From assembly GCA_002841355.1 (NCBI GenBank), contig PHFB01000008.1, positions 1-64,000 of the forward strand: a stretch of DNA of 64,000 nucleotides, given 5' to 3'. Position numbers and translations under genes: made by a program. Below, piece by piece: positions 1 through 64,000 of this stretch (position 1 is its first letter; each line of letters begins with the position of its first letter). Under the pieces are notes generated by a model. That model saw only the letters and a list, made by a program, of their open reading frames with translations, was not told where the DNA came from and searched no databases. The stretch is from Actinobacteria bacterium HGW-Actinobacteria-1 (lineage in GTDB: Bacteria; Actinomycetota; Coriobacteriia; Anaerosomatales; Anaerosomataceae).

Positions 1-275
1 GCTGAGAACCGGCGACCGAGAACCCGCAGAACATGGCCCCTGAGGCATCCGGAGGAAACGCGCAAGCGGAGTAATGCCGGACGGAAGCCCCCGTTACCGT
101 AGGCTGATTGAGCATCGGACCCCCTCGGCGAATCAGTTCCCGCCCGTCGAGTGGAAACCACCACCGGTCCCGTGCTCGAGAAGAGGTCGCGAAAGCGACG
201 AAGTCGGGTGGTACCGCGAAGGCATATGACGCCTCTCGCCCTGACATTACAGTCCGGGCGGGGGCGTTTTGTTAT
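1..275 (+). promoter_or_regulatory. T-box leader (tRNA-sensing riboswitch) of the homocysteine/methionine operon
   Basis: This is the untranslated leader of the first operon; its 5' end may lie before the window. At 206-218 it reads GGGTGGTACCGCG, the near-invariant T-box antiterminator element that pairs with the free acceptor end of an uncharged tRNA. It is preceded by a hairpin with a GAAA loop (about 186-199) and followed by a terminator at 230-270, the usual T-box order. Upstream are a CTGATT/AATCAG stem (104-109 with 131-136) and a hairpin around 78-101. I could not place the specifier codon. An ATG at 74-76 would fit methionine control, but that is only a guess. Uncharged tRNA should switch transcription on into the downstream operon. 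Confidence 0.87.
230..274 (+). terminator. Intrinsic terminator of the T-box leader
   Basis: The arms 230-241 and 257-267 form an 11-bp GC-rich stem with one bulged T and one G-T pair, closed by a loop of about 15 nt and followed by TTTT at 267-270. It lies just after the antiterminator element, so the two structures should be alternatives. Confidence 0.85.
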
Positions 276-292
276 TGCTGGAGGTGGTTTGT

Positions 293-1465
293 GTGGCAAA
301 GACATGGGAAGAGATCAACGCGCGCATCGCATCGGGTGAGGCGGTCGTGATGACTGCCGAGGAATTCGGTGTGCTTGCGGCGGATGAGGGTCTCAAGGCG
401 GCCGCGAAGAAGGTCGACGTGGTTACGACCGGGACGTTCGGGCCGATGTGCTCCTCGGGCGTGGTGCTCAACTTCGGGCACTCCGATCCGCCGATCCGCA
501 TGGGCGAGATCACGATCAACGACGTCGAGGCCTACGGTGGTCTCGCAGCAGTCGATACGTACCTGGGCGTTACGCAGCCGAGCCGCACCAAGGGCATCGA
601 GTACGGTGGCGCGCACGTCATCGAGGACCTCATCCGCGGCAAGGCCGTGCGGTTGCGTGCGCAGAGCGCCGGCACCGACTGCTACCCGCGCACCGAGATC
701 GACACGTGGGTCACGCTCGATGACCTCAACCAGGCGTACTTCTTCAACCCGAGAAACGCGTACCAGAACTACGCCGTCGCAGTGAATACGTCCGATCGCG
801 TGATCCACACGTACCTCGGCACGCTGCTGCCGCACCTGGGCAACGCGACGTACTGCTCGGCGGGGGCACTCTCACCGCTCTTGAACGACCCGACGTATCG
901 CACCATCGGCGTGGGCAGCCGCATCTTCGTGGCGGGCGCGGCGGGGTACGTGGCCTGGGAGGGCACGCAGCACAACCCGAACCAGACGCGCGACGAGAAC
1001 GGCGTGCCGGTCGCCCCTGCGGGGACGCTTGCGGTCATCGCCGACCTCAAGGCCGCGAGCTCCGAGTTCTACTCGGCGGCGACCTTCACCGGCTACGGTG
1101 CCTCGGCGTTCGTAGGAATCGGTGTTCCGATCCCGGTGCTCGACGAGGAGATCGCGGCCACGCTGGCGCTTACCGACGCCGATATCACGGCGACGGTCAT
1201 CGACTACGGCGTTGCGCGTCGCAGCCGTCCGGCGCTCGGCCGAGTGACGTACGCGCAGCTTCGTAGCGGCGAGATCGAGATCGAGGGCAAGAAGGTCCAG
1301 ACCGGTCCGATCTCTTCGATCGCGAAGGCCCGCCGCATCGCTGCCGAGCTCAAGACCTGGATCACCGAGCACAAGTTCGAACTCGTGCAGCCCTTGCAGC
1401 TCTTGCCGCAACCCGGTTCGCAGGGCGTGAAGCCGCTCGACATCCACACCGAGGAGGCGAACTAG
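293..1465 (+). CDS. Homocysteine biosynthesis protein (COG1900/DUF39)
   Basis: This 390-residue cytoplasmic protein matches the COG1900 family. In methanogens, members of this family help make homocysteine directly from aspartate semialdehyde and sulfide, bypassing O-acylhomoserine. The N-terminus (AKTWEEINARIASGEAVV) and the GTFGPMCSSG motif are typical. Cys53 and Cys130 fall at the two positions described as functionally important in the Methanosarcina homologue. The start is GTG at 293, eight bases after GGAGG at 280-284; an upstream in-frame TTG at 269 lies inside the terminator T-run and is rejected. It is the first gene of the operon, and the next gene begins one base after its stop. 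That next gene is the NIL/ferredoxin partner seen with this family elsewhere. Function is inferred from family and context. Confidence 0.9.
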   Translation: MAKTWEEINARIASGEAVVMTAEEFGVLAADEGLKAAAKKVDVVTTGTFGPMCSSGVVLNFGHSDPPIRMGEITINDVEAYGGLAAVDTYLGVTQPSRTKGIEYGGAHVIEDLIRGKAVRLRAQSAGTDCYPRTEIDTWVTLDDLNQAYFFNPRNAYQNYAVAVNTSDRVIHTYLGTLLPHLGNATYCSAGALSPLLNDPTYRTIGVGSRIFVAGAAGYVAWEGTQHNPNQTRDENGVPVAPAGTLAVIADLKAASSEFYSAATFTGYGASAFVGIGVPIPVLDEEIAATLALTDADITATVIDYGVARRSRPALGRVTYAQLRSGEIEIEGKKVQTGPISSIAKARRIAAELKTWITEHKFELVQPLQLLPQPGSQGVKPLDIHTEEAN

Positions 1466-1466
1466 C

Positions 1467-1874
1467 ATGCCGCGCAAGCGATTCGACCTGACATTCCCGC
1501 CGAACCAGGCGACGAAGCCGATCACGTACCACCTTGTGAAGGACTACGACCTCACGCCGAACATCCTGCGAGCGCAGATCCAGCCCGGCCAGGAAGGCCG
1601 GATGCTCCTCGAGATCACCGGCCCGAAGGAGTCCTTCGACGCCGGTGTGGCCTTCCTCGAGCAGGAGGGCATCACGGTGCAGCCCGCCGCGACTGACATC
1701 AAACTCGACGAGGATGCGTGCGTCTTGTGCGGCCTGTGCACCGCAGTGTGCCGTCCCGGTGCGCTCACCATGAGCGCCGAGACCGGAGCGCTGCTGTTCG
1801 ACAAGGACAAGTGCGTCTACTGCGAAGCATGCGTGGTAGCCTGTCCGAGAAGGGCCATCACGCTCTCGTTCTAG
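1467..1874 (+). CDS. NIL-domain protein with two [4Fe-4S] ferredoxin motifs
   Basis: This 135-residue protein has an N-terminal NIL domain (about residues 18-75), a fold also found at the C-terminus of methionine-transport ATPases. A C-terminal 2[4Fe-4S] ferredoxin domain follows, with clusters CVLCGLCTAVCRP and CVYCEACVVACP. This architecture is the known partner of COG1900 proteins in sulfide-dependent homocysteine synthesis and presumably delivers electrons for a reductive sulfur-insertion step. The ATG lies one base after the upstream stop, with GAGGAGG inside the end of the preceding gene as ribosome site, so the two are translationally linked. All eight cysteines needed for two clusters are present. 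Confidence 0.9.
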   Translation: MPRKRFDLTFPPNQATKPITYHLVKDYDLTPNILRAQIQPGQEGRMLLEITGPKESFDAGVAFLEQEGITVQPAATDIKLDEDACVLCGLCTAVCRPGALTMSAETGALLFDKDKCVYCEACVVACPRRAITLSF

Positions 1875-1907
1875 CTGCAGTCTGCCCGTGTGTTCAAGGA
1901 GGAAGTC

Positions 1908-2249
1908 GTGCCCCAGCTCGCGTTCTTGCAGGCACTCGTGGTCGCCGCGCTCGTGTCGTTCGTGCTCGTCGTTGTCGCGTTCCCGGTTGGCGCGAAGGTG
2001 AGCTGGCAAGCGGCCCGGACGCTCATCCGCGTGTCGCTTGGCTTGCTCGTGGTCGGGTTCGCGGGAGCGATCGCGTGGGGTGCTTCCAACGGAGAGCTTG
2101 TCACGTTTCGAAGCACGCTCGGTCCTGATGCGGCGATCGAGATGGGCATGTTCTTCCTGATCATGTACGGCACGGGTTTCATGTTCGTCAGTCGCTTCAT
2201 CGCCACGATGGCCGCAGAGTCGGCAGGGAAGGAAGACACCGATGCCTGA
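1908..2249 (+). CDS. Small integral membrane protein of the homocysteine operon, function unknown
   Basis: I do not recognise this 113-residue protein. It has three hydrophobic segments (about residues 8-28, 40-58 and 75-97) and ends in an acidic tail. The start is GTG at 1908, five bases after AAGGAGG at 1896-1902; an in-frame GTG at 1890 lacks a ribosome site. Its last eight bases overlap the start of the methionine synthase gene, so it belongs to the operon. Possible roles are a membrane anchor or electron donor for the neighbouring ferredoxin, or an uptake function for sulfide or an amino acid. No sequence motif decides between these. Confidence 0.8.
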   Translation: MPQLAFLQALVVAALVSFVLVVVAFPVGAKVSWQAARTLIRVSLGLLVVGFAGAIAWGASNGELVTFRSTLGPDAAIEMGMFFLIMYGTGFMFVSRFIATMAAESAGKEDTDA

Positions 2250-4650
2250 TATCGCACGCCGCCTCGGCGTTGACGTTCTCGTCGTCGACGGCGCGATGGG
2301 CACGATGCTGCAGCGCGCCGGGATTCCCCCCGAGCAGTGCAACGAGCAGCTCAACCTCTCCGCCGCCGACGTCGTCGAGCAGATCCATCGCGACTACGTG
2401 CTCGCAGGTGCGGATTGTGTCACCACCAACAGCTTCGGCGGCACGCGTCCCAAGCTTGCCGAGTACGGCCTTGGCGACATGGTCGAGGAGCTTAACCGTG
2501 CCGCTGTGCGTGCTGCCCGTCGATCGGGGGCGCAGCATGTTCTGGCGGATGTAGGCCCGACCGGTCTTGTCATGGAGCCGCTCGGCTCGGCGACGTTCGA
2601 TGAGGTGTACGCGCACTTCGCCGAGCAGGTGCGGGCACTTGCTGCCGAGAACCCCGATGCGATCCTGATCGAGACGATGACCGACATCGCCGAGGCGCGC
2701 TGTGCGGTCCTTGCAGCGCGTGAGACGTGCGACCTTCCGGTGCTGGTGACGGTGTCATTCGGACTGTCGGGTCGCATGGAGCTCTCAGGCACCGATCCCG
2801 CCACCGCGGCGGTCATCCTTGAAGCTGCGGGTGCGACGGCGGTTGGCATGAACTGCGGACTCGGGCCCGAGCAGATGCTGCCGCTCGTCGAGCAGATGGC
2901 GACCGCGACCGCGCTTCCGATCATCGTGCAGCCGAACGCAGGACTGCCGAAGCTCGTGGACGGCAAGACGGTCTTCCCTGGCACGCCCGATGAGCTCGGT
3001 GAATACGCCGCGCGGTTCGTGGATGCCGGAGCGTCGATCGTGGGCTCGTGTTGCGGCTCGACGCCATCGTTCACCGGCTCGATTGGTGATCTCGCCAGGG
3101 AGCGCACGGTAAGAACCGACCGCGCCGGGATCCCGGGCGTCGTGCTCGCCGGACCGCGTGGGCTCGTACGTCTCGGCACGGGACTGCCGCTGGCTGTGAT
3201 CGGCGAGCGCATCAACCCTACCGGCAAGAAGGCGCTTGCTGCGTCGCTGCGAGAGGGATCGATGGCGATCGTGCGCGAGTATGCGATCGAACAGCAGCAT
3301 GCGGGCGCGAATCTGCTGGACGTGAATGTCGGCGCCGCCGGAGTGGACGCTGTAAGCGTGTTCCCTGCGGCCGTGAGCGCGCTCGTTGGACTCACCGATC
3401 TGCCGCTCGTGCTCGACAATACCGATCCTGCGGCTCTAGAGCCGGCGCTGCGCTCCTACCCGGGTCGTGCGCTTGTGAACTCCGTCAATGGCGGCGAGGA
3501 TTCGCTCGCCGCGATACTGCCGCTCGCCGCTCGCTACGGTGCCGCGGTCGTCGTTCTGGCGCTCGATGACGAGGGCATTCCCGCCACCGCCGAGGGCCGG
3601 CTTGCCATCGTCGACCGCATCCGGGCGCGTGCCCATGCTGCGGGTCTGGCCGACAGCGACCTTGTCGTGGATTGCCTTGTGCTGACGGCCGCTTCTGATC
3701 CGCACGCGGCACGGGCAACGCTCGAGGCGGTGCGCGAGGTCTCGCAGGTACGGGGGCTTGCAACCGTCCTTGGCGTGAGCAATGTGAGCCATGGATTGCC
3801 CGGTCGGCCCGCTCTCAACGCGGCGTACCTCGCCATGGCAGTGGGCGCCGGACTCAATGCGGCCATTCTCAACCCGTCGGACGCTGAGGCGATGCGGGCC
3901 GTGGCGGCTACCGATGCGTTGCTCGGCACGGATCCGCAGGCCGAGCGCTGGATCGCGCACGCAGCCGCCTGGACACCGGCGGCGGCCGCTCCCGCTACTT
4001 CGGCGACGTCGTCGGAGCCGCAGCCTGTCGTAGAGGTCGGCGTCGCCGATCGTCTGGCAGGCGCCGTGTCGCGCGGTGACGCAGACGGTGCTCCCGGACT
4101 CGTCGATGAGCTCATCGGTGGCGGCATGACCCCCGGCGATGTGATCGCGGATGTGCTCACGCCGGCTATCCAGCGTCTTGGTGACGGCTATGGCCGAGGC
4201 GACGTGTTCCTGCCGCAGCTCATCGCGGCGGCCGAGGCGATGAAGGCAGCGGTCGCGAGGGCGAAGTCGCACCTGCCGGAAGGCGCGGGCGAGAAGATGG
4301 CGCGCGTGGCATTCGGGACCGTGAAGGGCGACATCCACAGCATCGGCAAGGACATCTGCATCTCGATGCTGGAGAGCCAGGGCTTCGAGGTGGACGACCT
4401 CGGTGTCGACGTTCCCGCCGAGCGATTCGCCGAGGCGGCGGCAACGGCGGATGCCGTGTGTCTCTCGGCACTGATGACGACGACACTGCCGTCGATGGAG
4501 GCATCTGTGAAGGCCGTGGTGAGCGCCGGTGTGCCCGTGTTCGTGGGCGGCGCCGTCGTGACGGCCGAGTACGCGGCATCCATCGGCGCCGGCTACTCGG
4601 CGGATGCGCCCGGATGCGTGAACGTGGTACGTGCTGCACTAGAAGGCTAG
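2242..4650 (+). CDS. metH: Cobalamin-dependent methionine synthase, short form
   Basis: This protein would transfer a methyl group from methyltetrahydrofolate to homocysteine through B12. In its 802 residues I see a homocysteine-binding barrel (about 1-290; zinc-ligand candidates Cys205, Cys270 and Cys271 in NCG and GSCCGS), a pterin-binding barrel (about 315-575, GERINPTGKKA), a B12 cap region (about 600-690) and a B12-binding Rossmann domain whose DIHSIG motif puts the cobalt-ligand histidine at 699. The enzyme of E. coli has about 1,230 residues; the C-terminal SAM-binding reactivation domain is absent here. The ATG overlaps the upstream membrane-protein gene by eight bases. It sits between homocysteine-making genes and metV-metF, which supply both substrates. 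Confidence 0.93.
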   Translation: MPDIARRLGVDVLVVDGAMGTMLQRAGIPPEQCNEQLNLSAADVVEQIHRDYVLAGADCVTTNSFGGTRPKLAEYGLGDMVEELNRAAVRAARRSGAQHVLADVGPTGLVMEPLGSATFDEVYAHFAEQVRALAAENPDAILIETMTDIAEARCAVLAARETCDLPVLVTVSFGLSGRMELSGTDPATAAVILEAAGATAVGMNCGLGPEQMLPLVEQMATATALPIIVQPNAGLPKLVDGKTVFPGTPDELGEYAARFVDAGASIVGSCCGSTPSFTGSIGDLARERTVRTDRAGIPGVVLAGPRGLVRLGTGLPLAVIGERINPTGKKALAASLREGSMAIVREYAIEQQHAGANLLDVNVGAAGVDAVSVFPAAVSALVGLTDLPLVLDNTDPAALEPALRSYPGRALVNSVNGGEDSLAAILPLAARYGAAVVVLALDDEGIPATAEGRLAIVDRIRARAHAAGLADSDLVVDCLVLTAASDPHAARATLEAVREVSQVRGLATVLGVSNVSHGLPGRPALNAAYLAMAVGAGLNAAILNPSDAEAMRAVAATDALLGTDPQAERWIAHAAAWTPAAAAPATSATSSEPQPVVEVGVADRLAGAVSRGDADGAPGLVDELIGGGMTPGDVIADVLTPAIQRLGDGYGRGDVFLPQLIAAAEAMKAAVARAKSHLPEGAGEKMARVAFGTVKGDIHSIGKDICISMLESQGFEVDDLGVDVPAERFAEAAATADAVCLSALMTTTLPSMEASVKAVVSAGVPVFVGGAVVTAEYAASIGAGYSADAPGCVNVVRAALEG

Positions 4651-4672
4651 CGACCGTTCGGAGGAACGAGCG

Positions 4673-5341
4673 ATGATCATCACACGCCCCCGCGACTGGG
4701 GACGCATCAAGGCGAACCTTGCCGATGTGGACGCGAAGAGCGTCTTCATCATGGGCTGTGGCCAGTGTGCCACCGTCGCCAGCACGGGCGGCGAGAAGGA
4801 GGTGCTTCAGGCGAAGACGGCGCTCGAACAGGCCGGCTACGCCGTGAGCGGCTGGGCCGTCGGCGAGGTGACCTGTCACTCGGGCGGCACGAAGCTTGAG
4901 ACGCGCAAGCACTTCGGTGACCTGGAGGCTGCTGACGCCGTGCTGGTCCTTTCATGCGGCGCCGGCGTACAGACAGTCGCCGATTCGGTCAAGAAGCCCG
5001 TATTCCCGGGACTTGAGTCGGTCTTCCTCGGCAATGTGGTGCGCCATGGTGTGTTCGAGGAGCGCTGCCAGATGTGCGGCGACTGCGTGCTCGACAAGAC
5101 CGCTGGCATCTGTCCCGTGACGACGTGCCCGAAGGGTCTCCTGAACGGCCCATGCGGCGGCATGTGGAATGGCAAGTGCGAGGTCCTTCGCGACCGAGAC
5201 TGCACGCACGTGCGCATCCAGCGTCGCCTCATCGAGCAGGGGAGAGGCGGCACGAAGGTGCTGCCCGCCAAGGACTACTCGAAGAAGCTCAAGCCGGGCT
5301 CCGTCAATCTTCGCGAGTCGAAGAAGGGCGGTGCCAAGTGA
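4673..5341 (+). CDS. metV: MetV-like methylenetetrahydrofolate reductase partner protein
   Basis: This 222-residue protein has the MTHFR C-terminal-type zinc/cysteine domain that accompanies MetF in many anaerobes and acetogens. Cysteine motifs include MGCGQCAT near residue 25, SCGAGV near 100, and a dense cluster at about 124-165 (CQMCGDC, ICPVTTCPKG, GPCGG). In acetogens MetV binds zinc and forms a complex with MetF; the electron route here cannot be read from the sequence. The ATG at 4673 follows a GGAGG, 22 bases after metH. Its TGA overlaps the GTG of metF by four bases, so the two subunits should be made in equal amounts. Confidence 0.85.
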   Translation: MIITRPRDWGRIKANLADVDAKSVFIMGCGQCATVASTGGEKEVLQAKTALEQAGYAVSGWAVGEVTCHSGGTKLETRKHFGDLEAADAVLVLSCGAGVQTVADSVKKPVFPGLESVFLGNVVRHGVFEERCQMCGDCVLDKTAGICPVTTCPKGLLNGPCGGMWNGKCEVLRDRDCTHVRIQRRLIEQGRGGTKVLPAKDYSKKLKPGSVNLRESKKGGAK

Positions 5342-6210
5342 GCCGGCTCAGTGATGCGCTCGAGCGCGGCGAATTCGTCGTCACCGGCGAGATCGCGCCC
5401 CCGCTTGGGACGGATCTTGCCGCCATGCGCCACTCGATCGAGACGATCGGGCCGTACTGCCACGCCATCAACATCACCGACAACCAGGGCGCGTCGCTCC
5501 ATCTATCGAGCCTCGCAGCGTCACGCGCCGCGCTCGAGATGGGCTTCGAGCCCATCTTCCAGCAGACCTGCCGGGATCGTAACCGTCTCGCGCTTCAGTC
5601 CGATCTGCTTGCGGCCTGGACGCTTGGTCTCGAGAACGTCCTCATCGTGACGGGCGACGATCCTCGCTCGGGCGATCATCCCGAGGCGAAGGGCGTGTTC
5701 GATCTTGACTCGACGCAGCTCCTCGAAGTGGCTGCGCAGATGAACGCCGGAACCGACATGATCGGGCGGCCGCTCAAGGGCGGCACGGACTTCTACCTGG
5801 GTGCGGCCATGTTCCCCGAGGCTGAGCCATGGGATATACAGCTGCTTCGCGCGGCTCGCAAGGTCGAGGCGGGCGCGCGCTTCTTCCAGACGCAGGCGAT
5901 CTTCGACATCACGAAGCTTGAGCGCGCCGTGGACGCTCTGCGACCGATGGGCGCGAAGATCATCGCGGGCGTCCTCGTGCTTCGCAGCGCCCGTGCCGTC
6001 GACTTCATCAACGAGCGCCTCGCCGGACTCATGGTGCCCGAGGAGATCGGCGCACGCATCAAGTCCGCCGACAACGCTGCCGCCGAGGCGATCAAGCTTG
6101 CAACAGAGCAGGTTCGCGCCGCCCGGGAGGTGGCCGACGGCGTGCACATCATGACGCTTGGCCTGGACGACGCGGTTCCCGAGATCCTTGCAGGCGCCGG
6201 CCTGAGCTAG
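5338..6210 (+). CDS. metF: 5,10-methylenetetrahydrofolate reductase
   Basis: This 290-residue cytoplasmic flavin enzyme of the MetF family reduces methylene-THF to methyl-THF, the methyl donor for the methionine synthase encoded upstream. Family signatures include the N-terminal FVVTGEIAPPLG, NITDNQGAS (about residue 45), VTGDDPRSGDH (about 104) and FFQTQAIFD (about 183). The GTG start overlaps the metV stop by four bases. It ends the methionine operon: COG1900, NIL-ferredoxin, membrane protein, metH, metV, metF. No clear terminator follows in the 80 bases before the next gene. Confidence 0.93.
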   Translation: MSRLSDALERGEFVVTGEIAPPLGTDLAAMRHSIETIGPYCHAINITDNQGASLHLSSLAASRAALEMGFEPIFQQTCRDRNRLALQSDLLAAWTLGLENVLIVTGDDPRSGDHPEAKGVFDLDSTQLLEVAAQMNAGTDMIGRPLKGGTDFYLGAAMFPEAEPWDIQLLRAARKVEAGARFFQTQAIFDITKLERAVDALRPMGAKIIAGVLVLRSARAVDFINERLAGLMVPEEIGARIKSADNAAAEAIKLATEQVRAAREVADGVHIMTLGLDDAVPEILAGAGLS

Positions 6211-6289
6211 GGAATCCGACCGCCATTCGTGGTTCATGTGGATTCATTCGGATTCGGTTCCCCGCGTCTTGCGCCATCAACTGAGGTTC

Positions 6290-7054
6290 ATGGTGTCTCC
6301 CGATCGCCAACAAGGGCTAGCATCATGGAGTACCGTCTGGTGCGACCGGGGGCGGATCGTGCGGCGATCGAACGTTACAGACAATTGCGCTGGCCCGGAT
6401 GACGCGTGGTGGGAGCGATCGCTGGGTATCCATGACGCGCGCGCTGAGTCGTACTCGGCATTCGCCCGAGTTCTGCGATTCCCCGATACGGTTCCTGCCC
6501 GATCGATCGCTGTCGTGGCGAACGTCTGCGAGTGCGGCCCATGCGCACACGTGAGCGCGTCCGAGCTGGCCGACGCACGCGAGCGAGCATGCTCATGGAC
6601 GCACAATATCAACGACTCGATGAGCCTGGCGGTGGAGCACATACGGCTCTTTGGCGGTTTCGGGATTCCTGGGGCAACCAACTGCCTCGTTGCAGCCCGG
6701 GATGCACGGCGGGAGACCCGCCGTGCCGTCGATGAGATTTCGTGCGCGTACCAGCGCTTCGGGTACTGGACCGAGGACACGTCGGATCATGCGCTCTGCC
6801 CAGCGCACGCGAGCAACGCCCTGGGCTTCATGTCGCACTGTCTGCTTATCGGTGATCTTGGAGTGCCGGCGGCAACACGCGAAGCACAACTCTTCTACGC
6901 CCGCTTCCTGAGTCACTGGATGCCGGGGTTCGCGGATGCGATTCGCAACGAGGCGCATCATCCGGTGACCACGTTGCTCGGCGTAGCGCTGGCAGAATTC
7001 GCCCACAGGGAGAATGCCATCACACTGCAGAGCTCGGCGTCTGGCCCGGTGTAG
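6290..7054 (+). CDS. TorD-like molybdoenzyme chaperone
   Basis: This roughly 254-residue protein resembles the all-helical TorD/DmsD family, cytoplasmic chaperones that bind signal peptides of molybdopterin oxidoreductases and help insert the cofactor. Family-like stretches are DARAESYSAFARVLRFPD near the N-terminus and FYARFLSHWMPGFADAI near the C-terminus. Many cysteines and histidines at about residues 85-95 and 185-200 (VCECGPCAH; CPAHASNAL) are unusual. The start is uncertain: ATG 6290 follows CTGAGG, ATG 6236 is also in frame, and the first 50 residues look unlike the family, so the N-terminus may be shorter or frameshifted. No target enzyme lies nearby. Confidence 0.6.
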   Translation: MVSPDRQQGLASWSTVWCDRGRIVRRSNVTDNCAGPDDAWWERSLGIHDARAESYSAFARVLRFPDTVPARSIAVVANVCECGPCAHVSASELADARERACSWTHNINDSMSLAVEHIRLFGGFGIPGATNCLVAARDARRETRRAVDEISCAYQRFGYWTEDTSDHALCPAHASNALGFMSHCLLIGDLGVPAATREAQLFYARFLSHWMPGFADAIRNEAHHPVTTLLGVALAEFAHRENAITLQSSASGPV

Positions 7055-7082
7055 AGCGTCGCATCGCGGGGGCGTTTCGCGG

Positions 7083-7088
7083 TACGCT
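7083..7088 (+). promoter_or_regulatory. Candidate -10 box (TACGCT) of the PhnD-like/sensor operon
   Basis: TACGCT lies 29 bases before the ATG at 7118, in the short gap after the TorD-like gene. No good -35 element is visible. Confidence 0.4.
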
Positions 7089-7117
7089 AGCGACACCGAG
7101 CGAAGGTGGTGCAGTTC

Positions 7118-8077
7118 ATGGGCGAAGGGCCGCTGGAAACTGAAGAGGCAGTGACGCAACGCGCATCAAGGCCTGCGTCGCGTCGATGGCTGTACCTTGC
7201 CATCGTCAGCACTATCGTGGCCTCGCTCTTCCTCGGCTATTCGTTGATGATCATGTTCCGGGGAGTCAATCCCGACAAGCGGAATCCTGTCGCGTTGTCC
7301 GAGGCGGCCATGGGTGATCAGCTCGTGCTCGCGATCGGACGTACACCGGGCGGTCAGGCGGAGTGGGCGAACTACGTGGTCCTCATGCGGTACATGCAGG
7401 ATCGCATCGGTCGGCCCATCAAGGTGCGCTACATCGCCGACCGGGAGTCGGCCTCGGGGATATTCGAGAACGGCGAGGCCGTCGGTGGATTCCTCTGCAC
7501 CCGTTCCTATCTGTTGCTTGAGCAGAAGGGCGTTGTGAGGGCGATCGCCGTGCCGGTCACAAGCGGAGCCTGTACCGAGACGGCCATGATCTTCGTGCGA
7601 AGCGACAGCGCATTCAAGACGTTCGAGGACCTCAAGGGCGGATCGGTAGCGATATCCTCGAAGACGTCGGTGAGCGGTGCCGCGTATCTGTACTGGCTCG
7701 CAGACCAGAAGGGCATCACGGTCGACTCCTTCTTCGGGACGATCGATGTGTCGCCCACGCAAGAAGACGGCCTTCGGAAGCTCTCGGAGGGCTCCGTGGA
7801 TGCTGCTGTCGGCTGTTCCACCGAGGCACGACTGTATCCCCCGGGCACCTTTCGAGCGGTTGCCACCTCTCCCGAATATGCACTTCCGCCGTTCGTGATC
7901 TCCACGTCGATGGACCAGGAAACCGCGGATGCGCTGCTCGAAGCCCTCATGAGCTTCGATGCACACGCGAGCCTGCCAGCTGACAGCGTGCTCAACGGTT
8001 TCGAGCCCGTCACCTCGGCGGACTATGCGTTCTCGCGTGAGCTGCTCAAGTACATCCCGGCGGGCGACAGCGAGTGA
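7118..8077 (+). CDS. Membrane-anchored PhnD-like periplasmic binding protein
   Basis: This 319-residue protein has one N-terminal membrane helix (about residues 24-46) followed by a type-2 periplasmic-binding fold of the PhnD family (phosphate, phosphite or phosphonate binders). Family-like features are the LKGGSVAISSKTS-type segment near 180 and alternating lobes ending near 300. No ABC permease or ATPase is nearby. Instead its stop overlaps the start of a histidine kinase by four bases, so it more likely acts as an external ligand sensor than as a transporter part. The ATG at 7118 follows GAAGGTGG. The ligand is unknown. Confidence 0.8.
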   Translation: MGEGPLETEEAVTQRASRPASRRWLYLAIVSTIVASLFLGYSLMIMFRGVNPDKRNPVALSEAAMGDQLVLAIGRTPGGQAEWANYVVLMRYMQDRIGRPIKVRYIADRESASGIFENGEAVGGFLCTRSYLLLEQKGVVRAIAVPVTSGACTETAMIFVRSDSAFKTFEDLKGGSVAISSKTSVSGAAYLYWLADQKGITVDSFFGTIDVSPTQEDGLRKLSEGSVDAAVGCSTEARLYPPGTFRAVATSPEYALPPFVISTSMDQETADALLEALMSFDAHASLPADSVLNGFEPVTSADYAFSRELLKYIPAGDSE

Positions 8078-9615
8078 CCGGCGCCGCACCCATCGGCACG
8101 CGTCGACGGTGGCGCGATTCGCTCGGCTTCCGGTTTGTCGCGCTGATGATCGTTGGCGAGGTCGCTTTCGGTATAGCGCTGGCTCTGGTCGTCGGACTCA
8201 TCGGTGTTCGCCTGGTCGCCGAGCAGCGCGTGCAGGCGCTTGAGGATGTGAGCGGAGTCATCGCGGCGTCGCTCATGCCCGTCATAGCGGATCAGGACCA
8301 GGTTGCGCTGAAAGCCCAGCTCAGGAGTATCGTTTCGCTCGGTCAGACGTACCAGATCGACAGCGTGCGTATCGATGACAGCGCCGGATCGTTGCTTGCA
8401 GAGACTGGCGTCGATCGCTCGACTGAGCCTGTTGGGTTCTGGGACAAGACGCTGCAGCCAATCGCCGGAGCACGGACGATCGTACGTCAGGTCGTCATCG
8501 ATGGCATCGATGTGGCGACCGTGACCGTCGTGTTCGCGCCGGTCGGCTTCGGCTCCGTTCTCGCAACGCCGCTGCTTGCCGCAGCGCTGGTGGTCATCGC
8601 GGTCGGTCTCATCTCGGCACCATGGAGTGCCTGGCTCGTGCTGCGCGGCGTGATCGAGCCCGTGACGGTCCTGAGAGATGATGCTGTCGGTATCGTGCAA
8701 CGTCAGCGCGAAGGTCATCGGGTGAGTCGGCGAACTGACGAAATCGGCGAATTGGCCGCGACGCTCGACTGGATGGCCGATGAGCTCGATGCGAAGGATC
8801 AGAAGGTGCAGGAGTCGATCCGCTCGCTGCAGGAAGCGTACGCGATTGAGTCGACGATGAAGGACGAGCTTGAGCAGCACATGCGGTTGAAGTCGGATTT
8901 CGTCGCCGTCGCTTCGCACGAACTCCGCAGTCCGCTTGCGACGGTCCGCCTCTACGCCGAGATGCTCGACAGCGGCGTCTACGGCCCGCTCGGCGAGGAG
9001 AGCCGCCAGGCGGTGGCGTCGATGGTCGTTGCGGCTGCGCGATTGACGTCGATCGTCTCCGACCTCATGGATGCAGCGCTCCTCGAGCGTGGGCTGATGC
9101 CGCTCGTCGAGGCCGACGTCGATGTCGGCGCGCTCGTGCAGGCCGCGACCGCGGATGCATCGCTGCTGGCTTCACTGCGGGGCATCGATGTCGTGGTCGA
9201 CGCGGAGTGCGACACGTGCATCGTTCGCGGTGATGCGATGCGACTCAGGCAGGTGCTCGACAACCTCCTGTCGAATGCCGTGAAGTACTCGCATGATGGA
9301 GCGCGCGTCAACGTTCGCATTCGACGCACGGAGGACCGGGTCTCCATCTCGGTGGAGGACGCGGGGCGGGGGATGTCCGAAGAGGGACGCGACGCCATCT
9401 TCGAGTTGTTCGGTCGCCTCGATTCCAACGATGCCCGCGACACGGCCGGCATCGGACTTGGGCTGGCGATCGGACGACGTATCGCGTTGTCTCACAGGGG
9501 TAGACTCTATGTGGAGCGTTCGGCACCTGGATCCGGAAGCGTGTTCGTCCTTGAGCTGCCGGTGGGAACCGAAGGTATCGATGCAGGACTGGAAGCAACG
9601 GTGAGTGTGGAATGA
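8074..9615 (+). CDS. Sensor histidine kinase
   Basis: This 513-residue membrane kinase has TM1 (about 20-45), an extracytoplasmic sensor region (about 45-160), TM2 (about 165-190), a HAMP-like linker (about 190-245), a short coiled coil, a HisKA domain with phospho-accepting His282 in SHELRSPL, and an HATPase domain with an N box (DNLLSNAVKYS), a G1 box (VEDAGRGM) and GIGLGLAI. It starts at GTG 8074, overlapping the binding-protein stop by four bases, and is followed after seven bases by its likely response regulator. Stimulus detection probably involves the anchored PhnD-like protein. The regulated genes are not identifiable from the sequence. Confidence 0.93.
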   Translation: MTGAAPIGTRRRWRDSLGFRFVALMIVGEVAFGIALALVVGLIGVRLVAEQRVQALEDVSGVIAASLMPVIADQDQVALKAQLRSIVSLGQTYQIDSVRIDDSAGSLLAETGVDRSTEPVGFWDKTLQPIAGARTIVRQVVIDGIDVATVTVVFAPVGFGSVLATPLLAAALVVIAVGLISAPWSAWLVLRGVIEPVTVLRDDAVGIVQRQREGHRVSRRTDEIGELAATLDWMADELDAKDQKVQESIRSLQEAYAIESTMKDELEQHMRLKSDFVAVASHELRSPLATVRLYAEMLDSGVYGPLGEESRQAVASMVVAAARLTSIVSDLMDAALLERGLMPLVEADVDVGALVQAATADASLLASLRGIDVVVDAECDTCIVRGDAMRLRQVLDNLLSNAVKYSHDGARVNVRIRRTEDRVSISVEDAGRGMSEEGRDAIFELFGRLDSNDARDTAGIGLGLAIGRRIALSHRGRLYVERSAPGSGSVFVLELPVGTEGIDAGLEATVSVE

Positions 9616-9622
9616 GGCGCGC

Positions 9623-10354
9623 ATGAATACTGCAGCGAATGCGAAGGTCATGATCGTCGAAGATGATGCGGAACTCGTGCGTGGGCTCAAGCGCCTGCTT
9701 GAGAGCGACGGATACGAGGTCGTGCCCGCGACCGTCTCGTTGCACGCGCTTCCGCTTGCGCTGCGCGAGCAGCCGGATCTTATCGTGCTTGACGTGATGA
9801 TGCCCGGTATCGACGGGTGGGAGGTGCTTCGCAGGATTCGAGCGAGTGCGTCGATCGCCAGCACTCCAGTGATGATGTTGACTGCCAAGTCCTCGGTGGA
9901 CGATCGCGTATTCGGTCTCAGCGCGGGAGCCGACGACTACCTCACCAAACCATTTGCCCTGCGTGAGTTCAGGGCTCGCATCGATGCGCTGCTGCGTCGC
10001 AGCCGCAGCGGTCTGGAAGCGCCGGGAATCAAGCGCATGCCGGTCACGGCAGAGCGAGGTGTCGCATTCGTTGATACGAGCGACATCATGTACATCGAGG
10101 GTATGCGAAACCACTGCATGATCCACACCAGCGAGGGCGAGATGCCGAGCAGGATGAGCCTCGGCGAAGTCGAGATGCGGGCCGGGGCAGGCCTCATGCG
10201 CGTCCACCGCTCGTACATCGTCAACCTGGACGCCGTGCGCGGCTGCCACTGGGCGACCAAGTCGGCGTTCGTGCTCAGCCTGAAGGATGGTTCCGAGGTG
10301 CCGGTGAGCCGCACGCTGGTGGCGGAGGTCAGAGGAAGACTCGGGCTTTGCTGA
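9623..10354 (+). CDS. Response regulator with LytTR DNA-binding domain
   Basis: This 243-residue protein has a CheY-like receiver domain (about 8-125; acidic pair in VEDD, phospho-acceptor Asp57 in VLDVMMPG, Thr in LTAKS, Lys in TKPF) joined to a LytTR domain (about 140-240) with DIMYIEG and MRVHRSYIVNL. LytTR proteins bind promoter DNA through beta strands and often control surface or cell-density genes. The start is ATG 9623 with TGAGGCG before it; an upstream GTG at 9605 lies inside the kinase gene and has no ribosome site. It is most likely the partner of the kinase just upstream. Its end overlaps the phosphoesterase gene by seven bases. Confidence 0.92.
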   Translation: MNTAANAKVMIVEDDAELVRGLKRLLESDGYEVVPATVSLHALPLALREQPDLIVLDVMMPGIDGWEVLRRIRASASIASTPVMMLTAKSSVDDRVFGLSAGADDYLTKPFALREFRARIDALLRRSRSGLEAPGIKRMPVTAERGVAFVDTSDIMYIEGMRNHCMIHTSEGEMPSRMSLGEVEMRAGAGLMRVHRSYIVNLDAVRGCHWATKSAFVLSLKDGSEVPVSRTLVAEVRGRLGLC

Positions 10355-11133
10355 AGACGCGTCGGTTCGCGCTGTACTCGGACGTCCACGGGAACGTGAG
10401 CGCCCTTGAAGCGGTATACCAGGACATGGACGATGCCGGTGTGCTCGAGCGGTATTGTCTCGGCGATCTGGTCGGCTACGGGGCTGATCCAGCGGGCGTG
10501 ATCGAGCGCGTACGTCGAAGCGGCGACCCGGTCGTGCAGGGCAACTACGACCGCGGGGTCGGTGGGCGACTCGGCGACTGCGGCTGCTACTACGCGACTG
10601 AGCAGGCTCGCGCAGACGGCCAGGCATCGTACGACTTCACGTCCGCAAATATCGACGATGTCGATGCCGAGTGGCTTGCGGCCCTTCCAGTCGAGCTACG
10701 GTTGGAGCACCAGGGCGCTCGTGTCCTGCTGTGTCACGGCAGCCCGCGCAAGGTGAACGAGTACCTCCTTCCGGATCGAACCGATTCTCAGCTCGAGCGA
10801 CTTGCTCGCGAGGCCTCAGCAGAAGTCGTGTGTGTGGGGCACGTGCATGTCCCGTACCATCGAACGCCCGCGCCAGGCATCCACTACGTGAGCAGCGGCT
10901 CCGTCGGCAAGCCCAAGGACGGTGACCCGCGTGCATGTTGGGTCGAGCTCGTTCTTGGCGATGCCGAGGTCATGGCAGCGGTGAACGACTCGTCGGCCGC
11001 TGTGGTCGGAGCGACGGGTGTCTGGCTTGCTGCGATCGCGCATCGCGTGCCTTACGCGGTCGATGTCGAGGCTGCGGCGATGCGAGCTGCCGGTCTGCCA
11101 GAGTCGCTGGCTCGCGCCATTCTGGCGGGCTGA
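10348..11133 (+). CDS. Calcineurin-like metallophosphoesterase (YfcE type)
   Basis: This 261-residue cytoplasmic enzyme has the dinuclear-metal phosphoesterase motifs in order: SDVHGN (about residue 11), GDLVGYG (about 38), GNYDR (about 65), CHGSPR (about 129) and GHVHVPY (about 165). Such enzymes hydrolyse phosphodiesters or phosphomonoesters; the substrate cannot be told. It starts with TTG at 10348, overlapping the response-regulator gene by seven bases, with AGGAAG upstream. A C-terminal extension after about residue 200 is probably helical. Its place in a sensor operon suggests a role in signalling or phosphate metabolism, which is an inference. Confidence 0.88.
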   Translation: MLKTRRFALYSDVHGNVSALEAVYQDMDDAGVLERYCLGDLVGYGADPAGVIERVRRSGDPVVQGNYDRGVGGRLGDCGCYYATEQARADGQASYDFTSANIDDVDAEWLAALPVELRLEHQGARVLLCHGSPRKVNEYLLPDRTDSQLERLAREASAEVVCVGHVHVPYHRTPAPGIHYVSSGSVGKPKDGDPRACWVELVLGDAEVMAAVNDSSAAVVGATGVWLAAIAHRVPYAVDVEAAAMRAAGLPESLARAILAG

Positions 11134-11260
11134 CGCCGTTCGTTGCGCGCTGTCTGCAGTATGTCCAGCTCGATCAGCTAGAGTGGCGTACCATCCTCCG
11201 TTTCGGCGACGTTAACAACAGTGAAGTTCGCCGTATGTTTCTGACGGTCACGGGGGATAC

Positions 11261-11974
11261 GTGGAGCGCATCGAGCATACACTTGCGCCGTCGCCGCAGC
11301 TGCCGACAGTGTGCGTTGTGCGGCTTCAGGATCGCATCGCCGCGTACGGAGGTCTCTCCGTGCTGCTGCTCGGCGGCCCGGATGACCTCGCGGGCGCCGC
11401 GTCGCGAGTGCGGTCGGTCATCCGCAACTGCCGCAGTTTCGATTACCTGGATGAAACGGACATAGCGGACGCCGAAGCGCTCGGTATCACAGCCCTGCGA
11501 AGTGACCGGGGCGCCGGGGCCTTCGTTGATGAGCGCGTCTGGTTGTTTGGCGAAGATGCATTCGACCCGTTCCTGAACGGCATGTCACCCACCGAGTCGA
11601 CGTACCTTGCAAGTGATCGAGACGCGCTTCGCAGGGCGCTTGAGAGCACGTATGCGATGACCGACTACCGTGTGCCTGCGTGCGGATCCTTCTCGCCCTG
11701 CTGCGGCCACATGGGCGTTGAACTCGACTTCATGCGCTACTGCCTGGAGCGGTTCGAGGCGGGCGAGGAGCAGTTCGCCGAGGTTGCACGGACGTTCTTC
11801 GGCGAGCACCTTCGTGAATGGGGCGTGCTGTTCGCTGTGGTGCTGCGCGACAAGGCCCGTCACCCGGCAATGCGGTACCTGTCGTACGCGCTCGACAAGT
11901 TCATCGCAAGCGAGTCCGTCACGTTCAGACACAGTCCGCCATCGTTGTGCGTTCAGCGCGCGATGCTCGACTGA
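11261..11974 (+). CDS. TorD-like chaperone (second copy)
   Basis: This 237-residue, mostly helical protein has the central TorD-family pattern (here CCGHMGVELDFMRYCLE, then FFGEHLREWGVLFA); the second part corresponds to the family segment of the form FxxxHLxxW. Such chaperones bind Tat signal peptides of molybdo- or tungsto-enzymes. The first 100 residues diverge from the family and contain a GPDDLAGAASRVRS region. GTG 11261 follows GGGGGAT. The next gene is MoaE-like, which supports a molybdenum-cofactor link, but no oxidoreductase gene is close. It shares little sequence with the other TorD-like protein at 6290-7054. Confidence 0.65.
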   Translation: MERIEHTLAPSPQLPTVCVVRLQDRIAAYGGLSVLLLGGPDDLAGAASRVRSVIRNCRSFDYLDETDIADAEALGITALRSDRGAGAFVDERVWLFGEDAFDPFLNGMSPTESTYLASDRDALRRALESTYAMTDYRVPACGSFSPCCGHMGVELDFMRYCLERFEAGEEQFAEVARTFFGEHLREWGVLFAVVLRDKARHPAMRYLSYALDKFIASESVTFRHSPPSLCVQRAMLD

Positions 11975-11996
11975 CGCCAGCGAATCGCCTGCGGAG

Positions 11997-12002
11997 TATA
12001 AT
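11997..12002 (+). promoter_or_regulatory. Candidate -10 box (TATAAT) before the MoaE-like gene
   Basis: This is a perfect TATAAT in GC-rich surroundings, 33 bases before the ATG at 12036. No convincing -35 box is seen at normal spacing. Confidence 0.5.
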
Positions 12003-12035
12003 CGCGCCATGTCGTCGTGACGCGGGAGGTGTCGC

Positions 12036-12413
12036 ATGGAGCCCAGGAACGAGAAGCCATCGCTCGACGCGTGGCTTGCCGAGATCAAATCGGGTGGAGA
12101 CATCGCCGGCACGGGCATGTACCTCGCGCACAATGGCGTGGTCCGTGGATCATCCCGGGACGGCCGACCGGTCTCGGGGATGGTGCTCAGCGTTGACCGC
12201 GAGCGACTTCAGGAGATTCTGGCCAGCGCACGTCTGATGGAGGGCGTGACGCATGTGCGCGCCTGGGTGAACGAGGGCGAACTCGCGGTCGGAGACGACA
12301 TCATGTACGTGATCGTCGGTGGTGACATACGAGACCACGTCTTCGAGGCGCTCGGGGCTCTCGTGAGGATGATCAAGACCGAGGTCGTGACCGAGGAAGA
12401 GCTGCGCCCCTAA
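12036..12413 (+). CDS. MoaE-like molybdopterin synthase family protein
   Basis: This 125-residue protein aligns by eye with the large subunit of molybdopterin synthase. Matching blocks are YLAHNGVVRG...GRPVSG (for the family VxFxGxVR...G), NEGELAVGDDIMYV (for IGELxxGDxxV), and the C-terminal DHVFEALGALVRMIKTE helix. The first catalytic-region lysine (MIKTE) appears kept. The second lysine of the usual WK motif is missing, and the HR pair before GEL is replaced. It may therefore be a divergent MoaE or have another role. ATG 12036 has GAGGTG upstream. Its stop overlaps that of the convergent GGDEF gene. Confidence 0.62.
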   Translation: MEPRNEKPSLDAWLAEIKSGGDIAGTGMYLAHNGVVRGSSRDGRPVSGMVLSVDRERLQEILASARLMEGVTHVRAWVNEGELAVGDDIMYVIVGGDIRDHVFEALGALVRMIKTEVVTEEELRP

Positions 12414-14089
12414 GGCAGCAGCACGCCGGAGTCGGCGAAGCGGAACGGCGTTCCTTCGTTCTTCGACGCGTACATCGCCATGTCCGCCGCACACATCAGT
12501 TCGCTAAACGAGCGGCCATCCGCGGGGTAGAAGGCGATGCCGATGCTTAGGTCGATCGGCACGGCGCCCCTGTCGGTGAGTACCGGGTCCTCGATGGCCT
12601 GCGTCATCTTCCGTGCTACGAGTGCAGCGGCTTTGCGGGAGTTCACCCGCGGAAGCAACACGGTGAACTCGTCGCCGCCGAGGCGGGCGACGGTGTCGCT
12701 GCGACGCACGACCGACTGCAGCCGCTGCGCGACTTCCGAAAGCAGCTTGTCTCCGATGGCATGGCCGAGCGTGTCGTTGACGATCTTGAAGTCGTTCATG
12801 TCCATGAACATCACCGCGAAGCTGCTGTCGTCGCGCTCGGCGTGGCTGATGGCGACGGCGAGGCGGTCGTCGAACAGGGCGCGATTGGGGAGTCCGGTCA
12901 GCATGTCGTAGTACGCCATCTTCCGAATCGTGTCCTCGGCGCGCTTCCGTTCGGTGATGTCATGCGCAACCGCCTGCACCGCTGGATGCCCGTGATACAT
13001 GAGCGGTGTAGACGCAATCTGGAGATCGACGCGCGAGCCATCCTTCCGGATGAAGCGGACCTCGGTCGGCTCCGACGGGCGGCGGTCGCGTGTGGTCGTG
13101 CGGAGGCGTTCCGTCGCGATTTCCACGCTGTCGGCGTCGACAAGCTGGAGTACGTGCATCCCACAGACTTCCTGTGGATCGCCATATCCGAGCAGCTGCG
13201 CGCCGGCCGGGTTCATGAACGCGATAACACCCTCGATATGCACGAGAATCAGGTCAGGGGAGAGCTCGACGAGGCTGCGGAATCGTTCCTCGGATTCACG
13301 AAGCGCTTTCTCGGCTCTGCGTCGCTCGACGATCTCCTCCTGCAAGTCCGCGTTCGACCGTTCGAGCTCGGACGTACGCTCGCTCACGTCATGTTCAAGC
13401 CGCTCGCTGTACTCTTGCAGCGCGAACTCGGCCTTCTTGATGTCGCTTATGTCCTTCGAGATCTCGACGACCGACTCGACCGTGCCATCTCCGTTGAAGA
13501 CCGGATACCACATGGTCTCGAGCCAGTGTTCGCGCCCTGACGCATTCATCTCATGTTTGACGGCGATGGCGGGCTCGCCACTGCGCAGAACCGCATCGAA
13601 GCGGCACGCCTCGCAGATGGCGTCGGAACCAAGAATCACCTCGTGGCACCTGCGTCCCACGATGTCCTTCACTTCGATGCCGGTGAGTTCCTCGGCCTTC
13701 CGATTCGCGTAGTGCACGGTAAGGTCGCTTCCAAGGATGAGGATCGCGTCCGGGTTGTTGTCGTAGACGAGCTCGAGCTTGTAGCGCTCATGGTTGAGCG
13801 CGTTGGTTGTTTGGATGTTCGCGTCGAGTTTGCGCTGCGTATACCAGGCGCCGCCGAGTACCAGGCTGGCGACGGTGATGCGCATGAGCAGCGATGCCAA
13901 ACTCGAACTCATCGTGATGCCGAAGAGCGTCACATTACCGTTCGAGATGGCGGCATGCGCAAGCGCGGATCCCAGCATGAAGATGAGAACTGCGGCGCAC
14001 GCAGCGAGAAAGAGCCGCGGCCGATGTTGCATGTCTGTACGCTCAGCGCGATTCATCGATGCGCCTTCTTCGCTGACGTCCGCCCCCAT
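12410..14089 (-). CDS. Membrane PAS-PAS-GGDEF diguanylate cyclase
   Basis: This protein of about 559 residues would make c-di-GMP. In order: two N-terminal membrane helices (about 20-45 and 55-80), a PAS domain (about 100-215) with a CEACRF cysteine motif, a coiled-coil linker (about 225-275), a second PAS domain (about 275-395), and a GGDEF domain (about 400-555). The active-site motif is intact (RLGGDEF), and RRSD six residues before it is a product-binding I-site. No EAL domain follows. I chose ATG 14089; ATG 14056 with AAGAAGG upstream is equally good and removes only eleven residues. The gene is divergent from lpdA and ends on top of the MoaE-like stop codon. Confidence 0.93.
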   Translation of the reverse strand: MGADVSEEGASMNRAERTDMQHRPRLFLAACAAVLIFMLGSALAHAAISNGNVTLFGITMSSSLASLLMRITVASLVLGGAWYTQRKLDANIQTTNALNHERYKLELVYDNNPDAILILGSDLTVHYANRKAEELTGIEVKDIVGRRCHEVILGSDAICEACRFDAVLRSGEPAIAVKHEMNASGREHWLETMWYPVFNGDGTVESVVEISKDISDIKKAEFALQEYSERLEHDVSERTSELERSNADLQEEIVERRRAEKALRESEERFRSLVELSPDLILVHIEGVIAFMNPAGAQLLGYGDPQEVCGMHVLQLVDADSVEIATERLRTTTRDRRPSEPTEVRFIRKDGSRVDLQIASTPLMYHGHPAVQAVAHDITERKRAEDTIRKMAYYDMLTGLPNRALFDDRLAVAISHAERDDSSFAVMFMDMNDFKIVNDTLGHAIGDKLLSEVAQRLQSVVRRSDTVARLGGDEFTVLLPRVNSRKAAALVARKMTQAIEDPVLTDRGAVPIDLSIGIAFYPADGRSFSELMCAADMAMYASKNEGTPFRFADSGVLLP

Positions 14090-14257
14090 GGTTTGGCCGT
14101 CCTGTAGACGGTATCGGCACGTCAGCGACCCCCCTTTAAGTATTGTGAACGTTCTCACGATTCGGTTCCCAGTGGCGGATATTTCGATTCGACAGGCGGA
14201 AGTATGCGTCGATGAAAGGTAACGCCGCGGGTGCCGGAACGCACGCAGTGACGATGG

Positions 14258-14263
14258 TACAAT
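14258..14263 (+). promoter_or_regulatory. Extended -10 promoter (TGGTACAAT) of lpdA
   Basis: TACAAT is preceded by TGG, forming an extended -10 element that can work without a strong -35. It lies 35 bases before the lpdA ATG, in the divergent intergenic region shared with the PAS-GGDEF gene. Confidence 0.55.
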
Positions 14264-14298
14264 CGTCCGACACATGAACGGTACGAGGGAGGTCTGAC

Positions 14299-15684
14299 AT
14301 GCGGATCGTAGTACTTGGCGGAGGTCCCGGCGGCTACTCGGCGGCATTCGAGGCGGCACGGCTGGGGGCCGAGGTCGTGCTCGTTGAGCGCGAGCGCCTC
14401 GGCGGCACCTGCCTCAACTGGGGCTGCATCCCCACGAAGACGATCCTGCGCTCGGCGCACATCGTCGCCGACACTCGCGCGGCAGCGACGTTCGGATTGA
14501 ATGCGACCGTCGCCAGCGTTGACATCGCGGGGCTTCGTGCTCGCAAGGAAGGCGTTGTCGACGAGCTCGTGTCGCAGATCGAAGGCAGCGCCAAGCGCCT
14601 CAAGGTGCGCGTGGTGCTCGGTGAGGGGCGCCTCGCCGCTCCCAAGACGGTCGAGGTCGCACTCGCCGATGGCGGTACCGAGCTCATCGAGGGCGACGCG
14701 GTGATCCTTGCGACCGGGTCAGTCGTCTTCAAGCTTCCGAACATCGATCACGACATGGAGGGTGTGTGGACGAGCGATGACGCCGTCTCGCTCGCCGACA
14801 TCCCCAAGGACATCGTCATCATCGGCGGTGGCGTGATCGGCCTGGAGTTCGCATGCGCGTACGCCGCCTTCGGCAGCAAGGTGACCGTTGTCGAACTCAT
14901 GGAGCAAGTGCTTCCGGGCAACGACAAGCGCGTGGTGAAGGCTACTCAGGCGGCGCTTGAGGAGATGGGCGTCGAGTTCCTGCTCGGCGATGCGGTCGAA
15001 AGCGTCGAGCGTGTGGGCGATCGCATGCGATCCACGCTCCGCAGCGGCGCTGTCATCGAGAGCGGCATCGTGATGTCGGCAGTCGGGCGCGTCCCGAACG
15101 GTCTCGGCTTCGGTCTTGAAGAGGCCGGTGTTGAGATGGACCGCCGGGCCGTGAAGGTGGACGAGCACCTGCGCACCAACCTCCCCGGCGTGTACGCGAT
15201 CGGCGATCTCATCGGCGGCATGATGCTTGCGCACGTGGCGGACGAAGAGGGCATCGTCGCAGCGCGCAACGCGGTTGTGGAGCTCAGCGGCGAGGGCCAC
15301 GCTGAGACGCTGCGCTACGACTGCATCCCGGCGTGCGTGTACACGTTCCCCAACGTCGCCGTCGTCGGCAGCAGCCGCGACAGCGCCAAAGAGCGCGGCA
15401 TCGACGCGATCCAGGCGGTCGCGAAGTTCGCCGCCAACGGGAAGGCGCTCGGCGAAGGTGAGGCTGACGGCTTTGTGCAGATCGTTGCCGAGAAGGGCAC
15501 CGGGCGAATCGTCGGCTGCCAGATCGTCGGACCACACGCGGTAGAGACCATCCACGAGATCGCGCTCGCGATGAAGCATGACATCAACGTCCGGCAGATC
15601 GCCGAGACGGTCCACGCGCACCCGACGGTCTCTGAAGTCATCAAGATGGCGTGCGCGGACGCTGCAGGAAAGTGCGGCTGCTAG
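14299..15684 (+). CDS. lpdA: Dihydrolipoyl dehydrogenase
   Basis: This 461-residue FAD/NAD flavoprotein reoxidises dihydrolipoyl groups of 2-oxoacid dehydrogenase or glycine-cleavage complexes. The FAD-binding GGGPGGYSAA (about 7-16), the redox disulfide Cys38-Cys43 (GGTCLNWGCIP), the NAD-binding GGGVIGLEFA (about 178-187) and the C-terminal HAHPT catalytic histidine motif are all present. The protein ends in a short Cys-rich tail (GKCGC). ATG 14299 follows GGGAGG. lipA starts four bases after its stop, so the enzyme and lipoate synthesis are co-expressed. No lipoylated E2 or GcvH gene is in the window. Confidence 0.95.
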   Translation: MRIVVLGGGPGGYSAAFEAARLGAEVVLVERERLGGTCLNWGCIPTKTILRSAHIVADTRAAATFGLNATVASVDIAGLRARKEGVVDELVSQIEGSAKRLKVRVVLGEGRLAAPKTVEVALADGGTELIEGDAVILATGSVVFKLPNIDHDMEGVWTSDDAVSLADIPKDIVIIGGGVIGLEFACAYAAFGSKVTVVELMEQVLPGNDKRVVKATQAALEEMGVEFLLGDAVESVERVGDRMRSTLRSGAVIESGIVMSAVGRVPNGLGFGLEEAGVEMDRRAVKVDEHLRTNLPGVYAIGDLIGGMMLAHVADEEGIVAARNAVVELSGEGHAETLRYDCIPACVYTFPNVAVVGSSRDSAKERGIDAIQAVAKFAANGKALGEGEADGFVQIVAEKGTGRIVGCQIVGPHAVETIHEIALAMKHDINVRQIAETVHAHPTVSEVIKMACADAAGKCGC

Positions 15685-15687
15685 CGC

Positions 15688-16563
15688 ATGGCGTACGAGC
15701 ACGGACAGAGCGCCAAACGCATGCCGGCCTGGATGAAGCGACCGATCGCGCGTGAGGGCAGCTACGACTCGGTGAAGGAACTCATGGAGCGACTGGAGCT
15801 CCACACCGTCTGCCAGTCGGCGAAATGCCCCAACCAGGGTGAGTGCTTCGCTTCGGGCACGGCGACGTTCCTCATCATGGGCGATGCCTGCACGCGCGGC
15901 TGTCGTTTCTGCGCTGTGGACACCCGCCAGCCGGCTCCGCTCGATCCCGAGGAGCCCGCCCGTCTCGCGGAGGCGGTCCTTGCGCTACGCATCAAGCACG
16001 CGGTCATCACGACCGTTACGCGCGACGACCTCCCCGACGGCGGCGCCGCGCACTTCGTGGCGGTCATCGCCGCAGTCCGCGACGCCTCACCCGGCACGCG
16101 CATCGAAGTGCTCACGAGCGACTTCGGCGGGCGGCTCGAAAGCGTCGACACCGTCGCCGACGCGCTTCCCGACGTCTTCAACCACAACCTCGAGACCGTA
16201 CCGCGCCTCTATACCGAGGTCCGTCCGGGCGCCGAGTATGCGCGCAGCCTCGCGGTGTTGGCCCGCGTCAGGGAGCGTCACCCAGAGATGCCGACCAAAT
16301 CCGGCCTCATGCTCGGTCTCGGCGAGACGCACGACGAAGTCGTGGCCGTCATGCGCGACCTTCGCGTGTCGGGGTGCGACATGCTCACGCTCGGCCAGTA
16401 CCTCCGCCCCAGCGCGAAGCACCTTCCGGTCGCGGAGTTCGTCACCCCCGAGGCGTTCGATGCTCTTGCTGCCGAGGCGGAAGCACTCGGCTTCTCGGCC
16501 GTTGCAAGCGCGCCGTTCGTACGTAGCAGCTATCACGCCGGCGAGATGGCTGAACGCAGCTAG
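15688..16563 (+). CDS. lipA: Lipoyl synthase
   Basis: This 291-residue radical-SAM enzyme inserts two sulfurs into protein-bound octanoate to form lipoate. Both iron-sulfur sites are visible: the auxiliary cluster CQSAKCPNQGEC (about 42-53) and the radical-SAM motif CTRGCRFC (about 68-75). The family's C-terminal RSSYHAGE, which helps ligate the auxiliary cluster, is also present. The ATG comes four bases after the lpdA stop with no clear ribosome site, so translation is probably coupled. The octanoyl-transferase LipB is not seen nearby. Confidence 0.96.
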   Translation: MAYEHGQSAKRMPAWMKRPIAREGSYDSVKELMERLELHTVCQSAKCPNQGECFASGTATFLIMGDACTRGCRFCAVDTRQPAPLDPEEPARLAEAVLALRIKHAVITTVTRDDLPDGGAAHFVAVIAAVRDASPGTRIEVLTSDFGGRLESVDTVADALPDVFNHNLETVPRLYTEVRPGAEYARSLAVLARVRERHPEMPTKSGLMLGLGETHDEVVAVMRDLRVSGCDMLTLGQYLRPSAKHLPVAEFVTPEAFDALAAEAEALGFSAVASAPFVRSSYHAGEMAERS

Positions 16564-16566
16564 GGC

Positions 16567-17610
16567 CTACGGCGCGCCGAGGATGATAGGCTCTCCTGCG
16601 CGGTCGCGTCCGGCTTGCTTCGCGGCGTAGAGCGATTGGTCTGCGGCCGCAAGCAGCCGGTCGAGGCTTCTTGGCAGTGATGCCGGCGGGTCGACGGCCA
16701 CTGCACCGCCCGCGCTGATGCTGAGCGGCACGCGGCGTCCCTCGGCATCCTTCAGGTCGATCATGCGCACTGTCTCCACCATTCGACGAAGCAGCGCAGC
16801 GAACTCCCCGGGCTCGGCTTCGGGCGCGATGATCGCGAACTCATCGCCGCCGTAGCGTACGAGCATGTCCGAGGAGCGAACCGCGGACTTGAGGGCGTCG
16901 GCCACCGCGCAGAGCGCCTTGTCTCCGAAGGTGTGGCCCCGCGCATCGTTCAGGTTCTTGAACAGGTCGATGTCTACGAGTGCGACGCCGAGAGGGCGGC
17001 CGTACCGTGCCGACCATGCCGACCACTGCCGCAGATGGGTGTCGAGTGCGCGGCGGTTGTGGATGCCAGTGAGCGGATCGCGCGTCGCGTAGATTGCAAG
17101 CGCGAGGTTGTCGCGCCAGGTGCGGTTCAGGATGCCGGCGAGAAATGCCGCTAGCGATTGCTCTTCGTAGTGGTGCTCGATGGCTACGATGAGGCGCTGC
17201 AAGTGGGCGGAGTACGCTTCATGCCGCCTGTCGGCGCGTGCGGGTTCCGTGAGGTCGATGAGCTCGCCGAAAATGGGATCGATCATGAAGAACTCGATGC
17301 GCGCGGCGGTAGCGAGCATCTCGTGATCCGTGAGGTCCGCCAGTGCCTCCGGGAGGATATCCTCAAGTTCAGCGCGCAGGCCGGTGAGCCGATCGATCAG
17401 CGCATCGGTGTCGTTCACGAGGTCGGGGAGCAGACCGCGCTCCCAGGCACCCAGCAAGTCGTTCCACCAGCTGACGTGGGTACCTTCCTCGGCCGACATC
17501 TTGGAGAATGTCTTCGCGAGCTCCTTGTTGTCGCAATGCGCAGCCATAACGCCATACGCTCGTTGCGCCAGCAGATCCATCTCTATGCAGAGTTCCAGTA
17601 TCTCGCGCAC
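16567..17610 (-). CDS. Ferritin-like domain fused to GGDEF diguanylate cyclase
   Basis: This 347-residue cytoplasmic protein has an all-helical N-terminal domain (about 1-160) with the pattern of ferritin-like diiron proteins. Candidate ligands are Glu10, Glu42 and His45 (EGTH), Glu106, and Glu145 with His146/His147. The GGDEF domain (about 175-340) has an intact active site at 254-258 (YGGDEF) and an I-site RSSD at 245-248, so it should make c-di-GMP under product inhibition. The start is GTG 17610, five bases after AAAGGA; ATG 17640 is in frame but has no ribosome site. Iron, oxygen or peroxide would be natural signals, but this is an inference. It is divergent from the UPF0280 gene. Confidence 0.88.
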   Translation of the reverse strand: MREILELCIEMDLLAQRAYGVMAAHCDNKELAKTFSKMSAEEGTHVSWWNDLLGAWERGLLPDLVNDTDALIDRLTGLRAELEDILPEALADLTDHEMLATAARIEFFMIDPIFGELIDLTEPARADRRHEAYSAHLQRLIVAIEHHYEEQSLAAFLAGILNRTWRDNLALAIYATRDPLTGIHNRRALDTHLRQWSAWSARYGRPLGVALVDIDLFKNLNDARGHTFGDKALCAVADALKSAVRSSDMLVRYGGDEFAIIAPEAEPGEFAALLRRMVETVRMIDLKDAEGRRVPLSISAGGAVAVDPPASLPRSLDRLLAAADQSLYAAKQAGRDRAGEPIILGAP

Positions 17611-17656
17611 AGAAGTCCTTTCACTCGCTTCATACAGCATATCCCACAGATGCTGG

Positions 17657-17662
17657 TACGAT
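17657..17662 (+). promoter_or_regulatory. Candidate -10 box (TACGAT) for a leaderless UPF0280 transcript
   Basis: TACGAT ends exactly six bases before the ATG at 17669, leaving no room for a ribosome-binding site. A transcript starting at the usual distance would begin at or next to the start codon. Confidence 0.5.
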
Positions 17663-17668
17663 TACCGC

Positions 17669-18403
17669 ATGTCATACGAACCTCGAACATATCGCTCCAT
17701 CATCGACGTTCCCGGCCTTGTCACGTTCGAGGTCGTGCACGCGGAGACGGATCTGCAGATAAGCGCCACGCGCGATCTCACACCGCAGGCCGAGACCCTC
17801 GTACGCGAGCTTCGCGCAGGACTCGAGGCGTACATCGCGGCGAACCCGCGGTTTGCCGAGAGCCACGTGCCGATCGAGGTCGGGCCCGGCGCGCCCAGGC
17901 TTGCCCGCGAGATGGCTGACGCCGCCCGTATCACCGGTGTCGGGCCGATGGCATCGGTTGCCGGTGCATTCGCCGAGGCGGTCGCAGTCGGTCTCTCGGC
18001 CTCGTCTGCCGAGGTCATCGTCGAGAACGGCGGCGACCTGTTCGTCATGGGTGGGCATGATAGGACCGTGCTGCTGTGGGCGGGTGACTCGCCGCTTTCC
18101 GGGCGAGTAGCGCTCATCGTCTCGGCTGCGATGCAGCCGGTCGCCGTGTGCACATCCTCGGCGAGAGTGGGCCCCAGCCTGAGCTACGGCAGCGCGCACG
18201 CGGTCACGATCCTTGCCGAGAACGGTGCGCTCGCGGATGCAGCGGCAAGCGCGGTCGGCAACGTGGTGCACGCACCCGATGACATAGCTCTCGGGCTTGA
18301 ACGCGCGAAGAGCATCCCGGGAGTGCTGGGGGCTGTCATAATCGCTGACGACCGCATCGGCGCCACCGGGCTGGCTCAGCTGGCGCCGGTACAGGGCGGG
18401 TAG
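17669..18403 (+). CDS. UPF0280 (COG2122) family protein, probable sulfide/homocysteine factor
   Basis: This 244-residue protein belongs to UPF0280, distantly related to ApbE flavin transferases. Typical segments are MASVAGAFAEAVAV (about 93-106), ENGGDLF (about 120) and AVCTSSARVGPSLSYG (about 155-170). In Methanosarcina a COG2122 protein supports efficient sulfide assimilation together with COG1900 and NIL-ferredoxin proteins, whose homologues open this window, so a shared pathway is likely. The ATG is only six bases after a -10-like TACGAT and has no ribosome site, suggesting a leaderless message. A DUF2469 gene follows after 41 bases. Confidence 0.85.
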   Translation: MSYEPRTYRSIIDVPGLVTFEVVHAETDLQISATRDLTPQAETLVRELRAGLEAYIAANPRFAESHVPIEVGPGAPRLAREMADAARITGVGPMASVAGAFAEAVAVGLSASSAEVIVENGGDLFVMGGHDRTVLLWAGDSPLSGRVALIVSAAMQPVAVCTSSARVGPSLSYGSAHAVTILAENGALADAAASAVGNVVHAPDDIALGLERAKSIPGVLGAVIIADDRIGATGLAQLAPVQGG

Positions 18404-18444
18404 GATTACACACGGGCCCACGTGCCCGAGACGGAAGGGGCAAC

Positions 18445-20855
<2,411 letters not shown>

Positions 20856-20872
20856 TCGCTGTCGGGGCTCGC

Positions 20873-23800
20873 CTAGCGCAGGGCGTTCCTGATCATATCG
20901 AGCGTTGTCTCAGAGATTGCTGCAGCGCCGCCGAATACCCTGCACTCGGTCACCTCGAGCCGCATTTCATGCAACGCGTTCGCAGTTGCCGAGGGAAGCG
21001 AGTCCTGCTTCGTCAGGAGCATGACTCCACCATCGAGACCGACCGTGCATCCACCTGCAAGAGCGTCGGGGAGTGATGACGTCACGCCGACAAGCGAGTA
21101 GTTGAGCCACCCCCGCGAAACCGATTCACGGCTGATGGCGACGGCGGTGGCGTAGCGGTCGGCGCCCGACCATCGTTCCGCGTCAAGTGTGCTTCTGACT
21201 TGCTCCGAAACAGCAGCGGGCCCGCCAGCGAGGTAGATCTTCGAAGGATCAAGATCCGAGAGGACAGCTCGTGTGTCTGTAGGTACCGCATCGCTCGCGA
21301 CAAGCAGAATCGGAGCTCCCTGGGCTGCCGCAAGCGGGCTGAGCGAGAGTGCATCGACGAAGTTCTTTGGATTCGAGCCGTTCGCCACTAAAGCGAAGTC
21401 GGCCATCTCGTCGCCTCGCTCGCGTTTCATCTCTCGGGCTACTGCGGCAGCCGTGGCGTACCGGTTGGGTCCGGCTGTTCTGGTCACCTCGGCAACACCG
21501 TCGATTGCGCGCAGCGCCGTTTCGCATTCGGTGGACACTGCGGCGGGTCCACCGACTACATGCACACATACGCCGTCAGGCATCGCGTCGATGGCGTCGG
21601 TTACTGCCGATGGTAGGGAGGTGCCTCTGACAAGGAGCAAGGGCGCATCGTACGTCCACGCAAGGCCAGCAGCCGAGAGGGGGTCGGGAATGGAACGATC
21701 TTCGCCGCTTGCGATGATGACGTCGGTCACGCCCGTCCAGTCCGGGAATGCGTTCTTGGCGACCGCTACCGCGGTCTCGAAGCGGGTGGGGCCGCTGCTG
21801 CGCGCCGGCGTGACCGCCGCTCCCACTCCGAAATCGACGGTAGCGCTCTCGCCATAGCCGAGGGTGATTCCCTCGGCACGTTGTGCCGTGGGCTGGTCGC
21901 CGTTGAATTCGCTGACGAAGCCGTCGGCTGGAACGACCTCTACGCGGTATTCACCCTTCAAGAGGCCGGATTTGGTGTACGTTCCGTCGGTTGTGGTCGT
22001 CGTACTCGCCGAGACCAGCCACGTAGCCGCTTGGTTGTTGTAACGGTAGAAGTCGATCCGGGCACCAGCCAGGGGATCGCCTGAGTCCGTCGACGTGACG
22101 GTGCCATTGAACGAGCACGGGCGCCCGACGTCGCACGTGATCGATACAGGCCGGTCGGTCAGGACAATGTCGGTTGCGCCCTCGAGTGTCGGCCAGCCAG
22201 AGTAGAATTCGGATGCGATTCCAGTCGTAGGCGGGCTGATGAATCCGACCCGGTAGCGACCCGGTGTCAGGTTCCCGAATTCCATCTTGCCGTCCCTGCC
22301 GTTGCCGCCGCCACGGCAGACCCATCCGTCGGCGGTGAGCGCCCAGAGGAACACGCTCGCTTCGGGCTCGAAGCTGTCTCCTTCGACCGAGACCGCGCAC
22401 TTGATCGCGAGTCGTGCGGTCAGCGCACCGTTGATGCTGGGCGTCGTGTTGCCCGCCGCTACGGTCACGTTGGAGCCGACGTAGAACTCGAGGGTCTCCT
22501 CGGGTGTGATGCCGTTGTATGCCTGGGTGCCCCAATCTGCGGCGGGGTCGCTGAAGACGACGTGGTACGTGCCTGGATAGAGGCCTCCCAGACTGTAGGT
22601 GCCATCGGCTGCTGTCGTGGTGACCGGTAGCATCACAACCGGATATTGCGGACTCAGCATCCAGGCCACTTGGACTTGGATTCCAGCGATTGCCGTCCCC
22701 GTGGCTTTCGACACGACTCTGCCAGAAATCCGCCCGGCGCGTTTCATATCCGAGTCTGCACGCGACACCGTGTCAATAGAGGCGGTGACGCGAGATGATA
22801 GCTCCCAGCCCCAGGGGGTTGACGGATAGAACTGGGTTGCATATGTGCCCGCGCCGTCCGTGAAGCGAACTACATAGAATCCACTTGGCACCTCGTTGAA
22901 GCGGTATGTACCGGAGGCGTCGGTGGTGGTCGTGGCAAGGACGGCGCCCACGTTGAGAGCGGATTCGAGCGACACCCCGATGTTCGACAGAGGTGAGCGA
23001 GTCACAGAGTCCCGGACGACTCCGGTGATGGCACCCTTGCTGCCGATGAGTTGCGCGGTCACCGTCGTGGTCGTCGCATCTCTCACCGTGATCGAGGTAC
23101 CTGAAGTGAACGAGGTGACGCCGGAGTAGTACTGGTCGGGAAGCTTCCCCGAGGGGTCATGGAAGCCGAGGCGGTACGCGCCAGCGAATAGGTGCGGGAA
23201 CGCGAAGTGTCCGTTCGCGTCGCTGGTGGTGGTGTCCCACTCGTACCAGTCGCCGAAATCCGAACCGTAGAGCGTTACCTCGACTCCTGCAACGGCCGCG
23301 CCTGACATCTTGAGCGTGGTCGTTCCGGCGATCTCTCCACGCCGCGTCAGCGCTGCATCGACTCCAGTTTGCACTCCTGCTGCGGCCACCGTCACGTCAG
23401 TGGCAGAGAGTACGCCATCCTTGGCGTTGTCATAGAACTCGTCGACGAAGACCTCGTTGGGGTCCCAGAATTCAACGCGGTACGTTCCGCCTTCAAGTCC
23501 GCCGATGCTGTAGGCGCCGTCAGCGCCCGTGGTGGCGAACGACACTGGCCACCAGTCTTCGTAGTCCGCGTCATACGCGTACGCGGTCACTTCGATATCT
23601 GGCAATGGTGCAGTGCCGATCTCGGCAGTGACGGTTCCGGAGATATGACTCGCCGTAGCCAGGATGATGTCTGTGTCCGCCCTTGTCTCACCAGCGGCGA
23701 CAGTGATTGACGTCGCATCGTCGATGTGTCGAGTCGATGGGAAGTAGCGTTCGACATATGCCCCATCGACATCGAAGGCGCTGATCCGATATGTCCCGGC

Positions 23801-24676
23801 AGACAGCCCGTCGACGCTGTACATCCCCGACTCGTCGGACTCGGCCCATTCGACGGGTGTCCATTCCCCGGCGCCAGCATCGTATTGCCAGGCTGTGATC
23901 CACGCGCAAGGGACGCCGTTCTCGCCGACCGCATCAAGCACGCGCCCAGTGATGTGTGCAGCGGGTTCGAGGGTGATGTTTCGATCAGAGACCGCATACA
24001 CGGTCGTCAGCGATACATTCGTTGCGGTCTCGATGCTCAAGGCGTTCAGATAGAACTGGCGCGCGAACTGCCCGTCCGGGTCGGCGAACTCCAGTCTGTA
24101 GGTACCTCGGGGGAGTCCGCCGATGGCGTACGTCCCGTCGGTGGCGACTGCAGCGCTTCTCACAGGCAGCCACATGTACCAGTTTACGTCGAACAGCCAC
24201 GCGGTGACCTCGACGCCTTCGGTGCTGCTACCGTCGGATGCAGCCACGGTTCCTGAAATGTGCCGGGCCGTTGTGAGGACGGCGTCGATGCCTGTGACCG
24301 GAACGTCTGCAACTTCGATCACGTCCCAATCCTCGAACACGCTGCGGTTGTTGTACGCCTCTGAGACGTAGGAGCCCGTCGGGTCATCGAACAGGACGGC
24401 ATACTCGCCGGGCGCAACGTCGACGAGAACGTACTGTCCATCGGCGTCGGTCGTCGCCCATTGAGACTCGATGATTTCGCCATCGGGCGCATCGAGTCGG
24501 AGCAGTGTGACGGCTATGTCGGGCAGGGGTGTCCCCGGAATGTCGGAGGTGACACGGCCGGATATGCTTGGCGTTGCAGCGAGTGCGGGTGTCGCGATGA
24601 GCGCTATGCAGGCAACAATTGTGAGGAGTACCGTGAATCTCAGGGCGCGAAACAGCGTCACTGCCCGTGTCTGCAT
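20873..24676 (-). CDS. Giant secreted protein: nine CnaB-like repeats plus three CWB2 repeats
   Basis: This 1,267-residue exported protein has a Sec signal peptide (cleavage near ATPALA-A, residue 33) and nine tandem beta-sandwich repeats of about 95-110 residues, of carboxypeptidase-regulatory/CnaB type (about 35-930). Each begins with a motif such as ISGTV or ITGRV and contains DGTYSIGGL-like turns. Three C-terminal cell-wall-binding-repeat-2 units (about 945-1267) carry GPTRFETAVAVA, GPNRYATAAAVA and GADRYATAVAIS. CWB2 modules hold proteins to the wall through secondary polymers, so this is probably a stalk-like adhesin or surface-layer protein. GGGGGGAG lies just upstream of the ATG. No sortase motif or enzymatic domain is seen. 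Confidence 0.93.
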   Translation of the reverse strand: MQTRAVTLFRALRFTVLLTIVACIALIATPALAATPSISGRVTSDIPGTPLPDIAVTLLRLDAPDGEIIESQWATTDADGQYVLVDVAPGEYAVLFDDPTGSYVSEAYNNRSVFEDWDVIEVADVPVTGIDAVLTTARHISGTVAASDGSSTEGVEVTAWLFDVNWYMWLPVRSAAVATDGTYAIGGLPRGTYRLEFADPDGQFARQFYLNALSIETATNVSLTTVYAVSDRNITLEPAAHITGRVLDAVGENGVPCAWITAWQYDAGAGEWTPVEWAESDESGMYSVDGLSAGTYRISAFDVDGAYVERYFPSTRHIDDATSITVAAGETRADTDIILATASHISGTVTAEIGTAPLPDIEVTAYAYDADYEDWWPVSFATTGADGAYSIGGLEGGTYRVEFWDPNEVFVDEFYDNAKDGVLSATDVTVAAAGVQTGVDAALTRRGEIAGTTTLKMSGAAVAGVEVTLYGSDFGDWYEWDTTTSDANGHFAFPHLFAGAYRLGFHDPSGKLPDQYYSGVTSFTSGTSITVRDATTTTVTAQLIGSKGAITGVVRDSVTRSPLSNIGVSLESALNVGAVLATTTTDASGTYRFNEVPSGFYVVRFTDGAGTYATQFYPSTPWGWELSSRVTASIDTVSRADSDMKRAGRISGRVVSKATGTAIAGIQVQVAWMLSPQYPVVMLPVTTTAADGTYSLGGLYPGTYHVVFSDPAADWGTQAYNGITPEETLEFYVGSNVTVAAGNTTPSINGALTARLAIKCAVSVEGDSFEPEASVFLWALTADGWVCRGGGNGRDGKMEFGNLTPGRYRVGFISPPTTGIASEFYSGWPTLEGATDIVLTDRPVSITCDVGRPCSFNGTVTSTDSGDPLAGARIDFYRYNNQAATWLVSASTTTTTDGTYTKSGLLKGEYRVEVVPADGFVSEFNGDQPTAQRAEGITLGYGESATVDFGVGAAVTPARSSGPTRFETAVAVAKNAFPDWTGVTDVIIASGEDRSIPDPLSAAGLAWTYDAPLLLVRGTSLPSAVTDAIDAMPDGVCVHVVGGPAAVSTECETALRAIDGVAEVTRTAGPNRYATAAAVAREMKRERGDEMADFALVANGSNPKNFVDALSLSPLAAAQGAPILLVASDAVPTDTRAVLSDLDPSKIYLAGGPAAVSEQVRSTLDAERWSGADRYATAVAISRESVSRGWLNYSLVGVTSSLPDALAGGCTVGLDGGVMLLTKQDSLPSATANALHEMRLEVTECRVFGGAAAISETTLDMIRNALR

Positions 24677-24772
24677 TTATCTCCCCCCAGAGTGACCACG
24701 ACGTGACCAGTATCCACAACGGCGATGGGCGTCGCAAGGCGCGAGCACCTCGGCGAGGCAATCGCTTCAGGT

Positions 24773-24778
24773 TATGAT
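24773..24778 (+). promoter_or_regulatory. Candidate -10 box (TATGAT) before the CPBP protease pair
   Basis: TATGAT lies 32 bases before the TTG start at 24811, in the divergent gap with the giant CWB2 gene. No clear -35 box is visible. Confidence 0.45.
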
Positions 24779-24810
24779 TGGCGGAGCCCGTCCGACTTAA
24801 GGGAGGCGTC

Positions 24811-25662
24811 TTGAGCGCAGAGAGCGGTGACCTGCTTCCGCCACCACCGGTACCGCCGCTTCTAGGCCAGCCGCCGATGTCTGCGCCCGCGGGCATGGTG
24901 GCACCACAGCACGACGTGCGCGCCATCGACTTCGGCGGGCATAAGGGAACCCCGCTCACGCCGGTCGGCTGGCCCTGGCCGTTGATGTTCGTGCTGGTCG
25001 CCGTTGCTGTCGCTTCGACGTACGGCGGCTCGTGGATCGCGTACCGTTCCGGCATCTTGCGGGATATGACGCCGGATACTCGCGCGATAGCTCTGACCAT
25101 GATCATCTTCCTGCAGTACCTCCCTGCGATCGTGGTCGCATTCCTCTGGGCGCGCGGACGAGGCGTTGGATTCTCGGAGGCCTTCGTCGTGCGCCGATTC
25201 AAGCTCGGGGCCGGCATTGGCATGGCGATCGGACTCGCTGTCGTAGGTCGCATGCTTGGCGTGCAGTACGCCATCTTCATGAACCGACTCGGTGTGGTGG
25301 CCCCCCAGACGCCTGATATCACACGGCTGTTCCCGGCATCGCCCATCGGCGTGATGGCGACGATCCTCACCGCCGTTGTCATCGCTCCGCTTGCCGAGGA
25401 GACGATCTTCCGTGGCGTCGTGTTCCCGGGTCTTCGCGAACGTTGGGGACAGATTGCCGGGCTCGTCGTGTCCTCGGCGCTCTTCGCGCTCATTCACTTC
25501 CAGTGGTACCAGTTCGTTCCGATCTTCCTGCTTGGTGTCCTCCTCGCGTGGGTCACCTCAGCGACCCGCTCGATCTGGCCGGCCATCATGTGCCACGCGG
25601 CGTTCAACGGATCCGGCGTAGCGCTGCTGTACCTTCTCCGGGCGCTGAGGGTGGGCGGATGA
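24811..25662 (+). CDS. CPBP-family intramembrane metalloprotease
   Basis: This 283-residue membrane protein of the CPBP/Abi (Rce1-like) family has a proline-rich N-terminus (about 10-35) and about eight hydrophobic segments. The catalytic motifs are present: EETIFRG (EExxxR, about residue 197), the FxxxH-type motif at FALIHFQWYQF (about 232) and HAAFNGSG (about 265). Family members cleave prenylated proteins, process peptides or give bacteriocin immunity; the substrate here is unknown. The TTG start at 24811 is set by AAGGGAGG four bases before it. Its stop overlaps the ATG of a second CPBP protein by four bases. Confidence 0.88.
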   Translation: MSAESGDLLPPPPVPPLLGQPPMSAPAGMVAPQHDVRAIDFGGHKGTPLTPVGWPWPLMFVLVAVAVASTYGGSWIAYRSGILRDMTPDTRAIALTMIIFLQYLPAIVVAFLWARGRGVGFSEAFVVRRFKLGAGIGMAIGLAVVGRMLGVQYAIFMNRLGVVAPQTPDITRLFPASPIGVMATILTAVVIAPLAEETIFRGVVFPGLRERWGQIAGLVVSSALFALIHFQWYQFVPIFLLGVLLAWVTSATRSIWPAIMCHAAFNGSGVALLYLLRALRVGG

Positions 25663-26669
25663 CATCACGGGCACGGCTCGTTTTGAACCCGAGGGCGTGC
25701 GATCGTTGCGGTCGGTGCCTCCCCGCGTGCGATCAGAACGCGATCCGCGTCGGCCGGGCGTACATCATGGTCGACTGGAGCCGCTGCGATGGCTGTATGA
25801 AGTGCGTTCGTGCCTGCGACAGGGGCGCGATCGGTAGCGCTGCCACCGATGCCGCGACCCGCGCGCGTAGCGCGACTCACGCGAAGGCCGTCGCGCCGGT
25901 GAAGTCCACAGCGGCTGCCACGCCTCGCGCTCTCTCGGCGCATTCGGTCACCGTCGGCGGGTTCACCTGGACGATACTCGAGGCCGCGGCGATGCTCTCG
26001 GTCACGTTCGCGGCGTTCATGGTGAAGGAGCTCTTCCTGGCGAGCGATGTGGTGCGGGCGCTCCCTTCCGAGGTGGTCGTGGGCGCGCGAGCGTTCGCAC
26101 TCGCCATCTACTATGCCGTGCAGGTCGTTCTACTTCGGTACCTGGTGCGCCGGCGGGACGGTTCTTTCGGCGATTCGCTCGGGCTCACGCGGCAGCACGA
26201 GTCCGCAGGGGATATCGCGACGTCGATCGGACTGGTCGCCGGCGGTCTTGTGGCCACCCGCGTCATCGCCACCGTGTACAGCATGATCACGCGCTCGCTC
26301 GATCTTATGCCGAGTGCGGGTGCCGACACGATCACGCACGTGTTCGGTACGTCGGTCGGTGGGCTCGCGCTTGCCGCTGTAATGCTGGTGCTCATCGGTC
26401 CCTTCGTCGAGGAGTGCGTCTTCCGGGGGGCGCTCATGCGAGGCCTGGAAGCGCGCATCGGTGCGTGGCCGGCGATCATCACGCAGGCCGTGTTGTTCGC
26501 GGCGTTCCATCGCTCGTGGTGGCTGCTCTTCCCGATGACGGTGCTGGGCGTTGCGCTCGGCTGGCTCGCGCACGAGCGAAAGAGCTTGTGGCCCGCGATC
26601 GCCCTTCACGCGGCGTACAACTCGCTGACTGTCGGTGCGGTCGTCTGGCTATCGCGCGGCGTAGGGTAA
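25659..26669 (+). CDS. Ferredoxin domain fused to CPBP intramembrane protease
   Basis: In this 336-residue protein a cytoplasmic 2[4Fe-4S] ferredoxin module (about 1-55; CDRCGRCLPACDQ and CDGCMKCVRACDRG) is joined by an Ala-rich linker (about 60-95) to a CPBP-type multispanning protease domain (about 100-336). The protease motifs are kept: VEECVFRG (about residue 252), AAFHRSWW (about 285) and HAAYNSL (about 318). Iron-sulfur clusters on a CPBP protease are unusual and suggest redox gating or electron-dependent assembly. It overlaps the upstream paralogue by four bases, so the two may form a pair. All eight cluster cysteines are present. Confidence 0.88.
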   Translation: MTSRARLVLNPRACDRCGRCLPACDQNAIRVGRAYIMVDWSRCDGCMKCVRACDRGAIGSAATDAATRARSATHAKAVAPVKSTAAATPRALSAHSVTVGGFTWTILEAAAMLSVTFAAFMVKELFLASDVVRALPSEVVVGARAFALAIYYAVQVVLLRYLVRRRDGSFGDSLGLTRQHESAGDIATSIGLVAGGLVATRVIATVYSMITRSLDLMPSAGADTITHVFGTSVGGLALAAVMLVLIGPFVEECVFRGALMRGLEARIGAWPAIITQAVLFAAFHRSWWLLFPMTVLGVALGWLAHERKSLWPAIALHAAYNSLTVGAVVWLSRGVG

Positions 26670-26715
26670 CTCGATCCGAGTCACGCAACACGGCGCGCTC
26701 GACCGTTCGTTGCCG

Positions 26716-26721
26716 TAGAAT
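26716..26721 (+). promoter_or_regulatory. Candidate -10 box (TAGAAT) of gatC-gatA
   Basis: TAGAAT lies 36 bases before the gatC ATG. The same hexamer with similar flanks (GTAGAAT or GGTAGAAT) precedes gatB at 30539. Confidence 0.5.
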
Positions 26722-26757
26722 ACTGAGGTCAGTCGCACGTCGAAAGGACGACCCCGC

Positions 26758-27060
26758 ATGTCCATCTCGGAAGCTGATGTCCGCCACGTGGCGATGCTCG
26801 CCCGTCTCGCACTGTCAGACGAGCAGGTGAGCCGTCTTCAGGGCGAGCTGAACTCTATCCTTGGCAACATCGAGAAGATGCAGGAACTCGACCTTGAAGG
26901 TGTCGAGCCCACATCGCACTCCATTCCGCTTCGTAACGCCACCCGCCCCGACGTCGTCAAGCCGGGCTTGCCGCGCGAGTTGGCGCTTCTGAATGCACCC
27001 GAGGCCGAGAACGGCGCGTTCGTTATTCCGCGCATAGTCGGCGCGGAAGAGGGGGCGTGA
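26758..27060 (+). CDS. gatC: Asp-tRNA(Asn)/Glu-tRNA(Gln) amidotransferase subunit C
   Basis: This 100-residue subunit wraps between GatA and GatB and stabilises the amidotransferase that turns Glu-tRNA(Gln), or Asp-tRNA(Asn), into the correctly charged form. Family signatures are VRHVAMLARLALSDEQ, LNSILGNIEKMQELDLEGVEPT and LRNATRPDVV. The ATG follows GAAAGGA with normal spacing. gatA begins four bases after its stop. The catalytic partner gatB is not next in line but 2 kb downstream, beyond a surface-protein gene. Confidence 0.95.
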   Translation: MSISEADVRHVAMLARLALSDEQVSRLQGELNSILGNIEKMQELDLEGVEPTSHSIPLRNATRPDVVKPGLPRELALLNAPEAENGAFVIPRIVGAEEGA

Positions 27061-27064
27061 CGCC

Positions 27065-28537
27065 ATGAGCCTTGACGTCTCCAAGCTCTCCGCTCGCGCG
27101 ATTCGCGACGGCATCGCCGCCCGCGAGTTCTCTGCACAGGAAGTGGCCGATGCAACCTATGCGCGCATCGACGCCGTCGAAGGCCCGGTTCACGCGTTCA
27201 ACGAACTCACTCCGGAGCTTGCCCGGGAGGCCGCTGCGCGTGTCGACGCGATGGTCGCGGCGGGCGAGGAGCTGCCGCCGCTTGCGGGTGTCCCCGCCGG
27301 ACTCAAGGACAACATGAACCTCGTGGGCACGCATACGACGTGCTCGGCGAAGATACTTGAGGGCTTCCAGAGCCCGTACGACTGCACCGCCGTCCGTCGC
27401 CTGTTGAATGCTGGCGCGCTGCCGATCGGCAAGTGCAACATGGACGAATTCGCGTTCGGCTCCTCCACCGAGAACTCCGCATTCGGCGTGACGCACAACC
27501 CGTGGGACCTCTCGCGCGTGCCCGGCGGTTCCTCCGGCGGCAGCGCCGCGGCCGTGAGCGCCGGCATGGTCACCGTCTCGCTCGGCAGCGATACCGGCGG
27601 TTCGATTCGCCAGCCGGGCGCTCTTACCGGTACCGTCGCGATGAAGCCGACGTACGGCCGTGTCTCGCGCTACGGCATCGTGGCGTTCGCCTCGTCGCTC
27701 GACCAGATCGGCCCGTTCGCCCGAAATGTCGAGGACGCAGCGCTCGTGCTCAACGCGATCTCCGGTCACGACGATATGGATGCGACCTCGGTTCGGGAAT
27801 CGGTTCCCGACTTCACCGCGAATCTCGCTGATGGCGTGAAGGGTCTGCGCATCGGCCTGGTACGTGACATGCTCGACCTTGAAGGCCTTGCTCCCGAGGT
27901 CCGCGAGGCCACCGAGATGTCGGTCCGCACCCTTGAGGGCCTTGGTGCCGAGGTGGGCGAGATCGATCTCCCGACATCGCGTCACGGTCTTGCCGCCTAC
28001 TACATCATCGGCCCCGCCGAGGCGAGCTCGAACCTCGCTCGCTTCGATGGCATCCGCTACGGTCACCGCGTATCTGACGCCACCGACGTGCTTGATCTGT
28101 ACATGCGCTCGCGCACGGAGGGCTTCGGTCCCGAGACCATCCGGCGCATCATGCTCGGCACCTACGCGCTCTCTGCCGGGTACTACGACGCGTACTACGG
28201 CACCGCGCAGAAAACGCGCACGCTCATCTCCCAAGAGTTCGAGGCCGCGTTCGAGAAGTTCGACGTGCTCGTGACCCCGACGTCTCCAACAGTCGCATTC
28301 AAGATCGGCGAGAAGGCCGAGGACCCGCTATCGATGTACCTCTCGGACGTGTACACCATCCCCATGAACCTCGCCGGTCTGCCCGGCATCAGCGTGCCAT
28401 GCGCGAAGAGCGGCTCGACCGGGCTGCCGATCGGCGTGCAGATCGTCAGCAAGCATTTCGATGAGGCGACCATGCTCCGGGTTGCCGCCGCGCTCGAGGG
28501 TGCGCTCGGCCTGGATATGACGCCGCCCCTCGTGTAG
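27065..28537 (+). CDS. gatA: Glutamyl-tRNA(Gln) amidotransferase subunit A
   Basis: This 490-residue amidase subunit releases ammonia from glutamine for transamidation. The amidase-signature triad is present: Lys in AGLKDNMN (about residue 81), the first Ser in PGGSSGGSAAA (about 155) and the nucleophilic Ser in SDTGGSIRQP (about 180). The length fits the family. The ATG lies four bases after the gatC stop. The gene ends 76 bases before the signal-peptide gene that separates it from gatB. The ammonia tunnel partner GatB is encoded at 30611-32137. Confidence 0.97.
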   Translation: MSLDVSKLSARAIRDGIAAREFSAQEVADATYARIDAVEGPVHAFNELTPELAREAAARVDAMVAAGEELPPLAGVPAGLKDNMNLVGTHTTCSAKILEGFQSPYDCTAVRRLLNAGALPIGKCNMDEFAFGSSTENSAFGVTHNPWDLSRVPGGSSGGSAAAVSAGMVTVSLGSDTGGSIRQPGALTGTVAMKPTYGRVSRYGIVAFASSLDQIGPFARNVEDAALVLNAISGHDDMDATSVRESVPDFTANLADGVKGLRIGLVRDMLDLEGLAPEVREATEMSVRTLEGLGAEVGEIDLPTSRHGLAAYYIIGPAEASSNLARFDGIRYGHRVSDATDVLDLYMRSRTEGFGPETIRRIMLGTYALSAGYYDAYYGTAQKTRTLISQEFEAAFEKFDVLVTPTSPTVAFKIGEKAEDPLSMYLSDVYTIPMNLAGLPGISVPCAKSGSTGLPIGVQIVSKHFDEATMLRVAAALEGALGLDMTPPLV

Positions 28538-28560
28538 CACCGTCACGGGATTCATGAGCG

Positions 28561-28566
28561 TATACT
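28561..28566 (+). promoter_or_regulatory. Candidate -10 box (TATACT) of the NHL/CWB2 gene
   Basis: TATACT lies 47 bases before the ATG at 28614 and right after the gatA stop, suggesting that the inserted surface-protein gene has its own promoter. Confidence 0.5.
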
Positions 28567-28613
28567 CTCGTCAAGAGCGCTCGCGGGAGCGCATCGGGGA
28601 CCGGGGGTACGCC

Positions 28614-30515
28614 ATGAGGATTTCACGTTCCGTTCGGACGATCGTTGTGACGGTCGCACTCGCTTCGCTGCTTCTTGGTGCCATACCGGCGCAGTCGTTC
28701 GCCGCGGTGTCGATCCAGTATGACCTCAGCTGGGGTAGTGAGGGACTCCTGGACGGGCAGTTCTACTACCCGCCTGATGTGACCACCGACAAGTGGGGCA
28801 ACGTCTACGTTGCGGGCGGCGAGAGCGGCGACAACCGCATCCAGATGTTCACCGCGGACGGCGTCTTCGTCAGGTCCGTGGGCACCACCGACACGCCGAA
28901 CACGGGAACCGTCCGAAATCCGCGCAGCGTAGCCACCGATCGGTGGGGCGCGATTTATGTCGCTGAGAAGGAGATAGGGCCAGCTACCATCCGGGTGTTC
29001 AACTCGCAGCTCTACAGCGAGAGCGGCACGTTTCAGGAGAGTGCCGCCGACGAGATCAAGAACCCCACCGCGATAGCGGCGGGCCTCGATGGCACGGTCT
29101 ACCTGGTAGATGAGGCAAACAAGATCCAACGCTGGCGCAATCGCAGCTACATCGGCTACTGGTCGGTGCTCGGTCAGGGGACCATGGGTCTCGGTGTGAC
29201 CCAGGACGACAGGATTCTCACCACCACGGACATCACGTCGGGAATCACCGAGTCGGTCATCGAGTACGCCCCTACGTCCGGCGCGCTCGTGCGGAGCTGG
29301 GGCGGGCATGGCACGGCGGCCGGTCAGTTCCTACGTCCGTACGACGTGAGTGCGGATCCTGTCGGCAATTCGTATGTCGTCGAGTCCTCCGGGGGCAGGG
29401 GCCAAGTGTTCGCGCCGGATGGAACCTACGTGGCGACATTCGGATCGAGCGGATCTGGCCCCGGTCAGTTCAGCGGCCCCTACGGGGTCGTCGCTGGCTA
29501 TGACCGCACGGTCTACGTGGCCGACCCCTTCCTGCACCGCATCTCCAAGTGGAACGTGACTGTCGCGACCGAGGCCACGCAGGTTGCCGGTGACACCCGG
29601 TACACCACGGCGGTCGAGGCATCGAAGCGTGCGTATCCGAACGGGGCCAAGACCGTGGTGATCGCGACCGCGGCGAACTGGCCCGATGCGCTTGGCGGCG
29701 CCGCGCTCGCTGGCACCGTCAAAGGCCCGCTGCTGCTCACGGCGAAGGACAGCCTGCCCACGGCAGTCAGAGACGAGATAATCAGACTCGGTGCCTTGGA
29801 CGCATATGTCCTCGGCAGCGAGGACGCTGTCAGCAAGACCGTTTTCGATGCAGTCGACGACCTGATGATCTTGAAGGAGCCGACGCGCCTCGGAGGATCG
29901 GACCGGTACAGCACCGCGAACCTGATCGCTTCGGAGACGGTACGGCTCAAGAACCTGGGCGACGGCTACGACGGCACAGCGTTCGTTGCAACCGGCATGA
30001 ACTTTCCGGATGCGCTGGCGGCCTCCCCGATTGCTGCAGCAAATGGCTGGCCCATCTACCTCACGCAGCCGAACGCACTGCCGGCATCCGTCAAGACTGC
30101 GATGACCGCCAATGGCTCCAACCACGGCTACATTCTCGGCAGCACGGACGCGGTCAGCGCTGCGGTCGCGACCACGCTCAACACGGCGCCGTTCATCGGC
30201 TTTGGACGGTATGGCGGCATCAACCGCTATGAGACGGCCGCGAAAGTCGCGACCATCGGCTACGACGGCATGGGAATGCTTTGGTCGCGTCCGGCGCTCG
30301 CCGTCGGGACGAACTTCCCGGACGCGCTGGCCGGCGGCGTCCTGCAGGGAAGCGACTACAGCGTGCTGCTCCTCACCCCGAAGGACTCGCTCGACCCCTA
30401 TGCAGCCGCCGCGCTGACGGAGAATCGCGACATGATATACGAACTCCGATTCCTCGGCAGCACGTCCGCCCTGGGCACCGTGCCGAGAAATGCGGCGATG
30501 TCGCTGCTGCACTAG
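28614..30515 (+). CDS. Secreted NHL-type beta-propeller protein with three CWB2 repeats
   Basis: This 634-residue exported protein has a signal peptide (cleavage near SFAA, about residue 31), an NHL/SMP30-like beta-propeller (about 35-325), and three CWB2 cell-wall-binding units (about 330-634). The propeller repeats show patterns such as GQFYYPPDV, PRSVATD, GQFLRPYDVSAD and GQFSGPYGVVAG. The CWB2 units carry GDTRYTTAVEASKRAYP, GSDRYSTANLIASETV and GINRYETAAKVA. It is probably anchored to the wall and displays a binding propeller. It stands between gatA and gatB on the same strand but has its own -10 box and no functional tie to them. The ATG at 28614 is preceded by a G-rich ribosome site. 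Confidence 0.92.
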   Translation: MRISRSVRTIVVTVALASLLLGAIPAQSFAAVSIQYDLSWGSEGLLDGQFYYPPDVTTDKWGNVYVAGGESGDNRIQMFTADGVFVRSVGTTDTPNTGTVRNPRSVATDRWGAIYVAEKEIGPATIRVFNSQLYSESGTFQESAADEIKNPTAIAAGLDGTVYLVDEANKIQRWRNRSYIGYWSVLGQGTMGLGVTQDDRILTTTDITSGITESVIEYAPTSGALVRSWGGHGTAAGQFLRPYDVSADPVGNSYVVESSGGRGQVFAPDGTYVATFGSSGSGPGQFSGPYGVVAGYDRTVYVADPFLHRISKWNVTVATEATQVAGDTRYTTAVEASKRAYPNGAKTVVIATAANWPDALGGAALAGTVKGPLLLTAKDSLPTAVRDEIIRLGALDAYVLGSEDAVSKTVFDAVDDLMILKEPTRLGGSDRYSTANLIASETVRLKNLGDGYDGTAFVATGMNFPDALAASPIAAANGWPIYLTQPNALPASVKTAMTANGSNHGYILGSTDAVSAAVATTLNTAPFIGFGRYGGINRYETAAKVATIGYDGMGMLWSRPALAVGTNFPDALAGGVLQGSDYSVLLLTPKDSLDPYAAAALTENRDMIYELRFLGSTSALGTVPRNAAMSLLH

Positions 30516-30538
30516 CGCGGCGCGACCGCCGAGTGCGG

Positions 30539-30544
30539 TAGAAT
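30539..30544 (+). promoter_or_regulatory. Candidate -10 box (TAGAAT) of gatB
   Basis: GGTAGAAT closely resembles the element before gatC. It lies two bases upstream of a long perfect hairpin, so the hairpin would form the extreme 5' end of the gatB transcript. Confidence 0.5.
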
Positions 30545-30546
30545 CT

Positions 30547-30578
30547 ACGGAGCGCGGACCACATCGTCCGCGCTCCGT
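30547..30578 (+). repeat. Perfect 13-bp hairpin in the gatB 5' leader
   Basis: The arms 30547-30559 and 30566-30578 are exact reverse complements around a 6-nt CACATC loop. No T-run follows, so it is not a normal terminator. Position right after the -10 box suggests an RNA-stabilising 5' hairpin or a DNA operator; the sequence does not tell which. Confidence 0.8.
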
Positions 30579-30610
30579 GACGTTCCGCCTTCTCCGAAGG
30601 AGCTCCAGAC

Positions 30611-32137
30611 GTGGCCAAAGACCGTCTTGCCGGTGTTCTCGAGCAGTACGAGGCCGTGATCGGCCTCGAGATCCACACCGAGCTCACCTCGCTCAACTCC
30701 AAGATGTTCTGCGGCTGCCCGGTCGAATTCGGCGGCGAACCGAACACTCGCGTCTGCCCAGTCTGCCTGGGCATGCCCGGTGCTCTGCCGGTTCCGAATG
30801 AGGCCGCCGTCGAAGCCACCGTTCTGGCGGGTCTGGCACTCAACTGCGAGATCGCACCGTTCTCGCAATTTCATCGCAAGCAGTACTTCTATCCGGACAT
30901 GCCCAAGGATTATCAGATCTCGCAGTACGACCTGCCGTTCTGTGGTCTGGGCTACCTCGACATCGAGGTCGATGGTGATGGGGCGGCACAGCGCGTCGAC
31001 CTCGACGGCGGACCGTACGCGACGCGCATCGGCGTCACGCGCATCCACCTGGAAGAGGATACCGGCAAGATGGTGCACGTTGGCGGTTCGGAGGGACGCA
31101 TCGCGGGTGCGGATCACTCGCTTGTTGACTTCAACCGCGCCGGCACGCCGCTCATGGAGCTCGTTTCCGAGCCCGACATGCGCACGCCTGAAGAGGCGCG
31201 CCGCTTCGCGCAGAAACTGCGTCTCATCATGCTCAACCTCGGCGTAAGCGACTGCAGCATGGAGGAAGGCTCGATGCGCGTTGACGGCAACGTGTCCATC
31301 CGGCTGCGTGGCGAGACCGAGCTTGGCACGAAGACCGAGATCAAGAACATGAACTCGTTCAAGGCACTCCACGACGCGCTCGCCTTCGAGATCGTTCGTC
31401 AGGCCGACGTGCTTGCCGAGGGCGGTCATATCGTGCAGGAGACGCGTCATTGGGATGTCACCGCCAAGCGGACGAGCGCGCTTCGCTCCAAAGAAGAAGC
31501 ACACGACTACCGCTACTTCCCGGAGCCCGATATGGTGCCCTTCGAGTTCAGTGCCGAGTGGATCGATGCGATTCGCACGCGGCTGCCGGAACTGCCCGAT
31601 GCTCGTCGCGAGCGGTTCGCGCGCGAGTTTGGCCTCTCGGCAAGTGACGCGCGCACGCTCTCGGAAGACGTAGAGTTCGCCGCCTTCTTCGAGGAGGCGG
31701 CGGCCCTCGCCGGGACGGGCCTCGCAAAGCCCATCGCGAACTGGATGCTGGGCGACTTCTCGGCATATCTGAATGCCGGACCGGTGGCACTCACGGATGC
31801 CAGGGTGACCCCGGCAATGCTCGCCGAGCTCGTCGAGATCATCGATGCGGGCACCATCTCGGGTAAGCAGGCCAAGCAGGTGTTCACTGAGATGACCGAG
31901 ACCGGGGACGCGCCGGGCGCCATCGTCGAGATCCGGGGAATGAAGCAAGTGAGCGACACGGGTGCCATCGAGGCGGCCGTCGACCGTGTTATCCTTGCGA
32001 ACCCTGACGAGGTCGCCAGCTATCGGGCTGGCAAGGCAACCCTTATCGGCTGGTTCGTCGGGCAGGTCATGCGGGAAATGCGCGGGCAAGGCAATCCGGC
32101 GCTGGTTAACGAGATCCTCGTCAAGAGACTGGGCTGA
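30611..32137 (+). CDS. gatB: Aspartyl/glutamyl-tRNA amidotransferase subunit B
   Basis: This 508-residue subunit binds the misacylated tRNA and carries out the kinase and transamidation steps of the GatCAB complex. Family signatures include YEAVIGLEIHTEL, CGCPVEFGGEPNT, RKQYFYPDMPKDYQISQYD, RIHLEEDTGK and DYRYFPEPD. The YqeY-like C-terminal tail domain (about 360-505) is complete. It starts with GTG at 30611 after AAGGAG and has its own predicted promoter. The next gene, a DegV protein, begins four bases after its stop. Confidence 0.97.
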   Translation: MAKDRLAGVLEQYEAVIGLEIHTELTSLNSKMFCGCPVEFGGEPNTRVCPVCLGMPGALPVPNEAAVEATVLAGLALNCEIAPFSQFHRKQYFYPDMPKDYQISQYDLPFCGLGYLDIEVDGDGAAQRVDLDGGPYATRIGVTRIHLEEDTGKMVHVGGSEGRIAGADHSLVDFNRAGTPLMELVSEPDMRTPEEARRFAQKLRLIMLNLGVSDCSMEEGSMRVDGNVSIRLRGETELGTKTEIKNMNSFKALHDALAFEIVRQADVLAEGGHIVQETRHWDVTAKRTSALRSKEEAHDYRYFPEPDMVPFEFSAEWIDAIRTRLPELPDARRERFAREFGLSASDARTLSEDVEFAAFFEEAAALAGTGLAKPIANWMLGDFSAYLNAGPVALTDARVTPAMLAELVEIIDAGTISGKQAKQVFTEMTETGDAPGAIVEIRGMKQVSDTGAIEAAVDRVILANPDEVASYRAGKATLIGWFVGQVMREMRGQGNPALVNEILVKRLG

Positions 32138-32141
32138 TCAC

Positions 32142-32999
32142 ATGAGCGGCACGCCGCAATCGTTCGCCATCATCACCGATAGCACCGCCGACCTGCCGAA
32201 TACGCTCGCGGCCGAGAAGGGCATAGCGGTCGTTCCGCTTCTTGTGAGTTTCGGCGAGGACTCATTTCCTGACGGCACGCTCTCCCAGTCGCAGTTCTTC
32301 CAGCGTATGGCCGAGGCTTCGAAGCTCCCAACCACCTCGCAGCCATCGGTCGGCGCTTTCACCGAGGCGTACGAACGGGCGCTTGAGACGGCACGAGAAG
32401 TCGTGTCGATCCACATCTCTTCCGGGCTTTCCGGCACCGTTGCCGCGGCACGACAGGCCGCCGAGGCGTTCGCGGGCCGGGTGCGGGTTTTCGACTCGTT
32501 GAACCTCTCGGGCGGGCTTGCCCTGCAGGTGCTCGATGCGGCGGATGCTCGTTCTGCTGGATTAGGCGTATCGGACACCATCGCACGACTCGAGAAGACG
32601 CGCGATCGAGCGAAGATGATCGTCGGCCTGGATTCGCTCGAGAATCTGGCACGCGGAGGCCGGATAGGGAAGGTCTCGGCGTTCGTTGGGTCTCTGCTTG
32701 ACTTGAAGGTGACGCTCACGCTCGACGAGGACGGCAAGTTCACCCCGGTCAAGCGTACCCGTGGCGAGAAAGCGGCCATTGCGCACACACTCGACTGGAT
32801 CGAGGCCGCTATGGGCGGCGTCCGCACCGGGGTGTTCGCAGTGGGACACGCTATGACTGCTGAGCGCGCGAGCATGATCCGCGATCAGATCGCGGCGCGT
32901 TTCGACGCAACCGACATCATCATGTACGAGGCTGGATCGGTGGTTTCGACTCACACGGGCACCGTGTGGGGCGTTGCCGTCCTTCCTGTCTCGGCGTAG
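32142..32999 (+). CDS. DegV family fatty-acid-binding protein (copy 1)
   Basis: This 285-residue cytoplasmic protein of the DegV/FakB family binds single fatty acids and can present them to a FakA kinase. Family signatures are ITDSTADLP (about residue 11), the TSQPSVGAF lipid-pocket motif (about 67-75), ISSGLSGTV (about 97) and the LARGGRIGKV loop (about 167). The ATG lies four bases after the gatB stop. A small basic protein follows after 13 bases. Two more paralogues lie at 55.7-57.4 kb; no fakA-like gene is in the window. Confidence 0.92.
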   Translation: MSGTPQSFAIITDSTADLPNTLAAEKGIAVVPLLVSFGEDSFPDGTLSQSQFFQRMAEASKLPTTSQPSVGAFTEAYERALETAREVVSIHISSGLSGTVAAARQAAEAFAGRVRVFDSLNLSGGLALQVLDAADARSAGLGVSDTIARLEKTRDRAKMIVGLDSLENLARGGRIGKVSAFVGSLLDLKVTLTLDEDGKFTPVKRTRGEKAAIAHTLDWIEAAMGGVRTGVFAVGHAMTAERASMIRDQIAARFDATDIIMYEAGSVVSTHTGTVWGVAVLPVSA

Positions 33000-33012
33000 G
33001 CGAGGAGCCACC

Positions 33013-33387
33013 ATGGCCGGTAGGCAGCGCAAACCGATGAAGCCCGGAGAGGGTCAGCAGCCCAATCGCGGGACAGGCCCGTGGAAGGGCCAGGGCGCTG
33101 CATCCTCGGGAGCCCGGTATCTTGAGTCGTGCCGAAGGCGCGCGATCGCCGTGAAGAGCAAGCGCGAATTCGGTCAGCTCAACGTTGAGACGCTCGTGTA
33201 TGTGGCGTGTGAGCACCGGCTTGTCACCATGCGTTTGGGAGCGATCAAGAGTCTTGAGGCAGGGGACACGAAGCGGCATCTCTCCGCACTCCGAAGCATC
33301 GAGCGCTGCGAAGCTGCCGGCCCATCGGTGCGCACTGCGGCGTACCAGGCGGCGAATGTGGTACAGGCTCGCATGGAAGCGAAGTAG
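33013..33387 (+). CDS. Small basic protein of unknown function
   Basis: I do not recognise this 124-residue protein. It is strongly basic, with a disordered Gly/Lys/Arg-rich N-terminal third (residues 1-35) followed by a probably helical part (about 40-124) containing RRRAIAVKSKREF, VYVACEHRL and repeated Arg-Ala patterns. There is no signal peptide or membrane segment. A nucleic-acid-binding role is possible from charge alone. ATG 33013 follows GAGGAG, 13 bases after the DegV gene, so it is likely the last gene of that operon. Confidence 0.7.
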   Translation: MAGRQRKPMKPGEGQQPNRGTGPWKGQGAASSGARYLESCRRRAIAVKSKREFGQLNVETLVYVACEHRLVTMRLGAIKSLEAGDTKRHLSALRSIERCEAAGPSVRTAAYQAANVVQARMEAK

Positions 33388-33985
33388 CGGCTTCTGCCGG
33401 TCGTCTGTTCTCTGTGCCACCCGACCTCACGAGACGCCGCTTAGCGTTGCATGACAGCCATTCAGCGGAGATTAGCGACCGCTGAGCGACAAATGCGACA
33501 TTTTCAAGATTAGCTCTTGCGCGGTCGAATCCAGTGCCGTATCGTCGTTCTTGTCCCGAGAGGTCGGATCGGGCGAACCGCGAAAGGTAGCGTACCAGTA
33601 GCTGCCGGCGGGGTACCTGAAGGAGAGGCTCAGCGCAAGCAGTGCCCGCTCGGATGGTGGCTCCAAAGGTGTGAAATGGGAAGCTGCGGATTAGTGGAAC
33701 TCGCCGGACGAGGTTTCTCGGGACACCTCTTTGTCTGGTGCTGGGCCAGGTCTTCGGATCTGGCCCTTTCTCTTGTCCCGATCGAGGTTAGTCAGGCAGG
33801 CACAGCACGTATCAGGTTTCATCAGGCTTCACAGAACCCAGTGCATTTCGAGCGGCGACGGGGAATAATACAAACCAATCGTGAATGTCTAACGAAGTCT
33901 GTCGGCAAATGGTTGCGCCGTCAGCCCCCGGAGGCGACGCAGAAGGTAGTTTGTGAATGCGTTCGCAAGGGGGTGACCTGTCCTC
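33388..33985 (+). other. 600-bp stretch without a credible gene; candidate structured RNA
   Basis: No reading frame here shows convincing coding character; the frames present lack a ribosome site and family resemblance. The stretch holds a TCAGCGG/CCGCTGA inverted repeat (about 33462-33485), a region with short complementary segments (about 33585-33740) and a strong terminator (33743-33774). About 210 further bases with an AT-rich TAATAC element near 33866 lead up to the next gene. A small RNA or an unfamiliar leader ending at the terminator would explain the layout. I could not match it to a known riboswitch class, RNase P, 6S, SRP or tmRNA. Confidence 0.5.
33743..33774 (+). terminator. Intrinsic terminator inside the non-coding stretch
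   Basis: GGGCCAGG and TCTGGCCC form an 8-bp stem (one G-T pair) around the loop TCTTCGGA, followed by TTTCTCTT. It lies 355 bases after the last gene and 212 before the next, so it probably ends a non-coding transcript. Confidence 0.75.
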
Positions 33986-34870
33986 ATGGATTCGACTATC
34001 GAAGAGTCCTCGGCGAAGGTCCGATTCAATCTCTGGAGTGCGCTGATCGTCTGCGCCGCGCTTCTCTCGGTCACGCTGCTCATTTCCTTCACGGGCGATG
34101 CAAGTACCTTCTGGCCGCTGTACATCATCCCTATCATTCTCGGCGCCGTGCTGTTCAACATCGTGGGAGCGCTGCTTGCTGCAGCGGGGTGTATCGCAGC
34201 GATAGGAATGGTAGCTCCGACTGGCACGTTCACGGGTTCGACCGGTGCGCAGTTGGCTCTGGGCCTTGGCGCATTCGCACTCTGCGGCATCTTCGTGGGT
34301 TTCAGAACGGCGCGATCGATCAAGCATGAGCACGCCCTTGCAAAGGCGTCGTACCGCGACGAGCAGACCGGTTTGTACAAGCCTGAGTACTTCCGCCAGC
34401 GCCTGATCGAGGAGATTCGCCGTGCGACTCGCCACGATGTCGAGGTCGGCCTGCTCGTAGTACGCGTCGATGGGCTTGCCACATTCCGGAACACATTCGG
34501 CGCGTACAAGACTGGTCTGCTAATGGAGCACCTCGCCGACATCCTGCGCATCACGGTTCGTGACACGGACATCGTGGGCCGGTACGGATCGGAATCCTTC
34601 GGTGTCCTACTCCCGTTCGCAAGCCCTGCCGAGGCGATGCTTGTCTCCGATCGCGTGCGTAGTGCCGCATGTGAGGCTGAGTTCGAAGGTGACGTGCTTC
34701 AGCCGTCGACGCACTGCCCGGTGAGTGTGGCGTCGGTGTCGTTCCCGGCGGAGGCGTCATCACTCGAGTCGGTAGTCGCCCTCGTCGCGGATCGTCTCGT
34801 CGACACGGCTCCCGATCATGAGTTCCTCAGTCGCAAGTCCGGGCTTCGGCTTGGAGAGGCGCACTCGTGA
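33986..34870 (+). CDS. Membrane protein with degenerate GGDEF domain, first gene of the antiporter operon
   Basis: This 294-residue protein has three to four membrane helices (about 15-35, 42-75 and 87-106) followed by a cytoplasmic GGDEF-fold domain (about 120-285). The active-site motif is changed to GSESF (201-205), so cyclase activity is unlikely. The product-binding I-site RDTD (192-195) is kept at the correct six-residue distance, as in c-di-GMP receptors derived from cyclases. Its TGA overlaps the GTG of mrpE by four bases. This ties it tightly to the Na+/H+ antiporter operon, which it may regulate in response to c-di-GMP (inference). ATG 33986 follows AGGGGGTG at ten bases. Confidence 0.88.
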   Translation: MDSTIEESSAKVRFNLWSALIVCAALLSVTLLISFTGDASTFWPLYIIPIILGAVLFNIVGALLAAAGCIAAIGMVAPTGTFTGSTGAQLALGLGAFALCGIFVGFRTARSIKHEHALAKASYRDEQTGLYKPEYFRQRLIEEIRRATRHDVEVGLLVVRVDGLATFRNTFGAYKTGLLMEHLADILRITVRDTDIVGRYGSESFGVLLPFASPAEAMLVSDRVRSAACEAEFEGDVLQPSTHCPVSVASVSFPAEASSLESVVALVADRLVDTAPDHEFLSRKSGLRLGEAHS

Positions 34871-35343
34871 AGACCCTTCGGGCCGCCGTGCCGCTGATGC
34901 TCTTCTGGCTCGTGCTGACGGCATCAGTGCGGATAGCCGACGTTGTGATGGGTGCCATTCTGTCGTTGCTGCTCGGCTGGTGGGCGGCGAACACGCTCTG
35001 GCGCGATACGGAGACGCCCACGCTCTCAGTGAGGCAGACGTGGCGGTTCTGCCTGTATATCCCATGGCTGATCAAGGAGATCGTGGTCGCGGCTGTAGGC
35101 GTGGCCGAGAAGGTGCTGGATCCGGCGATGCCGGTCGATCCGTGTGTGATCGTCCACCGCAGCCCGCTCACGCGGTCCGTGTCACGCGTGGCATTCGCCA
35201 ACTCGATAACGCTGACGCCGGGTACCCTTACGGTCGACCTCGAAGACGGCACGTTCACGGTCCATTGTCTTGCGCCTGATTTCGCGGCTGGCATCGAGAA
35301 CGGTGACATGGAACGGCGGATCCATCGGGTTTTCGAGGAGTAG
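34867..35343 (+). CDS. mrpE: Mrp/Mnh cation antiporter subunit E
   Basis: This 158-residue MnhE-type subunit of a multi-subunit Na+/H+ antiporter has two or three N-terminal membrane helices (about 1-45 and 57-80). A cytoplasmic domain follows with the family pattern SVSRVAFANSITLTPGTLTVD (about 98-118) and a C-terminal MERRIHRVFEE. It starts with GTG overlapping the degenerate-GGDEF gene by four bases. mrpF follows after three bases. The subunit forms part of the membrane arm needed for assembly and has no transport channel of its own. Confidence 0.93.
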   Translation: MKTLRAAVPLMLFWLVLTASVRIADVVMGAILSLLLGWWAANTLWRDTETPTLSVRQTWRFCLYIPWLIKEIVVAAVGVAEKVLDPAMPVDPCVIVHRSPLTRSVSRVAFANSITLTPGTLTVDLEDGTFTVHCLAPDFAAGIENGDMERRIHRVFEE

Positions 35344-35346
35344 GCG

Positions 35347-35622
35347 ATGCGCGCATTCTTCTGGGGGCTTGGCATCTTCATGTTGGCCAACGCGTTTCTG
35401 TGCCTGCTGCGCGCGTATCTCGGCCCAACAGTTGCCGACAGGATCCTGGCGGTGAACATCGTCGGCACGAAGACGCTTGTCGTGCTTGTGCTGCTGTCGT
35501 ACATCTTCGGCCGCAGCCTCTACCTGGACGTGGCGCTCGTATACGGACTCCTCAACTTCCTGGTGACGATCGTCGCTGCGCGTTTCATGGAAACCGGTCG
35601 CTTGAGGGGTGAGCTCACGTGA
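35347..35622 (+). CDS. mrpF: Mrp/Mnh cation antiporter subunit F
   Basis: This 91-residue protein has three membrane helices and the MnhF signature RAYLGPTVADRILAVNIVGTK (residues about 21-41), a conserved loop between helices 1 and 2, and DVALVYGLLNFL in the last helix. It is a structural subunit of the Mrp complex. The ATG lies three bases after mrpE and its stop overlaps the GTG of mrpG by four bases. Confidence 0.94.
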   Translation: MRAFFWGLGIFMLANAFLCLLRAYLGPTVADRILAVNIVGTKTLVVLVLLSYIFGRSLYLDVALVYGLLNFLVTIVAARFMETGRLRGELT

Positions 35623-35960
35623 GCACGCTCGATGCCATCCTCAACACCGTTGCGGCACTTCTGTGCATCGTTGGCGCCTTCTTCTTCTTCGTGGGCACCG
35701 TAGGCGTTCTGCGCCTGCCGGACTTCTACTCCCGCACACATGCGGCGACCAAGTGCGACACCGTGGGAGCTGGTTCGGTACTGCTGGGTCTGGCGCTCCT
35801 ACAGGGGTTCGATCCTGCCACGCTGAAGCTCCTGCTCCTTGCCGTGCTCGTTCTGATCTCCAGTCCAACAGCAGGTCATGCGCTTGCGAGGGCGGTCTTC
35901 CGCGGAGGGCTGGAGCCGTGGACCCGTCCCGGGCACCGGACGGGAGGGGGAGTCTCATGA
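35619..35960 (+). CDS. mrpG: Mrp/Mnh cation antiporter subunit G
   Basis: This 113-residue protein has three membrane helices and the MnhG signature GTVGVLRLPDFYSRTHAATK (about 27-46) plus SSPTAGHALARAVF (about 80-93). It is a structural subunit of the antiporter. The GTG start overlaps mrpF by four bases and the stop overlaps the next ATG by four bases, as between most genes of this operon. Confidence 0.94.
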   Translation: MSTLDAILNTVAALLCIVGAFFFFVGTVGVLRLPDFYSRTHAATKCDTVGAGSVLLGLALLQGFDPATLKLLLLAVLVLISSPTAGHALARAVFRGGLEPWTRPGHRTGGGVS

Positions 35961-36199
35961 GCCAGGCGTTCGACCTGCTGCTTGTCGGGCTGCTCATCGC
36001 GTGTGCCATCGCGGTCATCCGCACGAAGGATCTGCTCGGCGCGACGATCATCTTCTCGGCATACAGCCTGGTCATGTGCTTGATATGGCTGCACCGCGGC
36101 GCCCCGGACGTTGCCATGACCGAAGCGGCGGTCGGCGCTGGCGTCACGACGGTGCTCTTCCTAGTCACCATCGGGCGGACTGTGAGGCGCGAGAGATGA
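35957..36199 (+). CDS. MbhD/DUF4040-type antiporter subunit
   Basis: This 80-residue protein with three membrane helices corresponds to the DUF4040 (MbhD) segment that in classical Mrp complexes lies inside the C-terminal part of MrpA. Signature elements are IRTKDLLGATIIFSAYSLVM and APDVAMTEAAVGAGVTT (about 50-66), whose Glu is conserved in the family. As a separate gene it gives the operon an Mbh/Mbs-like archaeal arrangement. ATG overlaps mrpG by four bases; the stop overlaps the MnhB gene by four bases. Confidence 0.9.
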   Translation: MSQAFDLLLVGLLIACAIAVIRTKDLLGATIIFSAYSLVMCLIWLHRGAPDVAMTEAAVGAGVTTVLFLVTIGRTVRRER

Positions 36200-36921
36200 A
36201 ACGCGCCCTGACAGCCGCCTTCCTGGTGTTAGTGTCACTGCCGCTGCTGTACGCCATGTCGCAGCTTCCGCAGCACGGCAGCGCAACATCTCCGGCGTAC
36301 ACCCACATCGCGCCACGCTATCTCGAGAGGGGTCCCGAGGAAGCGGGTGCCGAGAACGTGGTGACCGACGTGATCCTGAACTACCGCGGCTTCGACACCA
36401 ACGGTGAAGTCACGGTCATCTTCACGTCGCTCGCCGCGGTGTTTGCAGTGCTCCTGGCGGGCCGCGAGGGCGACGAACGGTCCGCCAGCGAGCCAAGGGC
36501 ACGCACTACGCCGGAAGTGAGTCCGGTAGCATCCTTCGTCGTAAGGCTGCTCTCGCCGTTCGTGGCCATCTTCGCCGTTTACGTTGTCATGAACGGTCAC
36601 ATCTCCCCGGGCGGTGGATTCCAGGGAGGCACGGTGTTCGGCGCACTGCTGATCCTGGCGACGGTCGTGCTCGGCAAGGCGACTGCGGAGAAGCTCCAGC
36701 CGGCGCGCATTCGCGGGCTGCTGCAGGCGGCAGCTCCGCTGACATTCATCGCTGTGGGAGTTGCTGGACTCATCATGTTCGGTGACTACCTGGCGTTTCC
36801 GAAGGCCGCCGCACTCGCGTGGGTGCGTACCCTCTGGCTGATCGTCATCGAGATCGGGATCGGCGTCGGTGGTGCGTCGATCATCTCGGCGATCTTCTGG
36901 CAGATGGGGGGCGACCGATGA
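36196..36921 (+). CDS. mrpB: MbhE-MnhB fusion-type antiporter subunit B
   Basis: This 241-residue protein has an N-terminal MbhE-like part (about 1-95; VTDVILNYRGFDTNGEVTVIF), which classical Mrp systems carry at the end of MrpA. The MnhB domain follows (about 105-241), with the family loop NGHISPGGGFQGGTV (about 134-148) and four membrane helices. A charged cytoplasmic linker (about 92-112) joins the two. It overlaps both neighbours by four bases. The subunit is structural and contributes to the ion path between antiporter modules. Confidence 0.92.
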   Translation: MKRALTAAFLVLVSLPLLYAMSQLPQHGSATSPAYTHIAPRYLERGPEEAGAENVVTDVILNYRGFDTNGEVTVIFTSLAAVFAVLLAGREGDERSASEPRARTTPEVSPVASFVVRLLSPFVAIFAVYVVMNGHISPGGGFQGGTVFGALLILATVVLGKATAEKLQPARIRGLLQAAAPLTFIAVGVAGLIMFGDYLAFPKAAALAWVRTLWLIVIEIGIGVGGASIISAIFWQMGGDR

Positions 36922-37271
36922 TCGTCCACCTGTGGCAGAACATCGACTACGTCGCCTCGGTCGTGTTGTTCTGCATCGGGCTCTACTGCGTGATCACCAA
37001 GAACAACCTCATCAAGAAGTTCATCGGACTCAACATCATGGAGACGTCGGTGTTCGCGTTCATCGTCGCACTCGGCGTGGTCGATGGCGGGGACGCCCCG
37101 ATCATGGGCGCCGGAGCGCGGGCGCCATTCACCAACCCGATTCCTCAAGCGTTGATTCTCACCGGCATCGTAGTCGCGGTCAGCACGACCGCGCTCGCCC
37201 TCAGTCTCGTTATCCGCATCTATCAGCATTGCGGCACCATCGAAGCCGACGAGCTGAGGGAGATGGAATGA
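36918..37271 (+). CDS. mrpC: Mrp/Mnh cation antiporter subunit C (NuoK-like)
   Basis: This 117-residue protein with three membrane helices is homologous to NuoK of complex I. Signature elements are IGLYCVITKNNLIKKFIGLNIM (about 21-42, including the conserved helix-2 region) and PIPQALILTGIVVAVSTTAL (about 75-94), the typical MnhC helix 3. The ATG overlaps mrpB by four bases; mrpD follows after one base. Confidence 0.94.
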   Translation: MIVHLWQNIDYVASVVLFCIGLYCVITKNNLIKKFIGLNIMETSVFAFIVALGVVDGGDAPIMGAGARAPFTNPIPQALILTGIVVAVSTTALALSLVIRIYQHCGTIEADELREME

Positions 37272-37272
37272 G

Positions 37273-38757
37273 ATGACGCCATCGTCGCTGCTCGTGGGCA
37301 TCATCGTCGTGCCGCTCGCGGGCGCTGTCCTCACACCCGTCATCGGCGGCAAGGCCGGCAAACATGCCTGGACCTGGGCGACCACCGTGATGGTCGCCAC
37401 GTCGGTGATCGCTGCCGCCCTCGTCAACCAGGTTGCGCGGACCGGCCCGTTCTCGGCTTACCTTGGCGGGTGGGAGCGACCGTATGGTATCGAGCTCCGG
37501 TTCGACGAGTTCAGCGCGTCTGTCGCGGTGATCTGCCTGCTCGGCCTCCTGGCGATCGTGTTCTCGCAGAAATACGCCGCCAAGGAGCTACCGCCGGCGC
37601 GCCTTGGCACGTACTACACGCTGCTCCTCCTGAATCTCACCGGCATGCTCGGCTTCGTCGTGACGGGCGACCTGTTCAACCTGTTCGTGTTCATGGAGAT
37701 CCTCTCGCTCTCCGGGTACGCGCTCGTAGCGATCAGCGGGGAGCGCACAGCCGAGATGGCCGCGTTCAAGTACCTGGTGATGGGCGCCGTTTCCTCGCTG
37801 CTCGTTCTGTTCGCAATCGGCCTCCTCTATGCGCTCACTGGCAGTCTGAACATGGCCGATATCAGCGACCGCCTCACCGGATCAGCCGAGGTGCCCGCGA
37901 TGCTGGCCCTCGCGCTGCTCACCACCGGCTTCATGGTGAAGGCGGCGCTCTTCCCGCTGCATGTGTGGCTTCCCGATGCGCATGCCATCGCGCCCAGCCC
38001 GGTGAGCGCGATCCTCTCAGGACTCGTGGTCAAGACGGGGCTCCTCGGCATGATCAGGGTGTATCAGATCTACTACGGCGCGAAGGTGCTCGACCTGAGC
38101 TCGCTCAACACGGTTCTGGTCTGGCTTGGCGCGATCTCGATCGTGATGGGGGCGTTCTTCGCGATCTTCCAGGAAGACATCAAGATGATGCTGGCGTACT
38201 CGACGATTTCGAATATCGGCTACATCGTCATGGGCCTCGGACTTGCGTCGCAGTACGGCATCATCGGCGCGACGGTGCACATCTTCAACCACGCGCTCAT
38301 CAAAGCCACGCTCTTCCTGGGCGCGGGAGCGCTGATCTACCAAACGGGGTACCGCAATCTCAGCGACTTGCGCGGTGTCGGCCGATCGATGCCGTTCACG
38401 ACTGCGGCCATCTCGGTGGGCGCGATCTCGATCGTGGGGATGCCGCCGACAGCCGGATTCCTCTGCAAATGGTACATCGCGCTCGGCGCGGTCCAGGCGG
38501 GGCATCCGGTGTTCGGCGTGGCGCTTGTGTTCGGGGCGTTGTTCATCTTCGTCTACTACATTCGGATGGTTAACTCGTTCTACTTCCAGGCGCCGATCCA
38601 CCCGGAGATCCTCGAGGTGAAGGAAGCTCCGCTCACTATGCTGGCGCCCGTGCTGATCCTCGCGGCGCTCTGCCTCGCGATGGGGTTGCTCGGCCGTATC
38701 CCGCTGAGCTTCATCGAGCCCGCGGTGACCAGACTGCTCGGGACGCTGGGGGGCTGA
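37273..38757 (+). CDS. mrpD: Antiporter-like subunit 1 (MrpD/NuoN family)
   Basis: This 494-residue proton-translocating subunit has about 14 membrane helices. The key charged residues of the antiporter family are present: Glu in FMEILSLSGYAL (helix 5), Lys in FMVKAALFPLHVWLPDAH (helix 7), Lys in SGLVVKTGLLG (helix 8) and Lys in NHALIKATLFLGAG (helix 12). It resembles classical MrpD. It is the first of four consecutive subunits of this family in the operon. ATG 37273 lies one base after mrpC. Confidence 0.94.
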   Translation: MTPSSLLVGIIVVPLAGAVLTPVIGGKAGKHAWTWATTVMVATSVIAAALVNQVARTGPFSAYLGGWERPYGIELRFDEFSASVAVICLLGLLAIVFSQKYAAKELPPARLGTYYTLLLLNLTGMLGFVVTGDLFNLFVFMEILSLSGYALVAISGERTAEMAAFKYLVMGAVSSLLVLFAIGLLYALTGSLNMADISDRLTGSAEVPAMLALALLTTGFMVKAALFPLHVWLPDAHAIAPSPVSAILSGLVVKTGLLGMIRVYQIYYGAKVLDLSSLNTVLVWLGAISIVMGAFFAIFQEDIKMMLAYSTISNIGYIVMGLGLASQYGIIGATVHIFNHALIKATLFLGAGALIYQTGYRNLSDLRGVGRSMPFTTAAISVGAISIVGMPPTAGFLCKWYIALGAVQAGHPVFGVALVFGALFIFVYYIRMVNSFYFQAPIHPEILEVKEAPLTMLAPVLILAALCLAMGLLGRIPLSFIEPAVTRLLGTLGG

Positions 38758-38758
38758 C

Positions 38759-40234
38759 ATGGAAGTCACCGATATCCGTCCGATCCTCGCACCGGCGATC
38801 TCGTTCGCCTGTACCGGCCTCGTGTTCCTCATGGGCCGGAGCACGTTCTGGCGTCGGTTCTGGAGCCTTGGGGCGGCTACCGCCAAGCTCGTGGTCGTCA
38901 TGTCCATGCTGCCGGGCACGCTCAAAGGAACCGTATACGTGTTCAAGCTTCTCGACTTCACGCCCGGCATCGGGCTCGGCTTCAGGGCTGATGCTCTCGG
39001 GATGTTCTTCGCGGTCGTGAGTTCGACGTTGTGGCTGATCACGACCATCTACGCCATTGGCTACATGAAGCCCGAGCACGCGAAGGTGCGCTTCTTCGGC
39101 TTCTTCGCGCTCTGCGTCTCCACCACGATCGGCATCGCCTTCGCCGAGAACCTGCTCACGCTCTTCTTGTTCTACGAGACCCTGACGATTTGCACCTACC
39201 CGCTCGTCATCCACGAAGAGACGCCCGAGGCCATGAAGGCGGGCCGCAAGTACCTGACGTACACCCTCATCGGCGGCGCCTTCGTCCTGCTCGGCTCGAT
39301 CGTCACGTATCAGATGGCGGGGACGCTCACATTGAGCAAGCCTGGCATCCTGTCGCTCTCATCGGGAGTGGGGCCGCTCACCTGGCTGTTCATCGCGCTC
39401 GTCGCGGGGTTCGGGGTGAAGGCCGCCATCATGCCCCTGCACGGCTGGCTGCCAAGCGCGATGGTCGCACCTACGCCGGTGAGTGCGCTTCTCCACGCTG
39501 TCGCCGTCGTGAAGGCGGGCGCGTTCGGGTTGCTTCGCGTCATCTACAACGTGTACGGCGTGGAGCTGCTCAAGAACCTCCCGGTCATCAACTGGCTCGC
39601 GTATCTCGCGGCATTCACGATCCTTGCCGGCTCGTTCATCGCCATCTACCAGGACAATTTCAAGCGACGGCTGGCGTACTCAACGGTGAGCCAGCTCTCG
39701 TACATCATCCTGGGGGCGGCACTCCTCACGCCGTACGGAGCGACGGCGGCCATCGCGCACATCGCGAACCAGGCCTTCGCGAAGATCACGATGTTCTTCG
39801 TCGCCGGTTCCATCCAGCGAACTACAGGCAAGACGCAGATTCACGAACTGGCCGGCATCGGCTACAGGATGCCGTTCACCATGGCCGCGTATACGGTCGC
39901 GGCCTTGAGCTTCATCGGCGTCCCGCTCTTCGCGGGGTTCGTGACCAAGTGGTATCTGTCGCTCGGCGCGCTGCAATCGGGACAGTGGTGGTTTGTCCTT
40001 GTGATGGTGGCGAGTTCACTCCTGAACGCCGCCTACTGGCTGCCGATCATCTATCTCGCATGGTTCAAGGCACCCCCCGGCACGCGACTCGAGCTCCACG
40101 AGGCAAGTCCGACGCTCCTGCTGCCGACCTTGCTGTGCGCCGTGTATGTGATCCTCCTCGGGCTGACGACCCAGGTTCCGGGGCTGCCGTTCTCGCTCGC
40201 GCAGGCGGCCGTCAAGTTCGTCTTCGGTATGTGA
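38759..40234 (+). CDS. Antiporter-like subunit 2 (NuoL/M, MrpA-N family)
   Basis: This 491-residue multispanning protein of the proton-antiporter family has helix-5 Glu in FYETLTICTYPL, followed by HEETPEAMKAG. It also has Lys in FGVKAAIMPLHGWLPSAM (helix 7), Lys in AVAVVKAGAFG (helix 8) and Lys in NQAFAKITMFF (helix 12). The HEETPEAM segment is shared with the next subunit, pointing to a local duplication. ATG 38759 comes one base after the previous stop. It should form one proton or sodium half-channel of the complex. Confidence 0.92.
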   Translation: MEVTDIRPILAPAISFACTGLVFLMGRSTFWRRFWSLGAATAKLVVVMSMLPGTLKGTVYVFKLLDFTPGIGLGFRADALGMFFAVVSSTLWLITTIYAIGYMKPEHAKVRFFGFFALCVSTTIGIAFAENLLTLFLFYETLTICTYPLVIHEETPEAMKAGRKYLTYTLIGGAFVLLGSIVTYQMAGTLTLSKPGILSLSSGVGPLTWLFIALVAGFGVKAAIMPLHGWLPSAMVAPTPVSALLHAVAVVKAGAFGLLRVIYNVYGVELLKNLPVINWLAYLAAFTILAGSFIAIYQDNFKRRLAYSTVSQLSYIILGAALLTPYGATAAIAHIANQAFAKITMFFVAGSIQRTTGKTQIHELAGIGYRMPFTMAAYTVAALSFIGVPLFAGFVTKWYLSLGALQSGQWWFVLVMVASSLLNAAYWLPIIYLAWFKAPPGTRLELHEASPTLLLPTLLCAVYVILLGLTTQVPGLPFSLAQAAVKFVFGM

Positions 40235-40245
40235 AGGGGTGACGT

Positions 40246-41751
40246 GTGGTGGAGACCCAGCTGGTGACATCGATCGTACCGCCGCTGGCGTTCGTGTTGC
40301 CGATTATCGGCGCCGCGGGCGTTGTACCGTTCACCGCTAACGCTCCGCGTCTACGCAAAGCGGCGCTTGCTGCGATCTGTGTGCTCGAGGTGATCGTCGC
40401 GGCGTCCTTCGTTCCCGGTGTGCTGTCCGGGTCCGAGTATCAGACGCACCTCGTGCAGTTGACGCCCCGTATCTGGATGTACCTGCATGTCGATGCCCTC
40501 GGTGCGCTCTTCGGCCTTACGGCGAGCGTCCTGTGGCTGATCGCGCTCGTGTACTCTTTCGGCTACATGGAAGGCGAGCACCGTTTGGGCAGGTACTACG
40601 CGTTCTTCATGCTTGCGCTCTCGTGGACGATGGGCGTCGCATATGCGGGCAACCTGCTCACCTTCCTCATCTTCTACGAGCTCTTCTCGCTGCTCACGTA
40701 CCCACTCATCGTGCATGAAGAGACACCCGAGGCGATGGCGGCGGGCACCAAGTACATCATCTACATCCTCATCGGCGGCAGCCTCGTGCTACTTGCCATC
40801 GTGTTCACGTTCTTCCTGGCCGGCGATCAGACTTTGGCGGCGCAGGGTGGGCTGCTCGCGCTGTCGATGGGCAAAGGCAAGCTCGTCGCGGTGTTCTGGT
40901 GCTTCGTAGCGGGCTTCGGCGTGAAGGCCGCACTCGTACCGCTCCACGGCTGGGTGCCGGACGCGCATCCAGCGGCACCGGCTCCCTTCTCGGCAGTGCT
41001 GTCGGGCGTGATGGTCGCGGCGGGCTCATTCGGCATCATGCGCGTCGTCTTCAACGTCTTCGGTGTGGCGTTGCTGCGCGAGCTCGACGTGATGCGCTGG
41101 CTCACGTACTTCGCGGCGTTCACGGTGGTCTTCGCTGCGCTGCTTGCCGTGAGTCAGGACAACCTCAAACGACGGCTTGCGTATTCAACGATCAGCCAGA
41201 TGGGATATGTCGCGCTCGGCATCGGGCTGCTTGGCGAAGAGGCTGCCACCGGCGCGATCGTGCACATCGCCAATCACGCGTTCATGAAAGGCGCGCTGTT
41301 CCTCTGCGCCGGCTTGCTGATCAAACGAGCGGGTATCCGCAATGTCAGCGACCTTAGCGGCATCGCGCAGAAGATGCCGGTGACAACGGCGGCGTTCGCG
41401 ATCGCAACGCTTGCCATGATCGGCACGCCACCGCTGTCGGGCTTCGTGAGCAAGTGGTTCCTCGGCCTTGGCATGCTCGATGTGGGGCAGCCGTGGTATC
41501 TCGCAGTGCTGCTCGGCGGGGCGCTCCTCGCGGCGGTGTACCTGCTGCCGATTGTCTACGCAGCGTACTTCCGACCGCCGAGCGCAGCGGTCATGGCGCT
41601 GCCGGAGCGGGTGGGCGGTGAGGCACCCGCCAGCATGCTGGTGCCGCTCATTGCCGCAGTTGTGCTCGTCATCGTGCTTGGCATCGCGTCGTCCGTGCCT
41701 GGCATGCCGCTGTCGCTGGCTCGGTTGGCTGCAGGTATCGCGTTCAAGTAG
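40246..41751 (+). CDS. Antiporter-like subunit 3 (NuoL-like, helix-8 lysine absent)
   Basis: This 501-residue multispanning protein is closest to the preceding subunit (shared HEETPEAM motif). Helix-5 Glu (FYELFSLLTYPL), helix-7 Lys (FGVKAALVPLHGWVPDAH) and helix-12 Lys (NHAFMKGALFL) are present. At the helix-8 position, where the other three subunits read VKTG, VKAG or IKAG, this one reads VAAG. That makes it NuoL-like and may change its ion path. The start is GTG 40246 (GTG 40249 also possible) after GAAGGGG. Confidence 0.91.
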   Translation: MVETQLVTSIVPPLAFVLPIIGAAGVVPFTANAPRLRKAALAAICVLEVIVAASFVPGVLSGSEYQTHLVQLTPRIWMYLHVDALGALFGLTASVLWLIALVYSFGYMEGEHRLGRYYAFFMLALSWTMGVAYAGNLLTFLIFYELFSLLTYPLIVHEETPEAMAAGTKYIIYILIGGSLVLLAIVFTFFLAGDQTLAAQGGLLALSMGKGKLVAVFWCFVAGFGVKAALVPLHGWVPDAHPAAPAPFSAVLSGVMVAAGSFGIMRVVFNVFGVALLRELDVMRWLTYFAAFTVVFAALLAVSQDNLKRRLAYSTISQMGYVALGIGLLGEEAATGAIVHIANHAFMKGALFLCAGLLIKRAGIRNVSDLSGIAQKMPVTTAAFAIATLAMIGTPPLSGFVSKWFLGLGMLDVGQPWYLAVLLGGALLAAVYLLPIVYAAYFRPPSAAVMALPERVGGEAPASMLVPLIAAVVLVIVLGIASSVPGMPLSLARLAAGIAFK

Positions 41752-41766
41752 GGGGAGGGGGCGGGC

Positions 41767-44433
41767 ATGGAGGGCACCGAGGTCGCAACTGCGGTCGAGG
41801 CCGTCACCACGGCGTACAGCGCGCTACCGGGTCTGCTCGTGGCGGTGCCGCTCCTCTCGGCGCTGCTGGTGCGACCCCTTGGCAAGCGTTGGCCGAGTGC
41901 GCGAAACGCGCTGATGGTGGGGACGACCGCGGCGACGCTCTTGGGCGCGGTCGCGATGATCGGCCCCGTGAGCGAGGCGCACCGCATCGGGTGCGAGATC
42001 CCGGCGATGCTGGGTACGCTCACGTTCACCGTCGACCCATTCGGCCTGCTCTTCGCGCTGTTCACGACGTTCGTCTGGTTCTGCTCCACGCTCTACTCGC
42101 TCGACTACCTCAAGCATGAGCACGCACACGACCGCTATCACACCACGAGCCTCGTCGTTCTCGCAGCGAACCTGGGCGTCGTGTTGGCTGGTGACCTGGT
42201 CACGCTCTATCTGTTCTTCGAGGCGCTCGGGTTGGTGGCGTTCCTGCTCGTCATCCATACCGAGACCGAGGACGCGAAACGGGCATCGCTCAAGTACCTC
42301 TGGATGACGGTGATCGGCGGGTTCATGCTCGTCGGCGGCATCTTCCTGACGTTCGCGATCGGCGGCGACGGGACGCTTGCACCGATCGTTGCCCGCGAGG
42401 GGACCGAGACGCTGCGCTGGGTGGCGTCCATACTGCTTGTGCTTGGCTTCGGTGTGAAGGCCGGCATGCTGCCCGTTCACGTGTGGCTGCCCGATGCGCA
42501 TCCGGTCGCTCCGAGTCCGGCGAGCGCGCTCCTCTCGGGCGTGATGATCAAGGCCGGCGCGTATGGCATCTTCCGGACCGTGCTCGTGCTCATGCGCCCA
42601 GAAGTGACCGAGCACTTCGATGAGGCGGCGTGGCACTTCACCAGCCAGCTCGGTCTAGTCGTGCTGTGGATCGGCATGGCGACGATGCTCATCGGAGTCA
42701 TGCTCGCCCTCGGGCAGCACAACGCCAAACGGATGCTCGCTTACCACAGTGTGAGCCAGATGGGGTTCATCCTGGCCGGACTTGGAGCTGCGGGGTACCT
42801 GGGCGTGCACGGCGCGATGGGCGTGGCCGGCGGACTCTTCCACGTGGTCAACCATGCGCTCTTCAAGAGCTGTCTCTTCCTCGGCGTGGGCGCGGTGTTC
42901 TTCCGCACGGGGGAGCTCGACATGTACAAGCTCGGCGGCCTGTGGAAGAAGATGCCGCTGACATTCCTGTTCACGCTAATAGCTGCGGCAGGGATCACGG
43001 GTGTGCCGCTGTTCAACGGGTTCGTCAGCAAATGCCTCATCCACCACGCGCTCGTTGAAGCCGCCGAGTACCACGAACTCGCGTCGCTCGCGTTCGCCGA
43101 GAAGATCTTCATCGTGACGTGTGGCGGTACGGCCTGTTCGTTCATCAAGCTCATCGGTTTCGTGTTCCTTGGCAAGCCGAAACAGGAGTATGGCCCGGAG
43201 GTCAAAGACGCTCCGCCGAGGATGCTCACGGCTATGGGGTTCCTCTCGGCTGCGATCATCACCCTTGGCGTCGCGCCGCAGCTGCTGATCAAGGGCATCT
43301 TCGAGCCGGGATCCGAACTCTGGGGCATTCATCCGGCGATTCTCGATGAGTACCTCGAGAAGCTGTTCTTGAGTCCGGCCGACCTCATGAGCGTGGCGCT
43401 CGCATTCGCGATCGGCGCCACCATCTTCGTCGTGGGTATGCGCTTCGGCCTCTTCCACCTCAAAGCCCCGAAGTGGTTCGGTGTCGACTACTGGTACGGG
43501 AAGGCTGCGCTTGGTCTGATCGCGTTCTGCGGGTTCCTCGGCGCGTGGTACGACCTCGCCAGGGGATTCGTCGGCGACGGGCTTCGCTGGTCGATGGCTC
43601 GATACCGCAGCGAATGGAACCGCATCGAGCGCGCGAGACGTCGTCTCGTCATGACGCTCGCGACCGGTGCGCCCGGGCCGAGGGATCAGCATTTCGTGCA
43701 GGGCGCGTACGTCGTGCTCGAACGGGAGCGCCAGGCGACCGTGCGCAGGGCCGTGACCGACGCCATGACGGTCGTGCGCGAGCGTCCCGAGCATGGCGAG
43801 GCGGCGTGCCGGGCATACGTGGACGCCGTACGCGACGTCGCGACGTACATGGCCGGCCGGCTGTTCCACGAGCGGATGGGGGTCGTCTCGGATCTCGTGC
43901 GTTACGGCATGGCCGAGGAGGTCCGGCACGGCTTCGACGGTGTCGTTCGCGATGTCGTGGCTACCCGCGACAGCGTCTCGGCAACAGCGCTTGCGGTCGC
44001 CGATCGGCGGATGGCAGGCGAGAGCGTCACGCGGGAGATCTCGGCCGCTGTCAATCGGATACTGAGCGACGAGCGCTTCGACTCCCGGCTTGCAGCCCTT
44101 GTGGTGATTCCCAACCCGACCGGTCGTGCGGCAGACACCGCCGAGGCGATCCGTCAGGCGCTGCCCGATCTTGCGGCAATCCGCGCATATCGGACCGAGG
44201 GCCTCACCCGGCTGGAGAAGGCGGCGCGCTGGATGAGCGATATCACGCGGCTTGCAGTCGAGGCGATCACGCAAGAGCGCAGCAGCTGGCTCTTTGCGGA
44301 TCATTTCGGCGAGGAGAGCGTTGTGGGCACCCGCCTCGCCATCCAGCGCTATGCACGGGATATGAGTTTCAATGTAGCCGTGATCGTGCTCGTCGCACTT
44401 GCCTTCCTGCTTGCCCTGGGCGTGCGCGCGTAG
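41767..44433 (+). CDS. Antiporter-like subunit 4 with long soluble C-terminal extension
   Basis: In this 888-residue protein, residues 1 to about 600 form a NuoL/MrpA-type antiporter with helix-5 Glu (FFEALGLVAFLL), helix-7 Lys (FGVKAGMLPVHVWLPDAH), helix-8 Lys (MIKAGAYG) and helix-12 Lys (NHALFKSCLFL). Residues about 605-865 form an Arg- and Ala-rich, mostly helical soluble region that I cannot assign, and the protein ends in one more membrane helix (about 868-886). MrpA is also long, but its extra C-terminal part is membrane-bound and corresponds to MbhD/E, which are separate genes here. The extension is therefore something else, perhaps a lateral helix or regulatory arm. It is the last gene of the operon; ATG follows AGGGGGAGG. 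Confidence 0.92.
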   Translation: MEGTEVATAVEAVTTAYSALPGLLVAVPLLSALLVRPLGKRWPSARNALMVGTTAATLLGAVAMIGPVSEAHRIGCEIPAMLGTLTFTVDPFGLLFALFTTFVWFCSTLYSLDYLKHEHAHDRYHTTSLVVLAANLGVVLAGDLVTLYLFFEALGLVAFLLVIHTETEDAKRASLKYLWMTVIGGFMLVGGIFLTFAIGGDGTLAPIVAREGTETLRWVASILLVLGFGVKAGMLPVHVWLPDAHPVAPSPASALLSGVMIKAGAYGIFRTVLVLMRPEVTEHFDEAAWHFTSQLGLVVLWIGMATMLIGVMLALGQHNAKRMLAYHSVSQMGFILAGLGAAGYLGVHGAMGVAGGLFHVVNHALFKSCLFLGVGAVFFRTGELDMYKLGGLWKKMPLTFLFTLIAAAGITGVPLFNGFVSKCLIHHALVEAAEYHELASLAFAEKIFIVTCGGTACSFIKLIGFVFLGKPKQEYGPEVKDAPPRMLTAMGFLSAAIITLGVAPQLLIKGIFEPGSELWGIHPAILDEYLEKLFLSPADLMSVALAFAIGATIFVVGMRFGLFHLKAPKWFGVDYWYGKAALGLIAFCGFLGAWYDLARGFVGDGLRWSMARYRSEWNRIERARRRLVMTLATGAPGPRDQHFVQGAYVVLERERQATVRRAVTDAMTVVRERPEHGEAACRAYVDAVRDVATYMAGRLFHERMGVVSDLVRYGMAEEVRHGFDGVVRDVVATRDSVSATALAVADRRMAGESVTREISAAVNRILSDERFDSRLAALVVIPNPTGRAADTAEAIRQALPDLAAIRAYRTEGLTRLEKAARWMSDITRLAVEAITQERSSWLFADHFGEESVVGTRLAIQRYARDMSFNVAVIVLVALAFLLALGVRA

Positions 44434-44475
44434 CGGGTGACAGTCCTGCCGCGTGCCCGACGTGCGCGGTTCAAG

Positions 44476-44481
44476 TACACT
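44476..44481 (+). promoter_or_regulatory. Candidate -10 box (TACACT) for a leaderless small gene
   Basis: TACACT ends six bases before ATG 44488, the same spacing as the TACGAT box before the UPF0280 gene. No ribosome site fits between. Confidence 0.45.
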
Positions 44482-44487
44482 GTCGCC

Positions 44488-44715
44488 ATGGCTCGCACAG
44501 GAGACACCGACATCTGGACGAAGCAGCCGACGCAGATCGATCACGCGTGCGGTCATCGCTTCACGCACATGATGCCGCCGCATGGCGAGGGGCTGCTCGA
44601 ACTGCTCGAGGTCTTCGCATCCCATCCGTGCCCGGTGTGCATGTCCGGCCTCGTCGACTGGAGCTCTATCGGTCGTGGCGATGACCACGGAGACACAAGC
44701 ATGGGGGTGTGTTGA
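44488..44715 (+). CDS. Small Cys/His-rich protein, possible zinc ribbon
   Basis: I do not recognise this 75-residue protein. It contains DHACGHRFTHM (about 18-28) and HPCPVCMSG (about 46-54), giving four Cys/His pairs that could bind one zinc ion. It has no membrane segment. The start ATG 44488 is only six bases after a -10-like TACACT, so the message may be leaderless. An earlier GTG-type start is possible but lacks support. Its stop overlaps the start of the following dehydrogenase by one base, so it may be co-expressed with it. Confidence 0.65.
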   Translation: MARTGDTDIWTKQPTQIDHACGHRFTHMMPPHGEGLLELLEVFASHPCPVCMSGLVDWSSIGRGDDHGDTSMGVC

Positions 44716-45596
44716 TGTCGCCTGCTCGATCGTTGCCGACGGTCGCCTTCATAGGTACCGGCGTGATGGGTCACTCTATGGCCGGTCACCTTCTGGAGGC
44801 CGGGTATCCGCTCGTGGTGTTCAACCGAACGCGTGAGCGGGCGGCTGGATTGATCGCGCGAGGCGCGCGTTGGGCCTCAACCGCCGGCGAGGCAGCGTCG
44901 CTTGCCGATATCACGATTACCATCGTGGGGTATCCGACCGATGTCGAAGCCGTATATCTGGAGTCTGGCGGCATCATCGAGCGTGCCCGAGAGGGAAGCG
45001 TGGTCATCGACATGACCACATCGACGCCGACGCTTGCGGCACGAATCGCCACTGCAGCCGCGTCCCGCGGTGTGCTCGCACTTGACGCCCCGGTCTCGGG
45101 GGGCGACGTCGGTGCCCGTGAGGCGCGACTCACAATCATGGTGGGCGGCGATGACGCGGCGTACGATCGCGTTCTTCCGCTCTTTCAGGTGCTCGGCAAG
45201 ACCGTCACGCATATGGGTGGCCCCGGGCTTGGGCAGCACACCAAGATGGCCAACCAGATCGCCATCGCCGGAACGATGCTGAGCGTCGTGGAAGCGCTTG
45301 CATACGCGAAAGCGACCGGCCTGGACGCCGAGCGCGTTCTCGGCGCGATCTCTGCCGGTTCCGCCGGGTCCTGGTCGATGTCGAACTACGGTCCACGGAT
45401 CCTCGCTGGCGATATGGCCGCGGGCTTCTACGTGAAGCACTTCATCAAGGATCTTCGAATCGCGGTTGCAGAGGCCGAGGCGGTCGGACTGGAATTGCCG
45501 GGCCTCGACCTCGCGCGGCGACTGTACGAGCGCCTTGCCGATGAGGGCGGACAGGATCTCGGCACGCAGGCGCTCTGGCAGCTCTATCGCATGTAG
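44715..45596 (+). CDS. NAD(P)-dependent 3-hydroxyisobutyrate dehydrogenase-family oxidoreductase
   Basis: This 293-residue cytoplasmic enzyme of the beta-hydroxyacid dehydrogenase family has an N-terminal Rossmann fold with FIGTGVMGHSMAGHLL (about 13-28), substrate-binding DAPVSGGDVGA (about 121-131), the catalytic Lys in GLGQHTKMANQ (about 170-180), and an all-helical C-terminal half. Family members oxidise 3-hydroxyisobutyrate, tartronate semialdehyde, glyoxylate or similar; the substrate cannot be told. ATG 44715 follows GGGGGTG and overlaps the upstream small gene by one base. Confidence 0.9.
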   Translation: MSPARSLPTVAFIGTGVMGHSMAGHLLEAGYPLVVFNRTRERAAGLIARGARWASTAGEAASLADITITIVGYPTDVEAVYLESGGIIERAREGSVVIDMTTSTPTLAARIATAAASRGVLALDAPVSGGDVGAREARLTIMVGGDDAAYDRVLPLFQVLGKTVTHMGGPGLGQHTKMANQIAIAGTMLSVVEALAYAKATGLDAERVLGAISAGSAGSWSMSNYGPRILAGDMAAGFYVKHFIKDLRIAVAEAEAVGLELPGLDLARRLYERLADEGGQDLGTQALWQLYRM

Positions 45597-45665
45597 CGCC
45601 TGCGGCGGTGTCAGAGCCGCGGCGTACGCTTTCCCCGTGACGCTGATGTGGTTGCTGGGGAGGCG

Positions 45666-46034
45666 ATGACGGTGTCGGATCAGGTGCCGCTCTGTGAGGA
45701 TGTCGTTGGGGTACTGCATCGCCTCTGTGATGTGGCATTCGGCCCAAGCGGGTTCACGATGTTGACCGTCATCGAAGGCGCCCGAACCCGGGTAGTCGTC
45801 TCGCAGTGCGGGTCTACCGCAATGGATGCCTCCGCGTTCACCCGTGCCACGTTCGTTCTTCAGCACGCCAAGATCGAAGCGCTCTCGGACCTCGGTGTGT
45901 CAGTCGGGGATCTTGCGACGGCGGCTTTCAGGGACTTGCTGGATCAGCTTGCATCAGTCGCGCCGAACAAAGTCGAGTTTATGCGTGCGGTGCAATCACG
46001 GATGAGTGCAGCTCGTATCGCCGCTGCTAGATGA
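45666..46034 (+). CDS. Hypothetical protein
   Basis: I do not recognise this 122-residue protein. It is predicted to be soluble and alpha/beta, with segments such as VLHRLCDVAFGPSGFTMLTVIE-like strands (about 14-36) and a C-terminal helix rich in Ala and Arg. There is no signal peptide or cofactor motif. The start is ATG 45666, five bases after GGGGAGG; an in-frame ATG at 45648 has no ribosome site. It converges with the Rrf2 regulator gene and overlaps it by eight bases. The preceding 70 bases hold no clear promoter. Confidence 0.65.
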   Translation: MTVSDQVPLCEDVVGVLHRLCDVAFGPSGFTMLTVIEGARTRVVVSQCGSTAMDASAFTRATFVLQHAKIEALSDLGVSVGDLATAAFRDLLDQLASVAPNKVEFMRAVQSRMSAARIAAAR

Positions 46035-46443
46035 AGTACATAGGGACGCGATCAGCGTCTAGTGCGCGCTGACGTACCGCGAGATCGGCGAGGGTCACTG
46101 AGCCGAGGTACTCCCCAAGGACGACTCCTGCCGCCTTCCAGGTCTCGGTGGATGCCAGTCCTGGCGCGAGCGGTGCGTCGAGGAGCGTGCCTTCAACGGC
46201 CCGAACGACATCGGCTACTGTGATCGTCTCGGCTGGGCGGGCAAGGCAGCACCCGCCGCCGGTGCCTCTGCGGCACTCGACCAGATCGTGCTTCGCCAGT
46301 GCTGTTGCCTGCAATTCCAGGAATCGGCGCGGCAGAGCGAGGCGCTCAGCGAGTTCGCCAGCACTGACCAGTACGCCTGTCTCCAGCTGCGCAAGGGCGA
46401 TCAGGAGTCTGAGCGAGTAGTCGAGTCGCTGAGATACGCGCAT
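46027..46443 (-). CDS. Rrf2-family transcriptional regulator
   Basis: This 138-residue winged-helix regulator of the Rrf2 family (CymR, IscR, NsrR relatives) has an N-terminal recognition region (RLDYSLRLLIALA, then LAERLALPRRFLE, about 20-45) and a wing (GTGGGCCLARP, about 60-70). The usual three-cysteine iron-sulfur pattern of IscR/NsrR is not evident. It lies one base after cysK on the same strand, which fits a CymR-type role in cysteine or sulfur control in partnership with CysK. That role is inferred from family and context. Confidence 0.88.
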   Translation of the reverse strand: MRVSQRLDYSLRLLIALAQLETGVLVSAGELAERLALPRRFLELQATALAKHDLVECRRGTGGGCCLARPAETITVADVVRAVEGTLLDAPLAPGLASTETWKAAGVVLGEYLGSVTLADLAVRQRALDADRVPMYFI

Positions 46444-46444
46444 C

Positions 46445-47398
46445 TCAGGCGATGCCTTCCCACAGCGGCGTGGAGAGGTACCGCTCGCCGGTAGACGGCG
46501 CGACCGTGACGATGCTCGTGCCGGCCATCTCGGGGCGTGCGGCTACCTGAAGCGCCGCGGCGACATTGGCACCGGACGAAATCCCAACAAAGATGCCTTC
46601 CTCGGCAGCAAGGCGGCGTGCCATCGCGATCGCTGTCTCTCCCGGGATGGGGAGCGCTTCATCGAGCAGCGCGAGGTCGAGGACGTCGGGGATGAAGTTC
46701 GCGCCGATCCCCTGGATGAGATGCGGTCCGGGAGTGATCGACTCGCCACGCAACCGTTGGCCGATGATGGCCGATTCGGCCGGCTCGACCGCGATCAGAC
46801 GGACATCGGGGTGGCGCTCTTTCAGGTAGCGGCCGGTGCCCGTGATCGTCCCGCCGGTCCCTACGCCCGCCACAAACGCTCCGAGGCGGCGTTCCGCGAG
46901 CAGCGATTCCACCTCCGGACCGGTCGTCCGGTAGTGCGAAGCTGGATTCGCGGGGTTGCTGAATTGTCCGGGCAGGAACGCTCCCGGTATCGTGGCAGCC
47001 AGTTCGTTTGCGGCGTCAACTGCACCTTGCATGCCGGTCTCGCGAGGGGTGAGCACAAGCTCGGCGCCGTATGCCGCAAGCAGTTTGCGACGCTCAACAG
47101 AGAAACTCTCGGGCATGGTGAGAATCACGCGATAGCCGCGGGCAGCACCGATCATTGCGAGTGCTATGCCGGTGTTCCCGGAGGTTGGCTCCACGATCAC
47201 GGAATCTCCGGGCGAGATCACCCCGCGCTCCTCGGCGTCGGCTATCATCCCCCAGGCGATCCGGTCCTTGACCGAGCCTCCCGGGTTACGGGACTCGAGC
47301 TTGATGACGACCTCGGCGCCAAGTCCCGCCGCAATGTGGTTCAAGCGAACGGCCGGAGTTCGACCGATGGTCTCGATGATAGAGGTGTGTGCATCCAT
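46445..47398 (-). CDS. cysK: Cysteine synthase (O-acetylserine sulfhydrylase)
   Basis: This 317-residue PLP enzyme makes cysteine from O-acetylserine and sulfide. The PLP lysine is Lys44 in GGSVKDR; the phosphate-binding PTSGNTGIAL (about 71), VGTGGTITGTGRYL (about 175) and GISSGANVAA (about 265) loops are present. The ATG at 47398 has only a weak ribosome site. It is followed after one base by an Rrf2 regulator, as in cysteine regulons of other bacteria. No cysE is in the window. An AT-rich region upstream (47440-47515) probably holds the promoter and operator. Confidence 0.95.
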   Translation of the reverse strand: MDAHTSIIETIGRTPAVRLNHIAAGLGAEVVIKLESRNPGGSVKDRIAWGMIADAEERGVISPGDSVIVEPTSGNTGIALAMIGAARGYRVILTMPESFSVERRKLLAAYGAELVLTPRETGMQGAVDAANELAATIPGAFLPGQFSNPANPASHYRTTGPEVESLLAERRLGAFVAGVGTGGTITGTGRYLKERHPDVRLIAVEPAESAIIGQRLRGESITPGPHLIQGIGANFIPDVLDLALLDEALPIPGETAIAMARRLAAEEGIFVGISSGANVAAALQVAARPEMAGTSIVTVAPSTGERYLSTPLWEGIA

Positions 47399-47439
47399 AG
47401 CGTGTGCCGCCCGTCAGTCGGGGACCGTTTTGGCAAGCG

Positions 47440-47515
47440 TACGCGCCTCACATCTGCAGAGCAATAAGGAAACAGCACTAAAGTCATGGGGTTATGAGCA
47501 TTAAGGCGCGACGAG
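47440..47515 (-). promoter_or_regulatory. AT-rich upstream region of cysK, candidate promoter/operator
   Basis: The gap between the MFS gene and cysK contains an AT-rich island within GC-rich surroundings, rich in runs such as TTAATG, CATAA and TTATTG on the minus strand. It is the natural place for the cysK promoter and for autoregulation by the adjacent Rrf2 protein. I cannot fix exact boxes. Confidence 0.35.
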
Positions 47516-47521
47516 CGGGCT

Positions 47522-48781
47522 CTACCGATTGGGCGAGATAGGCTCGTCGGCCGTGAGCAGGGTCGCGATCGCGACGTCGACAGGAGGACGCAGCCGCGCC
47601 TCTCGATCAATCGCACTCGCCTCCGCGAGCGCGAGCAACGCTACCAGCGATACCAACACGCCGCCAGCAATCAGCGTCACCTGGACGCCGAACATCGCTG
47701 CCAGCCACGGCGCGAAGGCGAGCGGTACGAGTTCGCCGGCCTGGCGGTGCACCTGCGCGGTGCCGGTGATTCGCCCGACCATGCCCTCTGGTGAGTCTCT
47801 GTGCAGCAGCGTTCGCAACAGCGGCTCGAGCACGCCGATGACGATGCCCCACACGATGGCGCCCGCCGCTACGACGCGGATGTCCGCAGTCCCCACATAG
47901 GCGATGCTGCCGAGTCCGGTAAGCGCCACGGCAAGACACAGTCCGCGCGCCGACACGATCTTCTTGGGAAGCCGCTGGAGCAATAACGCGCCCACGAGGA
48001 TCCCGCCGCCAAAGAGCGAGTTCATGTAGCCGATGGACTCAACGCCGGTCTTGAGAACGTCGCGGTAGAACAGCGGCTCGAGTGCACTGAACGCGCCGAA
48101 GCCCAGCCAGACGACCGAGCCCGCCAGGACGTAGAACCGGAGCGAACGGGCACGATAAGCCGCGCTGATGCCATTACGGAACTCCGTGAACGCGTTCTCG
48201 TGCGCGGCGATGCGCTTCGGATAGACCAGGATGGTGCGAGCCACGAGGAGCGCCGCGATCAGTGATGTCGCTGCGTCGATGAAGAAGACCCAGTCGACGT
48301 TCGCGTAGTGCACGATGAGCGAGCCCAATGCAGGCCCAGTGATGAATGCGGCCGAGCCGGCCGATTCGAGCCAGGAGTTCATCTTGCGCAGCTCATTCTC
48401 GTCGTCGCCTGCGAGGAACGGCGCGAACGATGCCCCGGCGGTCATCACCGGCGCTCCGACGAAGCCCCAGAATGCGACGAGCGCCGTCAGCGAGCGGATG
48501 TCGCCGGCAAGCGCGATCGCGAGTGAAGCGGGCACGAAGAGGATCTCGGCGCCGATAAGCACGCGGCGAGGACCATAGCGATCCACGAGTACTCCGCCGA
48601 TGATACTGCCGGCGATCGAGACGGTACTGAGAACGAACATGAGCGCCGCGATCTGGGTGGACGTTGCCTTGAAATCGAATGCGGCCTTGCCCCACACGCC
48701 AACGAAGAACGCCGCCTCGCTACCTGCGCGGGACAGGTATCGGGCAGCGATGACGCGTGCTATGTCTCGTTTGCGTGCCAC
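47522..48781 (-). CDS. Major facilitator superfamily transporter
   Basis: This 419-residue inner-membrane protein has about 12 hydrophobic segments and the MFS loop 2-3 pattern GGVLVDRYGPRRVL (about 60-73). The N-terminal RYLSRAGSEAAFF and ENELRKMNSWLESAG regions resemble the MFS_3/enterobactin-exporter type drug exporters. The substrate is unknown. The start is GTG 48781, four bases after GGAGG; the in-frame ATG 48817 has no ribosome site. It lies upstream of cysK on the same strand but 123 bases away, so it is probably a separate unit. Confidence 0.88.
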   Translation of the reverse strand: MARKRDIARVIAARYLSRAGSEAAFFVGVWGKAAFDFKATSTQIAALMFVLSTVSIAGSIIGGVLVDRYGPRRVLIGAEILFVPASLAIALAGDIRSLTALVAFWGFVGAPVMTAGASFAPFLAGDDENELRKMNSWLESAGSAAFITGPALGSLIVHYANVDWVFFIDAATSLIAALLVARTILVYPKRIAAHENAFTEFRNGISAAYRARSLRFYVLAGSVVWLGFGAFSALEPLFYRDVLKTGVESIGYMNSLFGGGILVGALLLQRLPKKIVSARGLCLAVALTGLGSIAYVGTADIRVVAAGAIVWGIVIGVLEPLLRTLLHRDSPEGMVGRITGTAQVHRQAGELVPLAFAPWLAAMFGVQVTLIAGGVLVSLVALLALAEASAIDREARLRPPVDVAIATLLTADEPISPNR

Positions 48782-48829
48782 GAATCCTCCATGGGAACGA
48801 CTTCCCAGGATATGCAAAAGCGGTTTGAA

Positions 48830-48835
48830 AGTATA
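48830..48835 (-). promoter_or_regulatory. Candidate -10 box (TATACT) of the MFS gene
   Basis: On the minus strand TATACT stands about 48 bases before the GTG at 48781. No strong -35 element is seen. Confidence 0.45.
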
Positions 48836-48935
48836 CGCGCACGATGGTGCCGGGCGCGGCGGAAAGGCGCGTGGCGCCAGTCAGGCAAGCGCGATGCCCC
48901 GGTCGGGAGAGCTGGCATATCGTTCAGGCGCGGTG

Positions 48936-50297
48936 TTACGGCGTACCCGTGGCGTTGTTGATGACGTACTCGGTCTGTGTGCGTACGGTTGGCGCCATGA
49001 CGGTGCTGCTGCCGAGTATGAAGCCGTAGGAGTACACCTGGCCCTCGCCCCACAGGTAGTTCCAGGGCTCGGTGCTCAGGTAGTCTTTGCGCGTCAACAG
49101 GAGCGGACTTGTCTTGCGTGCAGCCGTCACGCCTCCGGCCACCGCGTCGGGCAGCGCTGCAGCGAGAACGGGTTGTGCGCCCGGGAGCCAGCCGGCCGAT
49201 TTCGCCCGTGCGGCGATCGCCACCGCGGTCGCATAGCGGTTGGGTCCCGACAGCCGGTCGCCCGGCGCACCGCCGAGTTGCGTGCGAACGCCCTCGGAAA
49301 CCACGTTGGTGCCGCCCGCTATGTAGACTCTCGGACTCGAAAGCTCGTTCACCATGTACTCGATGGTCGCCTCCGGCAATGGCGTCGTCGGCTTCACGAG
49401 GAGGATCGGGTAGTGCATCCGTGCTGCGATCGGACTCAAAGCGAGCGCGTCGTAGAAGCTATTGGAGCTCGCACCATTGGCGATGAGCACGTTAGCGTGC
49501 GGTGTGCCGTTGCCATCGAGCTGGTCCATCCGTCCGGCCACGGCAGTCGCCGTATCGTAGCGGTCCTGCCCCTGGACCCTGAAGACCTCATGCACCGTCG
49601 GCATCGCTTCGATCTCACTCATCACCGCGGCGGAAATCGCAGCGGTGCTACCGATGAGGTAGACATCCAGTGTGTCGGACATCATGGAGAGACATCCCTT
49701 GACCCGCGAGGGAATCGAATCCTTGCGGGTCAGGAGCAGCGGCGCATTCAACACGCCGGCCAGGCCCGCGGCGGACAGCGAGTCAACGATGTGCGCATCT
49801 TCTCCGCATGCCAGGACGACCGAGTTCACTCCGGTCCACAGCGGGTACCCCTCGGCAGCCACGTCGATCGCCGTGTTATAGCGGTCCGTGCCCGCCAGCC
49901 TGATGACGTCGTGGTACTCGTCGGGGTCACGTCGCATCTTGATGGTCACGTTCGCCGTCGTTCCCGAGGCAACCGGCCACCACATGTCGTTGTAGGTGGT
50001 CGGTGAGTACGACGAGTACATGTGGTAGTGGTGTGCGCCGTCGGTCGCCCAAACGCGCTGGTCGCCGGGGACCACGTTGATGGCGAAGCGACCTTCGATG
50101 TTCGTGACTGCCGACAGGTTTGTGACATCACCGAAGCGGTTGGTGAACACCGACATGCCGAGGAGTGGGAGCCCGGTTGCCTCCGAGATCACCGTGCCGG
50201 TGACCTGGGTGACAGCAGCGTTCGCCGGAACCGGGAGCGTCATCAACGCCAGCGCGACCACGACGACAACGCTCAGCCTGCGTCTACGGATCCTCAT
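48936..50297 (-). CDS. Secreted protein with one carboxypeptidase-regulatory-like domain and three CWB2 repeats
   Basis: This 453-residue exported protein has a basic N-terminus and signal peptide (cleavage near ANA-AV, residue 28), one beta-sandwich domain of carboxypeptidase-regulatory type (about 30-120), then three CWB2 cell-wall-binding units (about 130-453). The CWB2 units carry GTDRYNTAIDVAAEGYP, GQDRYDTATAVAGR and GPNRYATAVAIAAR. It is a smaller relative of the giant protein at 20873-24676 and likely sits on the cell wall. ATG follows GGGGG. It is divergent from pncB. Confidence 0.92.
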   Translation of the reverse strand: MRIRRRRLSVVVVVALALMTLPVPANAAVTQVTGTVISEATGLPLLGMSVFTNRFGDVTNLSAVTNIEGRFAINVVPGDQRVWATDGAHHYHMYSSYSPTTYNDMWWPVASGTTANVTIKMRRDPDEYHDVIRLAGTDRYNTAIDVAAEGYPLWTGVNSVVLACGEDAHIVDSLSAAGLAGVLNAPLLLTRKDSIPSRVKGCLSMMSDTLDVYLIGSTAAISAAVMSEIEAMPTVHEVFRVQGQDRYDTATAVAGRMDQLDGNGTPHANVLIANGASSNSFYDALALSPIAARMHYPILLVKPTTPLPEATIEYMVNELSSPRVYIAGGTNVVSEGVRTQLGGAPGDRLSGPNRYATAVAIAARAKSAGWLPGAQPVLAAALPDAVAGGVTAARKTSPLLLTRKDYLSTEPWNYLWGEGQVYSYGFILGSSTVMAPTVRTQTEYVINNATGTP

Positions 50298-50358
50298 GTT
50301 GAACGCCCCCTAGCACATGCGCCTCGACGCGCTGCCCCTTCGCGCGTCACCCTGTCGA

Positions 50359-50364
50359 TATAGT
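50359..50364 (+). promoter_or_regulatory. Candidate -10 box (TATAGT) of pncB-pncA
   Basis: TATAGT lies 72 bases before the GTG of pncB, in the divergent gap with the CWB2 gene. A second, weaker TACCGT is closer, at about 50401. Confidence 0.4.
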
Positions 50365-50436
50365 ACCCCCTCGGCAGGTGCGAGTCGCGCCGGTTCGGGG
50401 TACCGTGGAAAGCACAGAGCCGAGAGGGGAGAAGCC

Positions 50437-51918
50437 GTGACCATGGATGCCCGATCCGGCGTGCCGGTGATGCTGACGGATCTGTACCAGCTCACGATGG
50501 CATATGCCTACTGGCGCTCGGGAATCGCCGAGACCGAAGCGTGCTTCCACGCGTCGTTCCGTCGCACACCCTTCGGCGGTGGATATGCGGTGGCTGCCGG
50601 GCTTGAGCAGGTCGTGGAGTACCTGACCGGGATTCGGTTCTCGGAGCAGGACGTTGCGTATCTCGGGACGCTTACGGGCAACGACGGCGCGCCACTCTTC
50701 ACTCCCGAGTTCCTCGACTGGCTGTTGGCGTTCAAGTTCACCTGCGATGTGGACGCGATGCTCGAAGGTACGGTCGTCTTCCCGAGAGAACCCCTGGTGC
50801 GCGTGATCGGGCCGATCATGCAGTGCCAGATCGTCGAGACAGCGCTGCTGAACATCGTGAACTTCCAGACGCTCGTCGCAACGAAGGCAGCGCGGGTTTG
50901 CTCGGCAGCGCAGGGCGATCCGGTGCTGGAATTCGGGCTCCGTCGTGCACAGGGACCGGACGGTGGGCTCTCGGCAAGCCGCGCATCGTACGTCGGTGGG
51001 TGCTCTGGGACGAGCAACGTGCTCGCCGGCCAGCGGTACGGCATTCCCGTTGGTGGGACGCATGCGCACAGCTGGGTGATGGCGTTCGATACCGAGCTTG
51101 AGGCGTTCCTTGCGTACGCAGATGCGATGCCGAACAACGCGACGTTCCTGGTGGACACGTACGACACGCTCGACGGCGTGCGGCATGCGATCGCAGCTGG
51201 GCGTCGTCTCGCCGAGCGCGGGTACTCGATGATCGGCATCCGCATCGACTCCGGTGACCTCGCGTGGCTCTCGCGGCGGGCTCGGGAGATCCTCGATGCG
51301 GCGGGATTCCAGCACGTGAAGATCTACGCGAGCAACGAGCTCGATGAGAGCCTGATCGAAAGCTTGAAGGACCAGGGCGCCGCAATCGATGTGTGGGGTG
51401 TCGGCACGCGTCTTGTCACAGCGGACGGGCAGCCCTCGCTCGGCGGCGTCTACAAGCTCTCGGCAGTTCGCGAGGCGGGTAGAACGTGGGAGCCGCGCAT
51501 CAAGGTATCCGAGCAGACGGCCAAAGTGACCATGCCCGGCGTGCTGCAGGTGAGGCGGTTCACGCGCGACGGTCGGTTCGACGGTGACATGATCTACAAC
51601 GAGGCCGAGTCGCCGGGCGAGGAATGCACGATGGTAGACCCTGAGGACGCGACCCGCCGCAAGGCGTTCTGCGGCGAGCCGTTCGAGAACCTCCTGCTCC
51701 CGATCCTGCGCGGAGGCGCCCAGGTGATGGACATGCCTGCGATCGCGACGTCGCGAGACCGCACTGTCGAACAGCTCGCGATGCTGGATCCGAGCGTGAA
51801 GCGCTTCCTTAATCCGCACGGGTATCCTGTTGGTGTGGAACTCAGGCTGCACGAGCTGCGAACACGTCTTATCCTAAAAGCGCGAGGACTTGAGAGCGCG
51901 GAGGGCGGTGTGCTGTGA
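50437..51918 (+). CDS. pncB: Nicotinate phosphoribosyltransferase
   Basis: This 493-residue enzyme joins nicotinate to PRPP in NAD salvage. Family signatures include LTDLYQLTMAYAYW (about 13-26), FRRTPFGGGYAVAAG, EFGLRRAQGPDG (about 168) with the phosphate-binding histidine region at GTHAHSWVMAF (about 207-217), and IRIDSGDLAWLS (about 267). The start is GTG 50437 after GAGAGGGG; ATG 50443 would remove two residues. Its TGA overlaps the GTG of pncA by four bases, so the two salvage steps from nicotinamide are co-translated. Confidence 0.94.
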   Translation: MTMDARSGVPVMLTDLYQLTMAYAYWRSGIAETEACFHASFRRTPFGGGYAVAAGLEQVVEYLTGIRFSEQDVAYLGTLTGNDGAPLFTPEFLDWLLAFKFTCDVDAMLEGTVVFPREPLVRVIGPIMQCQIVETALLNIVNFQTLVATKAARVCSAAQGDPVLEFGLRRAQGPDGGLSASRASYVGGCSGTSNVLAGQRYGIPVGGTHAHSWVMAFDTELEAFLAYADAMPNNATFLVDTYDTLDGVRHAIAAGRRLAERGYSMIGIRIDSGDLAWLSRRAREILDAAGFQHVKIYASNELDESLIESLKDQGAAIDVWGVGTRLVTADGQPSLGGVYKLSAVREAGRTWEPRIKVSEQTAKVTMPGVLQVRRFTRDGRFDGDMIYNEAESPGEECTMVDPEDATRRKAFCGEPFENLLLPILRGGAQVMDMPAIATSRDRTVEQLAMLDPSVKRFLNPHGYPVGVELRLHELRTRLILKARGLESAEGGVL

Positions 51919-52526
51919 GAGCGCTGATCCTGGTGGACCTGCAGAACGACTTCATGCCGTTCGGCGCGCTGCCGGTCGCCGCGGGCGACGAGGTGGTTCC
52001 GATCGCGAACGCACTCATGCCACGTTTCAGCCTTGTGGTCGCAACGCAAGACTGGCATCCGGCGGATCACGGCTCATTCGCTTCGAGTCATCCGGGGACA
52101 TCCCCAGGGGACGTCACGGAGCTTGGCGGTGTTGAACAGGTCCTGTGGCCTGATCACTGCGTGCAGGGCATGCCCGGCGCGAGTTTCCACTCGGCGCTTG
52201 ATGTCGCGCGGATCGATCGGGTCATACGCAAGGGGTCGGATCCCGAGGTCGATTCGTATAGCGGCTTCTTCGACAACGACCATCGGACGTCAACCGGACT
52301 TGACGCGCTCCTCGCGCAGCACGCGGTCGACGAGGTCGTGATCCTCGGGCTGGCGACGGACTACTGCGTTCAGGCGACGGTGATCGATGCGATCGGGCTC
52401 GGGTTTGGTGTTACCGTCGTGACCGACGGTTGCCGGGCCGTGGACATCACACCGGGAGACGGCGACCAAGCGCTTGCGTTCATGCGTGCGGAAGGCGCGC
52501 GTCTCACGACCAGCAACGACATCTAG
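51915..52526 (+). CDS. pncA: Nicotinamidase
   Basis: This 203-residue enzyme deamidates nicotinamide to nicotinate, the substrate of the enzyme encoded just upstream. The catalytic triad is present: Asp8 (VDLQNDF), Lys in VIRKGSDP (about residue 104) and Cys in ATDYCVQAT (about 148). The metal site is in QDWHPADHGSFAS (about 46-57). The GTG start overlaps pncB by four bases. A flavodoxin-like gene follows after 18 bases. Confidence 0.94.
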   Translation: MRALILVDLQNDFMPFGALPVAAGDEVVPIANALMPRFSLVVATQDWHPADHGSFASSHPGTSPGDVTELGGVEQVLWPDHCVQGMPGASFHSALDVARIDRVIRKGSDPEVDSYSGFFDNDHRTSTGLDALLAQHAVDEVVILGLATDYCVQATVIDAIGLGFGVTVVTDGCRAVDITPGDGDQALAFMRAEGARLTTSNDI

Positions 52527-52544
52527 CGACTACGGGAGCAGCTC

Positions 52545-53126
52545 ATGAAGGTTGTGGCATTCAACGGCAGCGCACGCAAAGACGGCAACACCGCGATTCT
52601 CCTTGAGCGCGTGCTCGAACAGCTACGACTCGAGGGTATCGAGACCGAGCTCATCCAGATGGCCGGGAAGAAGGTGCACGGGTGTACCGCGTGCATGAAG
52701 TGCCGCGAGAAGAAGGATCACCGTTGCTCGGGACTGAATGACTTCGGCAACGACTGCATCGAAGCGGCGGATGCGGCAGACGGCATCATCATCGGGTCGC
52801 CGGTCTACTTCGCGGACGTGACCGCCGAGACGAAGGCGTTCATCGATCGTCTCGGCTACGTGGGTCGGGCCAATCCGGAGATGCTACGTCGCAAAGTGGG
52901 CGCCGGTGTGATCGCGGTGCGGCGAGCGGGTGCAGTGCATGCGCTCGACACGATCAATCACCTCTTCTTCATCTCCGAGATGATCGTGCCGGGGTCCTCG
53001 TACTGGAATCTCGGCATCGGCGGACCGGCAGGCTCGGTCGCGGACGATGCGGAGGGACTCGGGACGATGGACACGCTCGGCCGCAACATGGCGTGGCTCA
53101 TGAAGCGCGTGAGCGATCGCGCCTAG
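52545..53126 (+). CDS. Flavodoxin-family NAD(P)H-dependent FMN reductase
   Basis: This 193-residue flavoprotein of the FMN-reductase/iron-sulfur-flavoprotein family has the FMN-phosphate loop [14 protein letters not shown] (about 6-19) and [19 protein letters not shown] (about 83-101). A cysteine-rich loop [17 protein letters not shown] (about 45-61) resembles the compact 4Fe-4S motif of archaeal iron-sulfur flavoproteins, so a cluster is likely. It would pass electrons between reduced carriers and an unknown acceptor. It ends head-on with the next gene, sharing the tetranucleotide CTAG. Confidence 0.88.
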
Positions 53127-53698
53127 AAGATCGCCTGGAAGTCCTCGAAGCTCTCCTGCAGGTGGTCGAGATTCCAGTCGTCCACCGACATATAGAACCG
53201 TGGGTTGAAGACGAGGCCCATGTCCTCGGTGAGTGCGATGACTGCCGGCAAGAGCGCCGGTCGATCGAGGCAGGCTTCGAGAAGATCCGGATGCACGAAA
53301 TCATCCTCGGCGGAGGTCGGCGTCCAGAAGATCGAACGACCATCGATGCCGACGACCAGATCGAAGCAGAAGTTGCCTGCGGTGGAGACGCTGAGCGTGA
53401 TGTCCGGGTCGTCATCCAGCGACTTCGTCCACGATGAACGATCCTTCGTGAGTCCGGCGACCTTCGCGAGGGTGCCCTCGTCGATGGCCATCGAGCACGG
53501 GTAGCCGGGAAGAGAGTCGAGGACTTCGCGCAAGTTGAGTGCAGCGACCAGCACTCGCTCGGTCATCGACTCGCGTAGCATTCCGAGCGCCAGGTTGGCC
53601 TCAACGCGAGAGCGAGCGTTCACGACGATTCGGACGAGATCCTCTTCGGAATCGATGTGCTGCTTCAGAAGTGGGATCGTGGCAAGTGCACTGACCAT
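53123..53698 (-). CDS. Hypothetical protein
   Basis: I do not recognise this 191-residue soluble protein. The first 75 residues look helical ([28 protein letters not shown]) and the rest alpha/beta, with an aromatic-rich C-terminus ([16 protein letters not shown]). There is no signal peptide, cofactor motif or membrane segment. The start is ATG 53698, eight bases after AGGAG; earlier in-frame ATGs lack a ribosome site. It converges on the flavodoxin-like gene with a four-base stop overlap. Confidence 0.65.
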
Positions 53699-53802
53699 CA
53701 GCGAGACTCCTGTGTGAGGGTACACAGGATGCATCGGCGCCTCCGGGCGCACCTTGAGTGAACCGCGTCACCTTTTTGGCTATGAAGCGACGAACGGTCG
53801 TC

Positions 53803-55548
53803 CTACGACTTGACCATCCTCGGGTGGAATCGTCCGATAAGATAGGTGAGTACCGGGCCGAGCAGTGCCACGCCGGCGAGGGCCGTCATCTGGATGAGGT
53901 CGAGATCGTACTTGAAGCCCCAGCGAAGGTCGGGCAGACGCCACACGGTCTGGGCGCCCCACTGCCAGAGGAACCAGGCGACTTGCAGGCCGAGCAGCGC
54001 CTGGATGGCCAGCGCGGTCGCCGCACCGAGCGAAAGCCAGCCGGCGGTGAATCCGTCGCGCGTTCCCTTCGCCTCGGGGCGGAACAGCAGGTAGATGTCG
54101 CCGGCGACCAGGCAACCGATGAGTCCGGCGATGACCGCCTCGATCATCCGACCATTGAAGAACGCCTGGACATGTGACTCCTCATTGAACGCCGAGAGCG
54201 ACCACGCGAAGTGGTGTACGAGGAAGAAGAGCGCATTGTAGACAGCGAAGTACGTGGCCGAGCCTGCGAGTGCTGCAACCAACGCGCGCCACGAGGCGAC
54301 ACCGATGACCGCGAGGATCGCAAGCGCTGCGAGCGCGAGGCCGAGCGCCATCGGAAGCCGATCGGCGCGATCCGCCTTCAGGCGTGCGGCCTCCGCGTCG
54401 GCGGTCACCTTCGTCAAGTCCGCTGCCGAGGCAAGTGATGCGATGTCCTTGATCGCATCCTGGCCGTTCAATGTTCGCGCGTACGCCAGGTCGAAGCCGA
54501 TGGCGCGTACGAAGTCGGCGTCCTTCGAGCGGCCGTTCGTGTCGGCGAGGATGGCGTCGGACGCGAGCCCTGCCGCATACTGCGGCGCCTGCAGCCCGGC
54601 CAGCACTGCAATCGTCGGCGCCACATCCTGCAGCAGCACAGCCGAGGTCCCGCTCTTCACGCCGGGACCCGCGAACGTGGCCGAGGTGTGAATGACGGTG
54701 TCTTCCCAGCCGCCATGACCGCCGGTGGCGATGTGACCGTGATCGGGGAGCACGACGAACACGGTATCGCCGTCATCGAGTGCACCGATGAGGCGCGCCA
54801 GGTCTGCGTCGACTTTCGCTACCACGTCCGCGTACTCCGTCGACGCGGCGCCTGCGCTGTGACCGGCCTCGTCGACGTCGGGGAAGAGCGCGAACACGAA
54901 GTCCGCGGAGTTCTCGTCGGCAAGCCGGATGGCGTCGTCGACGATCGTGTTGGTGATGTAGCCGCCCTCGGGCCAGTCGGTCAGCGCCGTGGCGGTCGCG
55001 ACCGTGGACACGCCGAAGAGCGTGTCGAGGTCAGTGGGTCCGGCTACCACCAGCGAGCGTCCTGAGCCTGCCGCGACGTCGAAGAGCGACTCGACCGCGA
55101 CGCGCTTCTCGTACCAGTTGGTCGTCACGCCGCTGACGTTGGGCGGAGCACCGGTAAGGATCGTCGTCCACGTGGGATAGGAGAGGCTTGGCTGCGGCAC
55201 GGTGAGGGCGACATCGTTGCCGCGCTTGCGTAGCGCGTTGATGCTCGGCATGGTGCGCGATGCGGCGTCGGTGAGCCCGTCGATGAGCACGAGGACGACC
55301 CGTCGAGGTGTCGCATCCGGCACCGCTATCGACAGCGGGGGACGCTTACCGGTGAAGGTGTCGGTCGGCATCGACGTGAATGGACTCTTGTAGTCGACGA
55401 CCTGGCTCCACGAGTAGCCGGCCAGTGTGTATGCCGCGTAGGAGATGCCGAGTGAGACGAGTACCCCGAGCACGAGAAGCGCCCACGGCCTCACGTTTCG
55501 ACGCGGACGAGTCGTCTCGGGAACGGCTGCGTTTGCAGGGGAGTCCAT
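53803..55548 (-). CDS. Membrane phosphodiesterase/nucleotide pyrophosphatase-family protein
   Basis: This 581-residue protein has an N-terminal membrane helix (about 22-44), an extracytoplasmic alkaline-phosphatase-superfamily domain (about 75-345), then four or five C-terminal membrane helices (about 395-575). Catalytic and metal positions fit the type I phosphodiesterase family: LIDGLTD (about 90), nucleophilic Thr in SYPTWTTILTG (about 125), DVDEAGHS (about 230) and LPDHGHIATGGHG (about 270-282). A role on lipid head groups or phospho-polymers at the cell surface is likely; the substrate is unknown. ATG 55548 follows AAGGAGG. It is divergent from the DegV pair. Confidence 0.88.
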   Translation of the reverse strand: MDSPANAAVPETTRPRRNVRPWALLVLGVLVSLGISYAAYTLAGYSWSQVVDYKSPFTSMPTDTFTGKRPPLSIAVPDATPRRVVLVLIDGLTDAASRTMPSINALRKRGNDVALTVPQPSLSYPTWTTILTGAPPNVSGVTTNWYEKRVAVESLFDVAAGSGRSLVVAGPTDLDTLFGVSTVATATALTDWPEGGYITNTIVDDAIRLADENSADFVFALFPDVDEAGHSAGAASTEYADVVAKVDADLARLIGALDDGDTVFVVLPDHGHIATGGHGGWEDTVIHTSATFAGPGVKSGTSAVLLQDVAPTIAVLAGLQAPQYAAGLASDAILADTNGRSKDADFVRAIGFDLAYARTLNGQDAIKDIASLASAADLTKVTADAEAARLKADRADRLPMALGLALAALAILAVIGVASWRALVAALAGSATYFAVYNALFFLVHHFAWSLSAFNEESHVQAFFNGRMIEAVIAGLIGCLVAGDIYLLFRPEAKGTRDGFTAGWLSLGAATALAIQALLGLQVAWFLWQWGAQTVWRLPDLRWGFKYDLDLIQMTALAGVALLGPVLTYLIGRFHPRMVKS

Positions 55549-55694
55549 GGTGCCTCCTTGTATCGCTGTTGTTGCGAGTGTGACCATCCGGACCCCTCAA
55601 GGGCAAGTGCTGTCTTCGTGGACCGCTGCAGCCTGGACGTGTGGACCGGGAACCGCCACCATAGGAGGGTCGCTCGGACGCTAAAGGAGGAGCC

Positions 55695-56582
55695 ATGGCG
55701 GTCAGCATCGTCACCGACAGCACGTCGTATCTGCCGCTCGCGGAGCGTGCTCGCTACGGCATCGGCGTCGTGCCGCTTTCGGTTCATCTTGACGGCGTCG
55801 AGTACGTGGAAGACACGCCGATCGTAGGGAGCTTCTACGCGGCGCTTGCCGCCTCGAAGTCCTTCCCGACGTCGTCGCAGCCGTCGGTCAACGTGCTCGT
55901 CGAGGCGCTTGAAGCGCCAGTTGCCCGCGGCGACGATGTTGCCGCCGTCTTCCTGTCATCCGAGATGAGCGGCACGTATTCGACCGCACTGCTTGCTCGC
56001 GACATGGTGCTGGAGAAGCACCCAGAAGCGAATATCGAAGTGATCGACTCGCGGTCCAACTGCATGGAGCTCGGTTTCGCCGTGCTCTCGGCGGCCCGTG
56101 CCGCGGCAGATGGCGGCACGCTCGAGCAGGTGACCGAGGCGGCGCGCCGCACCATCGCGCGGACGCGATTCCTGTTCGTGCCGGACACGCTCGAGTATCT
56201 TCGGCGTGGCGGACGCATGGGTGGCGCCCAGGCACTGCTCGGCACCTTGCTACAGATTCGACCGATTCTCACCGTTTTTGACGGGCGGACCGAGGTGTTC
56301 GCCAAGGTGCGGACGAAGAGCAAAGCACTCGCTGAGATCGTCGCGGCGTTCAAGCGCGACATCGACGCGAAGGGGTTCTGCGATGCCATCGTGCATCACA
56401 TCGACGACGAGCCCGAAGGCGCTCAGCTCGCGAAGATGGTAGAGGCTGTGACCGGCGTCGCGCCACAGGTCATCGGTATCGGTCCCGCTATCGGAACGCA
56501 TGTGGGTCCGTCTACCGCAGGCCTCGTCTACAGCACCAACGAGGAAATGCACAAGTCCGTCTCCGGAAAGGAGCAGCCGTGA
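55695..56582 (+). CDS. DegV family fatty-acid-binding protein (copy 2)
   Basis: This 295-residue FakB-type lipid-binding protein has ITDSTSYLP (about residue 4), TSSQPSVNVL (about 58-67), LSSEMSGTYS (about 84) and LRRGGRMGGA (about 163). The ATG follows AAAGGAGG. Its TGA overlaps the start of a third DegV paralogue by four bases, so the two are made together and may have different acyl preferences. No FakA kinase gene is near. Confidence 0.92.
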   Translation: MAVSIVTDSTSYLPLAERARYGIGVVPLSVHLDGVEYVEDTPIVGSFYAALAASKSFPTSSQPSVNVLVEALEAPVARGDDVAAVFLSSEMSGTYSTALLARDMVLEKHPEANIEVIDSRSNCMELGFAVLSAARAAADGGTLEQVTEAARRTIARTRFLFVPDTLEYLRRGGRMGGAQALLGTLLQIRPILTVFDGRTEVFAKVRTKSKALAEIVAAFKRDIDAKGFCDAIVHHIDDEPEGAQLAKMVEAVTGVAPQVIGIGPAIGTHVGPSTAGLVYSTNEEMHKSVSGKEQP

Positions 56583-57448
56583 CAGGCCGCCCCATGCTCA
56601 TCGTCGACTCGTGCTCTGACCTGACGGCGGAGATTGTTGATTCGCTGGACATCCACGAGATCCACTTCCCGTTCACGATTGCCGGGGAGGACCGCGAAGA
56701 CGATTTCGGTCGCACATTCCCGCATGCCTCTTTCTACCAGGCCATGCGCGATGGGAGCGAGCCGACAACCGCGCAGATTCCCCGGACGACGTTCGCCGAG
56801 GCGTTCCGCCTCGCGGCAACCGAAGGCCGCACCGCGATCTATCTCGCCTTCTCATCGGGATTGTCCGGAACGTTCGACAGTGCGTTCCTTACGCGCCAGT
56901 CGGTGCTTGAGGAATTCCCTGGCGCCGACATTCGCATCCTTGACACGTTCTCGGCGTCGATCGCCGAAGGTCTCATCGTGTACGAAGCTGCGCGTATGCT
57001 CGCCGCAGGCGCGTCTGCCGATGAGCTTGTCGCGTGGGCCGAGGCGAATCGCATGCGGGTGAACGGTTTCTTCACGCTCGACAATCTTGAGTCGCTCAAG
57101 CGCGGCGGGCGCATCTCGGATGCGGCCGCGGCTGCCGGCGCGATGCTCGACATCAAGCCGATCCTGCTCCTCGATCGCGAGGGCAAGCTCACGCTCAGGC
57201 GCAGCGTCCGCGGTCGGAAGAAGTCGCTCTCGGCGCTCATCGACATCATGGCCGAGCGGGTGGAGCAGCCCGTCGGCACCATGATCGTCGGTCACGCCGA
57301 CGCGCCCGAGGATGCCGAGAAGGTGCGCGCGATGGTTGAGGAGCGATTCGCGCCTGCAGAGATCCTGATGCTCGAGATCGGCCCCGTCATCGGTGCGCAC
57401 GTCGGCCCCGGAATGGTCGCCGTGAGTTTCTGGGGCGCCGAGCGCTAG
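56579..57448 (+). CDS. DegV family fatty-acid-binding protein (copy 3)
   Basis: This 289-residue DegV/FakB-type protein has VDSCSDLTAE in place of the usual TDSTSDL (Cys8 for Thr), PTTAQIPRTTF (about 61) for the TSQPS pocket motif, FSSGLSGTFDS (about 91) and LKRGGRISDA (about 169). The altered pocket motif differs from the other two copies and suggests a different ligand. GTG 56579 overlaps the upstream paralogue by four bases. A strong hairpin follows the stop codon. Confidence 0.9.
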   Translation: MTGRPMLIVDSCSDLTAEIVDSLDIHEIHFPFTIAGEDREDDFGRTFPHASFYQAMRDGSEPTTAQIPRTTFAEAFRLAATEGRTAIYLAFSSGLSGTFDSAFLTRQSVLEEFPGADIRILDTFSASIAEGLIVYEAARMLAAGASADELVAWAEANRMRVNGFFTLDNLESLKRGGRISDAAAAAGAMLDIKPILLLDREGKLTLRRSVRGRKKSLSALIDIMAERVEQPVGTMIVGHADAPEDAEKVRAMVEERFAPAEILMLEIGPVIGAHVGPGMVAVSFWGAER

Positions 57449-57465
57449 CACCACCGGAGTGCAGC

Positions 57466-57509
57466 ACGGCCGCCACCCGGGAGGGGACTCCTCGCCGGAC
57501 GGCGGCCGT
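57466..57509. terminator. Probable bidirectional terminator between convergent genes
   Basis: ACGGCCGCC (57466-57474) and GGCGGCCGT (57501-57509) form a perfect 9-bp stem around a long GC-rich loop, between the third DegV gene and the convergent cDPG synthetase-like gene. T-runs are weak on both sides, as is common in high-GC bacteria. Confidence 0.65.
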
Positions 57510-57520
57510 TGGCGTTGCCG

Positions 57521-58852
57521 CTACTTCAGACCGTGCTTGTCGCAGAAGGCCGCAACGATATCGTCGATCGTCGGCTCCGATGCATCCGTGACAGCGTAGG
57601 TGGCGCGGACCGTCGGCTGCGGGATCGTGATCAGTCGCGACAGATCGATCGGCGTTGCTACGATCACCACGTCGCAGTCGGTCCCGGCTATCGTGAGCTC
57701 CAGGTCGCGCAGCTGTTCTGCCGAGTACCCCATCGCCGGCAGCACCTCGGTCAGATGCGGGTACGCCTGCAGCGTTCCGGCGATTGAACCGACCGCCGCT
57801 GGCCGCGGATCCACCAGCTCTGCGGCACCAGCGTCACGCGCTGCGATTGCGCCCGCGCCGTACGGCATGCCGCCGTGCGTGACGGTGGGACCATCCTCGA
57901 TCACGAGCACGCGCTTGCCACGCACGCTCTCCGGGTCGTTGAGGGTGATGGTGGATGCGGTCTCGATGAGTACCGCATCGTGATTGAGCGATGCCGACAC
58001 CGCGCGCAGTCCGGCGACAGCCGCGGGGTCGGCCGTGTTGACCTTGTTGATGACGAGGACATCCGCGCGAAGGAAGTTCGACTCGCCCGGATAGTAGAGG
58101 CGCTCGTGCCCGGGCCGGTGCGGATCGAGTGCCACGATCTCCAGATCCGACTTGTAGAAGGGTAGATCGTTGTTGCCGCCGTCCCAGATGATGACGTCAG
58201 CCTCTTTCTCGGCCTCGCGCAGGATCGCCTCGTAGTCGACACCGGCGTACACGACGATGCCTTCGATGACGAGGTGCTCGTACTCCTCGCGCTCCTCGAT
58301 CGTCACGCCGTAGTTGTCGAGGTCCTCGATGGTGGCGTAGCGCTCAACGCGCATCTTCAGCAGGTCGCGGTAGGGCATGGGATGTCGGATATCCACGGCA
58401 CGCAGCCCGCGCGCTTTGAGTGCCGAGACGACCCGCTTCGAGATACCGCTCTTGCCAACACCCGTGCGTACGGCGCACACGGAGATGATCGGCTTAGTCG
58501 ACGGAATCATCGTCGGATCCGCGCCGAGCAGCATGAAGTCCGCCCCATCGGCGATGACCTGCGATGCCTTGTGCATGAGGTCGACGTGCGCGATATCGCT
58601 GTACGCGAAGATGACGCGTTCCACGCCCTGCTCCTTGATGAGCGCCGAGAGCTCGCGCTCGTGGACGATCGGGATGCCGGCGGGGTAGAGCGGGCCGGCG
58701 AGTTCGGGCGGGAACGTCCGGCCTTCGATGCCCGGGATCTGCGTTGCCGTGAACGCTACGATCTCCGTCGTCTCGTCATCACGAAAGCGTACGAGGAAGT
58801 CGTGGAAGTCACGACCGGCGGCGCCCATGATGACCGTGCGTGTACGAGGCAT
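57521..58852 (-). CDS. Cyclic 2,3-diphosphoglycerate synthetase-like GTPase
   Basis: This 443-residue protein matches the family annotated as cyclic 2,3-diphosphoglycerate synthetase, first known from thermophilic methanogens, where the product is an osmolyte and thermoprotectant. The N-terminal MGAAGRDFHDF (about 9-19), the P-loop in VRTGVGKSGISKRV (about 129), the IWDGGNNDLPFY motif (about 217-228) and NKVNTAD (about 260) are present. In non-thermophiles the role is unclear, and it may be a GTP/ATP-dependent kinase-like enzyme. ATG at 58852 follows GAAGGAG. It is transcribed alone, toward the hairpin at 57466-57509. Confidence 0.87.
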   Translation of the reverse strand: MPRTRTVIMGAAGRDFHDFLVRFRDDETTEIVAFTATQIPGIEGRTFPPELAGPLYPAGIPIVHERELSALIKEQGVERVIFAYSDIAHVDLMHKASQVIADGADFMLLGADPTMIPSTKPIISVCAVRTGVGKSGISKRVVSALKARGLRAVDIRHPMPYRDLLKMRVERYATIEDLDNYGVTIEEREEYEHLVIEGIVVYAGVDYEAILREAEKEADVIIWDGGNNDLPFYKSDLEIVALDPHRPGHERLYYPGESNFLRADVLVINKVNTADPAAVAGLRAVSASLNHDAVLIETASTITLNDPESVRGKRVLVIEDGPTVTHGGMPYGAGAIAARDAGAAELVDPRPAAVGSIAGTLQAYPHLTEVLPAMGYSAEQLRDLELTIAGTDCDVVIVATPIDLSRLITIPQPTVRATYAVTDASEPTIDDIVAAFCDKHGLK

Positions 58853-58914
58853 GCGAACTCCTTCGTCGTCGGGTCACGTTACTGCTCCCGATTGGACGAT
58901 GCGCCCTGTTGTTT

Positions 58915-58974
58915 GCATACTTTCGCAGCACGAGCGCATACTCGCCCGCTCATTGAGTCACATTTAGAGCATAC
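58915..58974. repeat. Three direct GCATAC repeats, helically phased
   Basis: GCATAC occurs at 58915-58920, 58936-58941 and 58969-58974, with start-to-start distances of 21 and 33 bases (two and about three helical turns). It lies in the 223-bp gap between the cDPG synthetase-like gene (divergent) and the small membrane-protein gene, so it could be a regulator-binding array. Otherwise I see no gene in this gap. Confidence 0.45.
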
Positions 58975-59075
58975 CCCTACCACGCGGCCAGATGACAGAC
59001 GATGTTGGATTCGATGGTTTCGCCGCCGTGCCCGCTCTGTCAGGATGAGCAGGCACCCTCCGAAAGAAGGTTCAC

Positions 59076-59396
59076 GTGGACGTCGTTCTCGCAGTGCTCG
59101 GTTGCGTCGGTGGCTTCACCGTGGGGTGGCTCGGGGGGTTCCGCCTTGGCGCGCTCGTGAGCGACAAAGGTGCCTGGCTCTACTGGCTTCTCAATCTGCT
59201 CGCAGTCGTCCTCGGGGTTGCGGGCGACTTCCTCGGGTTCGTGCTCGGGCAGCCATGGCTTTGGATCGCCTCGATCTCGCTTCTGATCGCCACACTGACC
59301 GGGCTCAAGTACGGCCGAGGCAAGATTGCGGGGCGCGGTAGTCTGGACCGTCCCGAGCCCGAGGTGCGCGAGCTTCCGTCAGTCTGGGAGGACTAG
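59076..59396 (+). CDS. Small integral membrane protein, function unknown
   Basis: I do not recognise this 106-residue protein. It has three hydrophobic, Gly-rich segments (about 3-26, 32-58 and 62-76) and a short charged cytoplasmic tail ending in SVWED. Glycine spacing such as GCVGGFTVGWLGG suggests close helix packing. The GTG start at 59076 is preceded by AAGAAGG. Its stop overlaps that of the convergent methyltransferase gene within a shared CTAG. Confidence 0.7.
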   Translation: MDVVLAVLGCVGGFTVGWLGGFRLGALVSDKGAWLYWLLNLLAVVLGVAGDFLGFVLGQPWLWIASISLLIATLTGLKYGRGKIAGRGSLDRPEPEVRELPSVWED

Positions 59397-59971
59397 AGCG
59401 CTGCGACGCCAGTGACCACGCTATGGTATGCGAGCACGTCGTGTACCCTGACGCTCTCGAATCCGGCTGCGGACAACTGACGTGCGATCTCATCGGCGGC
59501 GACGCGGTGCTCGAGCGGAGGACCCTTCGGCGTTGCCTCACGCTTCCAGTCGACGATTGCGACCGTGCCCCCGCCGTGCAGTAGGCGCCTCGCCTCGGCG
59601 AGCATGCGTGCGGGGTCATCGAGCTCGTGATGAAGGTTCACGGTGTATACCAGGTCCGCGATGCCGTCCGGGAGCGGAATCGAGCCGGCGTCTGCATCGG
59701 TCACGACGATCTCGGCAGGGGAGTCGACGCTCGGGTGGTCGCGCATCCAGTCGAGCATCACGGGCTCAGAATCCACCGCATAGAGTGTGCCGGCGGTCAT
59801 CCTGAGCGCGAACTCGCGGGCGAACATGCCGGTGCCCGCTCCTATCTCGACCACAGACGTAGCACCGGGCGTGCCGAAGGCCTCCCACATCGCATCGGGA
59901 TTCAAGTCTACGAGGCGGCCGACGTCGTTGAGCCGGTCGAGTTTGGCAGGGTCGAAGCGATGTGCGACCAT
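59393..59971 (-). CDS. Class I SAM-dependent methyltransferase
   Basis: This 192-residue cytoplasmic enzyme has the class I methyltransferase motifs: motif I VVEIGAGTGMFARE (about 41-54), the acidic residue after strand 2 (YAVDSEP, about 65), VTDADAGSIPLPDG (about 89-102) and VYTVNLHHELDD (about 108-119). This layout is close to the UbiE/Methyltransf_11 family. The methylated substrate is unknown. ATG at 59971 follows GGAG. It converges with a small membrane-protein gene, sharing CTAG. Confidence 0.9.
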   Translation of the reverse strand: MVAHRFDPAKLDRLNDVGRLVDLNPDAMWEAFGTPGATSVVEIGAGTGMFAREFALRMTAGTLYAVDSEPVMLDWMRDHPSVDSPAEIVVTDADAGSIPLPDGIADLVYTVNLHHELDDPARMLAEARRLLHGGGTVAIVDWKREATPKGPPLEHRVAADEIARQLSAAGFESVRVHDVLAYHSVVTGVAAL

Positions 59972-60099
59972 GAGGACTCCAGTTCGTTAGTAGATTCACG
60001 AGACGCCAACCCTCGGTTCACACGACGTACATACCCGGGGGACACACTCAGTAGCGTACTAAGAACTCACTATCCGTACCATTGCAGGAGGTGCACGAC

Positions 60100-60633
60100 A
60101 TGAAACGAAGCAAGTCCATTGCGCTCGTGGCAGTCGGTCTGATGGCCGGCCTGATTCTGGGCAGTGTAGGGTTTGCGTACGCGGCTCCGGCCGACACGCA
60201 GCCGACGAATCCGGTTCTCGCAAGCGGGCTGCACCTGGGCCAGAGCATCCGTGACGCGGGCGGCCGACTGGTAGATATCCTCGCCTCGATGACCGGGCTC
60301 ACCACCGATGAGATCCAGGCCGAGCGTGCGGACGGCAAGTCGATCGTAGACATCGCCGAGGAGAATGGCGTGAGCGGCGACGCGGTCGTTGGCTCAGCAC
60401 TCGACGCGCGTAGCGAGGCACTTGACGCCGCTGTGAAGGCGGGCACCATCACGCAGGAGCAGGCGGACGCATGTGAAGCCCAGATGACGGATCGCGTGAC
60501 CGAGCGTGCGACGACCGACGAAGTCGGACCTCCGAGCTGGGCCGGTGGCGGTCGCGGTGCTGGCGGCGGCGGACGCGGTGCCGGCATGGGCGGCGCGTGT
60601 GACGGCAGCTGTGCGGCGGTCGCGGTTCAGTAG
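60100..60633 (+). CDS. Secreted small helical protein with Gly/Arg-rich tail
   Basis: This 177-residue protein has a signal peptide (cleavage near AYA-AP, about residue 27), a helical region (about 45-140) made of short LysM/DUF2680-like helix pairs (LTTDEIQAERADGKSIVDIA; AGTITQEQADACEAQM), and a Gly-Arg tail (about 148-165) followed by CDGSCAAVAVQ. I do not recognise a function. Two cysteine positions at the end could form a disulfide or bind metal. ATG 60100 has CAGGAGG at seven bases. A strong terminator follows, so it is probably transcribed alone. Confidence 0.78.
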   Translation: MKRSKSIALVAVGLMAGLILGSVGFAYAAPADTQPTNPVLASGLHLGQSIRDAGGRLVDILASMTGLTTDEIQAERADGKSIVDIAEENGVSGDAVVGSALDARSEALDAAVKAGTITQEQADACEAQMTDRVTERATTDEVGPPSWAGGGRGAGGGGRGAGMGGACDGSCAAVAVQ

Positions 60634-60657
60634 CGCCGACGCTGATTGGACGGATAC

Positions 60658-60692
60658 AAGGAGCGGCCGCGTTACGGGCCGCTCCTTTCCTT
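60658..60692 (+). terminator. Intrinsic terminator after the secreted-protein gene
   Basis: AAGGAGCGGCC (60658-60668) and GGCCGCTCCTT (60677-60687) form a perfect 11-bp stem with an 8-nt loop, followed by TCCTT. Confidence 0.85.
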
Positions 60693-60740
60693 GTGCAATC
60701 GCGCTCCCGAACGGGTCGCTCCGTTGGGAGCACTATGGGG

Positions 60741-60746
60741 TACGAT
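60741..60746 (+). promoter_or_regulatory. Candidate -10 box (TACGAT) of the NYN-domain operon
   Basis: GGGGTACGAT lies 45 bases before the ATG at 60792 and just after the preceding terminator. Confidence 0.45.
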
Positions 60747-60791
60747 GATTGCGGGGCACGCATACTGCCGCCCCGCACACCGGGAGGAATC

Positions 60792-61607
60792 ATGGCAGAA
60801 GAAGCACATTCCCTTGCCGTGCTCATCGACTTCGAGAATCTCGTGCTCGGCTACGAGCGTTCGGGGACACCGACGACCTCTGGCGGCCGCGGGAGGCGCT
60901 TGCCGAAGCCAACAGGAGACGCTGGCTTCGAGGTGCGACTCGTTATCGAACGGCTCGTGGAGAAGGGCAAGGTCATCGTCAAGCGGGCGTACGCCGACTG
61001 GGGACGCTTCTCAAAGTATCGGGAGATCATGCACGACCTCGGCATTCAGATGATGGAGATCCCCGAGCGAGGCATGACCGGCAAGAACTACGCCGATATC
61101 CAGCTTGCGGTCGACGCGCTCGATTTGTGCTATGCGAAAGAACACATCGACACGTTCGTCGTCGTTTCGGGCGACTCGGACTTCACGCCTTTGGTGGCCA
61201 AGCTCAAGGAGAACGGCAAGTCTGTCATTGGCGTGGGGATGAAGGACTCGACGAGCGACCTTCTGGCGGCGAACTGCGACGAGTTCATCTACTACGAGGA
61301 CATCGTGAAGGGTCCGGTCGCGGCTCCGAGCGTCACCGCGACGACGATCCCTAAGGCGAAGCGTCCCGCGATCTCGCTGCTCACCGAGTCCATCCAGGCC
61401 CTGCAACGCGAGAACAAGGACGTCATGTACTCGTCCATGGTGAAAGACACCATGAAGCGCAAGCAGCCGCAGTTCTCGGAAGCGTCGTACGGCTACCGGT
61501 CCTTCTCGGACTTGCTGCAGGACGCCGAGAAGTTGGGTCTGATCACGCTTCGCACCGATACCAGGTCCGGCACGTGGGTGGTCGTGGGGTTCACGGAGAA
61601 GCAATGA
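60792..61607 (+). CDS. NYN-domain (PIN-like) nuclease family protein with OST-HTH domain
   Basis: This 271-residue cytoplasmic protein has an N-terminal NYN domain (about 6-165) with the acidic residues expected of PIN-like RNases: Asp13 in VLIDFENL, Asp in YADIQLAVDALDL (about 97-109) and the VSGDSDFTPLV motif (about 122-132). A C-terminal OST-HTH/LOTUS-like domain (about 195-268) has SYGYRSFSDLLQDAEKLGLI. Such proteins process or bind RNA; targets are unknown. The ATG is set by GGGAGGAATC. Its stop overlaps the next ATG by four bases. Confidence 0.88.
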   Translation: MAEEAHSLAVLIDFENLVLGYERSGTPTTSGGRGRRLPKPTGDAGFEVRLVIERLVEKGKVIVKRAYADWGRFSKYREIMHDLGIQMMEIPERGMTGKNYADIQLAVDALDLCYAKEHIDTFVVVSGDSDFTPLVAKLKENGKSVIGVGMKDSTSDLLAANCDEFIYYEDIVKGPVAAPSVTATTIPKAKRPAISLLTESIQALQRENKDVMYSSMVKDTMKRKQPQFSEASYGYRSFSDLLQDAEKLGLITLRTDTRSGTWVVVGFTEKQ

Positions 61608-62752
61608 CCGCCAAGCGTGTGCTCGCACCACAAGGGCAGCCCGGCGCGAGCCCGTATTCGCTCTTCTCGGCGTACCCGCTGCTGCGAGGCGCGCTTCCAA
61701 GGGTGCCGCTTGGCCTGTGGCCAACGCCCGTGCTTCCGCTTTCGCGCCTCACGAACGAGCTTGATGTTGGGCCGATTCACGTCAAGCGGGACGACGTCAG
61801 TGCGCTGCCGTATGGCGGCAACAAGATCCGCAAGCTCGAGATTCTGCTCGGAGATGCGCTGGCGCGCGGGGCGACCGACGTGATCACCTTCGGCGCCGTG
61901 GGCTCAAACCACGCATTCGCGACCGCGCTGTACGGTCGTGCCCTCGGTCTCAACGTGACGTCGATGCTCACGCCGCAGCCAAACGCGGGATACGTGCGCC
62001 GGAATCTGCTCGGGCACCTCGCCTCGGGAGCATCGGTGCGCTTCTGCGAGCATCGTGATGAAGCACTGCAGGAAGCGGAGCGTCTTCGGACGCAGCTTGT
62101 TCGGGACACCGGGACCGAGCCGTACGTCATCCCCTTCGGCGGAACGACGCCGATGAGCACGGCTGGGGCTGTGAGTGCAGGACTTGAATTCGCCGGTCAG
62201 GTCGCGGTGGGCAACGCTCCTGCGCCTGACGTCATCTACGTGACTCTGGGTTCGATGGGCACTGCCGCAGGCGTGGCGCTTGGCGTGGCACTCGGCGGAT
62301 TGTCGTCGCTTGTGCGTGCGGTCAGGGTGGTGCCGGACACCATCGCAACCACCGAGGCGTTCGAGGAGCTGCTTGATGCATCCACGGCCGTGCTCCGCGC
62401 TGGCGACCCGGCGATTCCTCGTGACTTGGTCTCGCGTGCGAACGTTGAGATCGTCGAGGGGTACCTCGGCGAGGGGTACGCTCGCTTCACTCCTGAGGGG
62501 ATGGATGCGATCCGGCTGGCGGCCCTGGATGGGCTGCACCTTGATGGCACGTACACTGGCAAGACCATGGCAGCGCTTGCCGCGGATGCTCGTTCGGGGC
62601 GGCTTGATGGCATGACGACGCTGTTTTGGGACACGTACAATTCCAGAGATACCGGTGCGCTTGTGGCCGGCGTGCAGTACCGCGATCTGCCGGAGGCGGG
62701 ACGAGCCTACTTCGAGACGGACGTACAGCCCCTGGATAACGAAGGGAACTGA
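61604..62752 (+). CDS. D-cysteine desulfhydrase/ACC deaminase-family PLP enzyme
   Basis: This 382-residue fold-type II PLP enzyme has the PLP lysine in YGGNKIRKLE (about residue 75), the SNH motif at VGSNHAFATAL (about 100) and a Ser/Thr phosphate-binding loop at LGSMGTAAGVALG (about 209-221). The family includes D-cysteine desulfhydrase (giving pyruvate, sulfide and ammonia) and ACC deaminase; which reaction applies cannot be read directly. A sulfide-yielding reaction would fit the sulfur genes elsewhere in the window. ATG 61604 overlaps the NYN gene by four bases; the in-frame GTG 61574 lies inside that gene and is less likely. Confidence 0.87.
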   Translation: MTAKRVLAPQGQPGASPYSLFSAYPLLRGALPRVPLGLWPTPVLPLSRLTNELDVGPIHVKRDDVSALPYGGNKIRKLEILLGDALARGATDVITFGAVGSNHAFATALYGRALGLNVTSMLTPQPNAGYVRRNLLGHLASGASVRFCEHRDEALQEAERLRTQLVRDTGTEPYVIPFGGTTPMSTAGAVSAGLEFAGQVAVGNAPAPDVIYVTLGSMGTAAGVALGVALGGLSSLVRAVRVVPDTIATTEAFEELLDASTAVLRAGDPAIPRDLVSRANVEIVEGYLGEGYARFTPEGMDAIRLAALDGLHLDGTYTGKTMAALAADARSGRLDGMTTLFWDTYNSRDTGALVAGVQYRDLPEAGRAYFETDVQPLDNEGN

Positions 62753-62755
62753 GCA

Positions 62756-63574
62756 GTGCCTGTCGTGTTCGCCGATGCAGCGCTTGCCGCGCGGCTTGAG
62801 GGTATCTCGGCTGCCGAGAACGAGCGTTTTGGAGAAGCCGCGGCACTCGTGCATCCCGAGGATCACCCGGCGATCTTGTGGGTGGCCGGCGGCTGCGCCG
62901 TGTACTGCAGCCCTGGCGGACCGCTTAATCAGGTAACCGGTCTCGGCTTTAGCGAGCCTGTGACCGCAGCCCATATCGACGAGCTCGAACGATTCTTCGG
63001 TGAGCATGGTGCCAAAGTGCAGGTCAATGTGTGCCCGCTCGCCGACCCGTCGCTCATGGCCGAACTCTCGCGTCGCGGGTATGCGGCAAATGGCTTCGAG
63101 AACGTGCTCGTGCGCGAGCTCCTGGACGGTGACCAGCTGCCCGAGCCGGACCCGTCGATCGACATCCGTATAGTCGATCCCGAGGACTTCGATCTTTGGG
63201 GCGAGCAGGTTGCACGAGGGTTCGCTACGGAAGGGGAGCCGACCGAGGCTGAACTCCGTTTGGGTGAAGTCGTGGGCCGGCAGCAGGACGTCGTCCGGTT
63301 GCTTGCCTGGGTCGACGGCGAACCAGCGGGTACCGCCGAACTTGCTGTCCGAAGCGGTATCGGATGGTTGTCGGCGGACACGACGATGCGCAAGTTCCGT
63401 GGTATGGGGATCCAGACAGCCTTGCAGCAGCGACGGCTCCATCTGGCGCGGGAGGCCGGCTGCGGGCTTGCCGTGACCGAGGCGCATCCGGGAAGCGGGT
63501 CGCAGCGCAACATGGAGCGGCTTGGCTTCCGTATCGTATACACACGTATCGACATGCTTCAGACCGAGAGGTGA
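62756..63574 (+). CDS. GNAT-family N-acetyltransferase
   Basis: This 272-residue protein has a C-terminal GNAT domain (about 140-270), with the acetyl-CoA pyrophosphate-binding loop RKFRGMGIQTAL (about 210-221) and NMERLGFRIVYTR near the end. The N-terminal half (about 1-135) is probably a degenerate GNAT-like or substrate-binding domain, as in two-domain family members. The acetylated substrate is unknown. The GTG start at 62756 lies four bases after the PLP-enzyme stop. A glycosyltransferase gene starts five bases after its end. Confidence 0.87.
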   Translation: MPVVFADAALAARLEGISAAENERFGEAAALVHPEDHPAILWVAGGCAVYCSPGGPLNQVTGLGFSEPVTAAHIDELERFFGEHGAKVQVNVCPLADPSLMAELSRRGYAANGFENVLVRELLDGDQLPEPDPSIDIRIVDPEDFDLWGEQVARGFATEGEPTEAELRLGEVVGRQQDVVRLLAWVDGEPAGTAELAVRSGIGWLSADTTMRKFRGMGIQTALQQRRLHLAREAGCGLAVTEAHPGSGSQRNMERLGFRIVYTRIDMLQTER

Positions 63575-63578
63575 GACC

Positions 63579-64000
63579 GTGCGCATCGTTTGCGTGACAG
63601 ATACCTACGTGCCCGAGGTCAATGGAGTCGTGACGAGCATCGATGCTCACACGCGGATCCTCGCGTCGCGTGGGCACGAGATCCTCATCATCGCCCCCAA
63701 GTACGGCGCTCACGAGGACTCGCCGGCGCCAGGGATCAGCGTTCGCAGGTACCCGAGCTTCAGCTTCGCTACCAACAAGGCCACACGCATCGCCATGCCC
63801 ACGATCATGTCCATGGCGCGCCAGCTGTCGCGTTTCGAGCCTGACCTCGTTCACATCCACACGCCGCTATCGATGGGCGTGGTAGCTCTGCTGGCGTGCC
63901 GCGCGCAGCGGCTACCGAACGTGCAGACGTACCACACCTACATCCCGGACTTCATGCAGTATGTGGAGCTCTCGCGCCTACTCCGGATCGACGACCTCCA
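63579..64000 (+). CDS. Glycosyltransferase family 4 (partial, runs off the window)
   Basis: The first 140 codons of a GT-B glycosyltransferase are visible, without a stop. The N-terminal IVCVTDTYVPEVNGVVTSI (about 3-21) is typical of family 4 enzymes such as diacylglycerol glucosyltransferases and PimB-like mannosyltransferases, as are DLVHIHTPLSMG (about 88-99) and TYHTYIPDFMQY (about 118-129). It probably adds sugars to membrane lipids or cell-envelope polymers. The GTG start lies five bases after the GNAT gene stop, with a GAGAGGTGAG ribosome site. The nucleotide-sugar-binding half lies beyond position 64000. Confidence 0.88.
   Translation, partial: MRIVCVTDTYVPEVNGVVTSIDAHTRILASRGHEILIIAPKYGAHEDSPAPGISVRRYPSFSFATNKATRIAMPTIMSMARQLSRFEPDLVHIHTPLSMGVVALLACRAQRLPNVQTYHTYIPDFMQYVELSRLLRIDDL

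What the first reader, a model, noticed from the sequence alone, without database searches (positions are those of the whole stretch)
33986..44433. Degenerate-GGDEF membrane protein translationally coupled to an Mrp-type antiporter operon
The first protein has GSESF in place of GGDEF but keeps the c-di-GMP I-site RDTD at the right distance (192-195 versus 201-205). Its stop overlaps the mrpE start by four bases. This is the signature of a cyclase turned into a c-di-GMP receptor. The window also encodes two intact GGDEF enzymes that could supply the signal. Direct second-messenger control of a Na+/H+ antiporter would be new to my knowledge.
Basis: partly seen in the sequence, partly recalled or inferred. 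Interest (0 to 1): 0.8.

Follow-up and report, generated by a model that had tools for sequence, protein, structure and literature searches.

The report
Dead-cyclase c-di-GMP receptor paired with antiporter
The first gene of this sodium/proton antiporter (Mrp) operon encodes a membrane protein that has lost every catalytic residue of a signal-making enzyme but has kept, across 30 species, the site that binds the signal molecule c-di-GMP, so this bacterial second messenger probably controls an ion antiporter directly, a link I found no report of.

Summary
The 294-aa protein (33986-34870) has a DUF4118-like membrane part and a GGDEF fold with GSESF. Its stop codon overlaps the mrpE start (GTGA). 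The order holds 30 orthologs (69 genomes searched), all directly before mrpE of one of two Mrp operon types; of 27 measured, 26 overlap by 4 nt and one by 1 nt. In all 30 the catalytic residues are gone (metal D327 0/30, N335 0/30, GG 0/30). The four c-di-GMP inhibitory-site (I-site) residues stay: R192 30/30, D195 30/30, R223 29/30, R146 29/30, ranking 3, 5, 11 and 12 of 265 sites for slowness. RxxD alone is weak evidence, since 84% of intact GGDEFs in related genomes carry it; all four residues occur in 26% of those and in 28/30 here. Other families of the phylum carry full-length relatives before mrpE, mostly with intact GGEEF, so the operon link probably predates the loss of catalysis. This looks like a cyclase turned receptor, working like PelD. 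c-di-GMP binding and control of antiport are inferred, not shown; no earlier report of a c-di-GMP receptor in an Mrp operon was found in the papers searched.

The parts
33986..34870 (+). Membrane protein with degenerate GGDEF domain (294 aa), proposed c-di-GMP receptor of the Mrp operon
   Evidence: ORF; PF00990 E=9.7e-17; 30 orthologs, all directly upstream of mrpE
34028..34309 (+). N-terminal membrane part, about residues 15-108, probably four helices, DUF4118-like (KdpD membrane domain)
   Evidence: PF13493 matches 19 of 26 family members, best E=5.6e-8 (below cut-off for the window copy); four helices in a low-confidence full-length model
34352..34780 (+). GGDEF-fold domain, residues 123-265
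   Evidence: AlphaFold2 domain model pLDDT 84.6, pTM 0.80; PleD/c-di-GMP structures Z about 20.6
34421..34423 (+). R146, equivalent of PleD R313 (I-site arginine given by the partner domain)
   Evidence: 29/30 orthologs, site rate rank 12 of 265
34559..34570 (+). I-site R192-D-T-D195 (PleD R359, D362)
   Evidence: 30/30 orthologs, site rate ranks 3 and 5 of 265
34586..34600 (+). Degenerate GGDEF motif GSESF, residues 201-205
   Evidence: no ortholog in the order keeps GG[DE]EF; metal D327 and N335 lost in 30/30
34652..34654 (+). R223, equivalent of PleD R390 (third I-site residue)
   Evidence: 29/30 orthologs, rank 11 of 265
34867..34870 (+). Four-base stop/start overlap GTGA with mrpE
   Evidence: 4-nt overlap in 26 of 27 orthologs, 1 nt in the other
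34867..35343 (+). mrpE
   Evidence: PF01899 E=8.7e-30
35347..35622 (+). mrpF
   Evidence: PF04066
35619..35960 (+). mrpG
   Evidence: PF03334
35957..36199 (+). MbhD-like subunit
   Evidence: PF13244 E=5.2e-23
36196..36921 (+). MbhE/MnhB-like subunit (mrpB)
   Evidence: PF04039 and PF20501
36915..37271 (+). mrpC
   Evidence: PF00420
37273..38757 (+). mrpD-type subunit 1
   Evidence: PF00361
38759..40234 (+). mrpD-type subunit 2
   Evidence: PF00361
40246..41751 (+). mrpD-type subunit 3
   Evidence: PF00361
41767..44433 (+). MrpA/D-type subunit with a long C-terminal extension without Pfam match
   Evidence: PF00361 matches residues 141-435 only

Best explanation
The first gene encodes a membrane-anchored c-di-GMP receptor made together with, and probably acting on, the Mrp cation/proton antiporter. 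It most likely descends from an Mrp-linked membrane diguanylate cyclase. In this order the active site decayed and the product-binding I-site stayed. Proposed working: c-di-GMP made by the cell's other GGDEF enzymes, probably as an intercalated dimer, binds R192, D195 and R223 of one GGDEF domain and R146 of a partner domain. That locks or re-orients the domain dimer, and the change is passed through the membrane part or the cytosolic face, most plausibly MrpE, to alter antiport or assembly of the complex. Shown here by sequence: the domain, loss of the active site, conservation of the I-site, the strict operon link and the stop/start overlap. Inferred: c-di-GMP binding, dimer cross-linking, contact with Mrp and the direction of the effect.
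For: (1) 30 orthologs among 69 genomes of the order, all directly 5' of mrpE-F-G; the gene upstream in the window was found only in the nearest relatives. (2) 26 of 27 stop/start overlaps are 4 nt, one is 1 nt. (3) The protein goes with one operon type: the second Mrp operon of these genomes, about 30-40% identical, has no homologue in the stretches read (tree). (4) Active-site residues are lost in 30/30 while I-site residues R359/D362/R390/R313 are kept at 30/30/29/29; the four rank 3, 5, 11, 12 of 265 for slowness and active-site columns are on average faster than the median. (5) In 93 intact GGDEFs of 15 related genomes R390 is 60%, R313 54% and all four 26%, against 28/30 here. (6) Those four residues make the I-site (PMC7288161); the equivalents of R359/D362/R390 are needed for c-di-GMP binding in PelD (PMC2170427; PMC7112168). 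(7) Relatives in other families of the phylum sit before mrpE, seven read in full, six with GGEEF; two further copies lie at the 3' end of another Mrp operon. (8) The own genome has about ten GGDEF and two EAL matches, and no PilZ match. (9) MrpE caps the Mrp complex, joins its dimer and exposes a cytosolic domain (PMC7419157).
Against: No binding or activity data. RxxD is common in intact GGDEFs (84%), so part of its conservation may be structural. One species (G057) has an operon of this type without the gene, so the antiporter does not strictly need it. The mrpE-F-G tree places the operons of the intact relatives inside the order's diversity, so the direction and timing of the loss are not settled by trees. 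The link is limited to this order and some other families of one phylum.
Confidence: 0.55

Rival explanations
1. It is a c-di-GMP receptor, but its output is not antiport: it stays with Mrp because it senses the membrane or ion state and uses c-di-GMP to gate a different partner, or it captures local c-di-GMP or pairs with an active cyclase.
For: Relatives in the same operon position have an intact GGEEF, so the ancestral link may have run from Mrp or ion state to c-di-GMP. The membrane part resembles that of KdpD (DUF4118), a potassium/turgor sensor kinase (own knowledge). GGDEF domains act as dimers.
Against: Retention and coupling in 30 orthologs after all catalysis is gone fits an output on the neighbouring complex better; no other partner gene was seen to be conserved.
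Confidence: 0.18
2. It is an assembly or structural accessory of the Mrp complex; R192, D195, R223 and R146 are kept for fold or protein contacts, and no nucleotide binds.
For: RxxD is frequent in GGDEF domains in general. Other invariant residues (E143, R149, the FEGD motif 233-236) have no known nucleotide role.
Against: R390 and R313 equivalents are not needed for the fold, since they vary in 40-46% of intact paralogs, yet are nearly invariant here; their joint retention with loss of the active site matches known receptors.
Confidence: 0.18
3. The domain is still an enzyme with an unusual motif.
For: Some enzymes with altered GGDEF motifs are active, such as VCA0965 with AGDEF (PMC3974145).
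Against: Metal D327, guanine N335 and the second G are absent in 30/30 orthologs and these columns drift freely.
Confidence: 0.02
4. Operon hitch-hiking without a functional tie.
For: One species keeps the operon without the gene.
Against: 30/30 adjacency in 6 families and 16 genera, adjacency in 11 genomes of 5 other families, and attachment of relatives to a second Mrp operon.
Confidence: 0.05

Closest known systems
PelD (Pseudomonas aeruginosa, Bacillus cereus), degenerate GGDEF c-di-GMP receptor
   Same: Membrane-anchored (own knowledge: four helices), degenerate GGDEF, c-di-GMP bound through RxxD plus a downstream arginine (R367, D370, R402; PMC2170427, PMC7112168), encoded in the operon of the complex it controls
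   Different: PelD controls Pel polysaccharide synthesis and has a GAF domain (own knowledge); this protein has none visible and belongs to an Mrp antiporter operon
PleD and DgcR, I-site-inhibited diguanylate cyclases
   Same: Same fold and, for PleD, the same four I-site residues
   Different: They are active enzymes; here all catalytic residues are lost
Ammonium transporter with a GGDEF domain in one chain (PDB 8qj3, 8qpf)
   Same: A GGDEF domain tied to a transport protein
   Different: A fused domain, so far as the chains show; here a separate gene, a dead domain and an Mrp antiporter. The paper was not found in the library
KdpD membrane domain (DUF4118)
   Same: The N-terminal membrane part is distantly similar
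   Different: No kinase domain
c-di-GMP and salt response in Halomonas (DgcY/HhmR, PMC12421958)
   Same: Links c-di-GMP with salt stress
   Different: An active cyclase without an I-site acting with a transcription regulator; no direct action on an antiporter

Membership tests
GGDEF domain (PF00990) | Profile match above curated cut-off and GGDEF fold | tested here: met
   61.6 bits against 23.8; domain model pLDDT 84.6, Z 17.8-21.5 against solved GGDEF domains
Active diguanylate cyclase | GG[DE]EF motif, metal Asp (PleD D327), guanine-binding N335 | tested here: not met
   GSESF, R160, R168 in the window; 0/30 orthologs keep any of D327, N335, GG
I-site c-di-GMP receptors of degenerate-GGDEF type (working like PelD) | RxxD five residues before the motif plus downstream Arg (PleD R390 / PelD R402) | tested here: met
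   R192, D195, R223; 30/30, 30/30, 29/30
I-site c-di-GMP receptors of degenerate-GGDEF type (working like PelD) | Binds c-di-GMP in vitro | not testable with these tools
   Needs purified protein
PelD family | pel operon context and match to the PelD sequence family | tested here: not met
   No pel genes at the locus; no PelD family among Pfam matches shown for 26 members. It works like PelD at most
Mrp (CPA3) antiporter operon | MrpE, F, G, B, C and D/A-type subunits together | tested here: met
   PF01899, PF04066, PF03334, PF04039, PF00420, PF00361 in a row, MbhD/MbhE-like genes as well
DUF4118 (KdpD) membrane domain | Profile match above cut-off | tested here: inconclusive
   E 0.0086 for the window copy, below cut-off; 19/26 members match, best 5.6e-8

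The most novel reading that the evidence does not exclude
A family of membrane GGDEF proteins has been tied to Mrp antiporters in one bacterial phylum, first as cyclases and then, in one order, as pure c-di-GMP receptors that act as a signal-gated accessory subunit of the antiporter, so that c-di-GMP directly sets Na+/H+ exchange.
Probability: 0.45. Interest if true: 0.85.

Novelty: new variant of a known kind. Interest (0 to 1): 0.68.

Why it matters
c-di-GMP is known mainly for biofilm, motility and virulence outputs. Direct control of an ion antiporter would place it in pH and sodium homeostasis, a role so far associated with c-di-AMP (own knowledge). The family also offers a natural series, with intact cyclase, an intermediate and a dead receptor at the same operon position, for studying how an enzyme becomes a receptor.

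Tried and rejected
RxxD conservation as sole argument: rejected after the control (84% in intact paralogs). A riboswitch or leader RNA controlling the operon: the structured element at 33539-33736 is an order-wide RNA, 1-3 copies per genome and mostly not next to Mrp, so not specific to it. Full-length structure model: too poor to use (pLDDT 54.8); only the domain model was searched. Orthologs from the genome search were not handed to the structure predictor because its stated rule does not list them. Searches of the paper library for c-di-GMP with Mrp antiporters, mrpE or GGDEF neighbourhoods: no report of a c-di-GMP receptor in an Mrp operon. Tree-based dating of the loss of catalysis: inconclusive.

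Full report
Observation. The ORF at 33986-34870 is a 294-aa protein with an N-terminal membrane part and a GGDEF-fold domain (PF00990 E=9.7e-17, residues 123-265), followed with a 4-nt GTGA overlap by mrpE and a full set of Mrp genes. GSESF replaces GGDEF at 201-205, and RDTD sits at 192-195 with the spacing of PleD. The two other GGDEF proteins of the window have an intact motif.

Distribution. A search of relatives gave 27 full-length orthologs (window copy included) in 61 genomes, and a profile search of the order gave 30 in 69 genomes, in 6 families and 16 genera by the handles listed. No full-length homologue appeared elsewhere in the class (298 genomes sampled). All 30 lie directly upstream of mrpE-F-G. 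In the 27 measured, the stop overlaps the mrpE start by 4 nt in 26 and by 1 nt in one. The gene upstream in the window was found only in the nearest relatives, so the tie is to Mrp.

Two Mrp operon types. A search for MnhE found matches in 37 of 61 genomes. Operons of a second type, about 30-40% identical, lack the GGDEF gene in the stretches read and separate in a tree of MrpE-F-G. One genome, G057, has an operon of the first type without the gene, nested in that clade, which looks like a loss. A second G057 operon without the gene branches outside.

Residues. Mapped on PleD, the catalytic residues are gone in all 30: D327 0, N335 0, GG 0, full motif 0. The four residues that form the I-site according to a review (R359, D362, R390, and R313 of the partner domain; PMC7288161) are kept at 30, 30, 29 and 29 of 30; 28 keep all four. 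In a maximum-likelihood rate estimate over 265 sites they rank 3, 5, 11 and 12 from the slowest; none of 20,000 random sets of four domain sites was as slow, while active-site columns average above the median. Median pairwise identity of the domains is 43%, so this is not mere closeness.

Control. In 110 other GGDEF domains from 15 of the genomes, 93 have a near-canonical motif. Of these 84% have RxxD, 60% R390, 54% R313 and 26% all four. RxxD alone is therefore weak evidence; the full I-site in proteins without an active site is strong. Related sequences are not independent, so the Fisher values should not be read as probabilities.

Origin. In the phylum (396 genomes sampled) full-length relatives occur in other families. 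In 11 genomes of 5 families the best one lies next to mrpE by coordinates; in some of them a small DUF6812-type gene lies between. Seven were read in full. Six of the seven carry GGEEF with D327, N335 and RxxD, and one (L226) is degenerate (GGGQF) with the I-site complete. Two further copies lie at the 3' end of another Mrp operon, and others stand beside ROK kinase genes. The simplest history is an Mrp-linked cyclase that lost catalysis in this order and in the L226 lineage. The GGDEF tree fits this if rooted among intact forms; the operon tree does not settle it.

Fold. A domain model made from window and L031 sequences has pLDDT 84.6 and pTM 0.80. It aligns with solved GGDEF domains, among them c-di-GMP complexes of PleD at Z about 20.6. 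This shows fold, not binding. The membrane part resembles DUF4118 of KdpD, weakly in the window copy.

Mechanism. The nearest working model is PelD, in which R367, D370 and R402 are needed for c-di-GMP binding and function (PMC2170427; PMC7112168). MrpE caps the Mrp complex, takes part in dimer formation and exposes a ferredoxin-like domain to the cytoplasm (PMC7419157); it appears to be incorporated last and to matter for full activity, though it is dispensable in B. subtilis (PMC5703873). I infer that c-di-GMP binding changes the receptor dimer and through it Mrp. The own genome has about ten GGDEF and two EAL matches, and no PilZ match, so a signal is likely present and receptors are few. 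Binding, contact and effect are not shown.

Novelty. Searches of the paper library gave no report of c-di-GMP control of an Mrp antiporter or of a GGDEF protein in an mrp operon; the two Mrp papers searched do not mention c-di-GMP. Subscription papers are mostly outside this library. Degenerate-GGDEF receptors are a known kind; this is a new variant with a new probable target.

Noticed in passing
window 33539-33736 (+), terminator-like stem 33743-33766: A conserved structured RNA of about 190 nt (closing stem TTGTCCCGAGA...TCTCGGGACA) without an Rfam match, found in 56 of 61 genomes of the order in 1-3 copies, mostly away from Mrp; possibly a 6S-like RNA.
   Followed up: partly
L246 5969-6805 (own genome C1:302968-303804, +): A second fully degenerate membrane GGDEF protein (278 aa; RLVD and the R390 equivalent kept, motif GDGRF, metal and guanine residues lost), another candidate c-di-GMP receptor.
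   Followed up: partly
L227 2425-2682 and L230 4847-5212: In relatives of family f30 a small gene lies between the GGDEF gene and mrpE; the L227 copy is DUF6812.
   Followed up: no
L227-L245, PleD position 344: Intact relatives carry Asn in place of the guanine-contacting Asp (18 of 19), seen in 2 of 93 control GGDEFs; could affect nucleotide choice.
   Followed up: no
window about 43560-44433: The last Mrp gene has a C-terminal stretch (about residues 600-888) beyond the antiporter domain with no Pfam match.
   Followed up: no
window 34682-34693 (residues 233-236 of the protein): FEGD motif invariant in the order and also seen in intact relatives; function unknown.
   Followed up: no
L231 4485-5423: The relative in G511 is split by an in-frame TGA (sequencing error, pseudogene or recoding).
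   Followed up: no
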